Below are positions 1 through 64,000 of a DNA stretch of 64,000 nucleotides, in pieces. Position 1 is the stretch's first letter. Each line of letters starts with the position of its first letter. Location: contig NZ_CP128362.1 in assembly GCF_034274695.1 (NCBI RefSeq), positions 3,412,501-3,476,500 of the forward strand, read 5' to 3'. The notes under the pieces were generated by a model that saw only the letters and a list, made by a program, of their open reading frames with translations, searched no databases and had not been told where the DNA came from. Position numbers and translations under genes: made by a program. This stretch comes from Chitinophaga sp. LS1 (GTDB taxonomy: Bacteria; Bacteroidota; Bacteroidia; Chitinophagales; Chitinophagaceae).

Positions 1-1178
1 CGCTGGGTGGTATGAAAGTAATTGGTTATACAGACGTGATCCAGGTATTCTTCCTGATCCTGGGTGGTCTGGCTACAACTTACCTGGCCCTGAACCTGGT
101 ATCTGAGCATTTCGGCACAACTGGTGTGCTCAAAGGTTTCCACCTGATGACAGAACATGCTGGTGATCACTTCCATATGATCCTGGACAAAAAAGATCCT
201 CACTACCTGGATCTGCCTGGATTATCTATCCTGGTAGGTGGTATGTGGATTGTAAACTTAAACTATTGGGGTTGTAACCAATATATTACACAGCGTGCAT
301 TGGGTGCTGATCTGAAAACAGCGCGTTCTGGTCTGCTCTTCGCAGGTTTCCTGAAACTCCTGATGCCACTGATCGTGGTAATTCCTGGTATCGCTGCTTA
401 TGTATTGCATAGCCGCGGTCTATTCCAGGCAGAAATGGTGAAGGGTGGTGAACTCAATCCTGACAATGCTTATCCGGTGTTAATGAACCTGTTGCCAATT
501 GGTATGAAGGGACTGGCTTTTGCTGCGCTGACAGCTGCGGTAGTTGCTTCCCTGGCTGGTAAAGCAAACAGTATTTCTACCATCTTCACACTGGATATCT
601 ATAAAGAACACTTTGCGAAAAATGCGGATGAAAAGCATGTGGTACGAACAGGTAAAATCGTGGTAGTTGTTGCGATGATCCTGGCGATTATCATTTCTCC
701 ATTCCTGGGTATTGATAAGAAAGGTGGTTTCCAGTTTATACAGGAATACACTGGTTTCGTATCACCGGGTATCTTTGCGATGTTCCTGCTGGGATTCTTC
801 TGGAAACGTACGACTTCAGGTGCAGCGCTGTTTGCAATGATCGGTGGTTTTACACTGTCTATCATCCTGAAGTTCCTGCCAGGTTGGGCGGATCTTTCTG
901 CTTTGAATAGCATCGGTTTCTCCGTACCGGCAGCAAACGGTATCTATGAAATTCCGTTCCTGGATCGTATGGGTATTGTATTCGTGGTGTGTGTGATTGG
1001 TATGATCCTGATTTCACTGGTAGCTCCTGCTAAGGTGAAAGTGGCGGGTGCAGAAATGGTAGATGAGTCTAAAGGTCTGGAAGTGGATGCTTCTATGTTC
1101 AGGACTTCTATGCCATTTGCCATCACAGCGATTTTGATCTGTGGTATCCTGGTAGCATTATATACCATTTTCTGGTAA
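1..1178 (+). CDS. Sodium/sugar symporter (SSS family), 5' end outside window
   Basis: C-terminal part of a sodium:solute symporter of the SGLT type. The reading frame is already open at base 3, so the N-terminus lies outside the window. About 390 residues remain, with many hydrophobic helices. The NYWGCNQYITQRALGA stretch and the later ASLAGKANSISTIFTLDIY stretch match the conserved SGLT core; the second is where family members bind the second sodium ion. It probably imports a sugar with Na+ across the inner membrane. Xylulokinase and xylose isomerase genes follow immediately, so xylose is the likely substrate, although substrate cannot be read from sequence alone. Confidence 0.88.
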   Translation, partial: LGGMKVIGYTDVIQVFFLILGGLATTYLALNLVSEHFGTTGVLKGFHLMTEHAGDHFHMILDKKDPHYLDLPGLSILVGGMWIVNLNYWGCNQYITQRALGADLKTARSGLLFAGFLKLLMPLIVVIPGIAAYVLHSRGLFQAEMVKGGELNPDNAYPVLMNLLPIGMKGLAFAALTAAVVASLAGKANSISTIFTLDIYKEHFAKNADEKHVVRTGKIVVVVAMILAIIISPFLGIDKKGGFQFIQEYTGFVSPGIFAMFLLGFFWKRTTSGAALFAMIGGFTLSIILKFLPGWADLSALNSIGFSVPAANGIYEIPFLDRMGIVFVVCVIGMILISLVAPAKVKVAGAEMVDESKGLEVDASMFRTSMPFAITAILICGILVALYTIFW

Positions 1179-1190
1179 GAGATATTTGAC

Positions 1191-1233
1191 AAAGCTGGCT
1201 AACAACATCCTGTTTAGCCAGCTTTCTTTTTTT
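1191..1233 (+). terminator. Intrinsic terminator after the symporter gene
   Basis: A 12-bp perfect stem (1191-1202 with 1214-1225) is followed by C and seven Ts. It sits between the symporter and xylB, so expression of xylB needs partial readthrough or its own promoter. Confidence 0.85.
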
Positions 1234-1250
1234 ATAAACCTGCAAGCGTT

Positions 1251-2717
1251 ATGAGGTATACGATTGGTTATGATATAGGATCGTCTTCAGTAAAGGCGGC
1301 CCTGCTGGATACTGATACAGGAAAATGTGTGGCTACGGCTATCAGCCCTGCCCAGGAAATGCCCATGCATGCGCCGGTGGCGGGATGGGCAGAACAGGAT
1401 CCTGAGATGTGGTGGCAGGAAGTTCAAAATGCAACGAAAAAGTTACAACAAATTCACCCTTTTGATGGATCGGCAGTAGCTGGTATAGGCATTGCCTATC
1501 AGATGCATGGGCTGGTATGTGTGGATAAGGATCAGCAGGTTTTGCGTCCTGCAATAATCTGGTGCGACAGCAGGGCAGTTGAAATAGGGAATACAGCTTT
1601 TGAAAAACTGGGCCCTAACTGGTGTCTGCAATATCTCTTAAACTCTCCCGGAAATTTTACAGCTTCTAAATTACGTTGGGTACAGGAGTATGAACCTGCC
1701 ATTTATGAGCGCATTGACAAAGTGATGCTCCCTGGCGATTTCATTGCTATGCGCCTCACGGGTGATGCAGCTACGACTATTTCTGGTTTGTCTGAAGGGA
1801 TCTTCTGGGATTTTAGCCAGCACCAGGTATCGCCGGTGTTGCTGAAACATTATGGTATCAGTGAGAAGCTGTTGTCAGATGTGGTTCCTACTTTTGGATT
1901 ACAAGGCAAGGTGACTGCGCAGGCAGCATCGTTGCTGGGATTGGCGCCAGGTACACCGGTCACTTACCGTGCGGGTGACCAACCGAATAATGCTTTTTCC
2001 CTGAATGTATTACAACCTGGTGAAGCTGCGACTACAGCAGGTACTTCGGGTGTGGTATATGCAGTACATGATCATATTGCATTTGATGCACAGAGCAGGG
2101 TAAATACTTTCATACATGTGAATGATACAGCCACTGCACATCGTAATGGCGTACTTATGTGTTTGAATGGTACGGGTATTCTGAATAGCTGGATGCGACA
2201 ACTGGTAGGCAAACCATCTTACGAAGAGATGAATGCACTTGCCGCAGTAGCACCTGTAGGTTCACGTGGATTGAAGATTTATCCGTTTGGCAATGGTGCA
2301 GAACGTATTCTTGCTAACAAGGAGATTGGTGCGGAGTTCAAAGGACTCAACTTCAATATTCATGGCAGGGAACATATGCTACGTGCCACACAGGAAGGGA
2401 TTGTATTTGCACTGAAATACGGGATGGATATTATGCAGGATATGGGATTGAATATTTCACGGGTGAGAGCCGGTCATGCGAATATGTTCCTGAGTCCATT
2501 ATTCAGAGAGATATTTGCAAATACGGCTGATGTGGTGATTGAGTTGTACAATACAGATGGTGCGCAGGGCGCTGCAAGAGCAGCGGGTGTGGGCGCTGGA
2601 TTGTATGCAGTGGAGGATGCATTTAAGGGGATGGAGTGTCTGGCTACAATAGAGCCGGAGGCGAATAATCCATATAAGGGTATTTATGAAGAGTGGCTGC
2701 AGGGATTGAAATTTTAA
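1251..2717 (+). CDS. xylB: Xylulokinase
   Basis: FGGY-family carbohydrate kinase of 488 residues, close to the usual xylulokinase length. It would phosphorylate D-xylulose with ATP to xylulose 5-phosphate in the cytoplasm. The N-terminal phosphate-binding motif YDIGSSSVK (7-15), the YQMHGLV stretch (83-89), WCDSR (104-108) and the [10 protein letters not shown] region, whose Asp243 is the likely catalytic base, are all present. The gene lies between a sugar symporter and xylose isomerase, which supports xylulose over other FGGY substrates. The start ATG at 1251 follows the symporter terminator by 17 bases. Confidence 0.94.
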
Positions 2718-2732
2718 CACACACACACACAC
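2717..2732. repeat. (AC)8 dinucleotide tract between xylB and xylA
   Basis: Eight AC units begin on the last base of the xylB stop codon and end 32 bases before the xylA start. The tract lies in the intercistronic spacer where it could affect xylA translation if its length varied. Confidence 0.9.
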
Positions 2733-2764
2733 ATAACACGTTAGGATCAAAAAAAACACTTACA

Positions 2765-4093
2765 ATGAGCATTACAATTGGAAACAAGGAATACTTCAAA
2801 GGCATTGGGAAAATCGCCTATGAAGGTCCTCAGTCAAACAACCCATTTGCTTACAAATGGTATGATGAGAACAGAAAGATCGGTGGTAAAACCATGAAGG
2901 AACTCTTCCGGTTTGCGGTGTCTTACTGGCATACCTTCTGCGGAACTGGTGGCGACCCATTCGGTCCGGGCACCAAACAATTCCCATGGCTTACAGCGCC
3001 AGATGCTGTGCAGAGTGCAAAAGACAAAATGGATGCAGCGTTTGAATTCATCACCAAACTAGGTCTTCCTTACTACTGCTTCCACGATGTAGACCTGGTA
3101 GACGAAGGTGCAAACATTGCTGAATACGAAAGCCGCATGCAGGCAATCGTAGCGTATGCAAAAGAAAAACAAAAAGCCAGCGGCGTAAAACTGCTATGGG
3201 GTACTGCGAATGTATTCAGCAACCCCCGCTATATGAACGGTGCCAGCACCAACCCTGACTTTTCTGTAGTTGCGTATGCAGGTACCCAGGTAAAGAACTC
3301 CCTGGATGCGACCATCGCACTGGATGGTGAAAACTATGTATTCTGGGGGGGGCGTGAAGGCTATATGACCCTGCTGAACACTGATATGAAGCGTGAGCAG
3401 GACCACCTGGCAAAATTCCTTGGCATGGCGCGTGACTATGCACGCAAACAAGGTTTCAAAGGTACGTTCTTCATCGAACCTAAACCTTGTGAGCCTACCA
3501 AACACCAGTACGATTACGATTCAGCTACGGTGATCGGTTTCCTCCGTCACTATGGTCTGGACAAGGATTTTAAACTGAACATTGAAGTAAATCATGCTAC
3601 ACTGGCAGGCCATACCTTCCAGCATGAACTGCAGGTAGCAGTTGATGGTGGTTTCCTGGGTAGCATTGATGCGAACCGTGGTGATACACAAAATGGTTGG
3701 GATACTGACCAGTTCCCAATGAACCTGAATGACCTGATCGAAGCGATGCTGGTGATATTACCAGCGGGTGGATTTGCAGGTGGTGGTGTGAACTTCGATG
3801 CGAAAGCACGTCGTAACTCTACAGATCTGGAAGACATTTTCCATGCACACATTGGTGGCATCGATTCATTTGCACGTGCAGCGATTGTAGCTGAAAAGAT
3901 CCTGGAACAGTCTGCTTACAAACAATTCCGTAAAGACCGTTATGCATCATTTGATACCGGTAAAGGAAAGGAATTTGAAGATGGTAAACTGACACTGGAA
4001 GATCTGCGCAGCATTGCAATTGCGAATGGCGAGCCAAAGATGATCAGTGGCAGACAGGAATGGTTAGAAAATATCATCAATCAGTATATCTAA
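2765..4093 (+). CDS. xylA: Xylose isomerase
   Basis: Converts D-xylose to D-xylulose with divalent metal cofactors in the cytoplasm. The protein is 442 residues, matching the class II xylose isomerase length. The active-site His is in YCFHDVDL (His107), and metal and substrate residues lie in [17 protein letters not shown] (Glu238, Lys240). The ATG at 2765 is chosen because an upstream in-frame ATG at 2693 lies inside xylB and would add 24 unconserved residues read from the AC repeat. A run of eight Gs (3345-3352) encodes the conserved WGGREGY stretch in frame. The gene probably forms an operon with xylB and the epimerase gene downstream. Confidence 0.96.
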
Positions 4094-4114
4094 ATTTAAC
4101 TGATTATATAGAAG

Positions 4115-4141
4115 GGCTGCTACATTGTAGCGGCCTTTTTT
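4115..4141 (+). terminator. Intrinsic terminator after xylA
   Basis: A 9-bp stem (4115-4123 with 4127-4135, one G-T pair) with an ATT loop is followed by six Ts. Confidence 0.85.
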
Positions 4142-4173
4142 GTGTAACTTGGTATTGTATACAATTCTACACT

Positions 4174-5124
4174 ATGTTTTCCATTCAATCATATCATCAG
4201 TCGGGCTTTGATATTATCGCTCTTATCGACGGCGACACTGGTACACGGGCAGAGATCATTCCGGCACACAGCGCATTGCTGCATGCCTTTAAAATACCAT
4301 ATGGAGAAAATTTCCTGAACATCATCGATAGTTATGAAAGTCTGGACGACTACAAGTTGAACCTGCCGGAATACTATAAGAGTGCCAAGCTAAGTCCTTT
4401 CGCTTGTCGCATTCCTTCCGGCACCTATCGCTGGGAAGAACAGGATTACACTATTGTGAAAACACTCAGTTCCGGCAATGCCATTCATGGTCTGCTCTTC
4501 GATGTTCCGTTTGAGGTAGTGAGCCAGAAAGCTGATGAAAAAGGTGCGGTGCTGACATTGCGCCATACTTATACTGGGAATGATGCAGGATATCCGTTCC
4601 CCTATGACTGTGAGGTGAAGTATCACCTGGAACCCGGTCAGCAGCTACGTATTTCAACTTTTATCCTGAACAATGCAGACAGGCCTATTCCTGTTATGGA
4701 TGGTTGGCATCCTTATTTTAGTACAGGTACCCCGGTCGATGAGCTGGAATTGCAGTTTGCTTCGGAACAAATAGTAGAATTTAATGCGCAACTGATACCA
4801 ACCGGCAATGTGTTGCCTTACGACAGGTTCCTTGAAGCCCAAAGTTTGGCAGGCATACCGCTGGACAACAGTTTTGTGTTGGATTTCAGCAGGCATAGTG
4901 CCCTGGCTACATTGCGGGATCCGCGGAAACGGGTATTGATCCATTTTTACCCGGAACCATGTTATCCAATCCTACAGATCTATATCCCTAATCACCGCAA
5001 CAGTATTGCGATTGAGCACCTCACCGGTGCCCCGAATGCCTTTAATAACGGCATGGGGCTGGTGACGCTGGAACCCGGCGAAGAACGGGTATTCAGCACA
5101 GCCATCACAGCTATAGCATATTAG
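4174..5124 (+). CDS. Aldose 1-epimerase-like protein
   Basis: Galactose mutarotase-like fold protein of 316 residues, probably interconverting alpha and beta anomers of a sugar such as xylose before isomerisation. Family landmarks are visible: SPFACRIPSGTY, the NAIHGLL histidine, DGWHPYF with the second histidine, and a C-terminal IAIEHLTGAPNAFNNG segment with the likely catalytic Glu. The start ATG at 4174 begins this homologous region. The frame is open further upstream, but that part overlaps the xylA terminator and looks non-coding. No signal peptide is seen, so it is probably cytoplasmic. Confidence 0.88.
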   Translation: MFSIQSYHQSGFDIIALIDGDTGTRAEIIPAHSALLHAFKIPYGENFLNIIDSYESLDDYKLNLPEYYKSAKLSPFACRIPSGTYRWEEQDYTIVKTLSSGNAIHGLLFDVPFEVVSQKADEKGAVLTLRHTYTGNDAGYPFPYDCEVKYHLEPGQQLRISTFILNNADRPIPVMDGWHPYFSTGTPVDELELQFASEQIVEFNAQLIPTGNVLPYDRFLEAQSLAGIPLDNSFVLDFSRHSALATLRDPRKRVLIHFYPEPCYPILQIYIPNHRNSIAIEHLTGAPNAFNNGMGLVTLEPGEERVFSTAITAIAY

Positions 5125-5128
5125 TAAC

Positions 5129-5159
5129 TTGTCTCCTCTGGCATAGTCTTTGAATTTTG
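5129..5159 (+). promoter_or_regulatory. Candidate promoter of the CsbD gene
   Basis: TTG at 5129-5131, a 20-base spacer and GAATTTTG at 5152-5159, matching seven of eight positions of a TAnnTTTG -7 element if the first base is allowed to differ. Transcription would start near 5165, about 28 bases before the ATG. Confidence 0.45.
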
Positions 5160-5192
5160 TAAAGCATTGTTTCACCCTAAAAAGTTAATGTT

Positions 5193-5378
5193 ATGGATAC
5201 TTTGCAAATTAAAGGTGCCTGGAATGAGATTAAGGGCAAGATTAAACAGCAATACGCAGATCTGACGGACGATGATTTGCTGTATGAAGAAGGACAGGAA
5301 GATCGGTTGATTGGTAAAATTCAGCAAAAGCTGGGCAAGAGCAGGGACGAAGTTATTAAAATGCTAAAATCTGTGTAA
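5193..5378 (+). CDS. CsbD family stress protein
   Basis: Small 61-residue charged protein of the CsbD/UPF0337 family. The typical opening ([29 protein letters not shown]) and the closing [13 protein letters not shown] segment are present. Family members are commonly induced by general stress; their molecular role is unclear. It is one base from the next small gene, which encodes an lmo0937-type membrane peptide, so the two are probably cotranscribed. Confidence 0.9.
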
Positions 5379-5379
5379 A

Positions 5380-5529
5380 ATGGGAAGTCTGTTATATATC
5401 ATTGCAGTAATACTTATTATCGGTTGGTTGTTAGGCTTCTTTGTATATTCCGCAGGTGGGTTAATCCACATTCTGTTGGTAATAGCGATTATAGCCATTC
5501 TTTTACAGGTGATAAGAGGTGGCAGTTGA
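5380..5529 (+). CDS. lmo0937-family small membrane protein
   Basis: A 49-residue protein starting one base after the CsbD stop codon. It has two hydrophobic segments around residues 3-23 and 27-44, separated by a short SAGG turn, and ends in a basic RGGS tail. Length, glycine turn and the GWLLGFFVYSAGGLIHILLV pattern fit the lmo0937 family of inner-membrane peptides. Function is unknown. The tight spacing to the CsbD gene suggests a shared envelope-stress role. Confidence 0.82.
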   Translation: MGSLLYIIAVILIIGWLLGFFVYSAGGLIHILLVIAIIAILLQVIRGGS

Positions 5530-5564
5530 GTGATCTTTCGCTTACTGTGACAAAATAATCATGT

Positions 5565-5593
5565 AAAATCCTCCTGGCTACGGGGGGATTTTT
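5565..5593 (+). terminator. Intrinsic terminator after the CsbD/lmo0937 pair
   Basis: A 10-bp stem with one G-T pair (5565-5574 with 5583-5592) runs into a T-rich stretch. Confidence 0.75.
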
Positions 5594-5634
5594 AGTTTTT
5601 TTAAGGAACTTGGTGGAATAAACAGAACCGATAT

Positions 5635-6345
5635 ATGAAACAATTGCCCTTATTGCTCCTGCTGGTACTTTGCAGTCTACTGGCAGAAAAGAGCCAGGCA
5701 CAGGTTACCCTCACCGGTACGATTATAGACAAGGAGAATGGATTAGTACTGCCATACGCAAGTATTACAAACAAGACAACCGGGCGAAGGTCCTATTCTG
5801 ATAAGGGCGGTTTTTATAAGATTTCAGCGAGGAAGGGAGACATGGTGGTATTTACTTTTCTTGGGTACAATCCTGATAGCCTGTTAGTCAGTGCCGACGA
5901 TGGGATCGTGACGAGGGAGATTCACCTGGTAGTAGAGAGCCGGCAATTGCATGGGGTAGAGGTGACCACGAAGTTCACACCTTATCAGCTGGACTCCATC
6001 AACAGGCGGGATCAGTTCGGGTATATACTAGATAATCCTAACAAGCCATTGGCAGGTGGTAGTACACCGGTAGGCGCAGGGATCGTGTTTAGTCCATTCA
6101 CCCGGTATTCAAGAAGGGAGAAACAGAAGCGTGAGTTCAAGAAGATTTATGCCAAGGCTGAAAAAGACAAATACATCGATTCAAGGTATACTCCATTATT
6201 TGTGAGCAGGGTGACCACATTAAAAGGAGATAGTCTGAGACTGTTTATGATGGAGAATTATCCGGATTACGATACGCTGAGAATGATGCCGACAGAGGAT
6301 CTGATGTATTGGATTACGGATAAGTATAAAGCGTGGAAGAAGTAG
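5635..6345 (+). CDS. Secreted protein with carboxypeptidase regulatory-like domain
   Basis: A 236-residue exported protein. A signal peptide covers about residues 1-22 (LLLLLVLCSLLAEKSQAQ). Residues 24-105 form a carboxypeptidase D regulatory-like beta-sandwich of the kind found at the N-terminus of TonB-dependent transporters (VTLTGTIIDKENGLVLPYASI, then DKGGFYKISA). The rest is charged and ends in a basic tail, with no TonB-dependent barrel attached. It is therefore a stand-alone domain protein of unknown role, probably periplasmic or at the outer membrane. Confidence 0.8.
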   Translation: MKQLPLLLLLVLCSLLAEKSQAQVTLTGTIIDKENGLVLPYASITNKTTGRRSYSDKGGFYKISARKGDMVVFTFLGYNPDSLLVSADDGIVTREIHLVVESRQLHGVEVTTKFTPYQLDSINRRDQFGYILDNPNKPLAGGSTPVGAGIVFSPFTRYSRREKQKREFKKIYAKAEKDKYIDSRYTPLFVSRVTTLKGDSLRLFMMENYPDYDTLRMMPTEDLMYWITDKYKAWKK

Positions 6346-6409
6346 TGAAAAAGAAAAATCAACAAAAAATTTGAATAGGTTTTTTGCTTAAAAAAACGCA
6401 TTAAATAAG

Positions 6410-6440
6410 AACTGCCACCCTGAATTCAGAGTGGCAGTTT
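6410..6440. terminator. Bidirectional terminator between convergent genes
   Basis: A nearly 30-bp palindrome: AACTGCCAC at 6410-6418 pairs with 6431-6439, and an internal CTGAATTCAG is also self-complementary. A short T run follows on the + strand and the minus-strand gene ends just beyond. Confidence 0.75.
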
Positions 6441-6472
6441 TGGTTGCAGAGGCCAATAGAAAAAATATTTTA

Positions 6473-7552
6473 TCAGTTGTAGACTTTCACCATATATACG
6501 AAGTCTTCCAGCTTTTTGATCTGTTCTACGCGGGTCAGATTCTCAAGGCGATTCTTGTGATTCCATTTACCCATCTTCTCTTTCGGCATTTCTTCCAGCA
6601 GGCGCTTCAGCTGTGCTGATTTCACTGCAAAAGCAATCCCGTCAGCAGTTGTTTGTTTGCCGGTTACAATACCTACTACATCACCTTTTGCATCCATGAG
6701 TGGTGCACCACTGTTGCCTGGGTTTACAGGTATAGATACCTGGTAAGCGGCAGAGTCTCCATTGAAACCAGTTTGTGCACTGATATAACCTTCTCCATAA
6801 ACAATCTCGTCACGTGGATAGCCCAGTGTAAAGACTTTCTCGCCACGCAGGGCTTTCTGGAATTTTACGGAATAAGGAATAGGCTGGCTTCTGAAGGAGC
6901 TATCAGTGATCTTTAAGATCGCCAGATCGCTGGAGATGTCTTCGAATACGCTGGTAGCTTTGTAAGCTTCTCCTTTGGTATTCTGGATATAGATAGAATC
7001 AGCCCCTGCTACCACATGGTAGTTAGTGACCACATATCCATTGTCGGTAATGGCAAAACCAGTGCCTCCGTAAGTGCCGGGGTTAGCCGGTACCCGCTTC
7101 TTATTATTAATATCGTTGATGAGGGCGTTCTGAGAGCGCTGGATATTGTTCAGCACCCGTCTTACATCCTCATATTGTGCGGTAGTTTTTTGTCTGTTTG
7201 CTTTCTGGATAAGGGCGATCGTGCTCAGCGAGGTAACGAGGGCGATACAGGCAGCGGCCGCAACGTTAGTGAGCAACCTTCTGCGGAAAGGGATGACCCT
7301 GGTCTGAGCAGGAGTGGCTGCATCACGCAGTATGTCCATATCGAGGGAGGCATGGATATGATCCATTTTCTCCTGCAGCGCCAACCTGCGGCCGTAACTT
7401 TCCAGCTGTGCCGTAATGTGCTGATGGGCTTTCAACTGCTCATTTACTACCGGGTTGGACTGACACAGCGTTTCGAATGCAGCTTTTTCCTGCATATTCA
7501 TATCGCCTTCCAGATAGCGTTCAATATCACGTATTAGATTTGTATCATTCAT
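6473..7552 (-). CDS. Anti-sigma-like protein fused to a trypsin-like serine protease
   Basis: A 359-residue protein in three parts. Residues 1-85 are a charged N-terminal region (RDIERYLEGDMNMQEKAAFE) typical of Bacteroidota anti-sigma factors. Residues 93-115 form one transmembrane helix. Residues 155-315 are an S1C/HtrA-like trypsin domain with a full triad: His179 in NYHVV, Asp209 in SDLAIL and Ser281 in NPGNSGAP. No PDZ domain is visible. It starts 35 bases after the stop codon of an ECF sigma factor on the same strand. I infer that the cytoplasmic part binds the sigma factor and the periplasmic protease senses or executes a stress response. The fusion and topology are seen; the mechanism is inferred. 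Confidence 0.85.
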   Translation of the reverse strand: MNDTNLIRDIERYLEGDMNMQEKAAFETLCQSNPVVNEQLKAHQHITAQLESYGRRLALQEKMDHIHASLDMDILRDAATPAQTRVIPFRRRLLTNVAAAACIALVTSLSTIALIQKANRQKTTAQYEDVRRVLNNIQRSQNALINDINNKKRVPANPGTYGGTGFAITDNGYVVTNYHVVAGADSIYIQNTKGEAYKATSVFEDISSDLAILKITDSSFRSQPIPYSVKFQKALRGEKVFTLGYPRDEIVYGEGYISAQTGFNGDSAAYQVSIPVNPGNSGAPLMDAKGDVVGIVTGKQTTADGIAFAVKSAQLKRLLEEMPKEKMGKWNHKNRLENLTRVEQIKKLEDFVYMVKVYN

Positions 7553-7587
7553 CGCCTGTAAACCACTTTGCGGGTCCTGTAGGGGCC

Positions 7588-8157
7588 CTATAATTTATAT
7601 TTATCAAAAAAGAGTTTCTTTAATCGCATCAGGCACTTATACTTCTGATTCTTTGCATTTTCCGCGTTTGTGTACCCGAATTTCTCTGCTATATCTGCCA
7701 TGGAGAGTTTCCTGATATAATAATCTTCCAGGATAGTCTTGCAGGGTTCTCCCATGTTACCCAAAGATTGCTCCATGATGCGGAACTGTTCGTCCTTTTT
7801 ATCATGGTCTTCCATATGGTTGTCTGCCGGTATTACTGCTTCCAGTTCCTCCGGCAGGGAGAGCTGCCAGCTGCCCGACTGGAGTTTTTTGAGCCAGAGG
7901 TGGCGGCAGATGGCGTATAAATAGGTCTTGAGCTTACTATAGAGATCAAATTCACTTGTCTGTGCTTTCTCATATAGTACGATCATAGCCTCCTGGAAAA
8001 GATCTTTTGCATCATCCTCAGAACCTTTATGCTGTAAAACCATTCTTAATACGGCCGGAAAATTTTCCACGTAGATGGTAGACAGCGCTTTATCGTCATT
8101 CCGGGTAAGTCCCAGTAATAATTCCCGATCCCTTTCTATGTTCAGATTATGCTTCAC
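7588..8157 (-). CDS. ECF-type RNA polymerase sigma factor
   Basis: A 189-residue sigma-70 family protein. Region 2 includes SEDDAKDLFQEAMIVLYEKA (about residues 47-66), the usual core-binding and -10-recognition helix. Region 4 near the C-terminus carries a helix-turn-helix (LSMADIAEKFGYTNAENAKNQKYKCLMRLK). Region 3 is absent, as usual in ECF factors. It lies directly upstream of the anti-sigma-like protease gene and should be cotranscribed with it. A CTTTGG-TAAC-CCAAAG palindrome sits about 20-36 bases upstream of its start. Confidence 0.9.
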   Translation of the reverse strand: MKHNLNIERDRELLLGLTRNDDKALSTIYVENFPAVLRMVLQHKGSEDDAKDLFQEAMIVLYEKAQTSEFDLYSKLKTYLYAICRHLWLKKLQSGSWQLSLPEELEAVIPADNHMEDHDKKDEQFRIMEQSLGNMGEPCKTILEDYYIRKLSMADIAEKFGYTNAENAKNQKYKCLMRLKKLFFDKYKL

Positions 8158-8177
8158 TTATTAATACTATTATATCG

Positions 8178-8193
8178 CTTTGGTAACCCAAAG
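8178..8193. promoter_or_regulatory. Palindrome upstream of the ECF sigma gene
   Basis: CTTTGG (8178-8183) and CCAAAG (8188-8193) form a perfect 6-bp inverted repeat with a TAAC centre, in the sigma gene's leader or promoter region. It could be an operator or a chance palindrome. Confidence 0.3.
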
Positions 8194-8409
8194 TAGGGGA
8201 AAAAAAATAAGTTTTCAGCCAGGTGATAGATGCAGACTGCCATCTTTTTTCATATAAACTTATAATTTATATAATTAAAAACCTTGCCTATGGCTGGTTT
8301 TATTTAAAAAATAGATTTTTTGAAAAATATTTCTGAAAAGCTGGGTTACCTTTCTTTCATCCTGGTATAAAGAAGAAACAATATTTCAAAAAACCTAAAA
8401 AATAAAAAA

Positions 8410-8637
8410 ATGAAGAACGCACTGAAAATTGGTTTCTTAGCATTAGCACTGGGTGTATTTGTAACTGCATGTGGCGGTGGCGCAAGCGAAACTGCTACTG
8501 ATTCTACAGCTGCAGCTACACAGGCTATCGATTCAGTAGCAAACGCTGCTAACGATTCTATCACTGCTAAGGCTGATTCAGGCAAGGTTGCAGTTGATTC
8601 TATCGCTACTGCTGCTAAAGATTCAGTTAAGCACTAA
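8410..8637 (+). CDS. Small alanine/aspartate-rich lipoprotein
   Basis: A 75-residue protein with a signal peptide ending in the lipobox-like FVTAC, so Cys21 is the probable lipidated residue, followed by GGG. The mature part is low in complexity: Ala, Asp, Ser, Thr and Val dominate and an AxDSIAxAA/DSV pattern recurs every 10-14 residues (AIDSVANAANDSI, VAVDSIATAAKDSV). This would form an amphipathic helix. It resembles small Lpp-like or entericidin-like envelope lipoproteins in general character, but I do not recognise a family. It is transcribed divergently from the sigma factor gene. Confidence 0.82.
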   Translation: MKNALKIGFLALALGVFVTACGGGASETATDSTAAATQAIDSVANAANDSITAKADSGKVAVDSIATAAKDSVKH

Positions 8638-8670
8638 TCTTACTCCGCAAGCAATAAAGCTTTTTATATG

Positions 8671-8700
8671 CCGCTCTGCAACCGCAGGGCGGTTTTTTTT
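8671..8700 (+). terminator. Intrinsic terminator after the small lipoprotein gene
   Basis: A 9-bp stem with one G-T pair (8671-8679 with 8684-8692), an AACC loop and eight Ts. Confidence 0.9.
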
Positions 8701-8790
8701 ACCTATAGGGGTAGTGGAGCCATCATTTTTGAATAAATCATTGAATTTCCGGCCTTTTATTAAATAGAATATAATTTTTCATAAAAGTGC

Positions 8791-8820
8791 TTGGACAATT
8801 CAAATCCTGATGTATTTTTG
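8791..8820 (+). promoter_or_regulatory. Promoter of the aromatic amino acid operon
   Basis: TTG at 8791-8793, a 19-base spacer and TATTTTTG at 8813-8820, a full match to the Bacteroidota -33/-7 pattern. Transcription would start near 8826, leaving about 15 bases before the ATG of the first leader peptide. Confidence 0.75.
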
Positions 8821-8840
8821 TCGTGCAATTCAAGCAAATT

Positions 8841-8903
8841 ATGATACAGCAAACAACCTTTGGTTACTTTTATGGTTTCTACTTTTTCTGGTACCAGAAT
8901 TAG
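8841..8903 (+). CDS. Aromatic leader peptide 1 (attenuator)
   Basis: A 20-residue reading frame, MIQQTTFGYFYGFYFFWYQN. Ten of 20 residues are aromatic: five Phe, four Tyr and one Trp, packed into residues 7-18. It starts about 15 bases after the predicted transcription start and ends in TAG at 8901-8903, overlapping the antiterminator segment. This is the layout of a ribosome-sensing leader peptide. A ribosome stalling at Phe, Tyr or Trp codons would leave 8903-8910 free, while one reaching the stop codon would cover it. The peptide itself probably has no function. Confidence 0.85.
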   Translation: MIQQTTFGYFYGFYFFWYQN

Positions 8904-8980
8904 GGAGGTCGTTTGTAGTACTTAAACATAAAAAGAAACTAACAAAAAGGCCTCCCGATAAGGGAGGCCTTCTTTTTTTT
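8903..8980 (+). promoter_or_regulatory. Attenuator 1: antiterminator and terminator of the aro operon
   Basis: The terminator is a perfect 10-bp stem (8947-8956 with 8962-8971), a GATAA loop, then C and eight Ts. The competing antiterminator is GGGAGGTC at 8903-8910, which can pair over eight positions (one G-T) with GGCCTCCC at 8949-8956, the left arm of the terminator. Its first base is the last base of the leader 1 stop codon. The pairing was worked out by eye. Confidence 0.82.
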
Positions 8981-8995
8981 CAAATAACTCGATAT

Positions 8996-9076
8996 ATGTT
9001 ACGCCGTTTCAGTCTTTACTTCTTTTACTTTTTTTACTTTTTCTTTTACGTCGTAAAGGCCGGGACTCTCTTGTAA
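8996..9076 (+). CDS. Aromatic leader peptide 2 (attenuator)
   Basis: A 26-residue reading frame starting 15 bases after the T-run of attenuator 1. After MLRRFSL, residues 8-18 are an uninterrupted run of Tyr and Phe (YFFYFFYFFFY); in total there are eight Phe, four Tyr and no Trp. The last codons (22-25, bases 9059-9068) double as the antiterminator strand of the second hairpin. It would only be transcribed when attenuator 1 is read through. The frame remains open upstream to 8810, but that would run through the first terminator. Confidence 0.84.
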   Translation: MLRRFSLYFFYFFYFFFYVVKAGTLL

Positions 9077-9136
9077 AAAATGCACTAAACATATAACTGC
9101 ACTTTAAAGGGTCCCGGCTCAACCGGGGCCCTTTTT
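9059..9136 (+). promoter_or_regulatory. Attenuator 2: antiterminator and terminator of the aro operon
   Basis: The terminator is GGGTCCCGG (9109-9117) pairing with CCGGGGCCC (9123-9131) with one G-T pair and a CTCAA loop, followed by five Ts. The alternative pairing is GCCGGGACTC (9059-9068) with GGGTCCCGGC (9109-9118), ten positions with one G-T. The two structures exclude each other. pheA begins 57 bases after the T-run. Confidence 0.82.
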
Positions 9137-9192
9137 CATTTTATCCGGTAGTTGTTGTAGCAACTATCAAATACAAACAAATCAAATTAAAG

Positions 9193-10014
9193 ATGCACAT
9201 CGCAATTCAGGGATTCGAAGGGTGTTTTCACCAAATAGCGGCACAAGGATACTATGGAAAGGATATAACGATCGAATGTTGTGCTTCATTCGCGGAATTG
9301 ATTAAAAAAGTAAAAACGCAGGTAGCCGATGCAGGTGTGATGGCCATCGAAAACTCGATTGCCGGAAGTATACTTCCAAACTACACCCTGCTGAAAAACT
9401 CGAACCTGCATGTAATCGGAGAAGTATACCTGCATATCAAACAACATTTGATGGCGCTGCCCGGTACGCCATTGGAAGATATCAGAGAAGTACACAGTCA
9501 TCATATGGCGCTGTTGCAGTGTACTGACTTCCTGGATAAATATCCGCAAATGAAACTGGTGGAAACTGAAGATACCGCCCTGAGTGCAAAACATGTGGCT
9601 ACCAAGAAACTGAAAACAACAGCTGCCATCGCGGGCAAACTGGCAGCTGAAATTTATGGTCTGGAAATCATTGCACCCAACATCCATACCATCAAAAACA
9701 ACTATACCCGCTTTCTGGTTATTTCTCCAAATGGTGTAGAACCTGCGGCAGATTCCAACAAAGCATCTGTATATTTCCAGACATCTCACGAATCTGGTAG
9801 TCTGGCAAAGGTGCTGACACAGGTAGCAAGTACAGGTATTAACCTGAGCAAACTGCAGTCTTTCCCAATGCCAACCAAAGAGTGGAACTATTATTTCCAC
9901 GCCGATTTCGAATTCGAAGATCTGGTTACTTTCCAGAAAGGCATCAGCAAAATCACACCGCTGACTGAACATCTGAAAGTGCTCGGTATCTATAAAAAAG
10001 GCAAAACATTATAA
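9193..10014 (+). CDS. pheA: Prephenate dehydratase
   Basis: Converts prephenate to phenylpyruvate, the committed step to phenylalanine. The 273-residue protein has a periplasmic-binding-protein-like catalytic domain (about 1-185) with the NNYTRF motif holding the catalytic Thr, and a C-terminal ACT domain (about 195-270). It lacks a chorismate mutase domain; that activity is fused to DAHP synthase downstream. The ACT ligand motif that reads ESRP in many relatives reads QSFP here (KLQSFPMP), so feedback by Phe may differ. It is the first gene after the tandem attenuators. Confidence 0.93.
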   Translation: MHIAIQGFEGCFHQIAAQGYYGKDITIECCASFAELIKKVKTQVADAGVMAIENSIAGSILPNYTLLKNSNLHVIGEVYLHIKQHLMALPGTPLEDIREVHSHHMALLQCTDFLDKYPQMKLVETEDTALSAKHVATKKLKTTAAIAGKLAAEIYGLEIIAPNIHTIKNNYTRFLVISPNGVEPAADSNKASVYFQTSHESGSLAKVLTQVASTGINLSKLQSFPMPTKEWNYYFHADFEFEDLVTFQKGISKITPLTEHLKVLGIYKKGKTL

Positions 10015-10036
10015 TCCTATTTTTCAATCATACGAT

Positions 10037-11197
10037 ATGAACTTACAGGTAGCAAAACGGCTGCAACAAACAGAAGAATACTACTTCTCCAAAAAACTGA
10101 GAGAAATAGATGAAATGAACAGGGCTGGTGCCAAAGTGATCAATCTTGGTATTGGTAGTCCTGATCTGCCCCCGCATCCTTCTGTGATCGAGGCATTGAC
10201 TGAAAATGCTCATCGCCCCGATACGCATGCCTATCAAGGGTACAAAGGAATCCCTGCTTTGCGCCAGGCAATGGCCAGCTGGTATCAGCGCTACTACAGT
10301 GTGACCCTTGACCCTGAGAAAGAAGTACTGCCACTGATCGGTTCCAAAGAAGGTATTATGCACATTTGCATGACCTACCTGCAGGAAGGTGATGAGGCCC
10401 TGGTACCCAACCCGGGTTACCCTACCTACCGTTCTGCTGTGAACCTGAGTGGTGCTACCGTAAGAGACTATGACCTGGAAGAAAAAAACGGATGGTTGCC
10501 TGATCTCGATGCACTGGCGAAAACTGATCTGAGCAGGGTGAAACTGATGTGGGTAAACTATCCGCATATGCCAACCGGTGCCCGTTTCAACACTACCTTT
10601 GCAGAAAAGCTGATCAAATTTGCCAACGATCATAATATCCTCATCTGCCACGACAACCCTTACAGCTTTATCCTGAATGCACAGCCACAAAGCTTGTTGC
10701 AAACACCAGGTGCGAAGGATGTGGTACTGGAACTGAACTCCCTCAGCAAATCATCTAACATGGCCGGATGGCGCGTGGGTATGCTGGTGGGTAAACAGGA
10801 GTGGATCAACGAGGTACTGCGTTTCAAAAGTAATATGGATTCCGGTATGTTCCAGCCATTGCAAATGGCTGCTGTAAAAGCACTGGAACTGGGGCCTGAA
10901 TGGTATGCAGCACTAAATGAGATCTATACCGGCCGCCGTCAGAAAGTATTTGAACTGCTGGAATTGCTGAACTGTACTTTTGATCGTGACCAGGTAGGTA
11001 TGTTCGTATGGGCTAAGATACCAGCTACTGCGAAAGACGGATTTACAGTGACGGACGAAATTCTGCAGAAAGCGCAGGTATTTATCACACCGGGTGGTAT
11101 CTTCGGCAGTAACGGTAATGGATATATAAGAGTGAGCCTGTGTAAAGATGAGAAAGTATTTGACGAAGTGTTGCAAAGGATCAGGGCAATTAAATAA
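10037..11197 (+). CDS. Class I/II PLP aminotransferase, probably aromatic
   Basis: A 386-residue fold-type I aminotransferase. The PLP lysine is Lys238 in NSLSKSSNMAGWRVG; Asn174 (NYPHMPTG), Asp206 and Tyr209 (CHDNPYS) and Arg246 are the usual cofactor contacts, and a late YIRVSL provides the substrate carboxylate arginine. Overall pattern resembles the LL-diaminopimelate/aspartate aminotransferase group. Its place between pheA and tyrA, with 22 and 12 base gaps, suggests transamination of phenylpyruvate, 4-hydroxyphenylpyruvate or prephenate. Substrate assignment is by context. Confidence 0.87.
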   Translation: MNLQVAKRLQQTEEYYFSKKLREIDEMNRAGAKVINLGIGSPDLPPHPSVIEALTENAHRPDTHAYQGYKGIPALRQAMASWYQRYYSVTLDPEKEVLPLIGSKEGIMHICMTYLQEGDEALVPNPGYPTYRSAVNLSGATVRDYDLEEKNGWLPDLDALAKTDLSRVKLMWVNYPHMPTGARFNTTFAEKLIKFANDHNILICHDNPYSFILNAQPQSLLQTPGAKDVVLELNSLSKSSNMAGWRVGMLVGKQEWINEVLRFKSNMDSGMFQPLQMAAVKALELGPEWYAALNEIYTGRRQKVFELLELLNCTFDRDQVGMFVWAKIPATAKDGFTVTDEILQKAQVFITPGGIFGSNGNGYIRVSLCKDEKVFDEVLQRIRAIK

Positions 11198-11209
11198 ACA
11201 GACAAAGTT

Positions 11210-12052
11210 ATGATCGTAACGATAGTTGGTACTGGTTTAATCGGTGGATCTCTGGCCATCAGCCTGAGAACAAAGGGGGGCGCCACCCACATCATCGGTG
11301 TGGACCACAACGAAGATAATCTTAAAAAGGCGCAGGAGCTTGGCATCATCGATGAAGGTGCTACCCTGGAAGCAGCCATGCAGCGTTCAACAGTGGTCAT
11401 ACTTGCGATACCTGTAGACGGTTTGCTGAAAGTATTACCTTCTATTCTGGATAATGTGGGACCACAACAGGTGATCATGGATGTGGGTTCTACAAAAGAA
11501 AAAATATTAGCACTCGTTGCCGGTCATCCCCACAGAGGGCGCTTTGTAGCTGCTCACCCGATGGCCGGCACGGAGTATTCCGGCCCCGAAGCTGCTATAC
11601 CGAACCTCTTCACCAACAAGACCATGGTGCTGTGCGATGTGAAAAACAGTGATGAAGACGCCGTGGAAATTGTTGAGGATATGGTAGACAAGCTGCAGAT
11701 GCGCCTCGTATATATGAATGCAGAAGAGCATGACCTGCATACAGCCTACGTATCGCACATCTCTCATATCACCTCCTTTGCACTGGCACTGACCGTACTG
11801 CAAAAGGAAAAAGAGCACGGACGCATCTTTGAACTGGCAAGTGGTGGTTTTGAATCTACCGTACGTCTGGCTAAGAGCTCTCCTGATATGTGGGTACCGA
11901 TCTTTAAGCATAACCGTCATAATGTGCTGGATGTACTGGATGAACATATCCACCAGCTGCAACAGATGAAGAACCTGCTGGAAAATGAAGATTATGATGC
12001 TTTTTATAAACTGATCCAGAAATCAAATAAGATCAGAAAGATCTTAAAATAA
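11210..12052 (+). CDS. tyrA: Prephenate dehydrogenase
   Basis: Oxidises prephenate to 4-hydroxyphenylpyruvate with NAD(P)+, the tyrosine branch. The 280-residue protein has an N-terminal Rossmann motif VGTGLIGGSLA (6-16) and the conserved AHPMAGTEYSGP stretch near residue 115, followed by the helical dimerisation domain with HISHITSFAL. No ACT or chorismate mutase domain is present. It lies 12 bases after the aminotransferase gene in the same operon. Confidence 0.93.
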   Translation: MIVTIVGTGLIGGSLAISLRTKGGATHIIGVDHNEDNLKKAQELGIIDEGATLEAAMQRSTVVILAIPVDGLLKVLPSILDNVGPQQVIMDVGSTKEKILALVAGHPHRGRFVAAHPMAGTEYSGPEAAIPNLFTNKTMVLCDVKNSDEDAVEIVEDMVDKLQMRLVYMNAEEHDLHTAYVSHISHITSFALALTVLQKEKEHGRIFELASGGFESTVRLAKSSPDMWVPIFKHNRHNVLDVLDEHIHQLQQMKNLLENEDYDAFYKLIQKSNKIRKILK

Positions 12053-12069
12053 GTAATCAATCGTTCGTG

Positions 12070-12140
12070 GGCTATAGTCGATGGCTCATAGCAACAAACC
12101 AAATAATCAAATCAAACACTATGGACTATCGACTATAGTC
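12070..12140. repeat. 22-bp imperfect inverted repeat between tyrA and the DAHP synthase gene
   Basis: The arms are 12070-12091 and 12119-12140, matching at most positions with an uninterrupted 11-bp core (CTATAGTCGAT with ATCGACTATAG). The 27-base loop is A-rich. There is no T-run, so it is not a standard terminator. The right arm also contains repeated GACTAT units. Confidence 0.7.
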
Positions 12141-12162
12141 TGTGGACTAAAAAACTACAACG

Positions 12163-13260
12163 ATGGTATTAGCAGACATCCTCTCCAACACTAAATTCTC
12201 TGATCCGGGCTCAGATAAGAAGCCGTTGATCATCTCCGGCCCTTGCAGTGCTGAAACTGAAGAGCAGGTACTTGAAACCGCACAGCGCCTGGCTAAGACA
12301 GGTAAAGTAGATGTACTGCGTGCTGGTATCTGGAAACCACGTACCCGCCCAGGTTCCTTCGAAGGTATCGGTGTACAGGGCCTGCCATGGTTACAGAAAG
12401 CAAAAGCCCTGACCGGTTTACCAGTAGCTGTGGAAGTAGCTACCCGTCAGCAGGTGGAAGAAGCCCTGGCACATGATGTAGATATCCTGTGGATTGGTGC
12501 ACGTACCACAGTAAACCCATTCTCTGTACAGGAAGTAGCTGATGCGCTGAAAGGTGTGGATACAACTGTATTGATCAAGAACCCAATCAACCCGGACCTG
12601 GAACTGTGGGTAGGTGCAGTAGAGCGTGTGCGTAACTCCGGCATCACCAAGATTGGTCTGATCCACCGTGGTTTCTCCAGCTATGGCAATACTGAATACC
12701 GTAATGCACCGATGTGGCACCTGCCAATCGAGATGAAGCGTCGTATGCCAGAACTGCCTATCGTGTGCGATCCTAGCCACATTGGTGGTCGTCGTGACAT
12801 ACTGCAGGAAATCGGTCAGGAAGCAATCGACCTGGATTACGATGGTCTGATGCTGGAATCACACATTGATCCGGACAAAGCATGGAGCGATGCGAAACAA
12901 CAGGTAACTCCTGAAAGACTGGCAGAAATTTTGGATGGTATCAAGTGGCGCCATGAACGTACCGATGTAAAAGAATTCAACTCTGCACTGGATAAACTGC
13001 GTGGTCAGATCAACCAGATCGATGATGAAATTCTGCTGCTGCTGGGCAATCGTATGAAGATTGCTGAGAAGATTGGTCTCTACAAGAAAGAGAACAACGT
13101 GACCATCCTGCAGACAAACCGCTGGAATGAAATCCTGGAGCGTGGTATCGCTAAGGGTGACAAACTGGGTCTGACAAAGGATTTCATCCTGAAATACTTC
13201 GATGCAGTTCACCTGGAATCAATCAACAGGCAGAACAGAGTAATGAACGAAGGCAAATAA
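12163..13260 (+). CDS. Bifunctional DAHP synthase / chorismate mutase
   Basis: A 365-residue fusion. Residues 1-265 are a type I DAHP synthase of the KDO8P-synthase-like group (SGPCSAETEEQ, RAGIWKPRTRPGSFEG, CDPSHIGGRRD), joining phosphoenolpyruvate and erythrose 4-phosphate. Residues 272-360 are an AroQ-type chorismate mutase (LDKLRGQINQIDDEILLLLGNRM then IGLYKKENN), converting chorismate to prephenate. It thus supplies both the first step of the shikimate pathway and the branch-point step that pheA and tyrA need. The fusion is a known arrangement in Bacteroidota. No separate regulatory domain is visible, so the mutase domain may mediate feedback. Confidence 0.93.
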   Translation: MVLADILSNTKFSDPGSDKKPLIISGPCSAETEEQVLETAQRLAKTGKVDVLRAGIWKPRTRPGSFEGIGVQGLPWLQKAKALTGLPVAVEVATRQQVEEALAHDVDILWIGARTTVNPFSVQEVADALKGVDTTVLIKNPINPDLELWVGAVERVRNSGITKIGLIHRGFSSYGNTEYRNAPMWHLPIEMKRRMPELPIVCDPSHIGGRRDILQEIGQEAIDLDYDGLMLESHIDPDKAWSDAKQQVTPERLAEILDGIKWRHERTDVKEFNSALDKLRGQINQIDDEILLLLGNRMKIAEKIGLYKKENNVTILQTNRWNEILERGIAKGDKLGLTKDFILKYFDAVHLESINRQNRVMNEGK

Positions 13261-13300
13261 GTGGCGTCCTGAGTAATCAGGCACAACCATACATCATTAT

Positions 13301-14326
13301 ATGAGAACATTATCTTACCAGTTCCAGCACAGTGCTACCAAATATTACTTGGGAGAAAGCCTCCACCAGCTGGGCAATTATGCAGATCCATCCCGTACCG
13401 TACTGGTTGTGGATGAAAATGTGGATAAACTCCACGGAATGAAATTGCAGGGTTGGAGGAAGCTGGTGATTCCGGATGGAGAAGAGAATAAAAGTGAGGA
13501 AGTACTCGAACAGATCATTGATGGGCTCATAGAGCTGGAAGCTGACCGCAAGACTATGCTCGTAGGTATAGGCGGTGGCATGACCACAGATTTAACCGGT
13601 TATGCCGCCAGCATATATATGCGCGGTATGCCGGTAGGTTTCGTACCTACCACGCTGCTCGCACAGGTAGATGCATCTATCGGTGGTAAGAACGGTATCA
13701 ACCATGGTAAACATAAGAATATGCTGGGCACCATCCGGCAACCGGAGTTTATCCTGTTTGACTTATCACTGCCACTGACCATGCCTGACGAAGAATGGCA
13801 TAATGGTTTTGCGGAGATCATCAAATATGCCTGCATCATGGATGCCGGTATGTTCACTTACCTGGAAGAAAACCGGGATAAGGCCATGCAAAAGGATGTA
13901 GCCGTTCTGGAATACCTGGTAGAACGCTCTGTAGAGCTGAAGACCAAGGTAGTACTGGAGGATGAATTTGAGCAGGCGTCTCGTCGCTGGCTCAACTTTG
14001 GCCACACGCTGGGGCATGCAGTAGAAAAAATTGAGAACATCGCCCATGGTAAAGCGGTGGCAATCGGGATGGTGGCAGCAGCCAAAATCTCAGAGAAGCT
14101 ATCTACTTTGCAGGTGGAACAAACAAACCGGTTGATCAGGCTGATCAATGATTACCAGTTGCCGGTGACCCTGACTTCGAACAAAGAAGAAATGTACAAC
14201 ATCTTCAAGCTGGATAAGAAAAGGGAAAAGGATGCGATCAATTTTGTGCTGCTGGAACAATTAGGTAGCGCGCATACAAAGGCTGTACCGCTGGCAACGC
14301 TGAAGCAGTTGCTGGAGGAGCTATAA
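13301..14326 (+). CDS. aroB: 3-dehydroquinate synthase
   Basis: Second shikimate step: DAHP to 3-dehydroquinate, using NAD+ and a divalent metal. The 341-residue protein shows the GIGGGMTTDLTGYAAS NAD motif, VPTTLLAQVDASIGGKNGIN, the metal-binding Glu in FAEIIKYACI, and the NFGHTLGHAVE histidines. It starts 40 bases after the DAHP synthase gene and is followed by aroA after 16 bases. Confidence 0.96.
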   Translation: MRTLSYQFQHSATKYYLGESLHQLGNYADPSRTVLVVDENVDKLHGMKLQGWRKLVIPDGEENKSEEVLEQIIDGLIELEADRKTMLVGIGGGMTTDLTGYAASIYMRGMPVGFVPTTLLAQVDASIGGKNGINHGKHKNMLGTIRQPEFILFDLSLPLTMPDEEWHNGFAEIIKYACIMDAGMFTYLEENRDKAMQKDVAVLEYLVERSVELKTKVVLEDEFEQASRRWLNFGHTLGHAVEKIENIAHGKAVAIGMVAAAKISEKLSTLQVEQTNRLIRLINDYQLPVTLTSNKEEMYNIFKLDKKREKDAINFVLLEQLGSAHTKAVPLATLKQLLEEL

Positions 14327-14342
14327 ACAACCAAACACACAC

Positions 14343-15632
14343 ATGCAAGTAACAATATTACCCGGCAGCATTCATGGCACCGTAACTGCCAATCCTTCCA
14401 AAAGCGCTATGCAAAGGGCAGTAGCCGCAGCGTTGCTGAGCAATGGTAAAAGCATTATCCGGAATCCGGGTTTGAGCAATGACTGCCTCGCAGCACTGGA
14501 TGTAGCCAGCAAACTGGGAGCAACTATCAATCGTCAGGAAGATTATATCGGGATTACCAGCAATGGTATTCACCCGGTACAGTCTGTAGATAACGAAATC
14601 AATTGTGGAGAATCCGGCCTTGGTATCCGCATGTTTACACCGATCGCTTCTTTGTCTGCACTGCCTATCACCATCAATGGGCATGGTAGTCTGACCACCC
14701 GTCCTATGAACTTCTTCGAAGAAGTTTTACCACAGGTGGGTGTAAAGATCAGCAGCCGTGAGGGCAAGCTGCCTTTGCATATTCAGGGTCCATTACAGGC
14801 GCAGAATATTACGATCGATGGTTCACTCAGTTCACAGTTCTTAACAGGCTTATTAATGGCTTTTGGTGCTGTTGCAGAAGATGTGACGATCACAGTGAAA
14901 GACCTGAAGAGTAAACCTTATATCGCCCTTACCCTGCAGCTCATGGAGCAGTTTGGAGTACAGGTGAAAGAGGAGAACTTTGAGCGTTTCTCATTTGGTA
15001 AGAAACAGGCATACAAAGCCGGCGAATATACTGTAGAAGGAGATTGGAGCGGAGCTGCGTTCCTGCTGGTGGCTGCTGCGGTAGCTGGCAAAGCAGAGGT
15101 ACACCACCTCAATACACAATCTGCACAATCTGATAAAGCGATACTGGAAGCACTGGAAAAAGCAGGTGCAGGTCTGATGTCAGGTGTATTCACTGTGAAT
15201 GTGGAAAAGCAACAATTAAAAGCGTTTGATTTCGATGCGACTGATTGTCCGGATCTGTTCCCTCCACTGGTAGCGCTGGCAGCAAATTGCGTAGGCACTA
15301 CGAAAATACTGGGTGTGAGCAGACTGGCACACAAGGAAAGTGACCGTGGTAAAACCTTACAGGAAGAATTTGGTAAACTGGGTATAAGTATTGACCTGCA
15401 TGGCGATGAAATGCTGGTGCATGGTGGTACAGGTATTACTGGTGGTACTGTTCGCTCTCACAATGATCACAGGATTGCCATGGCATGTGCAGTAGCTGCA
15501 CTGACAGCGAGTGGTCCGGTAGTGATTGAAGATGCGGAGGCGATTAACAAATCTTATCCTGAATTTTACGAACATTTGCAGAAGTTAGGCGGTGTGGTAA
15601 AACAGGAAGGAGCCAACAGTCAGGTACATTAA
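14343..15632 (+). CDS. aroA: 3-phosphoshikimate 1-carboxyvinyltransferase (EPSP synthase)
   Basis: Transfers the enolpyruvyl group from PEP to shikimate 3-phosphate. The 429-residue protein carries TANPSKSAMQRAVAAALLS near the N-terminus, SSQFLTGLLMA, DCPDLFPPLVALAA and the C-terminal HNDHRIAMACAVAAL motif. The usual GNAGTA.R segment is replaced by NCGESGLGIRMF, a variant seen in some other lineages, and LTTRPM stands for L.RPM. The variant could change sensitivity to PEP analogues, which is an inference. Confidence 0.94.
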   Translation: MQVTILPGSIHGTVTANPSKSAMQRAVAAALLSNGKSIIRNPGLSNDCLAALDVASKLGATINRQEDYIGITSNGIHPVQSVDNEINCGESGLGIRMFTPIASLSALPITINGHGSLTTRPMNFFEEVLPQVGVKISSREGKLPLHIQGPLQAQNITIDGSLSSQFLTGLLMAFGAVAEDVTITVKDLKSKPYIALTLQLMEQFGVQVKEENFERFSFGKKQAYKAGEYTVEGDWSGAAFLLVAAAVAGKAEVHHLNTQSAQSDKAILEALEKAGAGLMSGVFTVNVEKQQLKAFDFDATDCPDLFPPLVALAANCVGTTKILGVSRLAHKESDRGKTLQEEFGKLGISIDLHGDEMLVHGGTGITGGTVRSHNDHRIAMACAVAALTASGPVVIEDAEAINKSYPEFYEHLQKLGGVVKQEGANSQVH

Positions 15633-15658
15633 CACGACATTGATAAATCAGCATACTA

Positions 15659-16654
15659 ATGAACAGTTTCGGTAGATTATTCCGGGTAAATGTTTTTGGA
15701 GAGTCGCATGGCGCTAGTGTAGGCGTGAATATTGACGGTGTACCGGCAGGTATTCCGCTGAAGCAGGAAGATTTCCTGCCAGACCTGGACAGGCGCAAGG
15801 CGGGCGCCAAAGGCACCACACCGCGTAAGGAAGATGATCTGCCTTACATCAAATCAGGCGTTTTCAATGACCATACAACTGGTGCGCCGATTACAATTTT
15901 GTTTGAGAACAACAATACGCGTAGTACTGACTATGAGAAGCTGCGTGAGTTTCCACGCCCCGGTCATGCGGATTTTGTAGCTACACATAAGTATGGTGGC
16001 TTTGAAGATTACCGTGGCGGCGGACACTTTAGCGGCAGGCTTACACTGAACCTGGTAGCTGCTGGCGTAATTGCCAAGAAGATATTGGGTGAAAGCATTA
16101 AGGTAACCGCAACTTTGAAAGAGGTGGCGGGATTGCCTGATGCAGCGCAGGGACTGGAAGCGGCGATTGCTGCAAAAGATTCTGTGGGTGGTATCGTAGA
16201 ATGTGTGGTAGAAGGGCTGCCAATTGGATTGGGAGAGCCTTTTTTTGACTCAGTAGAGTCTTGTATTGCCCATGCGGTGTTTGCTATTCCGGCAATCAAA
16301 GGCATTGAATTCGGTGCTGGTTTTGCTGCGGCAAAGATGAAAGGGATAGAGCATAATGATGCGATACTGGATGCTAATGGTAAGACTGCGACGAATAATG
16401 CGGGTGGTGTAGTAGGGGGTATTACTAACGGGAATCCTTTGGTATTCCGTGTGGCGGTGAAACCTACTTCAAGCACGCCTAAGGAGCAGCATACGTTGAA
16501 TATTAAGAGTGGACAGGTAGAGGCTTTTAGTGTGAAGGGAAGACATGATCTGTGTATAGCGCTGAGGGTACCGGTGGTGTTGGAAGCAGTGGCGGCAATG
16601 GCGCTGGCGGATTTGATGATGGTGGAGCAGCGGAGTCCCAGAGTGTGGAAATAA
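15659..16654 (+). CDS. aroC: Chorismate synthase
   Basis: Makes chorismate from EPSP with reduced FMN. The 331-residue protein has the FGESHGASVGVNIDGVPAG start, the RPGHADF histidine region, GGGHFSGRLTLNLVAAG and a C-terminal GRHDLCIALRVPVVLEAVAAMALADLM. It ends within about 10 residues of that last helix, shorter than the roughly 350-360 residues common in the family; the lost tail is normally variable. It is the last gene of the operon and is followed by a strong terminator. Confidence 0.94.
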   Translation: MNSFGRLFRVNVFGESHGASVGVNIDGVPAGIPLKQEDFLPDLDRRKAGAKGTTPRKEDDLPYIKSGVFNDHTTGAPITILFENNNTRSTDYEKLREFPRPGHADFVATHKYGGFEDYRGGGHFSGRLTLNLVAAGVIAKKILGESIKVTATLKEVAGLPDAAQGLEAAIAAKDSVGGIVECVVEGLPIGLGEPFFDSVESCIAHAVFAIPAIKGIEFGAGFAAAKMKGIEHNDAILDANGKTATNNAGGVVGGITNGNPLVFRVAVKPTSSTPKEQHTLNIKSGQVEAFSVKGRHDLCIALRVPVVLEAVAAMALADLMMVEQRSPRVWK

Positions 16655-16662
16655 CTTAAAAC

Positions 16663-16696
16663 AAAAAGGGGAATTACAATCGTAATTCCCCTTTTT
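16663..16696. terminator. Bidirectional terminator between aroC and the FKBP gene
   Basis: A perfect 15-bp stem (16663-16677 with 16682-16696) with an AATC loop, A-run on the left and T-run on the right, serving both convergent genes. Confidence 0.92.
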
Positions 16697-16699
16697 GTT

Positions 16700-17416
16700 T
16701 TACTTCTCGATATCTAATAATTCAACATCAAAAATCAGTGCGCTATTTGGTCCGATCTTCGGCCCTGCCTGACGTTCACCATAAGCCAGATCAGCAGGTA
16801 TAAACAACCTCCATTTTGAACCTACAGGCATCAACTGCAGCGCCTCAGTCCAACCCTTAATGACTCCACCCACCGGGAAGGAGATAGGCTGACCTCTCTC
16901 TACAGAACTATCAAACACGGTCCCGTCGATCAGGGTACCATGATAATGTGTCTTTACCTTATCTGCAGCGGTAGGTTTTGGACCATTACCTTCTTTCAGA
17001 ATTTGGTATTGTAAACCGCTAGGCAGTGCTACCACCCCTGGTTTAGTCTTATTCTCTGCCAGGAATTTTTCACCTGCTTCTTTGTTCTTTTGCATCTTTT
17101 CCGCTTTTATCTGTTGGAGATAATTACTGATACTCATATTTGCTATTTCTTTTGCTACTAACGTTGTATCCTTCAGTGCATCCTCGATCGCGTGTCTCAG
17201 CACATTCAGGTTCAGGCTATCCAATCCTTGTGTCTTGAGGGTATTACCGATATCCTGACCAATGCCATAGCTTACGGTGTCGATCTTAGTCTGCAATAAT
17301 GGTGCTACAGGAACAACAGTTTGCTCCTTGTCTTTGTTCTTTTTAGATCTTTTCTGCGCAAATCCATTCAGGGATATGACGCCGAGTGCTCCCAATAGTA
17401 GGGCTTTTTTAATCAT
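16700..17416 (-). CDS. FKBP-type peptidyl-prolyl isomerase, exported
   Basis: A 238-residue exported isomerase. The signal peptide (LLLGALGVISLNGFAQ) ends near residue 20 and is followed by a basic linker. Residues 40-115 form the helical dimerisation domain found in Mip/FkpA-type proteins, and 130-238 the FKBP domain (KVKTHYHGTLIDGTVFDSSVERG, then VGSKWRLFIPADLAYGER). It probably helps outer-membrane or periplasmic proteins fold. Confidence 0.92.
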   Translation of the reverse strand: MIKKALLLGALGVISLNGFAQKRSKKNKDKEQTVVPVAPLLQTKIDTVSYGIGQDIGNTLKTQGLDSLNLNVLRHAIEDALKDTTLVAKEIANMSISNYLQQIKAEKMQKNKEAGEKFLAENKTKPGVVALPSGLQYQILKEGNGPKPTAADKVKTHYHGTLIDGTVFDSSVERGQPISFPVGGVIKGWTEALQLMPVGSKWRLFIPADLAYGERQAGPKIGPNSALIFDVELLDIEK

Positions 17417-17483
17417 AAAATAGTAGTTATCAATGGTAATGGACTTACGAAATTTATATATCTGAACGCCCGCAAGTTAAATT

Positions 17484-19382
17484 TTATTTCAACACCGGCA
17501 ATTCTATAGCGGATGGATGGCCTGCATCATGATAAATACGGATGGTTGCCTTCTTAAAATCCTTGTCTGTAGCATGGTAGATATCGGTAAATACCTGTGG
17601 GTTACGATCTACCAGCGGGAACCAGCTGCTCTGTACCTGTACCATGATCTTGTGCCCTTTTTTAAATGTATGTGCTACATCCGGCAGGGAGAAATCTATA
17701 TTGGCAGGTGCATCTGGTGTGAAAGGAACTGGTTTCTCAAAGCTCTCTCTGTATTTACCTCTCATGATTTCGCCTCTTACCAGCATTTCGTAACCGCCCA
17801 TTGGATAGGTAGATGAAGGTACTCTGTGGTGTTCGCTGCGAGCCTTGTCTTCATATTTGAAATCATAAGGGAACACATCGATCAGCTTTACGATGAAGTC
17901 AGCATCTGTACCACTGGTACTTACTACCAGTTTGGCTGTGAGCGGCCCCGCCAGTGTAATATCTTCTGTCAATACATCTGTCGAAAAAGTAGCTACATCC
18001 GGACGGCGTTCAGCAAAACGCTGATCATCTGTCATGTAATTGATGGTACGATCGAAATGTACATCCTGTGTGTAAGGCACTGGTTTAGCAGGATCGCTTA
18101 CGTATTCAGAGAAGCTGTTGCCACCCAGTGGTTTGGAGAAATCCAGTTTGCCATTGGCCTGCATGTAGATGGATTGTGCCTGTACATTGGCAGGAGGCCA
18201 TTGCTGGAACTTGCGCCATTGGTTTTCGCCGGTGAAGAACACGGTTGCTTCTGCGATATCAGGTGATGCACCTTTACCTTTCAGGTAATAGTTGAAGAAG
18301 GGCACTTCGATATTATCCTGGTAGTATTCAGATGTATTGCTGTCGAAATGAACATTGCCTAAATGTGTACCATCATTGCTGCCCCACTGACCATGATACC
18401 ATGGACCCATTACGATACGATTGTTGGCATCAGGACTCAGTTTCTCGATGGCCTTATAAGTATTCCATGCACCGAAGCAATCTTCTGCATCGAAGACACC
18501 ACCTACTGTCAGTACAGCTGGCTGTATGCCTTTCAGGTATTGTCTTACATCCCTGGCTTTCCACCATGCGTCGTAGTCGCCATGGTTCATGAGGTCATTC
18601 CAGAATGCAATGCTGTCTCCCATCAATTTAGAGAAGTTAGACAGCGCACCGGTTTTGAGGTAGAACTCGTAGTTATCGTCAGTAGTGAAGTATTTAAAAC
18701 CAGCAGGGCCTACGGTAGTTGGCTTAGGCCTTGGCTGACCGAAACTGGTATAAAAAGAGAAGGCATCTGAAATGAAGAATGCACCGTTGTGGTGGAAGTC
18801 ATCACCATGATACCAGTCGGTAACCGGTGCCTGCGGACTTACTGCCTTCAGTGCCGGATGACCGCTCAATGCAGCCATGGTGCTGTAGAAGCCGGGGTAA
18901 GAGGTGCCGAATACACCTACTTTGCCATTGTTGTTGGCAATGTTCTTCACCAGCCAGTCGATGGTGTCGTAAGTATCACTTGCTTCATCTATCTCATTTT
19001 TGCCCTTTTTAGCCGGATTATAAGGACGAACATCCATGAAGGTACCTTCACTCATCCAACGGCCACGTACATCCTGTATGACCATGATATAGCCTTCGTG
19101 CAGGTATGTGTTGGTATACCTTGCATAGAAAGGTCTGAACTCTTTATCTCCATAAGGAGAGCAGGAGTAAGGAGTACGTGTCATCAGAAAAGGATGCTTC
19201 TCTGCATTGTCTTTAGGTATATAAATGGATGTAAACAGTTTTACACCATCCCGCATAGGGATATATACTTCTTTTTTAGTGTAATGTTCGTACATCCACA
19301 AGGAGTCTGCATCGATGGCTTTTACCTTTGAGTTAAAGGCGATAATCACCACAAACAGCCATAAGATCCGTTTCATAAGCAT
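17484..19382 (-). CDS. CocE/NonD family alpha/beta hydrolase, exported
   Basis: A 632-residue secreted hydrolase of the X-Pro dipeptidyl-peptidase / alpha-amino acid ester hydrolase group. A signal peptide is at residues 1-23, the nucleophile is the serine of GTSYPGFYS, and the C-terminal half is the jelly-roll domain typical of CocE proteins (TLAGPLTAKLVVSTSGTDADFIVKLIDV). Likely a peptidase or ester/amide hydrolase in the periplasm; substrate unknown. Its start overlaps the upstream MmcQ-like gene by one base (TAATG). A second ATG two codons in is also possible. Confidence 0.9.
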   Translation of the reverse strand: MLMKRILWLFVVIIAFNSKVKAIDADSLWMYEHYTKKEVYIPMRDGVKLFTSIYIPKDNAEKHPFLMTRTPYSCSPYGDKEFRPFYARYTNTYLHEGYIMVIQDVRGRWMSEGTFMDVRPYNPAKKGKNEIDEASDTYDTIDWLVKNIANNNGKVGVFGTSYPGFYSTMAALSGHPALKAVSPQAPVTDWYHGDDFHHNGAFFISDAFSFYTSFGQPRPKPTTVGPAGFKYFTTDDNYEFYLKTGALSNFSKLMGDSIAFWNDLMNHGDYDAWWKARDVRQYLKGIQPAVLTVGGVFDAEDCFGAWNTYKAIEKLSPDANNRIVMGPWYHGQWGSNDGTHLGNVHFDSNTSEYYQDNIEVPFFNYYLKGKGASPDIAEATVFFTGENQWRKFQQWPPANVQAQSIYMQANGKLDFSKPLGGNSFSEYVSDPAKPVPYTQDVHFDRTINYMTDDQRFAERRPDVATFSTDVLTEDITLAGPLTAKLVVSTSGTDADFIVKLIDVFPYDFKYEDKARSEHHRVPSSTYPMGGYEMLVRGEIMRGKYRESFEKPVPFTPDAPANIDFSLPDVAHTFKKGHKIMVQVQSSWFPLVDRNPQVFTDIYHATDKDFKKATIRIYHDAGHPSAIELPVLK

Positions 19383-19735
19383 TATTTATTTTTCAATTCT
19401 TCTTTTGTCTTCCTGGGTAATGATTCCACTACGAGTTCATATGAATCCCTGATCCACTGATAGATCAGCTTATCAGAAATACCGGCGTGTACATCGACTG
19501 TATTCCAGTGTTTCTTGTTCATATGGTATCCCGGTGAGACACCATCATAGCGTTCGCGCAGCTCTATCGCAATTTCAGGATCACATTTGAGATTGATGCT
19601 TTCGAAACTATCGAGGCTGGTGAGTGTAAACATTTTTCCCATCACCTTGTATACAAGTGTTTCTTCACCAAAGGGAAACTCTTCTGTGACACCCGGCAGG
19701 GCGAGGCAAAAATCACGAAACTGTTCAATATTCAT
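19382..19735 (-). CDS. MmcQ/YjbR family protein
   Basis: A 117-residue protein of the MmcQ/YjbR double-wing fold. Typical features are LPGVTEEFPFGEETLVYKVMGKMF near the start, SLKCDPE-like INLKCDPEIAIELRE and the GYHMNKKHWNTVDV motif with its HW pair. The family is often called DNA-binding but its function is not established. It overlaps the following hydrolase gene by one base, suggesting coupled translation. Confidence 0.9.
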   Translation of the reverse strand: MNIEQFRDFCLALPGVTEEFPFGEETLVYKVMGKMFTLTSLDSFESINLKCDPEIAIELRERYDGVSPGYHMNKKHWNTVDVHAGISDKLIYQWIRDSYELVVESLPRKTKEELKNK

Positions 19736-19758
19736 AAGGCATTGAATCTAAGTGCGTC

Positions 19759-19766
19759 CAAAGGTA
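19759..19766 (-). promoter_or_regulatory. Candidate -7 element for the MmcQ-like gene
   Basis: On the minus strand the sequence reads TACCTTTG, an exact TAnnTTTG match, about 24 bases before the start codon. No TTG was found at the right distance upstream. Confidence 0.4.
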
Positions 19767-19773
19767 TAAAAAA

Positions 19774-19805
19774 ACCGGGGCAGACAGTATACCTGTTGCC
19801 CCGGT
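19774..19805 (-). terminator. Terminator after the two-helix membrane protein gene
   Basis: A 9-bp stem, ACCGGGGCA (19774-19782) with TGCCCCGGT (19797-19805), with an A-run to its left that becomes a U-run in the minus-strand transcript. Confidence 0.82.
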
Positions 19806-19865
19806 TGTGTATTGTAAAAAATAAATAGCTACCTGCAGTTGATATGGTTATTTTTTTATGAATGA

Positions 19866-20384
19866 TCAGGCTTTGCTGATGTTGAGAATGATGCGGGAAT
19901 AACGACCGTATACTATCTCTACTTCCTGTCCTGATTTATAATCGTCGAGCCGGCCGCGCATCCAGTAAAAGAGTCTTTTTCTCTTTCTTATACCTTCCTG
20001 TTTTACAATAAAGCTGGTCTGCATATCATTGTTACCCTGATATACATGTTCCAGAGGTACCTTGATCTGTCCTTTCTGAAGGAGGGTCAGGTCTTTCTTG
20101 ATTGTAAAGTACCGGACATCAGTCACCTTTATCAGCGCAAAGACAAGTACGAGTACGAAAGAGAGCAACCATACCCAAAACCAGGTATTTCTGTAACTGA
20201 ACATGGTGGCATCTATTTCTTCGTCGGAATACCTTCTTTTGAGAAAAAATTGTGGTACGTATGCTGCGATGAGCACTAAAGTGAGGCCAATCAACAAGAA
20301 CTTAATGATTTGCCTTTTGTTCTTTTTCAACGCATCCTGTAGGAGAAAGATCTCCTCGATGGTCATAAAAGAGTAATCCTGCAT
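19866..20384 (-). CDS. Hypothetical membrane protein with two helices
   Basis: A 172-residue protein I do not recognise. Two transmembrane helices are predicted near residues 27-47 and 68-87. The C-terminal 85 residues are charged and beta-rich and include IKVPLEHVYQGNNDMQTSFIVKQEG and a late EVEIVYGRYSRIILNI, suggesting a small soluble domain. It stands alone between terminators. Function is not inferred. Confidence 0.72.
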   Translation of the reverse strand: MQDYSFMTIEEIFLLQDALKKNKRQIIKFLLIGLTLVLIAAYVPQFFLKRRYSDEEIDATMFSYRNTWFWVWLLSFVLVLVFALIKVTDVRYFTIKKDLTLLQKGQIKVPLEHVYQGNNDMQTSFIVKQEGIRKRKRLFYWMRGRLDDYKSGQEVEIVYGRYSRIILNISKA

Positions 20385-20517
20385 AGATAAGGTTTTTTCT
20401 TATTTCTAATATATGTAAAATTTTTCTAAATATAAGTTAGTATTAATACGATCGGATTGAACTTTTAGTATGCGTGTGAATAAAAAAATGTTAGTTTTTT
20501 GTCATTTGTAAATAAAA

Positions 20518-20549
20518 AAACGGCTAAAAGCGAATGCTTTTAGCCGTTT
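20518..20549 (-). terminator. Terminator after the glycine dehydrogenase gene
   Basis: A perfect 14-bp stem (20518-20531 with 20536-20549) with a GAAT loop; the adjoining A-run gives a U-run on the minus strand. Confidence 0.92.
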
Positions 20550-20569
20550 GCGTATAAGTTAATTTTTTC

Positions 20570-23440
20570 TTAAGCTTCTGCTTCTGCGTAAGCGCTTACA
20601 GGCTCGCAGGTACAGATCAGGTTTCTGTCGCCATGTGTATTGTTTACGCGGCTTACAGAAGGCCAGAACTTATTGAGTTTCACATATTCCAGCGGGTAAG
20701 CTGCCTGTTGGCGGCCATAAGGACGGTTCCACTCTTCGGCAGTGATAACGAACTGGGTATGAGGCGCATGCTTCAATGCGTTGTTTGCTTTGTCAGCTTT
20801 GCCTGTTTCTACAGCGCTGATTTCTGCACGGATCGCCAGCAGTGCATCGCAGAAGCGATCCAGTTCAGCTTTGTCTTCACTCTCAGTAGGTTCAATCATG
20901 ATCGTACCCGGAACAGGGAAGCTCATGGTTGGTGCGTGGAAACCGTAGTCCATCAGGCGTTTTGCCACATCTTCCGCTTCTACACCAGCAGTTGCTTTGA
21001 ATGGACGGAGGTCTACGATGAACTCGTGTGCACAGGTACCGTTGCTGCCGCTATAAAGGATTTCGTATGATTTTTCCAGGCGTGCTTTCATGTAGTTAGC
21101 ATTCAGAATCGCATTTTCAGATGCTTTCTTCAGGCCTTCTGCACCCAGCAGGCGGATGTATGCATAAGAGATGAGGAGGATGCTTGCAGAGCCATATGGT
21201 GCTGCAGATACTGCGTTTGCAGTTTTCTTGTCAGTCAGGTTTACGTGACCAGGCAGGTAAGGAGCGAGGTGTTTAGCTACGCAGATCGGGCCCATGCCAG
21301 GACCACCACCACCGTGAGGAATTGCAAATGTCTTGTGAAGGTTCAGGTGACAAACGTCAGCACCGATCAGGCCAGGAGCAGTTAAGCCTACCTGTGCGTT
21401 CATGTTGGCGCCATCCATATATACCTGACCACCAAATTCGTGTACGGTGTTGCAGATGTCTTTTACGCTTTCTTCATAGATACCGTAAGTAGATGGGTAT
21501 GTGATCATGATACCTGCCAGGCTATCAGCATACTGTGCTGCTTTTGCTTTCAGGTCAGTTACATCGATGTACCCGTTTTCCAGTGCTTTCACTACTACCA
21601 CTTTAAAGCCGGCCATTACTGCTGATGCAGGGTTGGTACCGTGAGCGGAGATAGGGATCAGCATTACATTACGATGTCCTTCATTTCTGCTTTCATGATA
21701 TTTCCGGATCACGAGTAAACCAGCGTATTCACCCTGTGCACCACTGTTTGGCTGCAGACTGCAGGCATCAAAAGCAGTGATCTTGCAGAGGTATTCGCCC
21801 AGTTCATCTACGATTTGCTGGTAACCACCTGTCTGCGATTTTGGTGCAAATGGGTGCATCCTGCTCCAATGAGACCAGCTCAAAGGAATCATCTCTGTCG
21901 CTGCATTCAGCTTCATGGTACAGCTACCCAGAGAGATCATGGAAGTGTTGAGAGAAAGGTCTTTATTTTCCAGCATCTTGATATAACGCATCATCTGTGA
22001 TTCGCTGTGATGACTGTTAAATACAGGATTGGTAAGGAAGTCAGAAGTACGTACCAGTTCTGCAGGTACAGCAGTTGCAGTCAGACTGTTTGTGTCTGCA
22101 GACAGGTTGCCAGCATTGAAGATAGCGAGGATATCGTTCACATCCTGGATGGTAGTGGTTTCATCGAGGGAGATGATCACTTTGTCAGCACCCGGATAGA
22201 AGAAGTTGATACCTGCACCTTCAGCTTTCGCTTTGATATCAGTAACTGCTTTTACAGTTACTTCGAGGGTATCAAAGTAATTGTAAGCAGCAAGTGTATA
22301 TCCTTTTGCCTGCAGGGCAGCACCCAGGGCATTGGCCAGGAGAGCTACGCGGGTAGCGATATTTTTCAGACCGGCAGGACCGTGGTAAACGGCGTACATA
22401 GCAGCCATGTTAGCCAGCAATGCCTGTGCGGTACAGATGTTTGAAGTTGCTTTTTCACGTTTGATGTGTTGCTCGCGGGTTTGCAGTGCCATACGGAGTG
22501 CGCGGTTACCCTGAGCATCTACGCTCACACCGATGATACGGCCTGGGATGGCGCGTTTGAACTCATCTTTTACTGCAAAGAAAGCAGCGTGTGGACCACC
22601 AAAACCTAATGGTACACCAAAGCGCTGTGCAGAACCCAATGCTGCATCTGCACCCAGTTCACCAGGAGAGGTGAGGAGGGTCAGTGCCAGCAGATCGGTG
22701 GCCATTGCTACGTAAGCACCAGCAGCATGTACTTTCTGTACAAAGCCCTGGTAATCTTCCACAGCACCTACGCTGTTAGGATACTGTACCAATGCACCAA
22801 AGAAGGATTCATCGATAGCAGCAGTTTTATAGTCGCCGGTTACTACTTCGATGTTCAGCGGAGTAGCACGGGTGATAATTACATCTTTGGTTTGTGCGAA
22901 CACATTTTCGTCCACGAAGAATTTAGGACGAGCCAGGTTGTCATGGTCTTTGTTCAGTGCGCTGAAGAACATGCTCATGGCTTCGGCAGCAGCTGTCGCC
23001 TCATCCAGCAGGGATGCATTGGCGATAGGCAGACCTGTGAGGTCGCTGACCATAGTCTGGTAGTTCAGTAAGCTTTCCAGACGACCCTGGGAGATCTCCG
23101 CCTGATAAGGAGTGTACTGTGTATACCATCCTGGATTCTCGAAGATATTGCGCAGGATCACACTTGGTGTGATGGTATCGTAATATCCCTGACCGATATA
23201 GGTACGGAATACTTCGTTCCTGAGTGATACTTCTTTGAGATGACGGAGGTAATCACTTTCACTCATTGCCGCAGGTACTGCAAGCGGGTGGTTCATGCGG
23301 ATCGCGCCAGGTACGGTCTTGCTGATTAATACTTCCAGCGAAGATACACCGATGGTCTCCAGCATGTGGTTGGTCTCTGTTTCGTTAGGCCCAATGTGGC
23401 GACCTAGGAACTCATTTTGTTGTATATCAAAAAGATTCAT
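20570..23440 (-). CDS. gcvP: Glycine dehydrogenase (decarboxylating), P protein
   Basis: P protein of the glycine cleavage system: PLP-dependent decarboxylation of glycine and transfer of aminomethyl to lipoyl H protein. At 956 residues it is the fused, single-chain form. The PLP lysine lies in [19 protein letters not shown]. The start ATG at 23440 is chosen because homologous sequence begins at [18 protein letters not shown] and a good promoter lies just upstream; the frame is open for 56 more codons, but that part spans the promoter. The lipoyl synthase gene elsewhere in the window serves the same system. Confidence 0.95.
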
Positions 23441-23472
23441 GATGTGAAAGCAGGTATGATAATAAGAATGTG

Positions 23473-23503
23473 CAAAGGTATTTTGTTTTTTAGCAATAGC
23501 CAA
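23473..23503 (-). promoter_or_regulatory. Promoter of gcvP
   Basis: On the minus strand: TTG (complement of 23501-23503), a 20-base spacer and TACCTTTG (complement of 23473-23480). Transcription would start near 23466, about 26 bases before the ATG. Confidence 0.7.
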
Positions 23504-23572
23504 ACCTGCCTCGGTCTTGTGGAAATTGTGGTGATAATTAAGGGTTGGATGTTTCCTTGAATTGTCACATGA

Positions 23573-23601
23573 TTGTCGTATGGTGGAGAGTATTACCTTT
23601 G
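23573..23601 (+). promoter_or_regulatory. Promoter of the cysteine-cluster protein gene
   Basis: TTG at 23573-23575, an 18-base spacer and TACCTTTG at 23594-23601. The start site would fall near 23607, almost on the ATG at 23609, so the mRNA would have little or no 5' leader. Confidence 0.6.
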
Positions 23602-23608
23602 CAGTCAA

Positions 23609-24100
23609 ATGGATGAATCACTAAATAACTGGAAGCAGCGGGCGACTGAGCAGCAAAAAGCCAATAAACAGTTTCTGCAGAAGCTACAGACGAAGAAGGG
23701 CAGGGGTGTAGAGAAGCTATTGCCTGACCTGCATGAGGAGGCTTTCAGCCACATCGATTGTCTGCAATGTGCAGGTTGCTGTAAGTCAATCAGCCCAAGG
23801 TTCAAAACGCCTGATATCAAGCGTATTTCAAAGTACCTTGGCATGCGGGAATCTGTGTTTATTGAGACTTACCTGCGACTGGATGAAGATGGGGATTATG
23901 TGGTAAAAAGCAGTCCCTGTCCGTTTTTGGGTGCAGACAATTATTGCAGCATCTATGATGCAAGGCCGGGAGATTGTGAGAACTATCCTTACACAGACAG
24001 CTATGAATTTGTGAAGCGGCCAAATACCACTTACCTGAACAGTACCATCTGCCCTGCAGTATTCTATGTGTTAGAGAAGTTGCGGGACGTAGTGAAGTAA
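23609..24100 (+). CDS. YkgJ-family cysteine cluster protein
   Basis: A 163-residue protein with a zinc- or iron-chelating-type cysteine cluster. The cysteines are in [38 protein letters not shown] and ICPAV, the spacing typical of the YkgJ/FliB-like group. A charged helical N-terminus precedes them. Metal binding is expected from the family; biological role unknown. The ATG at 23609 is taken because it directly follows the promoter; twelve further upstream codons would run through the promoter. Confidence 0.85.
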
Positions 24101-24103
24101 TAA

Positions 24104-24132
24104 AAAAGGCCATCTCTCAGAGATGGCCTTTT
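24104..24132. terminator. Bidirectional terminator
   Basis: AAAAGGCCATC (24104-24114) pairs with GATGGCCTTTT (24122-24132) between the convergent cysteine-cluster and MFS genes. Confidence 0.88.
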
Positions 24133-24134
24133 GT

Positions 24135-25400
24135 TTATGCTTTCAGGTCCAGCTTGCGCATGGCCGGCGAAATGATATAAGTTGTAATAACGACTCCAAG
24201 TGTCACACATCCACCAAACACGACAGATGGTACCAGCCCCATCATCCTGGCCATAAACCCGCTTTCGAAGGCCCCCAGTTCATTGGAAGAACCGACAAAC
24301 ATAGAGCTCACCGCAGCTACACGGCCTCTCATCTCATCAGGTGTTTTCAATTGCAGGATCGTTTGACGGATGATTACACTGATCGCATCCAGCGTACCAC
24401 TCAATAGCAATGCAATGAAGGAGAGATAGAAGTTCCTGGACAAACCGAATATGATAATACAGATACCGAATCCGAAGACTGCCGCCAGCAGTTTGATACC
24501 CGGTTTATGCACCAATGGTTTGTAAGCCAGTATAAACATGGTCATCAGCGAACCAACTGCAACAGCAGCGCGAAGCAAACCGAATTCCAGCGCACCTGCA
24601 TGCAATACATCTGAGGCAAATACCGGCAGCATGGCTACCGCACCCCCAAACAATACAGCAAACATATCCAGCGCCATGGCATTTAATACCACCTTGGTAT
24701 TCCATACAAAGCGCATCCCTTTGGTCAATCCATCTACAAAAGTTTCACCTTTGGCCGCATAGTGTACTGGTTTAGGTTTGATCATGATCAGGCTGAACAG
24801 CGGCAGCAGGAAAATAGCCACCACCAGCAGCATAGACCAGTGTACACCAATAGCATACACCAGCAAGCCACCCAGTGCAGGGCCTGCCATACTACCTATC
24901 TGCCAGGCGCTGCTGGCCCAGGTAGAGGCATTGGCATATAACGTACGGGGTACGATCAGACCTTGTAAAGAGAAATTGGCCGGACTTACAAAGGCACGTA
25001 CTATACCTCCGCAGAATACCAGTCCATAAATACACATCAGTACCTGGTGGGTATCAAACCCTTCCACGATCTTATCCCATGTGAGGAAGAATAGTCCTGT
25101 ACCAATAATGACGTAAGCAATCACGCATTTGAGCAGGATGCTCCTTTTCTCTCTCTTATCCACAATGTGCCCGGCAAAAGGTGCTAATAGTACTGCCGGG
25201 ATGACCTCGGCAAGGCCTATGAGACCAAGGGCAAAAGGATCATGATTAGAGAGGAGATTCACCTTCCACTCTATGATAATAAACTGCATTGTAAGAGCAA
25301 AGACGAGTGCGAACCGAATAATTAAGTAGTAGTTAAATTCAGGAAGACGAAGTGAAGCGTAAGGGTCGTTCTTACTGTTTGTGTTAGCCGAAGTATCCAC
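24135..25400 (-). CDS. MFS transporter, MFS_3/EntS-like
   Basis: A 421-residue inner-membrane protein with about 12 hydrophobic helices. The loop motif APFAGHIVDKREKRSILLKC (between helices 2 and 3) and the second-half LKTPDEMRGRVAAVSSMFVGSSNELGAFESGFMA match the exporter-like MFS_3 group that includes EntS. Likely a drug or metabolite exporter; substrate unknown. It stands alone as a transcription unit. Confidence 0.88.
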   Translation of the reverse strand: MDTSANTNSKNDPYASLRLPEFNYYLIIRFALVFALTMQFIIIEWKVNLLSNHDPFALGLIGLAEVIPAVLLAPFAGHIVDKREKRSILLKCVIAYVIIGTGLFFLTWDKIVEGFDTHQVLMCIYGLVFCGGIVRAFVSPANFSLQGLIVPRTLYANASTWASSAWQIGSMAGPALGGLLVYAIGVHWSMLLVVAIFLLPLFSLIMIKPKPVHYAAKGETFVDGLTKGMRFVWNTKVVLNAMALDMFAVLFGGAVAMLPVFASDVLHAGALEFGLLRAAVAVGSLMTMFILAYKPLVHKPGIKLLAAVFGFGICIIIFGLSRNFYLSFIALLLSGTLDAISVIIRQTILQLKTPDEMRGRVAAVSSMFVGSSNELGAFESGFMARMMGLVPSVVFGGCVTLGVVITTYIISPAMRKLDLKA

Positions 25401-25703
25401 GTAATCAGTTTTTAAACCACTGCGAAAATATATAATTTGAATAAATACCTTCCTGACGATTTTACAACCGGTTGCATTTAAACTGATAAGCGGTATCGTT
25501 AAATTCGATCAGGAACCGTAATTTTATAAGACATTGGTCTGGTTTTAGTAGCAAATAATTGTAGTGAATGTGGCCGCCAGTACCGTATTAATAGCGCCTA
25601 TGCTACACTCCCGGTTTCTCAATCTTTTGTTAAAAGAAAACTGCCATTCTAGCACAATGGGCAATTTTATGCTATATTTGATGACGTTCAATTAGGATTT
25701 TCT
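25401..25703. other. Divergent intergenic region, MFS gene and tail-specific protease gene
   Basis: About 300 bases with no gene. The + strand has TATATTTG at 25673-25680, a full -7 match 24 bases before the protease start, though without a clear TTG at the right spacing. The minus strand has TATTTTCG (25423-25430), a seven-of-eight match near the MFS start. Confidence 0.5.
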
Positions 25704-27830
25704 ATGAGAAGAATGAAAGTGATTATACCAGTAGTGCTGATCACCATCTCGATGGGAGTATTGGCTTTCAGCAAACTGCGTAAAGAAGACCCCCCTGGCA
25801 AAAATGAAGTGATCATTGGTCTGGTAGGGCAAATATTAAAAGATGGGCACTATCAGCCGAAGGCTATAGACGATAAATTTTCAAAGGAAGTCTTTGACAA
25901 GTTCCTCAAGAACCTTGACAGTGAAAAGAAATTCTTTCTGAAGAGTGATATCGAGAACCTCAAACCATTATCAACTCACATTGATAATGAACTGATGGGT
26001 GAACCCCTGGATTGTTTCAATGCAATCAATGATCAGATTAAGAAACGTGTTGCAGAAGCAGCAGCGCTGTATCCGGAAATCCTGGCTAAGCCTTTCGACT
26101 TCACCAAAGAAGAAAAGGTAACCCTGGATCCTGATAAGGTAGATTACCCTGCAGATGAGGCAGCCCGCAAAGAAGCATGGCGCAAGGTGCTGAAATATCG
26201 TACCCTGGAAAAATACTCCGAACTGGTAGAAGCCCGCGACAAGCAGGACAAGAAAGATACCGCAAAGGCGAAAACCGATGTACAGCTGGAAGCCGACGCC
26301 CGTGCGAAGGTGAAGCAGGTATACGATCGCTACTTTGACCGTTTGAAAAACAGACAGGACGACAACGAGCGCTTCAGCACTTATGTAAATAGTATTACCG
26401 CTACAATGGATCCGCATACTGACTTCTTCCCTCCTGATGAAAAGAGAGCGTTTGAAGAGCAGATGGCGGGTAAGTTCTTCGGTATTGGTGCACAGCTGCG
26501 TGAAGAAGATGGTAAAATCAGGATCGTAAGCATCGTAACAGGTAGTCCAAGCTGGAAAGAAGGGAATCTGAAAGCAAACGATGTGATCCTGAAAGTGGCA
26601 CAGGGTGACAAAGAGCCACTTGATATTACAGGTTATGCTGTAGAAGATGCCGTAAAAGTGATCAGAGGTGAAAAAGGTACTGTGGTGAAGTTGACTGTAA
26701 AGAGCGTAGACGGTACTGTAAAAGATGTTTCAATCGTGCGTGACGAGATCGTACTGGACGAAACATTTGCAAAATCAGCGATTATCGGTGGTCAACATAA
26801 AATTGGTTACATCTACCTGCCTGAGTTCTATGCAGATTTCCAGGACAGAAACGGTGCCCGTTGTGCTGAAGATGTAGCGAAGGAAATTACGAAACTGAAA
26901 GCTGAAAATGTAGAAGGTATAATCCTTGACCTCCGCTTTAATGGTGGTGGTTCCCTGCAGGATGTAGTGCAGATGGCTGGTCTGTTTATTCCGGATGGTC
27001 CGATCGTACAGGTGAAATCCCGTACCGGCGATCCAATGGTACTGCGTGACCGTGATAAGAGTGTACAGTATGGTGGTCCGCTGGCGATCATGGTGAATGA
27101 GTACAGTGCTTCTGCTTCCGAAATCATGGCAGCTGCTATGCAGGATTACAAACGTGCGGTGATCATTGGTAGCTCTTCTACTTATGGTAAAGGAACCGTG
27201 CAGCGTATGTTTAGCCTGGATGAGTTTTACTCCAACAAGGAGTTAGGTCCGCTGGGTGCGATCAAACTGACACAGCAGAAGTTCTACCGTGCAAATGGAG
27301 GTTCTACCCAGCTGAAGGGAGTTTCATCCGACATCGTATTGCCAGATCCATATTATGAAGTAGCAGAGCGTAAGGATAAAGATGCACTGAACTGGGATGA
27401 AATTCCCAAGGCAAATTACACACCTTGGGTAGACCCGGTTCCGGTAGCTGCGCTGAAAGCAAATAGCGACAAGCGCCTGGCGAACAGCGAAGCGTTCAGG
27501 ATGATGAATGACAATATCGCTACCCTGAAGAAGATGGATGCACAGGACAATTATTCTCTGAACTATACGACTTACAAAACCGAGCAGAAGAATAATGCGA
27601 ATGCGCTGAAACGCTATGATTCAGTAAATGAGAAAGTGAAAGAACTGGAGATTTCCAGTCTGAAGGTAGACCTGGACAAGATCGGTAATGATACTTCTAA
27701 ACTGGCCCGTAATAAGGATTGGTTGAAGTTCAGACAGAAGGATATTTACCTGGATGAAGCGGTGAATGTGATGAATGATCTGATTGGAATGAGTGCTTCT
27801 AAAGTACAGGGTAGATTGGCTAATAAGTAA
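25704..27830 (+). CDS. Carboxy-terminal processing protease, tail-specific (S41)
   Basis: A 708-residue Prc/Tsp-like protease. An N-terminal signal or anchor (VIIPVVLITISMGVLAF) leads to a helical domain, a PDZ domain (about 240-330, KFFGIGAQLREEDGKIRIVSIVTGSPSWKEGNLKANDVI), and the S41 domain. The Ser-Lys dyad is a serine in the SASAS run (468-472) and Lys496 in STYGKGTVQ. A C-terminal charged domain as in E. coli Prc follows. It degrades or trims proteins in the periplasm. Two ATGs three codons apart are possible starts. Confidence 0.93.
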   Translation: MRRMKVIIPVVLITISMGVLAFSKLRKEDPPGKNEVIIGLVGQILKDGHYQPKAIDDKFSKEVFDKFLKNLDSEKKFFLKSDIENLKPLSTHIDNELMGEPLDCFNAINDQIKKRVAEAAALYPEILAKPFDFTKEEKVTLDPDKVDYPADEAARKEAWRKVLKYRTLEKYSELVEARDKQDKKDTAKAKTDVQLEADARAKVKQVYDRYFDRLKNRQDDNERFSTYVNSITATMDPHTDFFPPDEKRAFEEQMAGKFFGIGAQLREEDGKIRIVSIVTGSPSWKEGNLKANDVILKVAQGDKEPLDITGYAVEDAVKVIRGEKGTVVKLTVKSVDGTVKDVSIVRDEIVLDETFAKSAIIGGQHKIGYIYLPEFYADFQDRNGARCAEDVAKEITKLKAENVEGIILDLRFNGGGSLQDVVQMAGLFIPDGPIVQVKSRTGDPMVLRDRDKSVQYGGPLAIMVNEYSASASEIMAAAMQDYKRAVIIGSSSTYGKGTVQRMFSLDEFYSNKELGPLGAIKLTQQKFYRANGGSTQLKGVSSDIVLPDPYYEVAERKDKDALNWDEIPKANYTPWVDPVPVAALKANSDKRLANSEAFRMMNDNIATLKKMDAQDNYSLNYTTYKTEQKNNANALKRYDSVNEKVKELEISSLKVDLDKIGNDTSKLARNKDWLKFRQKDIYLDEAVNVMNDLIGMSASKVQGRLANK

Positions 27831-27849
27831 TAATGTTATTAAGATAAAT

Positions 27850-27883
27850 AAAAAAGCATCTGTCTTCAGACAGATGCTTTTTT
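27850..27883 (+). terminator. Terminator after the tail-specific protease gene
   Basis: A perfect 15-bp stem (27850-27864 with 27869-27883), TTCA loop, A-run and T-run on the two sides. It can serve the convergent gene too. Confidence 0.92.
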
Positions 27884-27915
27884 ATTTATCTTACGGACGG
27901 CTTTTTAAAAAGAAG

Positions 27916-28791
27916 TTATTCGCCGCTCAATAATCGTATCAAATTCTTTAATTCCTCCTGCTTGTACATGTCCTTGTCATCCTGGAAGCATTTAGCCAGT
28001 TCTTCCAATAAGAACTGGATAACCCTCGTATTCGACTGAGGCATGTAATAAGAAGGTGTAGGAGGGAGGGACATTCTTTTCAGGTAGTTTTCCACATCCT
28101 GGTGGGAATAGATCTGTCCCTGAATAGGATCAATAAAGAACAGGATCCTGTAATCGTCCGGGTTGGCCGGCTCTGAAAAATCGTAGAAGCTATCAAAATA
28201 GGCGAGGATAAACTGTCTTGGGATGTTCACCGCATACACAGGCAGGTCCAGCATAGCACAAAGGCTCTGGTAAACGATACCATTGGTAAGCGGATTTCCT
28301 TTCTTGGATTCCAGCACCTGGTTGATAAAGAACTGGTTCTTCCGCACATAGGCTACCTCTTCTCCTTTCAGCCCGAAGTAGTTGTAGATCATACTGTTCA
28401 GCACATTGATCTGCTCCAGGGGGGTGAGGTAGTTATTGAGCTCCAGCCATATATTACGCTTGATCTTTTCGATTTCGTTGAGGACGGAATTTGTCTGCAT
28501 ATCAGGAAACTGATAGCGGGCAACAAGGATGGCTCCCTGTAGAAGATCGGGGATTTCGGCCTTATTCCACTGCTGCAAGGCCATCTGCAGGTCCATGTAG
28601 TGAACTCTGTGAATCAGTTGTTCTATCCTTTCCTGAATAGATTCATCTACAGTATTCTCCCACAAGTTCTCCAGATTTGGAATGATCTCTTTTCCAAACA
28701 ACAATATCTTGCTGGCGACGGTGTCATATACCTCCTGGTCCGGATCGTCCAGAAGATGGAACAAAGCATTTATTTCTTTGGTCTCGTGCAT
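27916..28791 (-). CDS. SirB1-like (transglutaminase-like) protein
   Basis: A 291-residue protein. The middle part (about 90-215) matches the SirB1/transglutaminase-like family in pattern: LTPLEQINVLNSMIY, then VLESKKGNPLTNGIVYQSLCAMLDLPVYAVNIPRQFILAY, where relatives read RRGNPISL and G.P.H.L. The Cys in QSLCAM may not be equivalent to a catalytic one. The first 60 residues look like a HEAT-type repeat (LFHLLDDPDQEVYDTVASKIL). Enzyme activity is unproven in this family. Confidence 0.75.
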   Translation of the reverse strand: MHETKEINALFHLLDDPDQEVYDTVASKILLFGKEIIPNLENLWENTVDESIQERIEQLIHRVHYMDLQMALQQWNKAEIPDLLQGAILVARYQFPDMQTNSVLNEIEKIKRNIWLELNNYLTPLEQINVLNSMIYNYFGLKGEEVAYVRKNQFFINQVLESKKGNPLTNGIVYQSLCAMLDLPVYAVNIPRQFILAYFDSFYDFSEPANPDDYRILFFIDPIQGQIYSHQDVENYLKRMSLPPTPSYYMPQSNTRVIQFLLEELAKCFQDDKDMYKQEELKNLIRLLSGE

Positions 28792-28916
28792 AACAAATCA
28801 AATGTGCCGATGTGCAAATATGCTAATCCCTGAATCATCCAAATGGTATAGGACGGATCTTTTTCTGAAAAAAAGACGGCCTTATATACACACCGGCACA
28901 TTCCTGAAATAGCACA

Positions 28917-31271
28917 TTATTCGGCTTTTTTCTTTCTAGGAGGTGCTTTTTTCTTAGGAGGGTTAGCTTTCACATCTTCAATGATAGCTTTTGCTTCCTC
29001 CACCGTAATATCCGCAGCGGTATCGATCTTCTCCTTTGGTATTTTGAAATTCCTTAAGCCTTGTTTAATATACGGACCATAGGGACCTTTGAGTATCTGG
29101 ATTTTTTCTTTTTCAAATACTTTGATGGTACGTTCATCTTTTGCAGTACGTTTTTCTACGATCAGCGGGGCTATTTCGTCGAGTTCCACTGTGTAAGGGT
29201 CCATTTCCTTTTTCAGGGAATAGAACTTCTTATCGTGTGCTGCATATGGACCGAACCGGCCTATATTCACCGTTACATCTTCTTCTTCAAATTTACCCAA
29301 ATTGCGGGGAAGTTTGAACAGCTCCATTGCTTCATCTAAAGAAATGGTTTCGATGCTTTGTGTTGCCTTTAATTTTGCAAAGCGTGGTTTCTCCTCATCT
29401 TCTGCCTTGCCGATCTGCACCATTGGACCATAACGTCCCATACGTGCTACGATAGGTTTGCCGGTAGATTCTTCGGTACCTAGTTGTCTTTCTCCTTTCA
29501 CCCTTTCAGCATTTTCCAGGGTGTTTTCCACATCCTTGTGGAAAGGAGTATAGAACTCATTCAGCATCTTGTTCCAGATCTTCTTACCATGTGCCACCTC
29601 GTCAAACTCTTCTTCGATTTTGGCGGTGAAGCCGTAGTCCATTACATTTCCGAAGTATTGGCTCAGGAAGTCGGTAACGATCATACCCAGATCTGTCGGG
29701 AACAGTTTGGATTTTTCGGCACCGGTATTTTCAGCGTCTGTTACTTTAGTGAGTGTGTCATCTTTCAGCGTCAGAATGCGGAAGTCTCTTTTCACACCTT
29801 CTTTATCACGTTTTTCCACATAGTTACGCTTCTGAATGGTGGTAATGGTTGGTGCGTAGGTCGAAGGTCGGCCTATGCCCAGTTCTTCCAGTTTCTTTAC
29901 CAGGCTTGCTTCCGTATAGCGGGGGGCAGGGCGGGTAAAGCGTTCTGTCGCTTTCATTTCCTTCAGGTCCAGTACTTGTTTCAGAGCGAGTGGTGGCAGG
30001 GAACCATCCTGTTCGTCATCTTCACTTACATCTTCATCATCGCGGCCTTCCATATATACTTTCAGGAAGCCATCGAATTTAAGTACTTCACCGCTGGCAG
30101 TCAGCTCATCGTGGTTGGTAGAGATATCGATCTTGGCGATTGTTTTTTCGAGTTCTGCATCGCTCATCTGGCTGGCGATAGTACGTTTCCAGATCAGCTC
30201 ATACAGTTTACGGGTATCGCTGTCGTCTACAGAAGCATTCTCCATGTAGGTCGGGCGGATGGCTTCGTGCGCTTCCTGGGCAGACTCGTTCTTATTTTTG
30301 AACTTGCGGTGCTGGTGGTAGCGCTCCCCGTAGTTAGTTGTAATTGCTTTCTGGATATCCCCTAACGCGGTATCTGACAGGTTAACTGAGTCAGTACGCA
30401 TGTAGGTGATCTTACCACTTTCATACAGTTTTTGTGCCAGCAGCATGGTTTTAGACACGCTGTAGCCGAGTTTACGGCTGGCTTCCTGCTGAAGGGTAGA
30501 AGTGGTAAAGGGAGCGGCAGGAGATTTCTTGCCGGGTTTTACCTGGATATCTTTTACGGTGTAAGCAGCACCGACACATTGCTGTAGGAATTTCTCCGCA
30601 TCTTCTGCGGTTTTGAACCGGGTAGGTCCTTCGGCCTTGAAGGTAATGTTCTTACCATTCAGGTCTTTAGAAATGAAGAAAGCTTCTACTTTAAAGCTGC
30701 TTACAGCAGTAAAGCCGTTGATCTCTCTTTCCCTTTCCACGATCAGTCTTACCGCTACGGATTGCACGCGACCTGCAGAGAGGTGGTTACGCATACTCAT
30801 TTTACGCCAGAGCACCGGTGACAGCTCAAAACCTACGATCCTATCCAGGATACGTCTGGCTTGTTGCGCATTTACCAGGTTCATGTTGAGTAGGCGGGGC
30901 TGTTGCACGGCTTTTTCAATGGCGGGCTTCGTAATCTCGTGGAAAACAATACGTTTTGTAACTTCCGGGTCTAACCCCAGTACTTCACATAAATGCCAGC
31001 TGATGGCCTCCCCCTCACGGTCCTCATCCGTTGCTAACCAAACCTCTTCGGTTGTTTTGGCCAGCTTCTTCAGGTCCTTCACTACCTTTTCCTTGTCATC
31101 GGGGATTATATACTTAGGTTTGAAGTTATTGTTGATATCAATGCCCATATCATCCTTCTCCAGGTCACGGATGTGACCAAAGCAGGATATGACCTCGAAG
31201 TCGCTGCCCAGTATTTTTTCAATCGTCTTGGCTTTGGCCGGAGACTCAACAATTACTAGATTTTTTGCCAT
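28917..31271 (-). CDS. topA: DNA topoisomerase I
   Basis: Type IA topoisomerase, 784 residues, relaxing negative supercoils. The N-terminal TOPRIM domain (NLVIVESPAKAKTIEKILG, then ATDEDREGEAISWHL) and the active-site Tyr in GKITYMRTDS are present. The usual zinc fingers are absent. Instead the C-terminus carries three TOPRIM-associated repeats (ARMGRYGPMVQIG, NIGRFGPYAAHD, KGPYGPYIKQG) and a very basic PPKKKAPPRKKKAE tail, an arrangement common in Bacteroidota and alphaproteobacteria. Confidence 0.96.
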   Translation of the reverse strand: MAKNLVIVESPAKAKTIEKILGSDFEVISCFGHIRDLEKDDMGIDINNNFKPKYIIPDDKEKVVKDLKKLAKTTEEVWLATDEDREGEAISWHLCEVLGLDPEVTKRIVFHEITKPAIEKAVQQPRLLNMNLVNAQQARRILDRIVGFELSPVLWRKMSMRNHLSAGRVQSVAVRLIVEREREINGFTAVSSFKVEAFFISKDLNGKNITFKAEGPTRFKTAEDAEKFLQQCVGAAYTVKDIQVKPGKKSPAAPFTTSTLQQEASRKLGYSVSKTMLLAQKLYESGKITYMRTDSVNLSDTALGDIQKAITTNYGERYHQHRKFKNKNESAQEAHEAIRPTYMENASVDDSDTRKLYELIWKRTIASQMSDAELEKTIAKIDISTNHDELTASGEVLKFDGFLKVYMEGRDDEDVSEDDEQDGSLPPLALKQVLDLKEMKATERFTRPAPRYTEASLVKKLEELGIGRPSTYAPTITTIQKRNYVEKRDKEGVKRDFRILTLKDDTLTKVTDAENTGAEKSKLFPTDLGMIVTDFLSQYFGNVMDYGFTAKIEEEFDEVAHGKKIWNKMLNEFYTPFHKDVENTLENAERVKGERQLGTEESTGKPIVARMGRYGPMVQIGKAEDEEKPRFAKLKATQSIETISLDEAMELFKLPRNLGKFEEEDVTVNIGRFGPYAAHDKKFYSLKKEMDPYTVELDEIAPLIVEKRTAKDERTIKVFEKEKIQILKGPYGPYIKQGLRNFKIPKEKIDTAADITVEEAKAIIEDVKANPPKKKAPPRKKKAE

Positions 31272-31654
31272 GAATGCCGTCTTTATGTGCTACTAGATAC
31301 GTAAAATTCCGTATTAAATTGTATAAACCGCTTTAAGTAAGTTCCTCAAATTTTAAGTGCTCTCTCTGGCGGGAGGATGGCCAACTGATCAAAAAAGGGC
31401 CATCCGATTTTTGCAAGTATATAAAAGAAGTGGTAGAATAAAAAATCAGTCTCTTTTAAAACATTGAATATAAATGTAATATTTTTGGGAAATCCATTAA
31501 AAATGAATGATTAACAGTTTAATGGTTAAATTGCTGGATAACAACGCTGAACGGAAGGGAAACGTGCTGTATCATATAATTGTATGAGCCCGGCCACCCA
31601 AATTTTGCTTTTATCTGACCGGTACACCATAATATATTAATAACCACTTACCCG
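31272..31654. other. Divergent intergenic region, topA and DUF2520 gene
   Basis: About 380 bases without a gene. It is AT-rich. TATTTTTG at 31480-31487 matches the -7 element but lies 168 bases before the next start. The pair GGCCAACTGATCAAAAAAGGGCCATCC near 31379-31405 holds a weak inverted repeat. No RNA gene was recognised. Confidence 0.5.
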
Positions 31655-32419
31655 ATGAACATAGTAATTATTGGCGCGGGAAATATTGCGCATTGTTTCG
31701 GTACACAATTAAAAATACACGGACACCAGATTTTACAGGTTATTAGCCGTAAGAAAGAAAATGCTCAGATATTAGCAGAGAATTTACATGCATCGGCTAG
31801 TGATGACCTCCTGGATATCAATATGGAGGGAGACATTTATTTATTGGCAGTGAGTGATTCAGCCATTCCGGAACTCAATGACGAGCTCCGTCTGGGCAAA
31901 AGAATCGTATTGCATACGGCAGGGGCCGTACCTCTGGATGCCATCAGGCGAATCTCTACCCATACCGGGGTGATGTATCCTTTACAATCTATTCGTAAGG
32001 AGGTAAAAAATTATCCTGTGATCCCTCTTTTGCTGGAAGCCAGTAACGACGAGGTGATGCGCAGACTGCAATCCATCGCTCAGAGCATTTCGTCTCAGAC
32101 TGAGGTAGTTAGCTCCGAACAGCGGCTTCAATTACATCTGGGCGCGGTACTTGCTAATAATTTTACTAATCACCTGATCGTGAGGGCAAAACAGTTTTGT
32201 GAACAAAAGGGATTGGACTTCAGTTTGCTTCAGCCCATCATCAGGGAAACTTTTGACAGGTTTGAAAAGTTCGCTCCTGAAACGGTGCAGACAGGCCCTG
32301 CCATGAGAAAGGATGAGGAGACGATGTCTAAACACAGAGCTTTGATGCAGGATCAGCCACACCTGCAAGAAATTTATAAGGTGATGTCAGACAGCATTTA
32401 TGATTTCTATAATGCCTGA
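31655..32419 (+). CDS. Rossmann-like protein with DUF2520 domain
   Basis: A 254-residue cytoplasmic protein. Residues 1-115 are a NAD(P)-binding Rossmann domain (VIIGAGNIAHCFGTQL, GxGxxxxxxG type). Residues 125-250 form the helical DUF2520 domain (LGAVLANNFTNHLIVRAKQFCEQKGLDF), resembling the dimerisation half of pyrroline-5-carboxylate reductase-like enzymes. The reaction is unknown. It starts a four-gene run with KdsC-like, UbiA-like and Maf genes. Confidence 0.85.
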   Translation: MNIVIIGAGNIAHCFGTQLKIHGHQILQVISRKKENAQILAENLHASASDDLLDINMEGDIYLLAVSDSAIPELNDELRLGKRIVLHTAGAVPLDAIRRISTHTGVMYPLQSIRKEVKNYPVIPLLLEASNDEVMRRLQSIAQSISSQTEVVSSEQRLQLHLGAVLANNFTNHLIVRAKQFCEQKGLDFSLLQPIIRETFDRFEKFAPETVQTGPAMRKDEETMSKHRALMQDQPHLQEIYKVMSDSIYDFYNA

Positions 32420-32435
32420 CATCAAAAATCTATAC

Positions 32436-32443
32436 TACTTTTG
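32436..32443 (+). promoter_or_regulatory. Candidate -7 element before the KdsC-like gene
   Basis: TACTTTTG is an exact TAnnTTTG match, 26 bases before the start codon. No TTG is found at the right spacing upstream, so this is tentative. Confidence 0.4.
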
Positions 32444-32469
32444 CGCAATACGATATTTTAATAAACGCA

Positions 32470-32991
32470 ATGAACGTTTTATCTCTTTTTAAGCCCATCA
32501 CCACTTTTGTGTTTGATGTAGATGGCGTGCTCACAGATGGTACTGTTCAATTATTACCAAATGGGGAGCAATCGCGTAGAATGAACATTAAAGATGGGTA
32601 TGCTTTGCAGCTGGCCGTAAAGAAAGGTTACCGTATCGCCATCATATCTGGTGGACGATCTGAAAGTGTGGTAAGCCGGCTTCAGGGATTAGGAATAAAA
32701 GATATTTATACCGGCATTACCGATAAGCAGGAAAAGCTGCAGGATTATGTATTCGAGAATGACCTGCAATGGGAGCAGGTCATTTTTATGGGAGACGATA
32801 TCCCGGATTACCGTGCTATGCAATTGGTAGGGTTGCCGGTATGTCCGGCCGACGCTGTCCCCGAAATCAAAAGTATATCCCGTTATATCTCACCAGTAAA
32901 TGGTGGTAATGGCTGTGTGAGGGAAGTAATCGAGAAGGTGCTGAAACTTAACGGGCACTGGACGATAGACGAAGAAATAGCCAGCCGCTGA
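32470..32991 (+). CDS. KdsC-like HAD phosphatase
   Basis: A 173-residue HAD-superfamily phosphatase of the C0 (capless) type. Motif I is FDVDGVLTDG, motif II is in IISGGRS, and motif III/IV is EQVIFMGDDIPDYRAM. The pattern fits 3-deoxy-D-manno-octulosonate 8-phosphate phosphatase, which frees Kdo for lipopolysaccharide. No other Kdo genes are nearby, so another sugar or nucleotide phosphate remains possible. Confidence 0.86.
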   Translation: MNVLSLFKPITTFVFDVDGVLTDGTVQLLPNGEQSRRMNIKDGYALQLAVKKGYRIAIISGGRSESVVSRLQGLGIKDIYTGITDKQEKLQDYVFENDLQWEQVIFMGDDIPDYRAMQLVGLPVCPADAVPEIKSISRYISPVNGGNGCVREVIEKVLKLNGHWTIDEEIASR

Positions 32992-33006
32992 TTTATTTCC
33001 AATTAA

Positions 33007-33954
33007 ATGATTATGAAGTTACTGACAGCTTTTTTTAAACTGGTACGGTATCCGAACCTTATTTATATAGCACTCACGCAATATTTACTACAATACTGTG
33101 TAGTAGCGCCTATACTTCATTATAATGGCGTGGAACCTTCTTTGTCCGTGGCATCTTTCTGCCTGCTGAGTTTATCGACAGTGCTGATCGCTGCTGCCGG
33201 TTATATTATTAATGACTATTTCGATATTAATATTGATATCATCAATAAGCCTGACAAAATGGTGCTGGACAAGGTGATCAACCGTCGCTGGGCCATGGCC
33301 TGGCACACCATTTTTAACCTGGCTGGAGTGAGTATTGGTTTTATTGCTGCATGGAAGATTGGTCAGATCTACCTGGGCTTTACACAGGTACTGTGTTCCC
33401 TGCTGCTGTGGTTTTATTCTACTTCCTTCAAGCGTCAGGCACTGATCGGCAATGTCGTTATCTCCCTGCTCACAGCGTTGGCTGTGGTAGTGGTAGGCTT
33501 TTATGAGAAACAGATCTATGAAAGCTTTGAAGCCATCATGTCTCCCGAAGGAAGAAAGCTGATACAGATAATCGGTATTTATGCAGTGTTCGCTTTTGTG
33601 ATTTCGCTGGTAAGGGAAATTGTAAAAGACCTGGAAGATGTAATCGGCGACAGCAAAGATGGTTGTCGCACGATTCCCATTGTATGGGGTGTGGAACCAG
33701 CTAAGAAAATATGCTATGGATTACTGCTGGGATTGCAGGTGCTGATTGTAGTAGTTGAAATAAGAGTAGCGCTGATAGGCTGGTATATTGCGATTGCCTA
33801 CCTGGTGATTTTCGTACAGGCGCCTTGTTATTATATTTATTCTTTACTGAAAAAAGCACATCTGCCGGAGCATTATCACAAAGTGAGTTCCCTGGTAAAA
33901 CTAGTGATGCTGTCAGGTATTCTGTCGATGGTCTTCTTTAAATTATTCCTCTGA
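33007..33954 (+). CDS. UbiA-family prenyltransferase
   Basis: A 315-residue membrane protein with about nine helices. Both Asp-rich motifs are visible: NDYFDINIDIINKPDK (first) and DLEDVIGDSKDGCRTIP (second), which bind the prenyl diphosphate with Mg2+. The sequence resembles the geranylgeranylglycerol-phosphate geranylgeranyltransferase group found in some Bacteroidota, but heme, quinone or chlorophyll-type acceptors cannot be excluded. Its stop overlaps the next start by one base (TGATG). Confidence 0.86.
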   Translation: MIMKLLTAFFKLVRYPNLIYIALTQYLLQYCVVAPILHYNGVEPSLSVASFCLLSLSTVLIAAAGYIINDYFDINIDIINKPDKMVLDKVINRRWAMAWHTIFNLAGVSIGFIAAWKIGQIYLGFTQVLCSLLLWFYSTSFKRQALIGNVVISLLTALAVVVVGFYEKQIYESFEAIMSPEGRKLIQIIGIYAVFAFVISLVREIVKDLEDVIGDSKDGCRTIPIVWGVEPAKKICYGLLLGLQVLIVVVEIRVALIGWYIAIAYLVIFVQAPCYYIYSLLKKAHLPEHYHKVSSLVKLVMLSGILSMVFFKLFL

Positions 33955-34514
33955 TGTATACAGGCAAACGTGTCATACTGGGTTCTCAGTCACCCCGGCG
34001 CAAACAGCTGCTGGAGCAGGCAGGTATTCCCTTTGAAGTGAAAGTGGTAGAGACGGCAGAGACTTTTCCTGCCGATATGCACATCCCGGATATTCCCGTT
34101 TACATTGCGCGTCAGAAGGCTGTAGCCGTAGCACCTTTGTGCCAGGCAGACGATATCATTATTACTGCTGATACAGTCGTAGTTCTGGACGAAACTATTA
34201 TCGGAAAGCCAAAGGACAGGGAAGATGCGATCCGTATACTGAGTGCACTCAGTGGCAGGGAGCACCGTGTAATAACAGGGGTGATTATACTTCGCAACGG
34301 GGAGGAAGACGCTTTTTCAAAAGAAACAGCGGTACACTTCAAGCCATTGACGACTGAGCAGATCACGTATTATGTAGATCACTTTAAACCCTATGACAAG
34401 GCCGGTGCTTATGCGATACAGGAATGGATTGGTGCGGTAGGTATTGACAGAATTGATGGCTGTTTTTACAACGTGATGGGATTGCCTGTAAGCAATGTCG
34501 TAGAAAGATTATAA
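33954..34514 (+). CDS. Maf-like nucleotide pyrophosphatase
   Basis: A 186-residue Maf/Ham1-type protein that hydrolyses non-canonical or methylated nucleoside triphosphates such as dTTP/UTP or m7GTP. Features are ILGSQSPRRKQLLEQAGIPF at the N-terminus, ADTVVVLDETIIGKPKDREDA and the catalytic DKAGAYAIQEWIG stretch. It is translationally coupled to the UbiA-like gene by a one-base overlap. Confidence 0.94.
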   Translation: MYTGKRVILGSQSPRRKQLLEQAGIPFEVKVVETAETFPADMHIPDIPVYIARQKAVAVAPLCQADDIIITADTVVVLDETIIGKPKDREDAIRILSALSGREHRVITGVIILRNGEEDAFSKETAVHFKPLTTEQITYYVDHFKPYDKAGAYAIQEWIGAVGIDRIDGCFYNVMGLPVSNVVERL

Positions 34515-34559
34515 AAAATAAACGGCGTCCTGATCAGAGCAGGGACGCCGTTTATTTTT
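34514..34559. terminator. Bidirectional terminator between Maf and hom genes
   Basis: A 17-bp perfect stem (34514-34530 with 34543-34559) around a 12-base loop, with A-rich and T-rich flanks. Confidence 0.92.
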
Positions 34560-34599
34560 GGTTGGTTAAATACTTTAATACTTCCTATTAACACAATTT

Positions 34600-35787
34600 C
34601 TATTCCAATACCAGCAGGTTTACATCTGGATTATTGAGCCATTTAGCTTCCTTCAGCTTTTCCAGATTGATCACCCCAACTATATAACGCCAGGTAGAGG
34701 ATTCATATTTTTCAGAGATATTGTAGAAGTCTGGCAGATGTACCTGATCGGCTGTACGATAACGCAGATAAATTTTTAACTGCACATCGTTGGTAAACGC
34801 CGGAGAGTTAGCCTGCTTAATCTTTTTATACTCGTATCTGTAATTGTATGTCAGTGCAGAGATGTCGGAAAGTACTGCGCTACCAGTAGCGGTACCACCA
34901 GCACCTTTACCTACAAAGAACTGCTTGTCGGTAAATGCGCTTTCGAGCAGAATACCATTGTACTCATTGTATACATCATACAGCAGGTTATGTTCCTTCA
35001 CAAGATGTGGTAATACAGAAGCATTCACACTACCGTTTTGCCTTCTACAACCAGCTATGAGCTTCACTGTAGAGTTCCTTTGTTTTGCGAACTGAATATC
35101 GAAATCATTCAGGCGATGTATACCAAAATTGAATACTTCTTCTGGTTTTACGAATGTGCCAAAGGCGTGTAACAGTAAGATCACGATCTTGAATTTTGGA
35201 TCGTACCCTTCGATATCCAATGTAGGATCAGTTTCTGCAAAACCCAGCTCCTGCGCCTTTTGAAGAGCTTCGTCAAAGCTTTGATTTTCTTCGAATATTT
35301 TCGTGAGGATGTAATTCGTAGACCCGTTACAGATACCTTCAACTGCATTGAGCAGATCATTGTCGTAGTATTCTTCCAGGTTACGTACAATTGGAATACT
35401 TGCACAGCTGGATGCCTCATAGAGGAAAGGCACCTTGTTTTCTACCTGTAACTGGTAGAGTGCTGGCAGGTTTTCGGCGATCATGCGTTTGCTGGCGCTT
35501 ACTACTGCTTTTCCATTACGCAGTGCGGTGCTTACGATTTCGAAAGCCGCTTCTGTTTCATTGATCAGTTCCACTACTACATCGATAGTAGGGTCTTGTA
35601 AGATATCATTCTTGTCTGTAGTGAAATAGCTGGCGTCGATTGGACGAGGCTTATTGGGGTCCTTGATACATATTTTCTTAATACGCGCATTGATACCTTT
35701 AGTTCTGTTCAATACTTCGTAAAGTCCTTGTCCCACACAACCAAATCCGAAAATACCCAGATTGATAATTTTGTTTTCCATGTTCAA
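34600..35787 (-). CDS. hom: Homoserine dehydrogenase
   Basis: Reduces aspartate semialdehyde to homoserine. The 395-residue protein has the N-terminal NAD(P) motif GIFGFGCVGQGLYE (about 10-23), ASSCASIPIVRNLEEYY and GICNGSTNYILTKI, the AETDPTLDIEGYDPKFKI substrate motif and VGKGAGGTATGSAVLSDI. No aspartokinase domain is attached and no clear ACT domain is present at the C-terminus. It lies 44 bases after cystathionine gamma-synthase and should be under the same SAM riboswitch. Translation may start at the second ATG (35781). Confidence 0.93.
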   Translation of the reverse strand: MNMENKIINLGIFGFGCVGQGLYEVLNRTKGINARIKKICIKDPNKPRPIDASYFTTDKNDILQDPTIDVVVELINETEAAFEIVSTALRNGKAVVSASKRMIAENLPALYQLQVENKVPFLYEASSCASIPIVRNLEEYYDNDLLNAVEGICNGSTNYILTKIFEENQSFDEALQKAQELGFAETDPTLDIEGYDPKFKIVILLLHAFGTFVKPEEVFNFGIHRLNDFDIQFAKQRNSTVKLIAGCRRQNGSVNASVLPHLVKEHNLLYDVYNEYNGILLESAFTDKQFFVGKGAGGTATGSAVLSDISALTYNYRYEYKKIKQANSPAFTNDVQLKIYLRYRTADQVHLPDFYNISEKYESSTWRYIVGVINLEKLKEAKWLNNPDVNLLVLE

Positions 35788-35831
35788 TACTTAGTGCTGC
35801 ATTCAGTGTCCGTTGCAAAACGGTTTTGCGT

Positions 35832-37010
35832 TTATTGTAAAACTGTAATTTGTTTACCTGCAGGCAGGTTCAGTTTATCCAGTGCCTGTTTGAGGTCGTT
35901 GATGAGATCTTCTGCATCTTCAATACCTACAGAGAGGCGGATGCAGGAATCGACCAGACCTGTTTTCTTGCGGTGTTCTTCCGGAATATTCCGGTGTGTC
36001 ATAGTAGCTGGATGATCCAGCATACTCTTTACACCACCAAAGCTTTCTGCGAGTTTGAACAGCCGGGTGGTGTTCACTACTCTGATTGCATTTTTGATGT
36101 TGTCACTTTTGAGAGAAAAGCTCACGAGTGCACCGTATTGCTTTTGTTGCTTACGGGCGATGTGGTGGTTTTTGTGCGATGCCAGTCCGGGATAGAAGAC
36201 CTTATCCACAGCGGGATGTGCAGAGAGCCAGGTGGCGATGGCCATAGCATTGCTACATTGCTTATCGAGGCGCAGGCAGAGGGTTTCAATACCTCTGATC
36301 GTAAGCCATGCTTCGAAGGGACTGAGTATACTTCCTGAAATATTTTGATTGAAGCGTAGCTGATCGGCCAGTGTTTTGGTGTTGACTACTACCAGTCCTG
36401 CGATTACATCGGTATGCCCCGCGAGATATTTGGTAGCACTATGTATCACGATGTCTGCACCCATTGGAATAGGTTGCTGCAGCAGTGGTGTACAGAGGGT
36501 ATTGTCTACTACCAGCAGTACATTGTGCTGCTTGGCTATCTTGCTGATGGATTTGATATCGGATACGCGTAATGTAGGATTGGTGGGCGATTCCAGCCAG
36601 ATCATTTTTGTATTTGGTGTGATGGCAGCCAGTACTTTGTCGGTATTGCTGGTGTCTACAAAGTTTGCTTTGATGCCAAAGCGTTCAAACATATGCTGGA
36701 ACATCTGGAAGATACCGCCATATGTATCTTCGACAGCCATGATCTCATCTCCTGATTTTAATAGTTTCATTACCGCATCGATCGCGGCCATGCCACTGGC
36801 AAAGGCAAAACCTGCGTGGCCTTCTTCGAGGCTGCAGATAATGTTTTCCAGCACCTTGCGGGTAGGATTGTTGGCACGGGAGAATTCAAACCCTTTGTTG
36901 ATACCGGGTGATTCCTGTACGAAGGTAGAGGTCTGATAGATGGGGACGGAAATGGCGCCTGTCAATTCATCTATCGGGATACTATGTAATAACTGTGTAG
37001 CTATTTTCAA
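35832..37010 (-). CDS. metB: Cystathionine gamma-synthase (Cys/Met metabolism PLP enzyme)
   Basis: PLP enzyme of 392 residues joining cysteine to an activated homoserine to give cystathionine. The PLP lysine is in HSATKYLAGHTDVIAGLVV, preceded by SRANNPTRKVLE, ASGMAAIDAVM and ESPTNPTLRVSDI. Members of this family also include cystathionine gamma-lyase and O-acetylhomoserine sulfhydrylase. The SAM riboswitch upstream and hom downstream favour the biosynthetic direction; the exact substrate is not certain. Confidence 0.88.
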   Translation of the reverse strand: MKIATQLLHSIPIDELTGAISVPIYQTSTFVQESPGINKGFEFSRANNPTRKVLENIICSLEEGHAGFAFASGMAAIDAVMKLLKSGDEIMAVEDTYGGIFQMFQHMFERFGIKANFVDTSNTDKVLAAITPNTKMIWLESPTNPTLRVSDIKSISKIAKQHNVLLVVDNTLCTPLLQQPIPMGADIVIHSATKYLAGHTDVIAGLVVVNTKTLADQLRFNQNISGSILSPFEAWLTIRGIETLCLRLDKQCSNAMAIATWLSAHPAVDKVFYPGLASHKNHHIARKQQKQYGALVSFSLKSDNIKNAIRVVNTTRLFKLAESFGGVKSMLDHPATMTHRNIPEEHRKKTGLVDSCIRLSVGIEDAEDLINDLKQALDKLNLPAGKQITVLQ

Positions 37011-37066
37011 CGCAAAGTAATTATACGGTTATGAACAGGTGGTTCAGAACGATAACTACCCAAAAT

Positions 37067-37101
37067 AAAAAAGGCTCTCCCGTAGTTGGAAGAGCCTTTT
37101 C
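37067..37101 (-). terminator. Riboswitch-controlled terminator upstream of metB
   Basis: On the minus strand, a hairpin with an 8-to-11-bp stem (AAGGCTCT region near 37092-37101 with AGAGCCTT near 37067-37078) is followed by a U-rich run. It sits 40 bases beyond the SAM aptamer and 57 before the metB start, the position of an expression-platform terminator. Confidence 0.78.
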
Positions 37102-37140
37102 AGTATTATTAAGTACGATGAAAATGTCAATCTCTGCCAA

Positions 37141-37260
37141 CTTATCTATCTCCGGTTATATGTATAACCGAAGCCGGAATTAGCACCTTTCCCTCGTTTG
37201 TTAAACAAGGTTGGTTGCTAAGGCATCGCAGGGCCAAGTCCCTCCGCCTTTCTGGATAAG
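37141..37260 (-). ncRNA. SAM-I (S-box) riboswitch
   Basis: Read on the minus strand, the region opens with CTTATC and GGCGGAGGGA, then CUUGGCCCUGCGAUGCC-like and AGCAACC, the classic S-box core with its kink-turn and ligand-site bases, and ends with GATAAG-type sequence (GATAGATAAG) that pairs with the 5' CTTATC to close helix P1. It precedes metB and hom, both for methionine synthesis. SAM binding should stabilise the aptamer and favour the terminator at 37067-37101, lowering expression when SAM is plentiful. Confidence 0.92.
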
Positions 37261-37281
37261 TCATCTATAAAGAACTGGGTG

Positions 37282-37313
37282 CAAAGTTAATGGTAACTCT
37301 ATCAGATTTCCAA
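37282..37313 (-). promoter_or_regulatory. Promoter of the riboswitch-metB-hom unit
   Basis: On the minus strand: TTG (complement of 37311-37313), a 21-base spacer and TAACTTTG (complement of 37282-37289). The start site would be near 37276, just before the riboswitch. Confidence 0.68.
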
Positions 37314-37337
37314 AAAAAGAAAAATTTGGAAATCTGG
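37303..37337. repeat. 12-bp perfect inverted repeat at the metB promoter
   Basis: CAGATTTCCAAA (37303-37314) and TTTGGAAATCTG (37326-37337) flank an 11-base A-rich spacer. The left arm covers the metB -33 TTG. It is placed between divergent genes, so it could be an operator. Confidence 0.75.
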
Positions 37338-37374
37338 TGTAGAGAATGCTAAATTTATTAGTAAAGATGAATTT

Positions 37375-38676
37375 ATGACCATTGTTCAGATTGCCCCGCT
37401 CCTTACAGAGGAGCTGTTCCAATATATTTGGCAACATCGTTTGTTTACCCTTTCCCATTTGCATACGTTAGAAGGTGAGCCTGTGCAGGTACTTCAACCG
37501 GGAGTACTGAATACGAATGATGGTCCGGATTTTAGCAGTGCCCGGTTGCGGATAGGCGATACTATCTGGGCTGGAAATGTAGAATTGCATTTAAAGACTT
37601 CTGATTGGTACAGGCACAATCATCAGCGGGATTTACGGTATAAGAATGTGATTCTGCATGTGGTGTTTGAGCATGATCTGGAAGAGACGACGACGCAGGG
37701 AATTCCTTGTCTGGAATTGCAGTCGGCTATTCCCAAAATGTTGCTGAACAGGTATGCGCAGCTGAAGCATTCCGGTCATTTTGTGCCTTGTGGAGGGAAT
37801 GTGGCTACAGTAGAGCGATTGATCTGGAGAAGCTGGAAAGACCGCATGCTGGTGGAGCGGTTAGAAAGCAGGGCAAATATGATGAAAGAGTGGCTGGACA
37901 AGAGCAGGAATAATTGGGAGGAGTGTTGCTACTGGGCGATTGCACACAGCTATGGGATGCCGGTAAATGGAGATGCATTTCTGAAGCTGGCCCAATCCCT
38001 GCCATATACGCTGCTGGTGCGGAATAAGCATAATCTTGTACAGTTAGAAGCGCTTTTATTCGGGCAGGCGGGAATGCTGGAGGGGCAGTTTGCAGATGAT
38101 TATCCATTAGAACTGCAGGCAGAATATGTGTTTCTGAAGCGGAAATATCAACTGCTGTCATTGTTGCCTCATCAGTGGAGATGGTTGCGGATGCGGCCTT
38201 CTTCGTTTCCTTCGGTGAGGCTGGCTAGTCTGGCGGTATTGTTGCAACAGGGGAGGGACCTCTTTGCCCGGCTGCTGGAAATGAAAGATCTGCAACATTT
38301 TCAGCAGGTGCTGTTTGCGCAGCCGGAGGGCTATTGGAAGGATCATTACAGGTTCGATACCCCGGCGGTGGTTATGCGCAGACCAGGCATAATGGTAACG
38401 AGGAATGTGATCATCAATAGTATTTTACCATTGTTGTACTTATATGGCAGGGAGAAAGGATTGCCGGAATACCAGGAAAAGGCATTGGGCATGATGGAAA
38501 CGCTGCCAGCAGAGGAAAACAGTGTGATGGAAGGTTGGAAAAAAGTGGGGATACTGGCAGGAGATGCTGCAGATTCCCAGGCATTGCTTCACCTGAAGCA
38601 GCACTACTGTGAGGAAAAGCGATGTTTGGAATGCGCAGTAGGATGCAAATTACTGAAGACTGGCATTGCCCTGTAA
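37375..38676 (+). CDS. DUF2851 family protein
   Basis: A 433-residue cytoplasmic protein of unknown function conserved in Bacteroidota. The start matches the family pattern: TEELFQYIWQHRLF, LQPGVLNTNDGPDFSSARLRIGDTIWAGNVELHLKTSDWYRHNH and NVILHVVFEHD. The C-terminal part is helical and ends in a cysteine cluster (YCEEKRCLECAVGCKLL, four Cys) that could bind metal. It is transcribed divergently from the riboswitch-controlled metB unit. Confidence 0.86.
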   Translation: MTIVQIAPLLTEELFQYIWQHRLFTLSHLHTLEGEPVQVLQPGVLNTNDGPDFSSARLRIGDTIWAGNVELHLKTSDWYRHNHQRDLRYKNVILHVVFEHDLEETTTQGIPCLELQSAIPKMLLNRYAQLKHSGHFVPCGGNVATVERLIWRSWKDRMLVERLESRANMMKEWLDKSRNNWEECCYWAIAHSYGMPVNGDAFLKLAQSLPYTLLVRNKHNLVQLEALLFGQAGMLEGQFADDYPLELQAEYVFLKRKYQLLSLLPHQWRWLRMRPSSFPSVRLASLAVLLQQGRDLFARLLEMKDLQHFQQVLFAQPEGYWKDHYRFDTPAVVMRRPGIMVTRNVIINSILPLLYLYGREKGLPEYQEKALGMMETLPAEENSVMEGWKKVGILAGDAADSQALLHLKQHYCEEKRCLECAVGCKLLKTGIAL

Positions 38677-38917
38677 CCATTTTACTCCGAGTGCGTTATA
38701 TCTAAGGGAAGACGAGGCCGGGGGATAAAACAAATTTACACATGAAAGAAAAAACGTGTAGGTTTGTAACGATAAGTATACCAATATTACGCCCCTTACG
38801 TTTATTAGTAATGGTGGGCGATACAGTTAGACTCAGGATACTTTTGTTTGTAATTCGTGATGAGGCTGATCAATCATAATTTAATATTACTCCCTTAACA
38901 AAAACAAATCTATACAG

Positions 38918-39772
38918 GTGAAAAAATTACACTTATTCTTGCTTTTATTGGTAGCGGCAGGTGGATTGAAGGCACAGGACAGTAGCTCGTCGGTGAAGTC
39001 AGGAGTACAGCACAGGGAGCAGAAGAAGTCTAAGCCCGTTTCCTCATTTAAACAGCAGGAAGAACTGGAAAATGTTTATCAGCGTGAGTTTTCAGTAGGT
39101 GCACGTCTTAACACCGACGGTTGGAGCGGTTTCCTTGAAAAAGGATATCGTAGCAGCAGAACGAAAGTGACTTTTTTCCAGTTTGAATTTGCAGAGAAGA
39201 AAGATCCAAAAGAAGATAAGAAGTCTGGTGCGATCAAGGGAGTAGACCAATATGGATTTGTATATTCTGAAAAACCTTATATCTATGGTAAGCAGAATAA
39301 CTTTTACCAGGTGAAGATTGGTATCGGGCAGCAAAAACTGTTAGGCGGTAAGGCGAATAAGAACGGGGTGTTGGTAAATGCCTTTTACTATGGAGGTCTT
39401 TCAATTGGGTTGCTGAAACCTTATTACCTGAATGTAGTTGATCCGGATGATGGTGTAACCGTAAAGTCTATCAAATATGGTGAAAGCGTAGCAGATAACC
39501 AGGCATTTCTGGATAGAAACTCTATCATTGGTGGCGGTGGATTTGGAAAAGGCTGGGGAGAGGTGACAATAGCGCCGGGTGTACATGCTAAGACAGGTCT
39601 TCGTTTTGACTGGGCCAGATTCAATGAAGTAGTGAGCGCGCTGGAGGTAGGTGTAAATGCTGAATATTATACCAAGGATATACCTATAATGGTTGGAAAC
39701 GATCCTAAGAAGTTCTTTTTCAATGCTTATGTAGCTTTACAGTTTGGTAAGCGCTGGAATAAGAAGAAGTAA
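38918..39772 (+). CDS. Exported protein, probable outer-membrane beta-barrel
   Basis: A 284-residue secreted protein with a GTG start at 38918 and signal peptide (LHLFLLLLVAAGGLKAQ) to about residue 19. A basic, glutamine-rich stretch follows, then alternating beta-type segments such as REFSVGARLNTDGWSGFLEKGYR and a last strand FFFNAYVALQFGKRWNKKK. I do not recognise a named family. Localisation to the outer membrane is inferred from the strand pattern. Confidence 0.75.
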   Translation: MKKLHLFLLLLVAAGGLKAQDSSSSVKSGVQHREQKKSKPVSSFKQQEELENVYQREFSVGARLNTDGWSGFLEKGYRSSRTKVTFFQFEFAEKKDPKEDKKSGAIKGVDQYGFVYSEKPYIYGKQNNFYQVKIGIGQQKLLGGKANKNGVLVNAFYYGGLSIGLLKPYYLNVVDPDDGVTVKSIKYGESVADNQAFLDRNSIIGGGGFGKGWGEVTIAPGVHAKTGLRFDWARFNEVVSALEVGVNAEYYTKDIPIMVGNDPKKFFFNAYVALQFGKRWNKKK

Positions 39773-39788
39773 AAATGAGAAATAATAT

Positions 39789-39822
39789 AAAAAGCGCTTT
39801 TGCCCCGGCAAAAGCGTTTTTT
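39789..39822 (+). terminator. Terminator after the secreted beta-barrel-like protein gene
   Basis: A 10-bp perfect stem (39795-39804 with 39807-39816) with flanking A-run and T-run. Confidence 0.85.
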
Positions 39823-39823
39823 A

Positions 39824-39852
39824 TTGGATTCCCTCAAGAAGTACTATTTTTG
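39824..39852 (+). promoter_or_regulatory. Promoter of lipA
   Basis: TTG at 39824-39826, an 18-base spacer and TATTTTTG at 39845-39852; start near 39858 and ATG at 39876. Confidence 0.65.
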
Positions 39853-39875
39853 TAATCTTAAAGAAAGGATCAGAG

Positions 39876-40799
39876 ATGCAAGAACCAATACTCACGACCG
39901 CAACACCTTGCAGTACAGCACCTGATGCTGCGCCTGCCCCCAGGACTAAAAAACCTGATTGGCTGCGTGTCAAATTACCAATAGGAGAAAACTACAAACA
40001 GGTTCGTAGCCTAGTAGATACCCATAAATTACATACTATCTGCGAAAGCGGAAACTGCCCTAACATGGGTGAGTGCTGGGGAGCCGGTACTTCTACCTTC
40101 ATGATATTAGGAAATGTATGCACACGTAGCTGCGGATTCTGTGCCGTAGCCACCGGCAGACCAGAAGCAGTTGACTGGGATGAGCCTCAGCGCGTAGCAG
40201 AAGCTATCTTCCTGATGAAGGTGAAACACGCTGTGATCACTTCCGTAGACAGGGATGAGCTGAAAGATGGTGGTTCTATCATTTGGGCCAACACCATCAA
40301 AGCTGTAAGGGCGTTGAACCCTGAAACTACTATGGAAACCCTGATCCCTGACTTCAGAGGCCAGTGGGAAAACCTGCAGCGTATTATCGATGTAGCACCA
40401 GAGATAGTTTCTCATAACCTGGAAACTGTTGAGCGCCTGACCAAACAGGTGCGTATACAGGCTAAATACCATAGAAGCCTCGAGGTGATCCGACGTTTGA
40501 AAGACGGAGGTATGCGTACCAAGAGCGGTATTATGCTGGGTCTGGGTGAAACCAAAGAAGAAGTGATCCAGGCTATTCAGGATCTGTATGATAATGGTTG
40601 TGATGTAGTGACCCTTGGTCAATACCTGCAGCCTACACCAAAGCATCTGCCTGTAATACGGTTTGTACACCCGGATGAGTTTGCAGAGTACAGAGAGATC
40701 GGTTATGCAATGGGACTTGATTATGTTGAATCAGGACCATTGGTAAGATCCTCCTACCACGCAGAGAAGCATATCCATAGTGGGCGGCCAAATAAATAA
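39876..40799 (+). CDS. lipA: Lipoyl synthase
   Basis: Radical-SAM enzyme inserting two sulfurs into octanoyl groups on H protein and 2-oxoacid dehydrogenases. The 307-residue protein has the auxiliary cluster motif [12 protein letters not shown], the radical-[11 protein letters not shown] motif and the late RSSYHAEK serine. It supports glycine cleavage (gcvP in this window) as well as pyruvate dehydrogenase. Transcribed alone. Confidence 0.97.
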
Positions 40800-40814
40800 T
40801 TAATCAAGTTTATT

Positions 40815-40843
40815 AAAATCCATCAGCGGTGATGGATTTTTTT
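40815..40843 (+). terminator. Terminator after lipA
   Basis: An 11-bp stem (40815-40825 with 40830-40840), GCGG loop and T-run. Confidence 0.88.
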
Positions 40844-40937
40844 ATTTCCATCATATCTTCGCATCTCAATTGCGATTAGAATATATTTGTAAAAATAGGC
40901 GTGTATTTTATAACCAGTAGACCTTGAGTTACTATCC

Positions 40938-40971
40938 CAACTGATTCATCAGTTGTCAAATTAATTGACAA
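40938..40971. promoter_or_regulatory. Two overlapping palindromes, candidate operator
   Basis: CAACTGA-TTCA-TCAGTTG (40938-40955) overlaps TTGTCAA-ATTAA-TTGACAA (40953-40971); both have perfect 7-bp arms and share TTG. Such pairs are common as binding sites of dimeric repressors, but the regulator is not in the window. Confidence 0.5.
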
Positions 40972-41042
40972 TCTGTTGATTTATAGAGATAGAAAATTTA
41001 ATTGAATAGTTATCTTCGCAACACATTTTTCAAATTGTTTCA

Positions 41043-41064
41043 GGGAAATATGCGGATATTTCCC
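41043..41064. repeat. 9-bp perfect hairpin in the RND leader
   Basis: GGGAAATAT (41043-41051) and ATATTTCCC (41056-41064) with a GCGG loop. No T-run follows, so it is not a standard terminator. Confidence 0.7.
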
Positions 41065-41278
41065 GGTATATGCCCATATATACGACCAGAACCGCAGCTT
41101 ACACCTACATTACCTGCAACCTACCTGTTTGATTGTTAGTACATATTGATCTGTGCTTAGCTGGGTATAGTGTGTCTTATTTAAATCTTAATTAATTACT
41201 GCGCAAGCAAAGAACATATAGCATTATTGCTTTGTTCTACGATTGGTCTAAAGAAGAAACTGATTGTCAAAACCTTTT

Positions 41279-42610
41279 ATGAAAAGAGTAATTTATCTGA
41301 CCGCCATGTTGGGAGCGGGGCTTGTTAGCACCTCATCCTCTGCACAGCAGGTATCTGATTCCGTCATGCCAAAAGCGTCTCTACACGATTGTATCCAGTA
41401 TGCGCTTATCCATCAGCCAGTGATGAAACAAACACTGCTGGACCAGGAGATTGCGGAACATACCATTAAGAGCAAACTGGCAGACTGGTATCCCCAGTTG
41501 AATCTGGCCGCAGGCCTGAACCATTATCTGAAGTTGCAGACGTCTTATTTTAACGGTGCAGCCATCACCACTGGTGTGACGAACACCTCTTCTGCCGCCT
41601 TTACTTTAACACAAAACCTGTTTAACAGGGATGTATTGCTGGCCAGCAGAACTGCTAAGGTAGTACGTCAACAGGCTGTGCAAAATACTACCAGCAATCA
41701 GATCGATGTGGTATCCAATGTATCCAAAGCTTACTACGACATGCTGCTTACCAAAGCGCAGGTAGCCGTGCTGGATGAAGATATCGTGCGTCTGGAGCGT
41801 AGCCTCAAAGATGCCTACAATCAGTACCAAAGCGGTATTGTAGACAAAACCGACTACAAGAGAGCCACCATTTCCCTGAACAATGCCAAAGCGCAAAAGA
41901 AAACAGGGGAAGAATCCCTGAAAGCCAAGAACGCTTTGCTGAAACAGTATATGGGCTTCCCGGCAGACTCTGTACTGGATGTGAAATACGATACCATTCA
42001 AATAGCGCAGAGCATACAGCTGGATACCAACACAACTGTTACTTACCAGAACAGGATCGAGTACCAGTTACTGCAAACCCAACGTTCACTGTTGGAAGCA
42101 GAACTACGCTATAATAAATGGGCTTACCTTCCTACAGTATCAGCATCCGGTAGTTATACTTTCGCCTACTTCAACAAGGATTTCGGGAAGTTGTATAATA
42201 ACAACTATCCTAACTCCCTGGTAGGTCTGACTGTATCGATGCCTATCTTCCAGGGTTTCAAACGCACCCATAATATCAAGATAGCTGAGCTGAACATCAA
42301 ACGTACCGACTGGGATGTAGAATCACTGAAGCAACAGATCAATACACAATATACCCATGCAATGGCCTCTTACAAGAGTAACCTGAACGAATATTTCGTG
42401 CTCAGGGAAAACATGGATCTGGCCAAAGAGGTATACAACCTGATCGATCTGCAATACAGGGAGGGGATTAAGACCTACCTGGAAGTGATCACCGCCCAGA
42501 CAGACCTCCGCTCCGCAGAGCTGAACTACTATAATGCTATGTACACCGTATTATCCAGCAAGATAGACCTGGAAGTGGCATTGGGTACTTTAACACCATC
42601 AATTCAATAA
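41279..42610 (+). CDS. TolC family outer-membrane efflux protein
   Basis: A 443-residue outer-membrane channel of the TolC/OEP type with signal peptide (LTAMLGAGLVSTSSSAQQ). The two OEP repeats are visible as long amphipathic helices, the second with LRSAELNYYNAMYTVLSSKIDLEVALG. The start ATG at 41279 begins the signal peptide; a TTG five codons earlier is less likely. First gene of a three-gene efflux operon. Confidence 0.93.
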   Translation: MKRVIYLTAMLGAGLVSTSSSAQQVSDSVMPKASLHDCIQYALIHQPVMKQTLLDQEIAEHTIKSKLADWYPQLNLAAGLNHYLKLQTSYFNGAAITTGVTNTSSAAFTLTQNLFNRDVLLASRTAKVVRQQAVQNTTSNQIDVVSNVSKAYYDMLLTKAQVAVLDEDIVRLERSLKDAYNQYQSGIVDKTDYKRATISLNNAKAQKKTGEESLKAKNALLKQYMGFPADSVLDVKYDTIQIAQSIQLDTNTTVTYQNRIEYQLLQTQRSLLEAELRYNKWAYLPTVSASGSYTFAYFNKDFGKLYNNNYPNSLVGLTVSMPIFQGFKRTHNIKIAELNIKRTDWDVESLKQQINTQYTHAMASYKSNLNEYFVLRENMDLAKEVYNLIDLQYREGIKTYLEVITAQTDLRSAELNYYNAMYTVLSSKIDLEVALGTLTPSIQ

Positions 42611-42665
42611 ATGATAAAACTGGCTGATTGCAACAATCAGTCATTGAAAGGACAAATATTTTCAG

Positions 42666-43817
42666 ATGAAAACAAAGCAACACATTCTCCTCATTGGCGC
42701 TACAGGTATGTTTTTTCTGGCTTCCTGTAAAGGTCCGGCACAAAAAGGTGCTATGGTAATGCCTCCAACCAAGGTAAATGTTACGGCTGCTACTATGGGA
42801 CAGGCTATTTATTATGATAAATACCCGGCTACAGTGGTGGCGCTCAACCAGGTGGAACTGCGTGCGCAGGTAAGTGGTTATATCACCGGTATCTTTTTTA
42901 GAGAAGGGGAGGTCGTGCAGAAAGGAAAAGCCTTGTATGAAATAGACCGTCGTAAATATGAAGCTGCCGCTCGTCAGGCAGAAGCGAACCTGGCTAGCGC
43001 AAAAGCGACACTGGTACGTGCACAGAAAGATGCGGACCGCTACCACGAACTGGCTAAGCAGGATGCGATCGCCCGCCAGACGCTGGACAATGCTGATGCA
43101 ACACTCGAAACCAGCCGTGCAAGCGTAGCCGCTGCCGAAGCAGCATTGGCCTCTGCCCGCACTGACCTTGATTTCTCCATTATTAAAGCCCCTTTCACTG
43201 GTCGTATTGGTATCTCCCAGGTAAAGCTGGGTGCACAGATTAGCCAGGGAACCACATTGCTGAACACCATGTCCAGCGAAAACCCGATTGCGGTTGATTT
43301 CGTGGTGAGCGAAACTGATATTCCACGCTTTTCATCGATGCAGGGTAAGACCATCACTCCTGGTGACTCTACTTTCCGCCTTACACTGCCAGGTGGTACT
43401 GCATATTCTGAAAAGGGTAAGATCCTTGCCGTTGACCGTGGGGTAGATAACCAGACAGCTACTATCAAGGTACGTATCGAATTCGCGAATCCAAAAGATG
43501 AGCTGAAAGATGGTATGAGCGCGGTACTGCAGGTATTGAATGCGCAGAGTGGTGAAAATGTGATCATTCCTTACAGAGCTGTAGTAGAACAGATGGGAGA
43601 GTTCTTTGTATTTGTAGCAAAAGATACGATCGCTGAGCAGCGTAAGATCCATCTGGGTCCAAAAATGAGGGACCTCATTGTTGTTACTGATGGTCTTAAA
43701 TCCGGCGAAGTGGTAGTGACGGATGGTTTCCAGCGTCTACGTGATGGTGGTACAATCGACACTTCAGGTGTACCGAAACAAACACCGCAGGCTTCGGGCC
43801 AGGCTCCTAAAAAATAA
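42666..43817 (+). CDS. RND efflux periplasmic adaptor (MFP), lipoprotein
   Basis: A 383-residue HlyD/AcrA-type adaptor joining the inner-membrane pump to the TolC-like channel. The N-terminus ends in the lipobox FLASC (Cys21), so it is probably lipid-anchored. The lipoyl-like domain (ALNQVELRAQVSGYITGIFFREGEVVQKGKALYEID), a long coiled-coil hairpin (Ala/Glu/Arg-rich, about 98-165) and the beta-barrel domain follow. Gap of 55 bases after the channel gene. Confidence 0.93.
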   Translation: MKTKQHILLIGATGMFFLASCKGPAQKGAMVMPPTKVNVTAATMGQAIYYDKYPATVVALNQVELRAQVSGYITGIFFREGEVVQKGKALYEIDRRKYEAAARQAEANLASAKATLVRAQKDADRYHELAKQDAIARQTLDNADATLETSRASVAAAEAALASARTDLDFSIIKAPFTGRIGISQVKLGAQISQGTTLLNTMSSENPIAVDFVVSETDIPRFSSMQGKTITPGDSTFRLTLPGGTAYSEKGKILAVDRGVDNQTATIKVRIEFANPKDELKDGMSAVLQVLNAQSGENVIIPYRAVVEQMGEFFVFVAKDTIAEQRKIHLGPKMRDLIVVTDGLKSGEVVVTDGFQRLRDGGTIDTSGVPKQTPQASGQAPKK

Positions 43818-43855
43818 TCATAAACAGTTTGAGTTTGAATCAATAGAAGAAGATC

Positions 43856-46800
43856 ATGATTGCAAATACTTTTATACGCAGACCGGTCACCGCGATAGTA
43901 ATTTCTATCGTACTGGTGTTGGTAGGGATATTGGCGATGCTCAACCTGCCTATCGGTCAGTATCCTGAGATCTCACCTCCTACAGTGCAGGTAACAGGTA
44001 CATATACTGGTGCAGATGCCCAGACCATTGAACAGACCGTAGCGACTCCTGTAGAAGTACAGGTGAATGGTACGCCTGGTATGACCTACATGACCAGTAA
44101 CAGTACGAACAGTGGTTCTATGAGCCTTACTGTAAACTTTGAAGTAGGTACCGATATCAACATTGCGGCACTGGATGTACAGAACCGCGTGGGTATCGCT
44201 CAGCCAACCCTGCCTCAGGAAGTACAACGCTTAGGTCTTACGGTAAGAAAACGTAACCCCAGTATCCTGATGCTGGTGGCCTTATATTCTCCAAAAGGTT
44301 CACACGATGTAACCTTCCTGGATAACTATACGAACATCTTTATTAAAGATGCCTTGCTGCGTGCAAAAGGTGTGGGTGATATCTTTACCCGTGCGGATGA
44401 CTTTAGTATGCGTGTGTGGCTGAAGCCTGATAAGCTGGCTGAAATGAACGTATCTGCCGATGAAGTGAAAGCTGCCATCACAGAGCAGAACGCGCAGATC
44501 GCAGCTGGTTCAGTAGGTGCACCACCGCAAAAGGCTGGTCAGACTTACGAGTACAACATCTTCGTAAAAGGTCGTCTGGCAAATACCGAGGAGTTTGGCA
44601 ATATCGTGATAAAGACCCAACCTAATAACGGTGGTATTGTGTACCTGAAAGATGTAGCCCGCGTAGAACTGGGTAAATTCAACTACACTGGTAACTCCTT
44701 TGTAGATGGTAAAAGAGCTTCTTACCTGCTGGTTTACCAGGCACCAGGTAGTAACGCGATCGAAACTGCCGAGAATGTGACTGCCGCTATGGAAGAGCTG
44801 AAGAAAGCTTTCCCTGCGGATGTGGATTATGTAGTACCATTCGAATCAGTATCTGTGGTAAAAGTGTCAATCCACGAAGTGGTGGAAACACTGCTTGAGG
44901 CCCTTGCACTGGTGGTGATCGTGGTGTTCCTGTTTCTGCAGAGCTGGAGGGCGACCATCATTCCGGTGTTGGCGATTCCGGTGTCTATTATTGCGACGTT
45001 TATCTTCTTTATACCACTGGGCTTTACCATCAATACCCTGACCCTGTTCGGTTTCGTTCTGGCGATCGGTATCGTGGTGGATGATGCCATCGTGGTGGTG
45101 GAGGCGGTCCAGCATAATATGGACCATGAGCAGATGTCCGCGAAAGATGCCACCTTACAGGCTATGAAAGAAATATCCGGTCCGGTTATCGCGATTGCGT
45201 TGATCCTGGCAGCGGTATTTGTACCAGTAGGGTTTATCCCTGGTATCGTAGGTCGTTTGTACCAGCAGTTTGCGATCACAATCGCGATCTCTGTACTGAT
45301 CTCCGCTTTCATCGCGTTGTCTCTGACCCCTGCATTGTGTACGCTGATTCTCCGTCCTATGCACCTGGATAAGGATTCAAAAGGCCTGAACAAATTATTC
45401 TATCGCTTCAATACCTGGTTTGGTCACGTAACCAGCCGTTATTCACTGGGGGTAAAGAAAAGTATCCGTTGGGCAAGATATGTGATGATCCTCCTCCTTT
45501 GTATCTGTGTGGGTGTGTTCATGTTGTTCAGATCTAAGTCTACAGGGTTCATTCCTACAGAAGATGATGGTCGTCTGTATATTACATTTGACCTGCCGGA
45601 ATCTTCTTCTACAGAGCGTACAGTAGAAGCGTTGCATGGTATGATGCATGCTTTGGATAGTATACCGGGTATTGGTCACTATGCCGCATTGGGTGGTTTG
45701 AACGTAATTAGCTTTGCGACCAAGTCAAACAGTGCGACCATCTTTGTACAGCTGAAACCATGGGATGACAGAAAGTCTAAGGAAACACAGATCCAGGCAA
45801 TTGCAGCTAACATCCAGGCGAAATTATCCCGCTGGAAACAGGCATCTGTTTTAGTAATTCAACCGCCGGCTATTCCGGGGCTGGGTAGTACCGCAGGTTT
45901 CTCATTCATCCTGGAGCAGCGTAGTGGTGATCCTGATATCAAGGCATTTGAAGGGGTATTGCAGAAGTTTACTGCTGCGATTAACCAACGTCCGGAAATA
46001 GCAAGGGGTTTCTCCTTCTTTACCGCACGTACACCGGGTTATCAGTTGGATATAGACCGTGAAAGAGCGAAGAAGATGGGTGTATCTATTTCTTCTATTG
46101 CTACGGCGCTTTCCACTTATATGGGTAGCTCTTATGTGAATGACTTCACTATCTATGGCCGTAACTTCCGTGTACTAACACAGGCAGATTCAAGCTATCG
46201 TGGTGATATTAAGGATCTGAGCCAGATGTTTGTGAAGAATACAAACGGAGATATGGTGCCATTGAGCGCTGTTACTAATTATAAAGTGACAGAAACTGCG
46301 CCGGTAATTTCTCACTATAACCTGTTCCGTTCTGCGGAAATCAATGGTGCTCCTAATCCTGGGTATAGTAGTGGTGATGCGATCAATGCACTGAAAGAAG
46401 TAGCTGCACAGGTATTGCCTGAAGGTTATGGATATGAGTTCTCTGGTCTGAGCCGTGAGGAGTTATTGTCTGGTAGTAAGACGGTGTACATTTTCGCACT
46501 GTCTATTGTATTCGTATTCCTCTTCCTGGCAGCGTTGTATGAGAGCTGGTCTGTACCGTTCTCCGTACTGTTGGCGGTGCCGATAGGTGCGTTTGGTGCG
46601 ATCCTCACGCTTACCTTCCTGCCAAAGATCAGTAATAACGTATATGCACAGATTGGTTTGATCACATTAATTGGGTTGTCGGCGAAGAATGCGATCCTGA
46701 TTGTGGAGTTTGCGAAAGAGCGTGTGGATAGGGGGATGGAACTGGTAACGGCAACGGTAGAAGCTGCGAAGCTGCGTCTGCGTCCGATCATCATGACCTC

Positions 46801-47032
46801 TCTTGCGTTCCTGTTGGGTATTCTGCCGCTGGTGCTGGCTACTGGTGCGGGTGCCGAATCCCGTAAGACGATGGGTTGGACTGTATTGGGTGGTATGTTC
46901 ACTGCTACCTTCCTGGCGATCTTTATTGTACCAGTGTTGTTTGTAACGATTACAAGACTGGCTTATGGTAAGGAAAAGCTGAAGGAGATGCAGGATAGCT
47001 ACAAGGTGATGCAGGACCATATGGATGTGTAA
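43856..47032 (+). CDS. RND efflux pump, HAE1 (AcrB-like) family
   Basis: A 1058-residue inner-membrane proton-driven pump exporting hydrophobic or amphipathic compounds. The N-terminal FIRRPVTAIVISIVLVLVGILA, the DD pair in helix 4 (GFVLAIGIVVDDAIVVVEAV), PVxIxxALILAAVFVPVGFI, and the Lys in helix 10 (LIGLSAKNAILIVEFAKE) that complete the proton relay are all present. The gene follows the adaptor by 38 bases. Substrate range unknown. Confidence 0.95.
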   Translation: MIANTFIRRPVTAIVISIVLVLVGILAMLNLPIGQYPEISPPTVQVTGTYTGADAQTIEQTVATPVEVQVNGTPGMTYMTSNSTNSGSMSLTVNFEVGTDINIAALDVQNRVGIAQPTLPQEVQRLGLTVRKRNPSILMLVALYSPKGSHDVTFLDNYTNIFIKDALLRAKGVGDIFTRADDFSMRVWLKPDKLAEMNVSADEVKAAITEQNAQIAAGSVGAPPQKAGQTYEYNIFVKGRLANTEEFGNIVIKTQPNNGGIVYLKDVARVELGKFNYTGNSFVDGKRASYLLVYQAPGSNAIETAENVTAAMEELKKAFPADVDYVVPFESVSVVKVSIHEVVETLLEALALVVIVVFLFLQSWRATIIPVLAIPVSIIATFIFFIPLGFTINTLTLFGFVLAIGIVVDDAIVVVEAVQHNMDHEQMSAKDATLQAMKEISGPVIAIALILAAVFVPVGFIPGIVGRLYQQFAITIAISVLISAFIALSLTPALCTLILRPMHLDKDSKGLNKLFYRFNTWFGHVTSRYSLGVKKSIRWARYVMILLLCICVGVFMLFRSKSTGFIPTEDDGRLYITFDLPESSSTERTVEALHGMMHALDSIPGIGHYAALGGLNVISFATKSNSATIFVQLKPWDDRKSKETQIQAIAANIQAKLSRWKQASVLVIQPPAIPGLGSTAGFSFILEQRSGDPDIKAFEGVLQKFTAAINQRPEIARGFSFFTARTPGYQLDIDRERAKKMGVSISSIATALSTYMGSSYVNDFTIYGRNFRVLTQADSSYRGDIKDLSQMFVKNTNGDMVPLSAVTNYKVTETAPVISHYNLFRSAEINGAPNPGYSSGDAINALKEVAAQVLPEGYGYEFSGLSREELLSGSKTVYIFALSIVFVFLFLAALYESWSVPFSVLLAVPIGAFGAILTLTFLPKISNNVYAQIGLITLIGLSAKNAILIVEFAKERVDRGMELVTATVEAAKLRLRPIIMTSLAFLLGILPLVLATGAGAESRKTMGWTVLGGMFTATFLAIFIVPVLFVTITRLAYGKEKLKEMQDSYKVMQDHMDV

Positions 47033-47057
47033 GGAAAATAGCCGTATAGCTAAATAA

Positions 47058-47083
47058 AAAGCCCGCTCAATTGAGCGGGCTTT
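47058..47083. terminator. Terminator after the RND pump gene
   Basis: A perfect 26-bp palindrome (47058-47070 with 47071-47083) with A-run before and T-run after. It ends seven bases before the stop codon of the convergent gene and could serve both. Confidence 0.9.
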
Positions 47084-47089
47084 AACATT

Positions 47090-47524
47090 TTACTTACCAA
47101 CCACTTGTCTGTAGTATAGCAAAATGGCTAACAGGGACAGGGCAATCGAGGATAGAAAGAATATCAGGAATATTTTCCATCCTATATGAACAGTTATTTT
47201 ATTTGCTGGTGGCGCAACAACTGTATACACCTTACTTTGCGCACGGGATGACACATTTGCTTGCCTGGTCGCTTCTTCCAAGGCAATCCTCTGCATGAGA
47301 GCAGTTTTGATATGTGCTGGAGGCATTGGTGCATCTTTAAATGCTGCCCGCTCCATACGACGTTCTACTTCTTCCATTTCATTATGTAATTCAGGAAAAA
47401 TGTTCAAATGAATGTGCAAGTCTTCCTCCTCTTCCATGGTGGTAAATCCAAGGAAGTGTTTTTCGATTAGGCCATCTGATATGTAACGCTCGTATTCCAT
47501 ATACTTATTAAGGTTTTCTCTCAA
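47090..47524 (-). CDS. Anti-sigma-like membrane protein of unknown partner
   Basis: A 144-residue protein. The N-terminal 75 residues are rich in Glu and resemble the small helical domain of Bacteroidota anti-sigma factors (YERYISDGLIEKHFLGFTTMEEEEDL). A single transmembrane helix lies at about 116-137 (IGWKIFLIFFLSSIALSLLAILLYY), followed by a short tail. No sigma factor gene is adjacent. It could also be an unrelated membrane protein; confidence in the role is low. Confidence 0.65.
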   Translation of the reverse strand: MRENLNKYMEYERYISDGLIEKHFLGFTTMEEEEDLHIHLNIFPELHNEMEEVERRMERAAFKDAPMPPAHIKTALMQRIALEEATRQANVSSRAQSKVYTVVAPPANKITVHIGWKIFLIFFLSSIALSLLAILLYYRQVVGK

Positions 47525-47707
47525 GTTAACATGTCATCCACTCAAAGGATGGAGAATAAGCAATTTTCCACGGCTTTGCTAAGGTGATAAAAATGTCAGA
47601 CAAAAAGTTGTCCAAATTAGTGAAATAAGAAAAACCTCAAAAAAATTTTGGATTAAGGGCTCATTATCCCTGTTATAGGTATATATAAATGATTATAATG
47701 TGTTCCC

Positions 47708-50395
47708 CTAGTTATTTTTCTTCTTGAAAATGTTACCTATTCCCTTTACCGCCTCTTTTCCAGCATTCTTCAAATCTTCTGTTTTGTTAGAAGTAGTAGC
47801 ACCTGTTGTATCCTTCTTCCCTCCCAATAGCTGCTTGGACAGCTCTTCTTTAGCTGCTTCTTTTACGGTGGTCACAGCCTGGTTCTTTACTGAATGCAAG
47901 GTATCTTTGATCGCTGTTTTTACTGTATCTACCTTATTTTTTACTAAAGTAGCAGCCTGATCTTTCAGGTTATTCACCGTATTACCCGCAGTTTCCTGCA
48001 AGTTAGTTTTATATGTTGGTTTTAAAATATTTCCTCCCAATAAAACATTCAAATGAATACTATCACTTACGTTTACGGGTATACCTTTATTACTGGCCTG
48101 TGTGGCAAGGCTGGTGATCAGGGCATCACCCTGTTTGCCAATCACACTTCTTGGCAGGGTCATCAACATCGTATAATCCAGTGATTGGTCAAAGCCATGT
48201 GAACCACCAACTTGCATGTGCATACCATTGAAATTCACAGTGAAAGGATTGATTTTCACTCTTCCGTTTTCAAAAGAGAAGTATGTTTTCAGGTCTTTCA
48301 GTGAAAGGTTTTTTAGTGCAGTTACATTCAGTGTATTTGCCAGCTGATCTACTACACCAAATTTCTGCAATGCACCTTCCAGTACCAGCAGGTTACCATC
48401 CCCGTTCAGGCTGCTCATTACCGGCATCATATCTTTGCCCAGCTGCCCTTTCAGGGTCAATTGAGAATTTACTTTACCGCCAATAAATTGGGCGATCGGC
48501 ATTAATTTCTGTACTGTATTGAAGGATTTAAATGCCTCCTGAATATCTATCTGTTGTACATTGTAAGCCATGCTGATATCAGGTGTATTGGGATTTGTTT
48601 TGGTGCTGTATGTACCATTTACCTCCATGGTACCCTGCATGGCATTGGCTTTTACCTGCTGCATGGTAACGGTCTGATCTTTTACCAGCAGTGCCCCGGT
48701 TACATTAGTCAGGTCCAGTTTGTCATAATGTACTTTGTCTGCTGTAGCATTCAGGCTCAGGTCCAGGTTAGCAGGTACGGCAAATGGTGCGCTGGGGGTA
48801 TCCGTAGCAGTGGTAGTGGTTGTTTCTGTGCCCATCCATTTATCCAGGTCGATCTGATCGGCTTTCACAGTCAGGTTACCATCCAGTGGTTCGTTTTTGA
48901 AAGCATAAGCCAGCATGTTATTCACCGCACCGTTGGCTTTGAAATTCGTACCCATGTACTGACCATCGAATGATTCAATTGTTACATTTTTAGGATTGAA
49001 TTTCATGGAGAGGTTATTCACCTTCACGCCATCCGGATAGTCTTTGCTGCGGTACAGGAGGTTGGTCACCAGGATGCTGCCCGCTGCATAGAAACGATCG
49101 TATTGTTGCTTTTCGATTGCGCTCATATTGCCTTTGGCACTTACGTCTGCATCGACGATACCACTGAGTGCAGTTCCTTCTTCCAGTTTTACAAACTGGG
49201 TTACTTTAGATAGGTCCAGGCTACCTTTGGCAGCACCATCCACATACATGTCTGATACCGGCGTTTTTACCAGCAGGCGCAGGTCCAGCGGGGTATTATC
49301 CATATCCAGGTGAGCAGATGGCATGTCTACAATCGTATGATCAGGCACACCGTCAGGATTGCTGACCTTCAGGGCGATCTGTATATTCTTTACTGGTTTT
49401 GGCAGATCAGGATATTGGAAGAAACCATCTTTTACATTCAGATTGAGGCCAAATGCCGGCATCTGTGTAGCACTGTAAGTTCCTTTTACAAAGCCGTCAA
49501 ATGATGCAGTACCCGAAGTTTTAATCTTATCAAAGTCTGTCATGAAGATGGCCGGTACCAGTGAAAGGATGTCTTTGAACTGGGTGGACGGCGCTTTCAT
49601 ACTCAGGTCCATTCCATAAGTGCTATCGTTTACCAGTGTGAAAGAACCCTGTGCAGTGAGCTGCAGGTTATTCAGACTAGCTTTAGCCTGCTGGATGGTA
49701 TATGTGCTGGTTTTGTTATCTATCTTGATGTCTGCATCCATTTTGGTATGGGTACGCAGCAGGTAGGGGATGAGGCCAAAACGGAAAGTGATGGCTTCTG
49801 CTTCGGTGCTGGTACTGAGGATAAAGAGATCCTGTGTGAAATCTCCTTTGCCTGAGTGATCCAGGTTTTCAATGATGAGTCCCATATCTCCCTGGCGGTC
49901 AGTATACTCGATATACGCATCTTCGATTTTGTACTGTTGCAGGCTCATAGCAAACTTAGTAGAAGCAGTATCAGCTGGATTGGCCTGTGCAGTATCTGGT
50001 TTGGTAATGTCCCAGTTGGCTTTACCATCTTTGTTGATGATGGCGTGAATGCGTGGCGCTTCGATATTGATGTTATAGATATCGTAGGTTTCGCCTTTGA
50101 TTACGCTCATCAGATTTAATGCCACATCGATTTTTTTCACGGAGATCAGGGTATCTCCAACAAAAGGTGCGCGATTTACAACCTGCAGGTCTTCCAGTGC
50201 CACGGCAAGGCGGGGGAAGTGTCTGATCAGACTGATATCTACATCTTTGAAGTCAACGTCCGCCTCCAACTGTTTATTCAATTCAGTTTTTACGATGGAC
50301 ATAATCTTTCCCTTGAACAGGAAAGGAATGGCAATTGCTGCAGCTACTAATACGATCAGCAATATACCCGTTATTTTCAGGATCTTCTTTAACAT
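47708..50395 (-). CDS. AsmA-like family protein
   Basis: A large 895-residue envelope protein anchored by an N-terminal helix (ITGILLIVLVAAAIAIPFLF). The long, beta-rich middle part (ADVDFKDVDISLIRHFPRLAVALEDLQVVNRAPFVGDTLISVKKIDVAL) and the AsmA C-terminal region fit the AsmA/TamB-like superfamily, implicated in lipid transport or outer-membrane assembly. The last 70 residues are a helical Lys/Asp/Thr-rich tail. No neighbour clarifies its role. Confidence 0.88.
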   Translation of the reverse strand: MLKKILKITGILLIVLVAAAIAIPFLFKGKIMSIVKTELNKQLEADVDFKDVDISLIRHFPRLAVALEDLQVVNRAPFVGDTLISVKKIDVALNLMSVIKGETYDIYNINIEAPRIHAIINKDGKANWDITKPDTAQANPADTASTKFAMSLQQYKIEDAYIEYTDRQGDMGLIIENLDHSGKGDFTQDLFILSTSTEAEAITFRFGLIPYLLRTHTKMDADIKIDNKTSTYTIQQAKASLNNLQLTAQGSFTLVNDSTYGMDLSMKAPSTQFKDILSLVPAIFMTDFDKIKTSGTASFDGFVKGTYSATQMPAFGLNLNVKDGFFQYPDLPKPVKNIQIALKVSNPDGVPDHTIVDMPSAHLDMDNTPLDLRLLVKTPVSDMYVDGAAKGSLDLSKVTQFVKLEEGTALSGIVDADVSAKGNMSAIEKQQYDRFYAAGSILVTNLLYRSKDYPDGVKVNNLSMKFNPKNVTIESFDGQYMGTNFKANGAVNNMLAYAFKNEPLDGNLTVKADQIDLDKWMGTETTTTTATDTPSAPFAVPANLDLSLNATADKVHYDKLDLTNVTGALLVKDQTVTMQQVKANAMQGTMEVNGTYSTKTNPNTPDISMAYNVQQIDIQEAFKSFNTVQKLMPIAQFIGGKVNSQLTLKGQLGKDMMPVMSSLNGDGNLLVLEGALQKFGVVDQLANTLNVTALKNLSLKDLKTYFSFENGRVKINPFTVNFNGMHMQVGGSHGFDQSLDYTMLMTLPRSVIGKQGDALITSLATQASNKGIPVNVSDSIHLNVLLGGNILKPTYKTNLQETAGNTVNNLKDQAATLVKNKVDTVKTAIKDTLHSVKNQAVTTVKEAAKEELSKQLLGGKKDTTGATTSNKTEDLKNAGKEAVKGIGNIFKKKNN

Positions 50396-50462
50396 GTGGC
50401 AGATATAGGTTTATATATTCCGATTGAAGATAACAAGTAATACCGTATTCTTCAAATTACCT

Positions 50463-50470
50463 TAATTTTG
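50463..50470 (+). promoter_or_regulatory. Candidate -7 element for the TrmH-type gene
   Basis: TAATTTTG, an exact TAnnTTTG match 27 bases before the start at 50498. No TTG at 18-21 bases upstream was found, so the call is tentative. Confidence 0.35.
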
Positions 50471-50497
50471 CTGTTGAAATTTTATATCTAATTGATT

Positions 50498-51085
50498 ATG
50501 ACGCCTGAACGTAGAGAAAGATTATTATTCGTACTGAATAGACGCCAGGCTGGCCTTACGGTAGTACTGGATAATATAGAAGATCCACACAATGTTTCTG
50601 CAATAATGCGTACCTGCGATGCGGTAGGTATCCAGGAAATTTATGTGGTGACTACCAAGGCACCAAGGGTGAAGAAATGGGGGATTAAAAGTTCGTCCAG
50701 TGCTGTTAAATGGCTGACGATTCATCAGTTTACCGATGTACGGGAATGTATTAAAGTATTAAAGCAGCGATATGATAAATTGATGACGACTCATCTGGCA
50801 CATGGTGCGGTGAGTCTGTATGATATTGATTTTACAGGTTCTGTAGCATTGGTATTTGGGAATGAGCAGACAGGGGTGTCGGAGGAATTAAGGGCTGCTG
50901 CGGATGGTAATTTTATTATTCCACAAATGGGAATTATTCGATCATTAAACGTATCGGTAGCGTGTGCGGTGAGTATCTATGAAGCCATGAGGCAAAAGAC
51001 GCTGGCAGGGCATTATGATAAAAGAAATTTACCTGATGAACAATTTAATACCCTGTTAGATGAATGGGGATATGAAGAAGAATAA
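50498..51085 (+). CDS. TrmH-family (SPOUT) RNA 2'-O-methyltransferase
   Basis: A 195-residue SPOUT methyltransferase, probably methylating the ribose of a tRNA or rRNA guanosine. Motif 1 (NIEDPHNVSAIMRTCDAVGI), motif 2 (ALVFGNEQTGVSEELR) and motif 3 (IIPQMGIIRSLNVSVACAVSIYEA) are all intact. The knot-fold motifs and short N-terminus resemble TrmH, tRNA Gm18 methyltransferase, but the substrate cannot be fixed. Start at 50498 is preferred over an in-frame TTG two codons upstream. Confidence 0.9.
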   Translation: MTPERRERLLFVLNRRQAGLTVVLDNIEDPHNVSAIMRTCDAVGIQEIYVVTTKAPRVKKWGIKSSSSAVKWLTIHQFTDVRECIKVLKQRYDKLMTTHLAHGAVSLYDIDFTGSVALVFGNEQTGVSEELRAAADGNFIIPQMGIIRSLNVSVACAVSIYEAMRQKTLAGHYDKRNLPDEQFNTLLDEWGYEEE

Positions 51086-51090
51086 AAATA

Positions 51091-51123
51091 AAAAAAGCTG
51101 TTGCGATCTGCAACAGCTTTTTT
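51091..51123. terminator. Terminator between the TrmH-type and nrdA genes
   Basis: A 14-bp stem, AAAAAAGCTGTTGC (51091-51104) with GCAACAGCTTTTTT (51110-51123), GATCT loop; usable by both convergent genes. Confidence 0.92.
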
Positions 51124-51141
51124 ATTTTAAAGACGTTTGAA

Positions 51142-53544
51142 TTAAGCACTACATGTCACACAACCCTCTTCCATGGTGCACACTGCACCTTCAATTATCT
51201 CCACCTCATCTAACTTCGGGTCTACTTTCTTTTCACCAACAGATGCTGTAGCAGCAATCACTGGCTCCATATTCTGACCACCCTGTTTCTCTACTGTAAA
51301 CTGTACAGCCTGTGTAGCAGCCTGTGTACGCAGATAATACATACCGGTTTTCAAACCTCTCTTCCATGCGTGGAAGTGCATAGATGTCAGCTTAGCAGCA
51401 GAAGGTGTATCTACGAACAGGTTCAGTGACTGAGACTGGCATATAAATGCACCACGATCTGCAGCCATATCGATGATCGTACGTTGTTTGATTTCCCAAA
51501 CAGTTTTATACAGCGCTTTGATGTTAGTTGGAATTTCCTGGATGTTCTGGATAGACCCGTTTGCCGCAATGATCTTGTTCTTCATATCATTATCCCACAG
51601 GCCGAGTTCTACCAGATCTTTCAGCAGGTGTTTGTTCACTACCACAAATTCACCACTCAGTACACGACGGGTGTAGATGTTGGAAGTATATGGTTCAAAA
51701 CATTCGTTGTTACCAAGAATCTGAGAAGTAGATGCTGTAGGCATTGGTGCCAGCAACAGGGAGTTGCGGATACCATGCTTTTTGATGGCTGCTTTCAGCG
51801 AAGTCCAATCCCAGCGTGCAGAAGGTGTTACACCCCACATATCAAACTGCAGAATACCTTTTGAGGCAGGTGAGCCTGGGAAGGTTTCGTAAGCGCCTTC
51901 TTTTACAGCCAGATCTTTGGAAGCGGTGAGGCCTGCAAAGTAGATAGTTTCAAAGATATCTTTGTTCAGCTGTTTAGCTTCTTCACTTTCAAATGGATAA
52001 CGCATCAGGATAAAGGCATCTGCCAGACCCTGTACACCTAGTCCGATAGGACGGTGACGCAGGTTGGAGTTACGCGCCTGTTCAACCGGATAAAAGTTAT
52101 TATCAATGATGCGGTTCAGGTTGATCGCTACCTGATAAGTCACATCAAATAAACGCTGGTGATCAAATTTACCATCGATCACAAAGCGAGGCAGTGCCAG
52201 AGATGCGAGGTTACATACAGCTACTTCGTTGGCATCAGTATATTCGATGATTTCTGTACATAGGTTCGAACTCTTGATAGTACCCAGGTTCTGCTGGTTC
52301 GATTTGCTATTGGCAGCATCTTTATACAGCAGGTAAGGGTTACCGGTTTCAATTTGTGCATCGAGAATAGCGAACCACAGGTCCTGTGCTTTCACAGTTT
52401 TGCGTGCGCGGTTTTCGCTTTCATATTGTGTATATAATTTCTCGAAAGCTTCACCCCAGCACTCGTGCAGTCCTGGTGCTTCGTGAGGACAGAACAGGCT
52501 CCAGTCGCCATTTTCTTCCACACGCTTCATGAACAGGTCTGGTACCCATAGTGCATAGAACAGGTCTCTTGCACGCATTTCTTCTTTACCATGGTTCTTG
52601 CGCAGATCCAGGAATTCGAAGATGTCTGCATGCCATGGTTCGAGGTAGATTGCGAAAGCGCCTTTACGCTTACCACCACCCTGGTCTACATAACGTGCAG
52701 TGTCGTTGAACACACGCAGCATAGGAATGATACCATTAGAAGTACCATTGGTACCACTGATGTATGAACCTGTAGCGCGGATGTTGTGAATGCTCAGACC
52801 AATACCGCCGGCACTCTGTGAGATCTTTGCAGTTTGCTTGAGGGTATCATATATACCTTCAATGCTATCGTCCTGCATGGTGAGCAGGAAGCAGCTGGAC
52901 ATCTGTGGCTTAGGCGTACCTGCATTGAACAGGGTAGGCGTAGCATGTGTGAACCAGCGTTCGCTCATCAGGTTATATGTTTTGATAGCAGCGTCGATAT
53001 CCTCTTTGTGTATACCAACTGCCACACGCATCAACATATGTTGTGGACGTTCCGCCACTTTCCCATCTATCTTTAATAAGTAAGAACGTTCCAGTGTTTT
53101 GAAACCGAAATAATCGAATGCGAAATCACGGTCGTAAATTATATTGGAGTCGAGAATCTCTGCATTATTACTGATGATTTCCATCACATCATCAGAGATC
53201 AGTGGTGCTGGTTTGCCGACTTTAGGATCGATATAATCATACAGGTTCTTCATTGTCTGGGAGAATGATTTCACTGTATTTTTATGGAGGTTACTTACTG
53301 CAATGCGTGAAGCCAGCAGTGCGTAATCAGGATGTTTGGTAGTAAGCGAGGCGGCTGTTTCTGCAGCCAGATTATCCAGCTCAGTAGTATTCACTCCATC
53401 ATATAAACCTTGAATCACTTTCTTGGCAACGTCGATGGCATCTACATAATCCGCATTTAATCCATAACAAAGCTTTTCAACGCGGGCAGTGATCTTGTCA
53501 AACTTTACCGCTTCTTTGCGACCGTCGCGCTTAATTACAAACAT
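51142..53544 (-). CDS. nrdA: Class I ribonucleotide reductase, large subunit
   Basis: Reduces ribonucleoside diphosphates to deoxy forms. The 800-residue alpha subunit starts with an ATP-cone domain ([24 protein letters not shown]), the allosteric activity site. Active-site stretches include [46 protein letters not shown] and the [16 protein letters not shown] segment. The end is GCVTCSA, the redox-shuttle cysteine pair. The start is on the minus strand and the small subunit gene follows upstream on the same strand by about 100 bases (nrdB is transcribed first). Confidence 0.97.
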
Positions 53545-53650
53545 GGTTAAATGAATTTAAAGGTTAGTATAATCGAATATGTGTTGGCAAAAAAAATGTC
53601 AGCTTATAGCTTGCAATTATTATGCCTTTATACATGAATCCGGTAATTAA

Positions 53651-54622
53651 TTAGAAATCTTCATCGAGTCTGAAAGTCTGAGTATCTTTTCCAGACATTA
53701 CACCTGCTTTCTGATAGTCACCCACGCGTTTTTCGAAGAAGTTGGTTTTACCCTGCAGAGAAATCATCTCCATGAAATCAAACGGATTTGCAGTATTAAA
53801 TATTTTACTATAACCTAATTCTGATAACCAGCGGTCTGCCACGAATTCAATGTATTCGGCCATCAGCTTACTGTTCATGCCAATCAGTGCTACAGGCAGC
53901 GCATCGATAATAAATTCTTTTTCTATTTCTACTGCGTTGGATATAATATGGTGAACCTGTTCTTCCGATAATTTTTGTTCCAGCATGCTATAGAGCAAAC
54001 AAGCAAATTCACAATGCAATCCTTCATCACGGCTAATCAATTCATTGGAGAATGTCAACCCTGGCATTAATCCTCTTTTCTTGAGCCAGAAGATAGAACA
54101 GAAGCTACCGGAGAAAAAGATACCTTCTACCGCAGCAAATGCTACCAGGCGTTCTGCAAAGTTGCCATTCTCAATCCAGCGCAGTGCCCATTCTGCTTTT
54201 TTCTTTACAGCGGGTACTGTATCGATGGCATGGAACAGGCGGTCTTTTTCAACCGGATCTTTTACGTAAGTATCGATCAGTAATGCGTATGTTTCAGAGT
54301 GGATGTTTTCCATCATGATCTGAAAACCATAAAAACAACGAGCTTCTGGTAATTGTACTTCACTCATGAAGTTAACAGCCAGATTTTCATTTACAATGCC
54401 ATCACTGGCAGCAAAAAATGCGAGTACGTGTGTAATAAAGTGACGTTCACCATCATTCAGATTAGCCCAGTCTTTCAGGTCCCCACTCAGATCTATTTCT
54501 TCAGCTGTCCAGAAACTGGCTTCGTGCTTTTTGTATTTTTCCCATACAGCCGGATAATTGATAGGCAGCAATACAAAGCGATCCTTATTTTCCTTCAACA
54601 GGAGTTCATTCTCGTAGTTCAT
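53651..54622 (-). CDS. nrdB: Class I ribonucleotide reductase, small subunit
   Basis: A 323-residue ferritin-like beta subunit that holds the diiron or dimetal centre and the radical. Metal-ligand helices are visible: [26 protein letters not shown] and [21 protein letters not shown], then [38 protein letters not shown]. The start at MNYENELLL (54622) is taken because family homology begins there; the frame is open 25 codons further upstream. It is in tandem with nrdA. Confidence 0.95.
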
Positions 54623-54697
54623 CAACTCAATTAATTTAATTATGGTTAACGTATATAGACATGCCAGGACATTACGGAAAGGAGACGTTCCCGCCAA

Positions 54698-55087
54698 TTT
54701 ATTTGCTATGAACCCTTTTTCTGAAATACCCTTATTATACGCTGGTTTGTTCAGGACAGGTGGATTGCGCTGGTAATGTTTTCTCGGGGCACAACTTCGC
54801 CATGAACTTATACAAATGTAATGATGATCTTCGCTGGCTATATTTTAAGTTATTAACGACCTGTGGAAAACACATGTGTGTAATTATAGAATGAAGCAGG
54901 ATAGGGGTATTCGCGAATGTTAATTCTATCCGCAATCGTTTTGCACATAGAAAATAATTTAGATATTATTTAGTTTTTTTTCCGGAAAACAGGCTAAAAT
55001 TTCACCAATTTTTTGTTAATTCATTTACTACCAGTAGAATAAAAAAAGATATTTGTGCAATATTAGCATAAAGTATAATCATTCATT
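54698..55087. other. Intergenic region upstream of nrdB and the ABC ATPase gene
   Basis: About 390 bases without a gene between divergent units. On the minus strand TACATTTG (54813-54820 complement) is an exact -7 match. A 10-bp perfect palindrome ACACATGTGT is at 54870-54879, about 50 bases upstream of that element; its ACAC/GTGT ends recall NrdR boxes, though the centre does not match well. GATATTTG at 55048-55055 is a near-match for the ATPase gene promoter. Confidence 0.5.
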
Positions 55088-55729
55088 ATGTCGGCACCCG
55101 TACTCCATTTAAAAAATGTGATTAAAGCCTATGAAGATCATGTAGTTCTGAATATCCCTGATCTCCAATTAGAATATGGAACCTATTGGTTATTAGGGGG
55201 AAATGGAGCCGGCAAGACTACCAGCATGAAAGTAATGGCTGCACTGATACCCTGTGAGGGCGAAATCAGTGTGGAAAACGTGCGGGCAAAGCAGCAACCT
55301 GTACAATTTAGACGTATGGTGAACTATGCAGAAGCTGAGCCTGTTTATCCTGGTTTCCTCACAGGAAAAGACCTGGTCAGTTTGTACCTGAAAACCAAGG
55401 GCAAAGGATATAAAGAACTGGATGAGATCATATACTCATTAGGTATCCACGAGTTTATTCACAGGCCGGTGAGCGGGTACTCCAGTGGTATGTTGAAAAA
55501 GCTGTCACTGGTACTGGCTTTTGCTGGTATGCCAAAGGTTATTTTGCTCGATGAGCCGCTGATCACTTTGGATGTTCAAACCGTTCCTTTGATCAATCAT
55601 CTTGTGGAGGAATTCCATACGAAGTTTGGAGTTACTTTTATTATTAGTTCACATCAGCCAGTTTCGGGCAGTTCTATCCGCTTACAGGTACAGGATAAAA
55701 ATATTGTAGCAGCTCATGGCGTTATCTAA
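55088..55729 (+). CDS. ABC transporter ATP-binding protein
   Basis: A 213-residue ABC ATPase. Walker A is GGNGAGKTT, the signature is YSSGMLKK (in place of LSGGQ), Walker B is VILLDEPLI and the switch histidine is in IISSHQ. It probably powers the membrane protein encoded right after it (14-base overlap). Sequence resembles the ATPases of export or permease-like ABC systems rather than importers with a binding protein; no such protein is nearby. Substrate unknown. Confidence 0.9.
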   Translation: MSAPVLHLKNVIKAYEDHVVLNIPDLQLEYGTYWLLGGNGAGKTTSMKVMAALIPCEGEISVENVRAKQQPVQFRRMVNYAEAEPVYPGFLTGKDLVSLYLKTKGKGYKELDEIIYSLGIHEFIHRPVSGYSSGMLKKLSLVLAFAGMPKVILLDEPLITLDVQTVPLINHLVEEFHTKFGVTFIISSHQPVSGSSIRLQVQDKNIVAAHGVI

Positions 55730-56822
55730 AATATTTACTGCCCGCTTTTATGCAAGTAATGCGGCCATCTTTTTCCTGGTATTTTATTTCTTTTTTGGAA
55801 TAGTACCAGGCAATATGTTGCTTTCGTATCACCTCACACTGATCAGGGGTTTTACCAGCAATACAGACTTTCTATTCCTTGTATTATCAGGTTGGGCTAT
55901 TTACAATGTGAAGTGCGCGTTTTTTGTTTTGAAAACATTAAGTGCCAGAGAATCGTTGTACCTGTATGGAACATTGGGGGTGTTGGATGGTACAAGTAAA
56001 TGGACCACCTGGTACCGTATACATTTCTCATTGTATTTACCTGCACTTGCATATAGTGCAGTTGCCGTATGCGTAGCATGGAAAGATAAGCATATAGGTG
56101 CTGCTGCTGTTATTGTATTATTCCAGTTACTGATGACAGTAATACCATTGTATTTTTATGATTATAGAATAAAACGGCCGGGTACTACTTCTATCTTTAT
56201 CAGGTGGCAACAAAAACTGAATCGCTTATTTACTAAACCATTGTGGGCATATTATGTGTATGAGTTGTTGAATAATGGTAGCCGTTCACTGTTTATAACC
56301 AAAGGGGTGACTGGGCTCATCATCATTGTTACTTATTCACTGATGGAACAGCCATATGAATTGCGGTTTATGCTGGTAGGACTGTTACTGGTATTACTGG
56401 CACATACGGTGCTGGTGTTTAATCACAGGCAATTTGATGATCTGAAGTTATCCATGACTGTACAATTCCCTTTGCCCTTGTGGAAAAGGTATGGACATAC
56501 ATCGTTAGCATATTTCGTGTTGTTGTTGCCTGAATTTATTTTCCTGGCAGTGAGAACTTATCAGGTTGCTGGTCCATTAGATCAGTTGTTGTTTATCTGC
56601 GTGAGTGTATCGATGTTGGTGATGTGGAGAAAGTTGTTATATTTTTCAAAACTGGACCAGGATAAATATTTTCGCTGGGTATTGATTTCAGTAGTAGTCG
56701 CTTTGTTTATGATATTAGGTTATTGGTACTGGTACCTTGTCATTGTATTGCAGGTGCTGGCCTTTACTATATTCAGTATAAGGTATTATAAGTACGAACC
56801 GCCGCTGGCAGAAGTACAGTAA
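55716..56822 (+). CDS. Polytopic membrane protein, probable ABC permease partner
   Basis: A 368-residue protein with about ten hydrophobic helices and short loops. It overlaps the ABC ATPase gene by 14 bases and was probably translated with it, so it is the likely membrane subunit. I do not recognise a named permease family. The helices are unusually rich in Phe, Tyr and Trp. Confidence 0.75.
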   Translation: MALSKIFTARFYASNAAIFFLVFYFFFGIVPGNMLLSYHLTLIRGFTSNTDFLFLVLSGWAIYNVKCAFFVLKTLSARESLYLYGTLGVLDGTSKWTTWYRIHFSLYLPALAYSAVAVCVAWKDKHIGAAAVIVLFQLLMTVIPLYFYDYRIKRPGTTSIFIRWQQKLNRLFTKPLWAYYVYELLNNGSRSLFITKGVTGLIIIVTYSLMEQPYELRFMLVGLLLVLLAHTVLVFNHRQFDDLKLSMTVQFPLPLWKRYGHTSLAYFVLLLPEFIFLAVRTYQVAGPLDQLLFICVSVSMLVMWRKLLYFSKLDQDKYFRWVLISVVVALFMILGYWYWYLVIVLQVLAFTIFSIRYYKYEPPLAEVQ

Positions 56823-56841
56823 CCCTTCTCATTTTCTTAGA

Positions 56842-56870
56842 AAGTCTCTCATTTTGAGAGGCTTTTTTTT
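56842..56870 (+). terminator. Terminator after the ABC gene pair
   Basis: A 10-bp stem with one G-T pair (56842-56851 with 56855-56864) and a long T-run. Confidence 0.87.
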
Positions 56871-56984
56871 GTGCGTAAAAATGAGCATTTTGTTGAAAGG
56901 CTTGTCAATAAAGCGTTTGGTTATTCTATGCCAGAACCGGAACAATTTTCGGCTATTATCCGGCATCGAATAAACTTATACAAA

Positions 56985-58337
56985 ATGAACAACCTTTTAA
57001 GCGTACTTTTATTTGCATCTGTCCAAACATTCGCCCAGACGCCTGATACGACCAAAGTTCCTTTTAGCGGCATGGATATGACCTGGCAAAATGGTAATGA
57101 CAGAAGGGATCAACCCAACCTGCAATCAAAGTATGTGACCGGCATCGTGATGCTGGATGTGAACTACACACATTCTTTCAACAATCCAAATGACAACACC
57201 GTAGTAGGTTCTACTGCACTGGCACGTAACAATGAGGTACAGGTTTCCAGTGCTGCATTGGGCGGTGAGTTTAATTACAATGGCGCCAGAGGTCGTATCA
57301 TCACTCAATTTGGTACCCGTTCTATCGTCGTACCACGCAATGATTACAGTGTGTACAGAGGACAATATCAATTGGCTGATGCATACCGATATATCAGTGA
57401 GGCTTATGCAGGGTATCACTTCAACAAGTGGTATGGTATCAATGTGGATGCTGGTATGTTCATGTCTTATATCGGTCTGAACTCCTATTATCAGGTTGAA
57501 AACTGGGAATATCAGGCTAGCTTTACATCTGATAATACCCCCTGGTTTTTCAATGGTGTACGTGTACAGATCTTTCCTACCAAACACCTGAAAATAGAAC
57601 CATGGCTCATCAATGGCTGGCAGAGTTATGGTAAATTCAATGCCATGCCTGGACTGGGTTTTAACATTACCTATGCACCAAATGACAATGTGAAACTGAT
57701 CACCAACAACTACTATGGTTCCGATGCTGCCATGATTGCTGACCGTAAGCGTTTCCACTCAGACAATAGTTTCCTGTACAGATATTATAACAAGCCAAAT
57801 TCAAACGGTATAACAAAAATGGCTTTTTCCATGACCGGTGACATTGGTTTTGAAAAAGGTGGTGGTGTGAATGGTTTTTCCAATGGCGATAGTACTAAAG
57901 GGCCAGCGCAATATTTCTTAAGCGCTATGTTCTATAACCGTACCTGGTTTGCCCATGATCATTTTGCATGGACAATAGGTGGTGGGGTGATGAAAAACCC
58001 TGGACGGTACCTGGTACTGTATCCTACAGGTCAGGCAAGCCCACTGCCTGATCCGGCAGATCCTACTAAAACAGAAGGCGCTTATCCTTTCTCTGCAAAC
58101 CCCGGCGATCAGTTTGCCGCATGGGATTGTAGTACAAACCTTGACTGGATGCCTAATCAAAACCTGACTTTCAGAATCGAGTATGTGCACAGACATGCAA
58201 GCGTACCTTACTTCGCAGGAAAGGGCGGCGTGACTTCTCCTACAGGGTATACCACCACTCCATTGCCGGCGGACTGGCGTCCTGACCTGGTGAAATCAGA
58301 AGACCGGATTATTTGTGCGATATTATTCAGGCTGTAA
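56985..58337 (+). CDS. Outer-membrane beta-barrel porin, OmpL-like
   Basis: A 450-residue secreted barrel protein with signal peptide (LLSVLLFASVQTFAQ) to about residue 18. Strand pairs such as GEFNYNGARGRIITQFGTRS, INVDAGMFMSYIGLNSYYQVENW and KHLKIEPWLINGWQSYGKFNAMPGLGFNITYAPNDNVKL follow the putative beta-barrel porin-2 (OmpL-like) family. Probably a passive outer-membrane channel. The start at 56985 is preferred over a GTG in the same frame because it begins the signal peptide. Confidence 0.85.
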   Translation: MNNLLSVLLFASVQTFAQTPDTTKVPFSGMDMTWQNGNDRRDQPNLQSKYVTGIVMLDVNYTHSFNNPNDNTVVGSTALARNNEVQVSSAALGGEFNYNGARGRIITQFGTRSIVVPRNDYSVYRGQYQLADAYRYISEAYAGYHFNKWYGINVDAGMFMSYIGLNSYYQVENWEYQASFTSDNTPWFFNGVRVQIFPTKHLKIEPWLINGWQSYGKFNAMPGLGFNITYAPNDNVKLITNNYYGSDAAMIADRKRFHSDNSFLYRYYNKPNSNGITKMAFSMTGDIGFEKGGGVNGFSNGDSTKGPAQYFLSAMFYNRTWFAHDHFAWTIGGGVMKNPGRYLVLYPTGQASPLPDPADPTKTEGAYPFSANPGDQFAAWDCSTNLDWMPNQNLTFRIEYVHRHASVPYFAGKGGVTSPTGYTTTPLPADWRPDLVKSEDRIICAILFRL

Positions 58338-58367
58338 ATAATCAATTATATTCCTAAGAGAACCCGG

Positions 58368-58395
58368 ATGAGGGTTGCCACCCGGCAACCCTCAT
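58368..58395 (+). terminator. Hairpin after the porin gene
   Basis: A perfect 12-bp stem (58368-58379 with 58384-58395) with an ACCC loop. The following T content is modest, so it is a weaker terminator call. Confidence 0.7.
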
Positions 58396-58486
58396 TGATA
58401 TTTATAATTTCAAATTGACTATATTCGTAATTCGAGTGCGTAAACTTGGGGGACTGATCAACCAATGTCGTTAATTGAAATTATAA

Positions 58487-59359
58487 ATGGGTTTATTTTC
58501 CAGAATATTTGGTAAGCGTAGCGAACTCGCTTCCAATGAGCAACTACCTGTAGTACATGTTCCAGATTCGGATGAGCGAATGAACTGGGCAATAGAAAAA
58601 GCAAGGGCTACCATGCATCACTTTCAGGATAGCCTGTCTGAGCCAACACCTGCACAACAATACTTTTCAGTAAAAGTACTGATCGATGATGGCACCAGCC
58701 GTGAGCATATATGGCTGACTACCCCCAGCTTTGACGACGAAGGCAACCTTTATGGCGAGGTTGGCAACAAACCTGTTTATGTGAGTTCTGTATCCATCAA
58801 TCAACGTATCGGTATCGATCCGCAATTCATCACCGACTGGATGATCATTGAAAATGGCCGTCTGATAGGTGGTTATACTATCCGCGCTATTCGTGAAGGT
58901 TTGCCGGATCATGAGGTGGCGGATTTTGACAGACAGGTAGGCTTGTATATCGATGAGGGCGTTGACTATTTTGCCCATGACTTTTCCACACCGGAAGGGG
59001 CGATCCTGTGCCTGGAAGATGCTTATGATGAACAGGATATTGAAAAAGCTGTATCCTGCAAAAATTTCTATGAAGAAGCCAGGTTGCTGCTCAGGAAAAT
59101 GAATGACAGGTTCAACAGTCCTGAAATCGTCGAGGCTACTGCCGAAGTACTCCGGCTTTCTTTTATCAAAAACCTTGAAGAAAAAGGGTTTCCTGTATTC
59201 CACAACTTACTCCGGGCTTTCCCTGCCAGAACGAAAATCACTGATAACCTATATCTCATTACAGAATTTTGTATTTTCCCTGATGGGGGAAAAAGTCGCC
59301 AACAATTGTATACCTTCAGGGATGAAGATGGCTGGAAAGTGTTGAATGTTGCAGAGTAA
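58487..59359 (+). CDS. DUF2314 domain protein
   Basis: A 290-residue protein. Residues 25-135 match DUF2314 (ERMNWAIEKARATMHHFQDSL, then YFSVKVLIDDGTSREHIWLTTPSFDDEGNLYGEVGN and DWMIIENGRLIGGYTIRAI), a small domain of unknown function often linked to stress or toxin contexts. The rest is acidic and helical with no recognised domain. No signal peptide is visible. It is followed after 14 bases by the Gfo/Idh/MocA gene. Confidence 0.8.
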   Translation: MGLFSRIFGKRSELASNEQLPVVHVPDSDERMNWAIEKARATMHHFQDSLSEPTPAQQYFSVKVLIDDGTSREHIWLTTPSFDDEGNLYGEVGNKPVYVSSVSINQRIGIDPQFITDWMIIENGRLIGGYTIRAIREGLPDHEVADFDRQVGLYIDEGVDYFAHDFSTPEGAILCLEDAYDEQDIEKAVSCKNFYEEARLLLRKMNDRFNSPEIVEATAEVLRLSFIKNLEEKGFPVFHNLLRAFPARTKITDNLYLITEFCIFPDGGKSRQQLYTFRDEDGWKVLNVAE

Positions 59360-59373
59360 TAAACAAATAATTT

Positions 59374-60459
59374 ATGAAGCAGTTAATCCGTTACAGTCTG
59401 TTATGTATGGGACTGTTATCCACGTGTATGTCTACCGCCCAGCAGCTGCTCAATGTGGGCGTAGCAGGTCTCAATCATGATCATGTGCATTTGCTCATGC
59501 ATCAGTTCAAAGAAGGTAAGGTACGCATAGCCGGTATTGCAGAGGCAGATACTGCACTGGTAGCAAGGTACAAAAGGAGTTACCACCTGCCTGATTCCAT
59601 TTTTTATCCAAGTCTGGATGCCATGCTGGCCAAAGTGCATCCCGATGCTGTACTGGGTTACAACCCAGTGGCGGAGCATGTATTGGTCGTAGAAGCCTGT
59701 GCACCAAAAGGTATTCCTGTGATGGTAGAAAAGCCACTCGCCACCACAGTGGCACAGGCTACCCGTATAGCTGCGCTGGCGGAGAAATACCACATTCCTG
59801 TGCTTACCAATTACGAAACTACCTGGTACAGCACCAATCAGCAAGTGTATGAGCTGGTGAAGAAAAATGCCATCGGTCCGGTAAGGAAAATGATCGTGCA
59901 TGATGGGCATGAAGGCCCGATAGAAATCGGATGTAGCAAGGATTTTACTAACTGGTTGACGGATCCTGTGAAAAACGGGGGAGGAGCAATCGTAGATTTT
60001 GGTTGCTATGGCGCTAACCTGATGACATGGCTCATGGATGGCAAAGCACCTATTGCTGTAACAGCGGTGGCGCGTCATATCAAACCATCGGTGTATCCTA
60101 AGGTGGATGATGATGCCACAATTCTGCTGGAGTACCCTGATGCTACCGGTATTATTGAAGCCAGCTGGAACTGGCCATTTAGTATCAAAGACTGGGAGGT
60201 ATTTGGTAAGAGCGGCTATTTACATGCCCTGAATGCCAATCAGCTGCAGCAAAGACAAAAAGATAGTACACAGTCGCTGACAGTGCCTGTACCCGCATAT
60301 ACCGATAACCTCACTTACCTGGCAGCTGTGTTAAATGGTACGATACAACCGGGTCATGATCTTTCTTCCCTGAATAATAACCTGATTGTAGTAAAGATAT
60401 TGGAGGCTGCGAGAAAGTCGGCGAAGGAGGGAAAGAGACAGGAAATCAACAAGCTATAA
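59374..60459 (+). CDS. Secreted Gfo/Idh/MocA-family oxidoreductase
   Basis: A 361-residue NAD(P)-type oxidoreductase with a signal peptide (YSLLCMGLLSTCMSTAQ). The catalytic EKP motif is in GIPVMVEKPLATT. The nucleotide loop is unusual: GVAGLNHDHVHLL stands in place of GxGxxG/A. The C-terminal substrate domain follows the family pattern. Likely acts on a sugar or sugar acid in the periplasm, beside a rhamnosidase gene. Confidence 0.84.
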   Translation: MKQLIRYSLLCMGLLSTCMSTAQQLLNVGVAGLNHDHVHLLMHQFKEGKVRIAGIAEADTALVARYKRSYHLPDSIFYPSLDAMLAKVHPDAVLGYNPVAEHVLVVEACAPKGIPVMVEKPLATTVAQATRIAALAEKYHIPVLTNYETTWYSTNQQVYELVKKNAIGPVRKMIVHDGHEGPIEIGCSKDFTNWLTDPVKNGGGAIVDFGCYGANLMTWLMDGKAPIAVTAVARHIKPSVYPKVDDDATILLEYPDATGIIEASWNWPFSIKDWEVFGKSGYLHALNANQLQQRQKDSTQSLTVPVPAYTDNLTYLAAVLNGTIQPGHDLSSLNNNLIVVKILEAARKSAKEGKRQEINKL

Positions 60460-60509
60460 ACAGGTCCGGACCAGCTGCATCTACAAGCCGGTTTAAACCA
60501 CTCTACGCT

Positions 60510-63128
60510 ATGAAACGCTACTTCATGCCGCTGCTGGTGCTGCTTTGCCAGCTTAGCTATGCACAACAAATAACCCCCACTTTATTTGCCCATCCTCCTG
60601 CCAGTGCCGGTATCCGTTGCTGGTGGTGGTGGCTCAATGGCAATGTGACCAAAAAAAGCATTACCCTCGATCTGGAAGCCATGAAAGCCAAAGGCTTCAG
60701 TGGCGCCTGTATTGTAGATGCAGGTGGACAGGATCAACGGGATAATGGCAATGTACCTGAAGGTCCTATGTTTGGTTCTCCGGAATGGGTGGCCTTGTTT
60801 CAGCATGCTGTAAAAGAAGCACACAGATTAGGATTGGAGCTAAGTATGAATATTCAAAGCGGCTGGAACCTGGGCGCGCCAGATGTAACTCCGCAGGAAT
60901 CGACGAAGCATATTACCTGGTCTGATACCACCTTAACAGGCAATAAAACTATACAGGTACAGTTGGCTACGCCTCCTGCCAGACAAGGTTTTTACAGGGA
61001 TATTGCCGTACTGGCATTTCCATGGAGAGATACAATTGGTATTCACCCACTGAAAGACCTGCATAAGAAAGCTGCTTTTGAAGAAGCTGGCTTTTCTGCT
61101 GCCGATACCCGATATTTGTTAAAGAATGACGTTGTAAGTAAAGCCAATGCATATCATTCCGAAGTAATTGACATCTCTGAATTTTTAGATCATACAGGAC
61201 GTTTGAAATGGAAAGCGCCGGCAGGAAAATGGGTGATCATGCGCTTTGGCTATACCAATAATGGCGCACACATTTCTACTGCCAGTGGCAAATGGCAAGG
61301 CCTTGTAATTGACTACATGAATGCAGACCATTTTGACAGATATTGGAATACCCATGTAAAACCACTGCTGGATGGGATTGGTGCAGATGCTGGTACTACA
61401 TTGCGTTATCTACAAACGGATAGCTGGGAACTTGGTGGCATTAACTGGACTGAAAATTTCCGCAAGGAATTTCAGATCCGCAGAGGTTATGATCTGTTGC
61501 CCTACCTGCCTGTAGTAGCAGGGAAAATTATCGATAGCCCTGATTCCAGTAATCAGTTTCTGAATGATTTTAGAAAGACGATCGGTGACCTGGTGTCTGA
61601 TTATCATTACAAAGTATTCAAAGCGCATGCAGCCAAATACGGCATGGGCATTGGCCCGGAATGTTCCGGTCCGCATGTTGGATTTTTTGATGGTTTGAAA
61701 AACTATGGACATAGCGACATCATGATGAGTGAATTCTGGGCGCCTTCTGCACACCGGCCGGATCCGGATAGCCGGTTTTTTGTAAAGCAGGCTGCGAGTG
61801 CTGCACATATTTACAATAAAACCCTTGTAGGCGCAGAAGCATTTACCACCATCGGAAAACACTGGAATGATGTGATCTGGCATGATCTGAAAAGCTCCTT
61901 TGACCATGAAGTGTGTGCAGGCTTGAACCTGGTATTTCTCCATACATTTACTTCATCTCCTGCCTCTATGGGAGAGCCGGGGCAGGAATATTTTGCAGGT
62001 ACGCATTTAAACAGACATATTACCTGGTGGCCATATGCAGATGCGTTTTTCAATTACATGGCAAGGGTACAATACATGATGCAGCAAGGAAGATTTGTAG
62101 CAGATGTCGTGTATTACTATGGCGATCACGTACCGAATATTGCAAAGAATAAAGAGAGCGATCCCGCGCATGTATTGCCCTACAATGATTACGATGTGAT
62201 CAATGAAGAACAGCTGATGAAAATGGAATTAAAGAATGGGTGGCTGGAATTGCCGGGTGGTATGCGATACAGAAAACTCGTAGTGCCGGCAGATTATAAA
62301 TTATCTCCTGCTGTGCGGCAGAAAGTAAATGCATTGCAAACCAATGTACCACTAACCCCTGATTTTATTGGCGAAAATATTAACTGGATCCATCACCAGC
62401 AGGATAGCATAGATTATTACTTTGTAAGTAACAGCGCCGATACTGCCACGCACGTACAAGCCAGTTTTAGAATCACTGGCAGGCAACCAGAATACTGGGA
62501 TCCTGTAACGGGAGAAATACGCCAAATTTCGGCTTTCAGACAAAAAGGGAATATGACTACCATACCGTTGAATTTCGCACCATATGGGGCTTATTTTGTT
62601 GTTTTCAGAAAGCCTGTACATGGAGATGGAAAAGCAGGTACGAACAATTATGTATTTATCCCCCAAGACACCATAAAAAGGCCCTGGCAGGTCCAATTTA
62701 AAGACATGCCTGTAAAGACATTCACCAAACTCGAAAGCTGGACCAATCATACAGATCCCGCTGTGAAATATTATTCCGGTGCTGCCACTTATCAACAGTC
62801 ATTTAACTGGAATCGCACCTCAACTGATTCCATGTATATTGATCTTGGCAAGATACAGGATGTAGGTATTGCGCAGGTGAATTTAAATGGCAAAGACCTT
62901 GGTATCGTATGGACGCCTCCTTTCAGACTACCCATAAAATTGGATAAAGGCAAAAACGATCTGCAAATCATTGTTATCAACAGCTGGCGAAACCGCCTTG
63001 TCGGAGACAGGGGATTGCCGGAAGCGCAACGCATTACTCACACTAATATCTTTATCCGACCCGAGTGGAATTTACTCCCCGCAGGATTGCTGGGACCAGT
63101 GGTAATTGGCCGCCTGACTGAACAATAG
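60510..63128 (+). CDS. GH106-like alpha-L-rhamnosidase, secreted
   Basis: An 872-residue secreted enzyme with signal peptide (MPLLVLLCQLSYAQ). The start of the mature part, RCWWWWLNGNVTKKSITLDLEAMKAKGFSGACIVDAGG, and the C-terminal jelly-roll region fit the GH106-type rhamnosidases used on pectin or rhamnose-containing glycans. Length is in the family range. Catalytic residues are not assigned here. The preceding oxidoreductase gene could act on the released sugar. Confidence 0.82.
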   Translation: MKRYFMPLLVLLCQLSYAQQITPTLFAHPPASAGIRCWWWWLNGNVTKKSITLDLEAMKAKGFSGACIVDAGGQDQRDNGNVPEGPMFGSPEWVALFQHAVKEAHRLGLELSMNIQSGWNLGAPDVTPQESTKHITWSDTTLTGNKTIQVQLATPPARQGFYRDIAVLAFPWRDTIGIHPLKDLHKKAAFEEAGFSAADTRYLLKNDVVSKANAYHSEVIDISEFLDHTGRLKWKAPAGKWVIMRFGYTNNGAHISTASGKWQGLVIDYMNADHFDRYWNTHVKPLLDGIGADAGTTLRYLQTDSWELGGINWTENFRKEFQIRRGYDLLPYLPVVAGKIIDSPDSSNQFLNDFRKTIGDLVSDYHYKVFKAHAAKYGMGIGPECSGPHVGFFDGLKNYGHSDIMMSEFWAPSAHRPDPDSRFFVKQAASAAHIYNKTLVGAEAFTTIGKHWNDVIWHDLKSSFDHEVCAGLNLVFLHTFTSSPASMGEPGQEYFAGTHLNRHITWWPYADAFFNYMARVQYMMQQGRFVADVVYYYGDHVPNIAKNKESDPAHVLPYNDYDVINEEQLMKMELKNGWLELPGGMRYRKLVVPADYKLSPAVRQKVNALQTNVPLTPDFIGENINWIHHQQDSIDYYFVSNSADTATHVQASFRITGRQPEYWDPVTGEIRQISAFRQKGNMTTIPLNFAPYGAYFVVFRKPVHGDGKAGTNNYVFIPQDTIKRPWQVQFKDMPVKTFTKLESWTNHTDPAVKYYSGAATYQQSFNWNRTSTDSMYIDLGKIQDVGIAQVNLNGKDLGIVWTPPFRLPIKLDKGKNDLQIIVINSWRNRLVGDRGLPEAQRITHTNIFIRPEWNLLPAGLLGPVVIGRLTEQ

Positions 63129-63148
63129 CGCGATTCATTAATTTTTTT

Positions 63149-63181
63149 TTGGACAACACTCCACCATATTTATTATATTTG
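63149..63181 (+). promoter_or_regulatory. Candidate promoter of the membrane protein-amidase pair
   Basis: TTG at 63149-63151, a 22-base spacer and TATATTTG at 63174-63181, a full -7 match. The first gene starts at 63264. Confidence 0.45.
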
Positions 63182-63263
63182 GTTGATTAAGATAAAAGCA
63201 CAAGCCCCAAAATTCGAGATACCAAACGAAATTGTAAAACCACAACCCCAAAATTTGAATGTT

Positions 63264-63743
63264 ATGTCCATTACAGACATTATCTACACCGTAATTGCCG
63301 GTGGTCTTCTTGGCGCTATAGGCCAGGGAATCCGAATCGCAGTAGGACTTAAAAAATTAAGTGATTCCAACGCACAGCAGGTAGCAGCAGGCAGTACGCC
63401 TGAAAAAATGGATGCAGGACGCCTCTGGGTCAGTATCTTCATCGGCTTTGTAGCTGGTGCCATTGGTATGATTATCAAAGGTACCTCACTCAAAACTGCA
63501 GATGGTTACCAGACAGAAGCCATCGTGACCATTATTGCCATCGGCTATGCAGGCGCAGACTTTATTGAAGGCTTCTTCCAGACTTACCTGAATAAGGTGA
63601 AAGCTGTTGTACCTGCCGCACCAGTCACGATCACCGCCACGCCCCCGGTGACTGTATCAGTTGAACAAGCAACCCCTGTGAACGAAGAACCAGAGCTGGT
63701 TGCAGATGAATATACCCCACAACATAACAATGCATTAGGATGA
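63264..63743 (+). CDS. Small membrane protein upstream of an amidase
   Basis: A 159-residue protein with three hydrophobic helices near residues 7-27, 54-71 and 86-105 and a Pro/Ala/Glu-rich tail. I do not recognise the family. The start at 63264 (MSITDIIYT) is chosen because the upstream in-frame TTG would add an implausible basic leader. Its stop overlaps the next start (ATGA). The helices followed by an overlapping amidase recall holin-endolysin pairs, but nothing phage-like is seen nearby. Confidence 0.68.
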   Translation: MSITDIIYTVIAGGLLGAIGQGIRIAVGLKKLSDSNAQQVAAGSTPEKMDAGRLWVSIFIGFVAGAIGMIIKGTSLKTADGYQTEAIVTIIAIGYAGADFIEGFFQTYLNKVKAVVPAAPVTITATPPVTVSVEQATPVNEEPELVADEYTPQHNNALG

Positions 63744-64000
63744 GTATCATACCAAAATTAAGCCCCAATTTCACCCCAGGAAGAAAGAATTACACCCCAT
63801 TTGCCATCGTTATCCACATCATGGATGGTACGCTGGCCGGCACTGACAGCTGGTTCAGTAATCCTGCTTCCAAAGTTTCTGCCCACTATGGCGTAGGCCA
63901 GCAGGGCGAAGTACATCAATATGTGCAGGAAACAGACAGTGCCTGGCATGCAGGCCGTGTGTACACGCCTTCATGGACACTGATCAAAACTTCCAATGGT
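63740..64000 (+). CDS. N-acetylmuramoyl-L-alanine amidase, 3' end outside window
   Basis: The first 87 codons of an Amidase_2-type zinc amidase that cuts the bond between N-acetylmuramate and L-alanine in peptidoglycan. Visible family features are the zinc-ligand His in AIVIHIMDGT, VSAHYGVGQQGEVHQYV and AWHAGR. The C-terminal half lies outside. The start overlaps the upstream stop by four bases (ATGA). No signal peptide is seen in the visible part, as in many phage endolysins. Confidence 0.85.
   Translation, partial: MSIIPKLSPNFTPGRKNYTPFAIVIHIMDGTLAGTDSWFSNPASKVSAHYGVGQQGEVHQYVQETDSAWHAGRVYTPSWTLIKTSNG

Follow-up and report, generated by a model that had tools for sequence, protein, structure and literature searches.

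Two putative leader-peptide attenuators in series upstream of the aromatic amino acid operon of Chitinophaga

The aromatic operon and its leader

The window (the 64,000 nt of Chitinophaga sp. LS1 contig NZ_CP128362.1 that were analysed) contains an aromatic amino acid operon of seven genes, pheA, an aminotransferase gene, tyrA, aroF-aroQ, aroB, aroA and aroC, at positions 9193-16654 of the plus strand. The genome that carries it is a single contig of 8.67 Mb, and the named relatives closest to it in PheA are Chitinophaga CF418, filiformis, cymbidii, costaii and silvatica. The best NCBIfam matches of the seven genes are to prephenate dehydratase, an aminotransferase (best model: LL-diaminopimelate aminotransferase), prephenate dehydrogenase, DAHP synthase-chorismate mutase, aroB, aroA and aroC; genes 1, 2 and 4 (prephenate dehydratase, aminotransferase and DAHP synthase-chorismate mutase) score below the curated cut-off of their own best model. 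Gene order and strand are identical in all 29 of the Chitinophaga loci that were fetched with approximately 11 kb of sequence. Between them, tyrA and the DAHP synthase gene leave 110 nt (12053-12162), the other gaps in the operon being 12 to 40 nt. This gap contains words similar to CTATAGTC and GACTATAG, both repeated and inverted, and by eye no terminator. The upstream neighbour (8410-8637, plus strand) encodes a small lipoprotein-like protein of 75 residues that is rich in Ala, Ser and Asp, and is followed by a terminator-like hairpin at 8670-8693. Elsewhere in the window, a SAM riboswitch (Rfam RF00162, 82.6 bits) is located at 37139-37262 of the minus strand. The genes behind it, both on the minus strand, encode a Cys/Met-metabolism PLP enzyme-like protein (35832-37010) and a homoserine dehydrogenase-like protein (34600-35787), names that were assigned by reading, without a search.

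A promoter-like site, read from the sequence, is found at 8791-8820 of the plus strand. It consists of TTG at 8791-8793, 19 nt, and TATTTTTG at 8813-8820; TTG, 17 to 23 nt and TAnnTTTG is what we take to be the Bacteroidota promoter consensus. This motif is present near ORF 1 in 59/59 Chitinophaga loci, compared to 19/1180 shuffled sequences. In the spacer between terminator 1 and ORF 2 (1 to 57 nt), TAnnTTTG occurs in only one of the 59. A preliminary description of this region had placed a single promoter ahead of two modules, and the distribution of the motif bears this out.

The two short frames, their T-tailed hairpins and the genes downstream were all found where that description had put them, on the plus strand. 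Module 1 begins with leader ORF 1 (8841-8903, MIQQTTFGYFYGFYFFWYQN), which has Phe and Tyr codons and one Trp codon. Its region 1, a possible protector strand, is located at 8850-8859 and could pair with 8906-8915 (one mismatch in the window). Region 2, the antiterminator strand GGGAGGTC, is located at 8903-8910 with its partner at 8949-8956, and terminator hairpin 1 follows at 8947-8971 with a T-run to 8980. Module 2 begins with leader ORF 2 (8996-9076, MLRRFSLYFFYFFYFFFYVVKAGTLL), whose aromatic codons are Phe and Tyr only. Its region 2, the antiterminator strand GGCCGGGACTCTCTT (9058-9072), lies within ORF 2, and terminator hairpin 2 has a T-rich tail (9106-9134). Both frames are present in 59/59 Chitinophaga loci. 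Six terminator-like sites were found in 1.3 kb (both strands), where shuffled sequences have a mean of 1.0, and the folding of the 352-nt leader has a z-score of -5.35 (0/100 shuffles as low).

Each module therefore has the parts of a complete attenuator: a frame rich in codons for products of the pathway (predicted to be translated), an intrinsic terminator between this frame and the first gene (based on sequence and predicted structure), an antiterminator that excludes the terminator (based on pairing, with modest covariation) and control codons placed for switching between stalling and completion (according to an energy model). The leader probably contains two complete ribosome-mediated transcription attenuators that act in turn on one transcript.

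Alternative helices and ribosome-stall geometry

Helix conservation was assessed in silico using 50 of the 53 distinct genus leaders, the three omitted having a frame extended upstream. In module 1, the terminator is paired in 87.4% of cells with 17 cells changed on both sides (0/500 shuffles as high), and the antiterminator is paired in 91.3% of cells with 10 cells changed on both sides (12/500 shuffles as high). In module 2, these values are 94.1% and 10 cells for the terminator and 86.8% and 13 cells for the antiterminator (0/500 shuffles as high in both cases). Some slid versions of the module 1 helices approach or surpass the true register in individual measures: terminator 1 slid by +1 keeps 84.3% of cells paired with a covariation score slightly above that of the true register, and slid versions of antiterminator 1 reach at most 74.7% pairing, yet two of them show more doubly changed cells. 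Double-sided changes are found at just 3 to 4 pairs per helix, a number that 24 to 122 of 500 shuffles equal or exceed; strong covariation is absent because the leader sequences of the genus are too alike. The 1:2 protector helix of module 1 is paired in 81.2% of cells among the 50 sequences, with covariation at the shuffle level, and a 6-pair candidate can be drawn for module 2. Judged by this pairing, mutually exclusive terminator and antiterminator helices are kept in both modules.

In the ribosome-stall model, the RNA downstream of the ribosome was folded for each codon, and the measure was the probability that the terminator 5' arm is held by upstream sequence. In module 1 of the window, the modelled antiterminator stands at 0.83 through Trp17, 0.68 at Tyr18 and 0.12 at the stop codon. 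In module 2, it stays at 0.92 up to and including Tyr18, where the aromatic codons end, and is down to 0.18 at the stop codon. For both modules in 59/59 genus loci, the predicted probability is 0.5 or more with the ribosome at the last aromatic codon and below 0.4 at the stop codon. Outside the named loci, a switch point is found in 304 of 320 modules. It falls 1 to 4 codons past the last aromatic codon in 92% of the 304 (modules that are related by descent and so not independent), compared to 50% when block ends were permuted among modules (maximum 57%) and 18% with uniform placement (maximum 27%). The state without a ribosome also favours the antiterminator in this model (means of 0.82 and 0.86) and not the expected terminator. 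This preference stands against the simplest picture of attenuation.

Distribution and origin of the tandem leader

Modules were detected upstream of pheA as a short F/Y/W-rich frame with a terminator within 130 nt, and a second detector accepted only ATG starts. At least one module was found in 300 of the 349 upstream regions of usable length, compared to 22/349 reverse complements and 3/348 shuffles (ATG-only control runs: 3/349 and 1/348). The full set of 353 loci (59 of them from Chitinophaga, and 80 of them named loci that may overlap the others) comprises 204 loci with one module according to the first detector, 95 with two, one with three, 49 with none and four that are too short.

PheA was found in all 60 of the Chitinophaga genomes searched; one genome whose contig starts 111 bases upstream (G006) was omitted, leaving 59 loci. 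Two modules are present in 58 of these and three in one (the third being a TTG-started frame), and the ATG-only detector finds exactly two in 59/59. The named Chitinophaga loci, some of which may be the same genomes as the 59, have two modules in 5/5 cases. In other Chitinophagaceae, a PheA match was found in 64 of 88 genomes, two of which are Chitinophaga. The 62 remaining loci have one module in 59 cases, none detected in three and two in none (57, five and none with the second detector). A search of relatives for two frames upstream of pheA, as suggested in the preliminary description, accordingly recovers both modules in every Chitinophaga locus examined, with neither degenerate in these close relatives; elsewhere in the family a single module is the rule. 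Measured by PheA identity, the closest relative with one module (64%; locus L060 of G112) has a short leader, MAHHTSYGTFYFYGYRKV, with its terminator far from pheA. This leader is clearly like neither Chitinophaga module (mean z 1.0 and 1.5).

Tandem leaders are also found in more distant groups. Family f18, which belongs to the same order as Chitinophagaceae and which, going by that order, might be guessed to be Saprospiraceae, has two modules at 11 of 24 loci (one of the 11, L289, with a doubtful second module), one at 12 and none at one. Genus g180 of family f70 is probably Hymenobacter, as its PheA reaches 79% identity with the PheA of the named H. mucosus. Its 31 loci have two modules in 15 cases, one in 15 and none in one (17, 13 and one with the second detector); this count leaves out PheA matches in six further genomes, and the class set leaves out ten of 107. 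When four one-module g180 loci were read by eye, a second unit was seen in L303, L374 and L399 and none in L385. The detector misses units, so the one-module g180 counts are too high and zeros are overcounted as well. With many g180 loci having both units and L385 one only, gain and loss seem to be ongoing in this genus. The named Hymenobacter loci have two modules in 3/3 cases, and lone tandem loci are found in families f58 (L132), f55 (L342) and f42 (L371). In Flavobacterium aquidurense (L272), pheA is preceded by an F/Y-rich frame, MSNNRFYFSNSFYFFFSRSEDCAMVI, and a T-run with a weak hairpin, which the detector overlooked.

It seems that the tandem leader arose on more than one occasion. In a 119-row PheA tree, the one- or two-module state changes at least 17 times, a number that includes detector errors and long branches; with 92 rows it changes 12 times. 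A single clade of the Chitinophaga, g180 and f18 tandems is rejected (p-AU 3e-6). Repeated state changes alone are also compatible with an old tandem that was lost many times. Within-locus similarity was scored against 60 shuffles with L289 set aside. The two modules are alike in six of ten f18 loci (z 7 to 13; the remaining four have z 0 to 3.6) and in L132 (z 12.2), L342 (z 7.8) and L371 (z 6.3), which suggests separate duplications.

In Chitinophaga, module 2 resembles the single module of the family (mean z 7.6, range 0.6 to 16.2), whereas module 1 hardly does (z 1.9) and is also little like module 2 (z 2.4; five sampled loci each). Module 2, being similar to the family-wide attenuator, is probably the older of the two and module 1 an addition. 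A DNA search of the same genome gave no second copy of module 1, the best other match being 22 bases (E-value: 0.013). A search of this genome for F/Y-codon runs gave 299 matches, fewer than the 363 of a reversed-pattern control, so this kind of search is unable to find other leaders. The free PheA tree groups the Chitinophaga and g180 tandems with a support of 20, and a tree that unites all Chitinophagaceae and leaves Hymenobacter outside scores 7.4 log units higher (p-AU 0.684). The g180 PheA groups with that of Chitinophagaceae (support 96 to 98), a grouping that could reflect operon transfer.

Expected response and comparison with known systems

The proposed model for the leader is as follows. 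A ribosome slowed at the Phe or Tyr codons of a module (or, in module 1, also at the one Trp codon) would leave region 2 free. Free region 2 would pair with the terminator 5' arm, and RNA polymerase would read on. A ribosome that has moved past the last aromatic codon would instead cover region 2, such that the terminator forms. As RNA polymerase must pass both terminators, the read-through probabilities of the two modules would multiply, so that there is less leakage while aromatic amino acids are abundant, the range is wider and the sensitivities sum. If sensitivity is defined as logarithmic gain (PMC1183508), the multiplication of probabilities means that the gains add, which is our own inference. 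The likeliest role of the second unit, based on this model, is multiplied repression with a steeper and wider response.

The size of the effect was explored using a race model built on the codons of the window and the stall-model curves. Rates and speeds in this model are assumed and its numbers are illustrative. At 20-25 nt/s, the range of the Phe response is 30-fold for the tandem and 5-fold for module 2 by itself; at 35 nt/s, these values are 10.6-fold and 3.3-fold. Peak logarithmic gain is 2.2 to 2.8 for the tandem and approximately 1.3 to 1.45 for module 2 alone. Slowing the Phe codons to 0.1 raises modelled read-through 11- to 31-fold. Slowing the Trp codons to 0.1 or 0.03 raises it 1.7- to 4.5-fold (2.9- to 4.5-fold at 0.03 alone).

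The single Trp codon of module 1 is the main difference in codon content between the modules. It was noted in the preliminary description and is kept across the genus: Trp is found in module 1 of 57 of the 58 two-module Chitinophaga loci and of the remaining locus, L016 (58/59), and in module 2 of 0/59. The codon is TGG in 49 of 50 aligned genus sequences and TGT in L018. It sits in a conserved near-palindrome, TTCTGGTACCAGAA, whose 3' side varies (CAGGAA in many loci), and its conservation might therefore have another cause. In the models, Trp would be a weak extra input, and a shortage of Trp alone would be expected to open module 1 but not module 2. One use of such an input would be a graded weighting, in which Phe or Tyr shortage opens both modules fully and Trp shortage opens module 1 alone for a slight rise in chorismate flow. 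Such weighting would fit a single Trp codon conserved in module 1 only, as well as the race model at 20-25 nt/s, where even severe Trp slowing has an effect of 1.7- to 4.5-fold against approximately 30-fold for Phe. However, the conservation of the near-palindrome around the codon and the different placement of Trp in other groups (11 of 23 second or only modules in f18 and 8 of 59 single modules in other Chitinophagaceae) make it rather unlikely as the purpose of the arrangement.

The preliminary description went further and suggested that the two modules, differing in codon content, could act as a logical AND of aromatic amino acid shortage. Its two units in series behind one promoter-like site stand, and a steeper response remains a possible outcome, but a literal AND gate of different aromatic shortages was rejected, as module 1, by its codon content, also reads Phe and Tyr. 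Because the signals of module 1 include all of those of module 2, the combined condition (F or Y or W) AND (F or Y) is simply F or Y. A logic gate in which Trp is nevertheless a true second input would draw on the near-universal Trp codon of module 1 in the genus, its absence from module 2 and a modelled antiterminator that is intact with the ribosome at Trp17. This is improbable given the reduction to Phe or Tyr, and Trp is found in module 1 of 0/15 two-module probable Hymenobacter loci and only 2/11 f18 loci. The Trp branch also seems to have an attenuator of its own. The best TrpE-like gene of the genome is approximately 127 kb away (411.9 bits, below the model cut-off of 517.7), and at this locus (L400) a single Trp leader, MTTFITNNHWRWHNISS, and terminator are located between approximately 200 and 70 nt upstream of the TrpE-like match, which lies at genome position 3292862.

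Two further explanations concern the modules themselves. Regulation by one module, with the other a redundant relic of duplication, would fit the single modules of 59 of 62 other Chitinophagaceae loci and of L385 in the probable Hymenobacter. Both modules are intact in 59/59 Chitinophaga loci, however, each keeping its control codons, alternative helices and stall geometry, and there is little chance that either is a relic. A role for the first terminated RNA (approximately 8826-8980) as a small RNA, or a separate function of its peptide, has a precedent in leader peptides that are active in trans, such as peTrpL (PMC7298713), but is very improbable because the conserved parts are those that an attenuator needs.

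Taken together, it is plausible, though we put it forward tentatively, that Bacteroidota have repeatedly duplicated an entire module ahead of the pheA operon, the pair serving as a same-signal gain amplifier, that gain and loss are ongoing in the probable Hymenobacter and in f18, and that the Trp codon of Chitinophaga is a weak, weighted vote.

The trp, his and phe leaders of enteric bacteria are classical leader-peptide attenuators, and attenuation is usually described with a single leader peptide and a single terminator for each operon. Each Chitinophaga unit is similar to these leaders in its frame rich in pathway-product codons, its alternative antiterminator and intrinsic terminator and its control codons just before the region to be kept free; unlike them, it is one of two complete units in series before one operon. 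At Rfam gathering scores, no match was found in the leader; module 1 scores 41.1 bits against Phe_leader (RF01859, gathering score 55), and the opposite strand scores 35.9.

Among known tandem leaders, the mgtCBR leader of Salmonella similarly has two short frames and two attenuation steps (PMC3641672). As described there, its signals are ATP and proline, and its stem-loops are, according to the authors, unlike intrinsic terminators, whereas both Chitinophaga units read Phe and Tyr (by codon content) and end in T-rich hairpins. The mgtCBR attenuators have additive effects, so a multiplied effect in Chitinophaga is not to be taken for granted. Tandem homologous riboswitches repeat a switch for the same signal and have been called more "digital" gene control devices (PMC9481103), but these are ligand-binding RNAs and not ribosome-sensing leader peptides. 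In the rimP leader of some Gammaproteobacteria, a second terminator is likewise found in tandem, the upstream one with a potential antiterminator; the available description names no leader peptide or amino acid signal (PMC2965389). Bacteroidetes terms do not occur in the available text of that survey of premature terminators. A conserved pheA 5' element has been reported in Flavobacteriaceae, in a paper that also gives hints of leader-peptide attenuation ahead of amino acid operons (PMC9723704); the text available mentions no tandem, in contrast to Chitinophaga, and by eye the Flavobacterium locus L272 has one F/Y-rich frame. Bacteroides leaders receive passing mention in the literature, and a survey of Actinobacteria, in the part available, shows classical attenuators. 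Among the matches listed in a search of the open-access literature (most subscription papers being outside its scope), none described same-signal tandem leader-peptide attenuators or the Chitinophaga leader.

A same-signal series in every Chitinophaga locus examined, together with one-module relatives, offers a direct test of how attenuators combine, and these natural one- and two-module leaders would allow the addition of gains to be measured. The tandem leader also offers compact parts for tighter amino-acid-controlled expression. Compared with the systems above, the mechanism of each unit is classical, and what is new is the series of two and its apparent recurrence.
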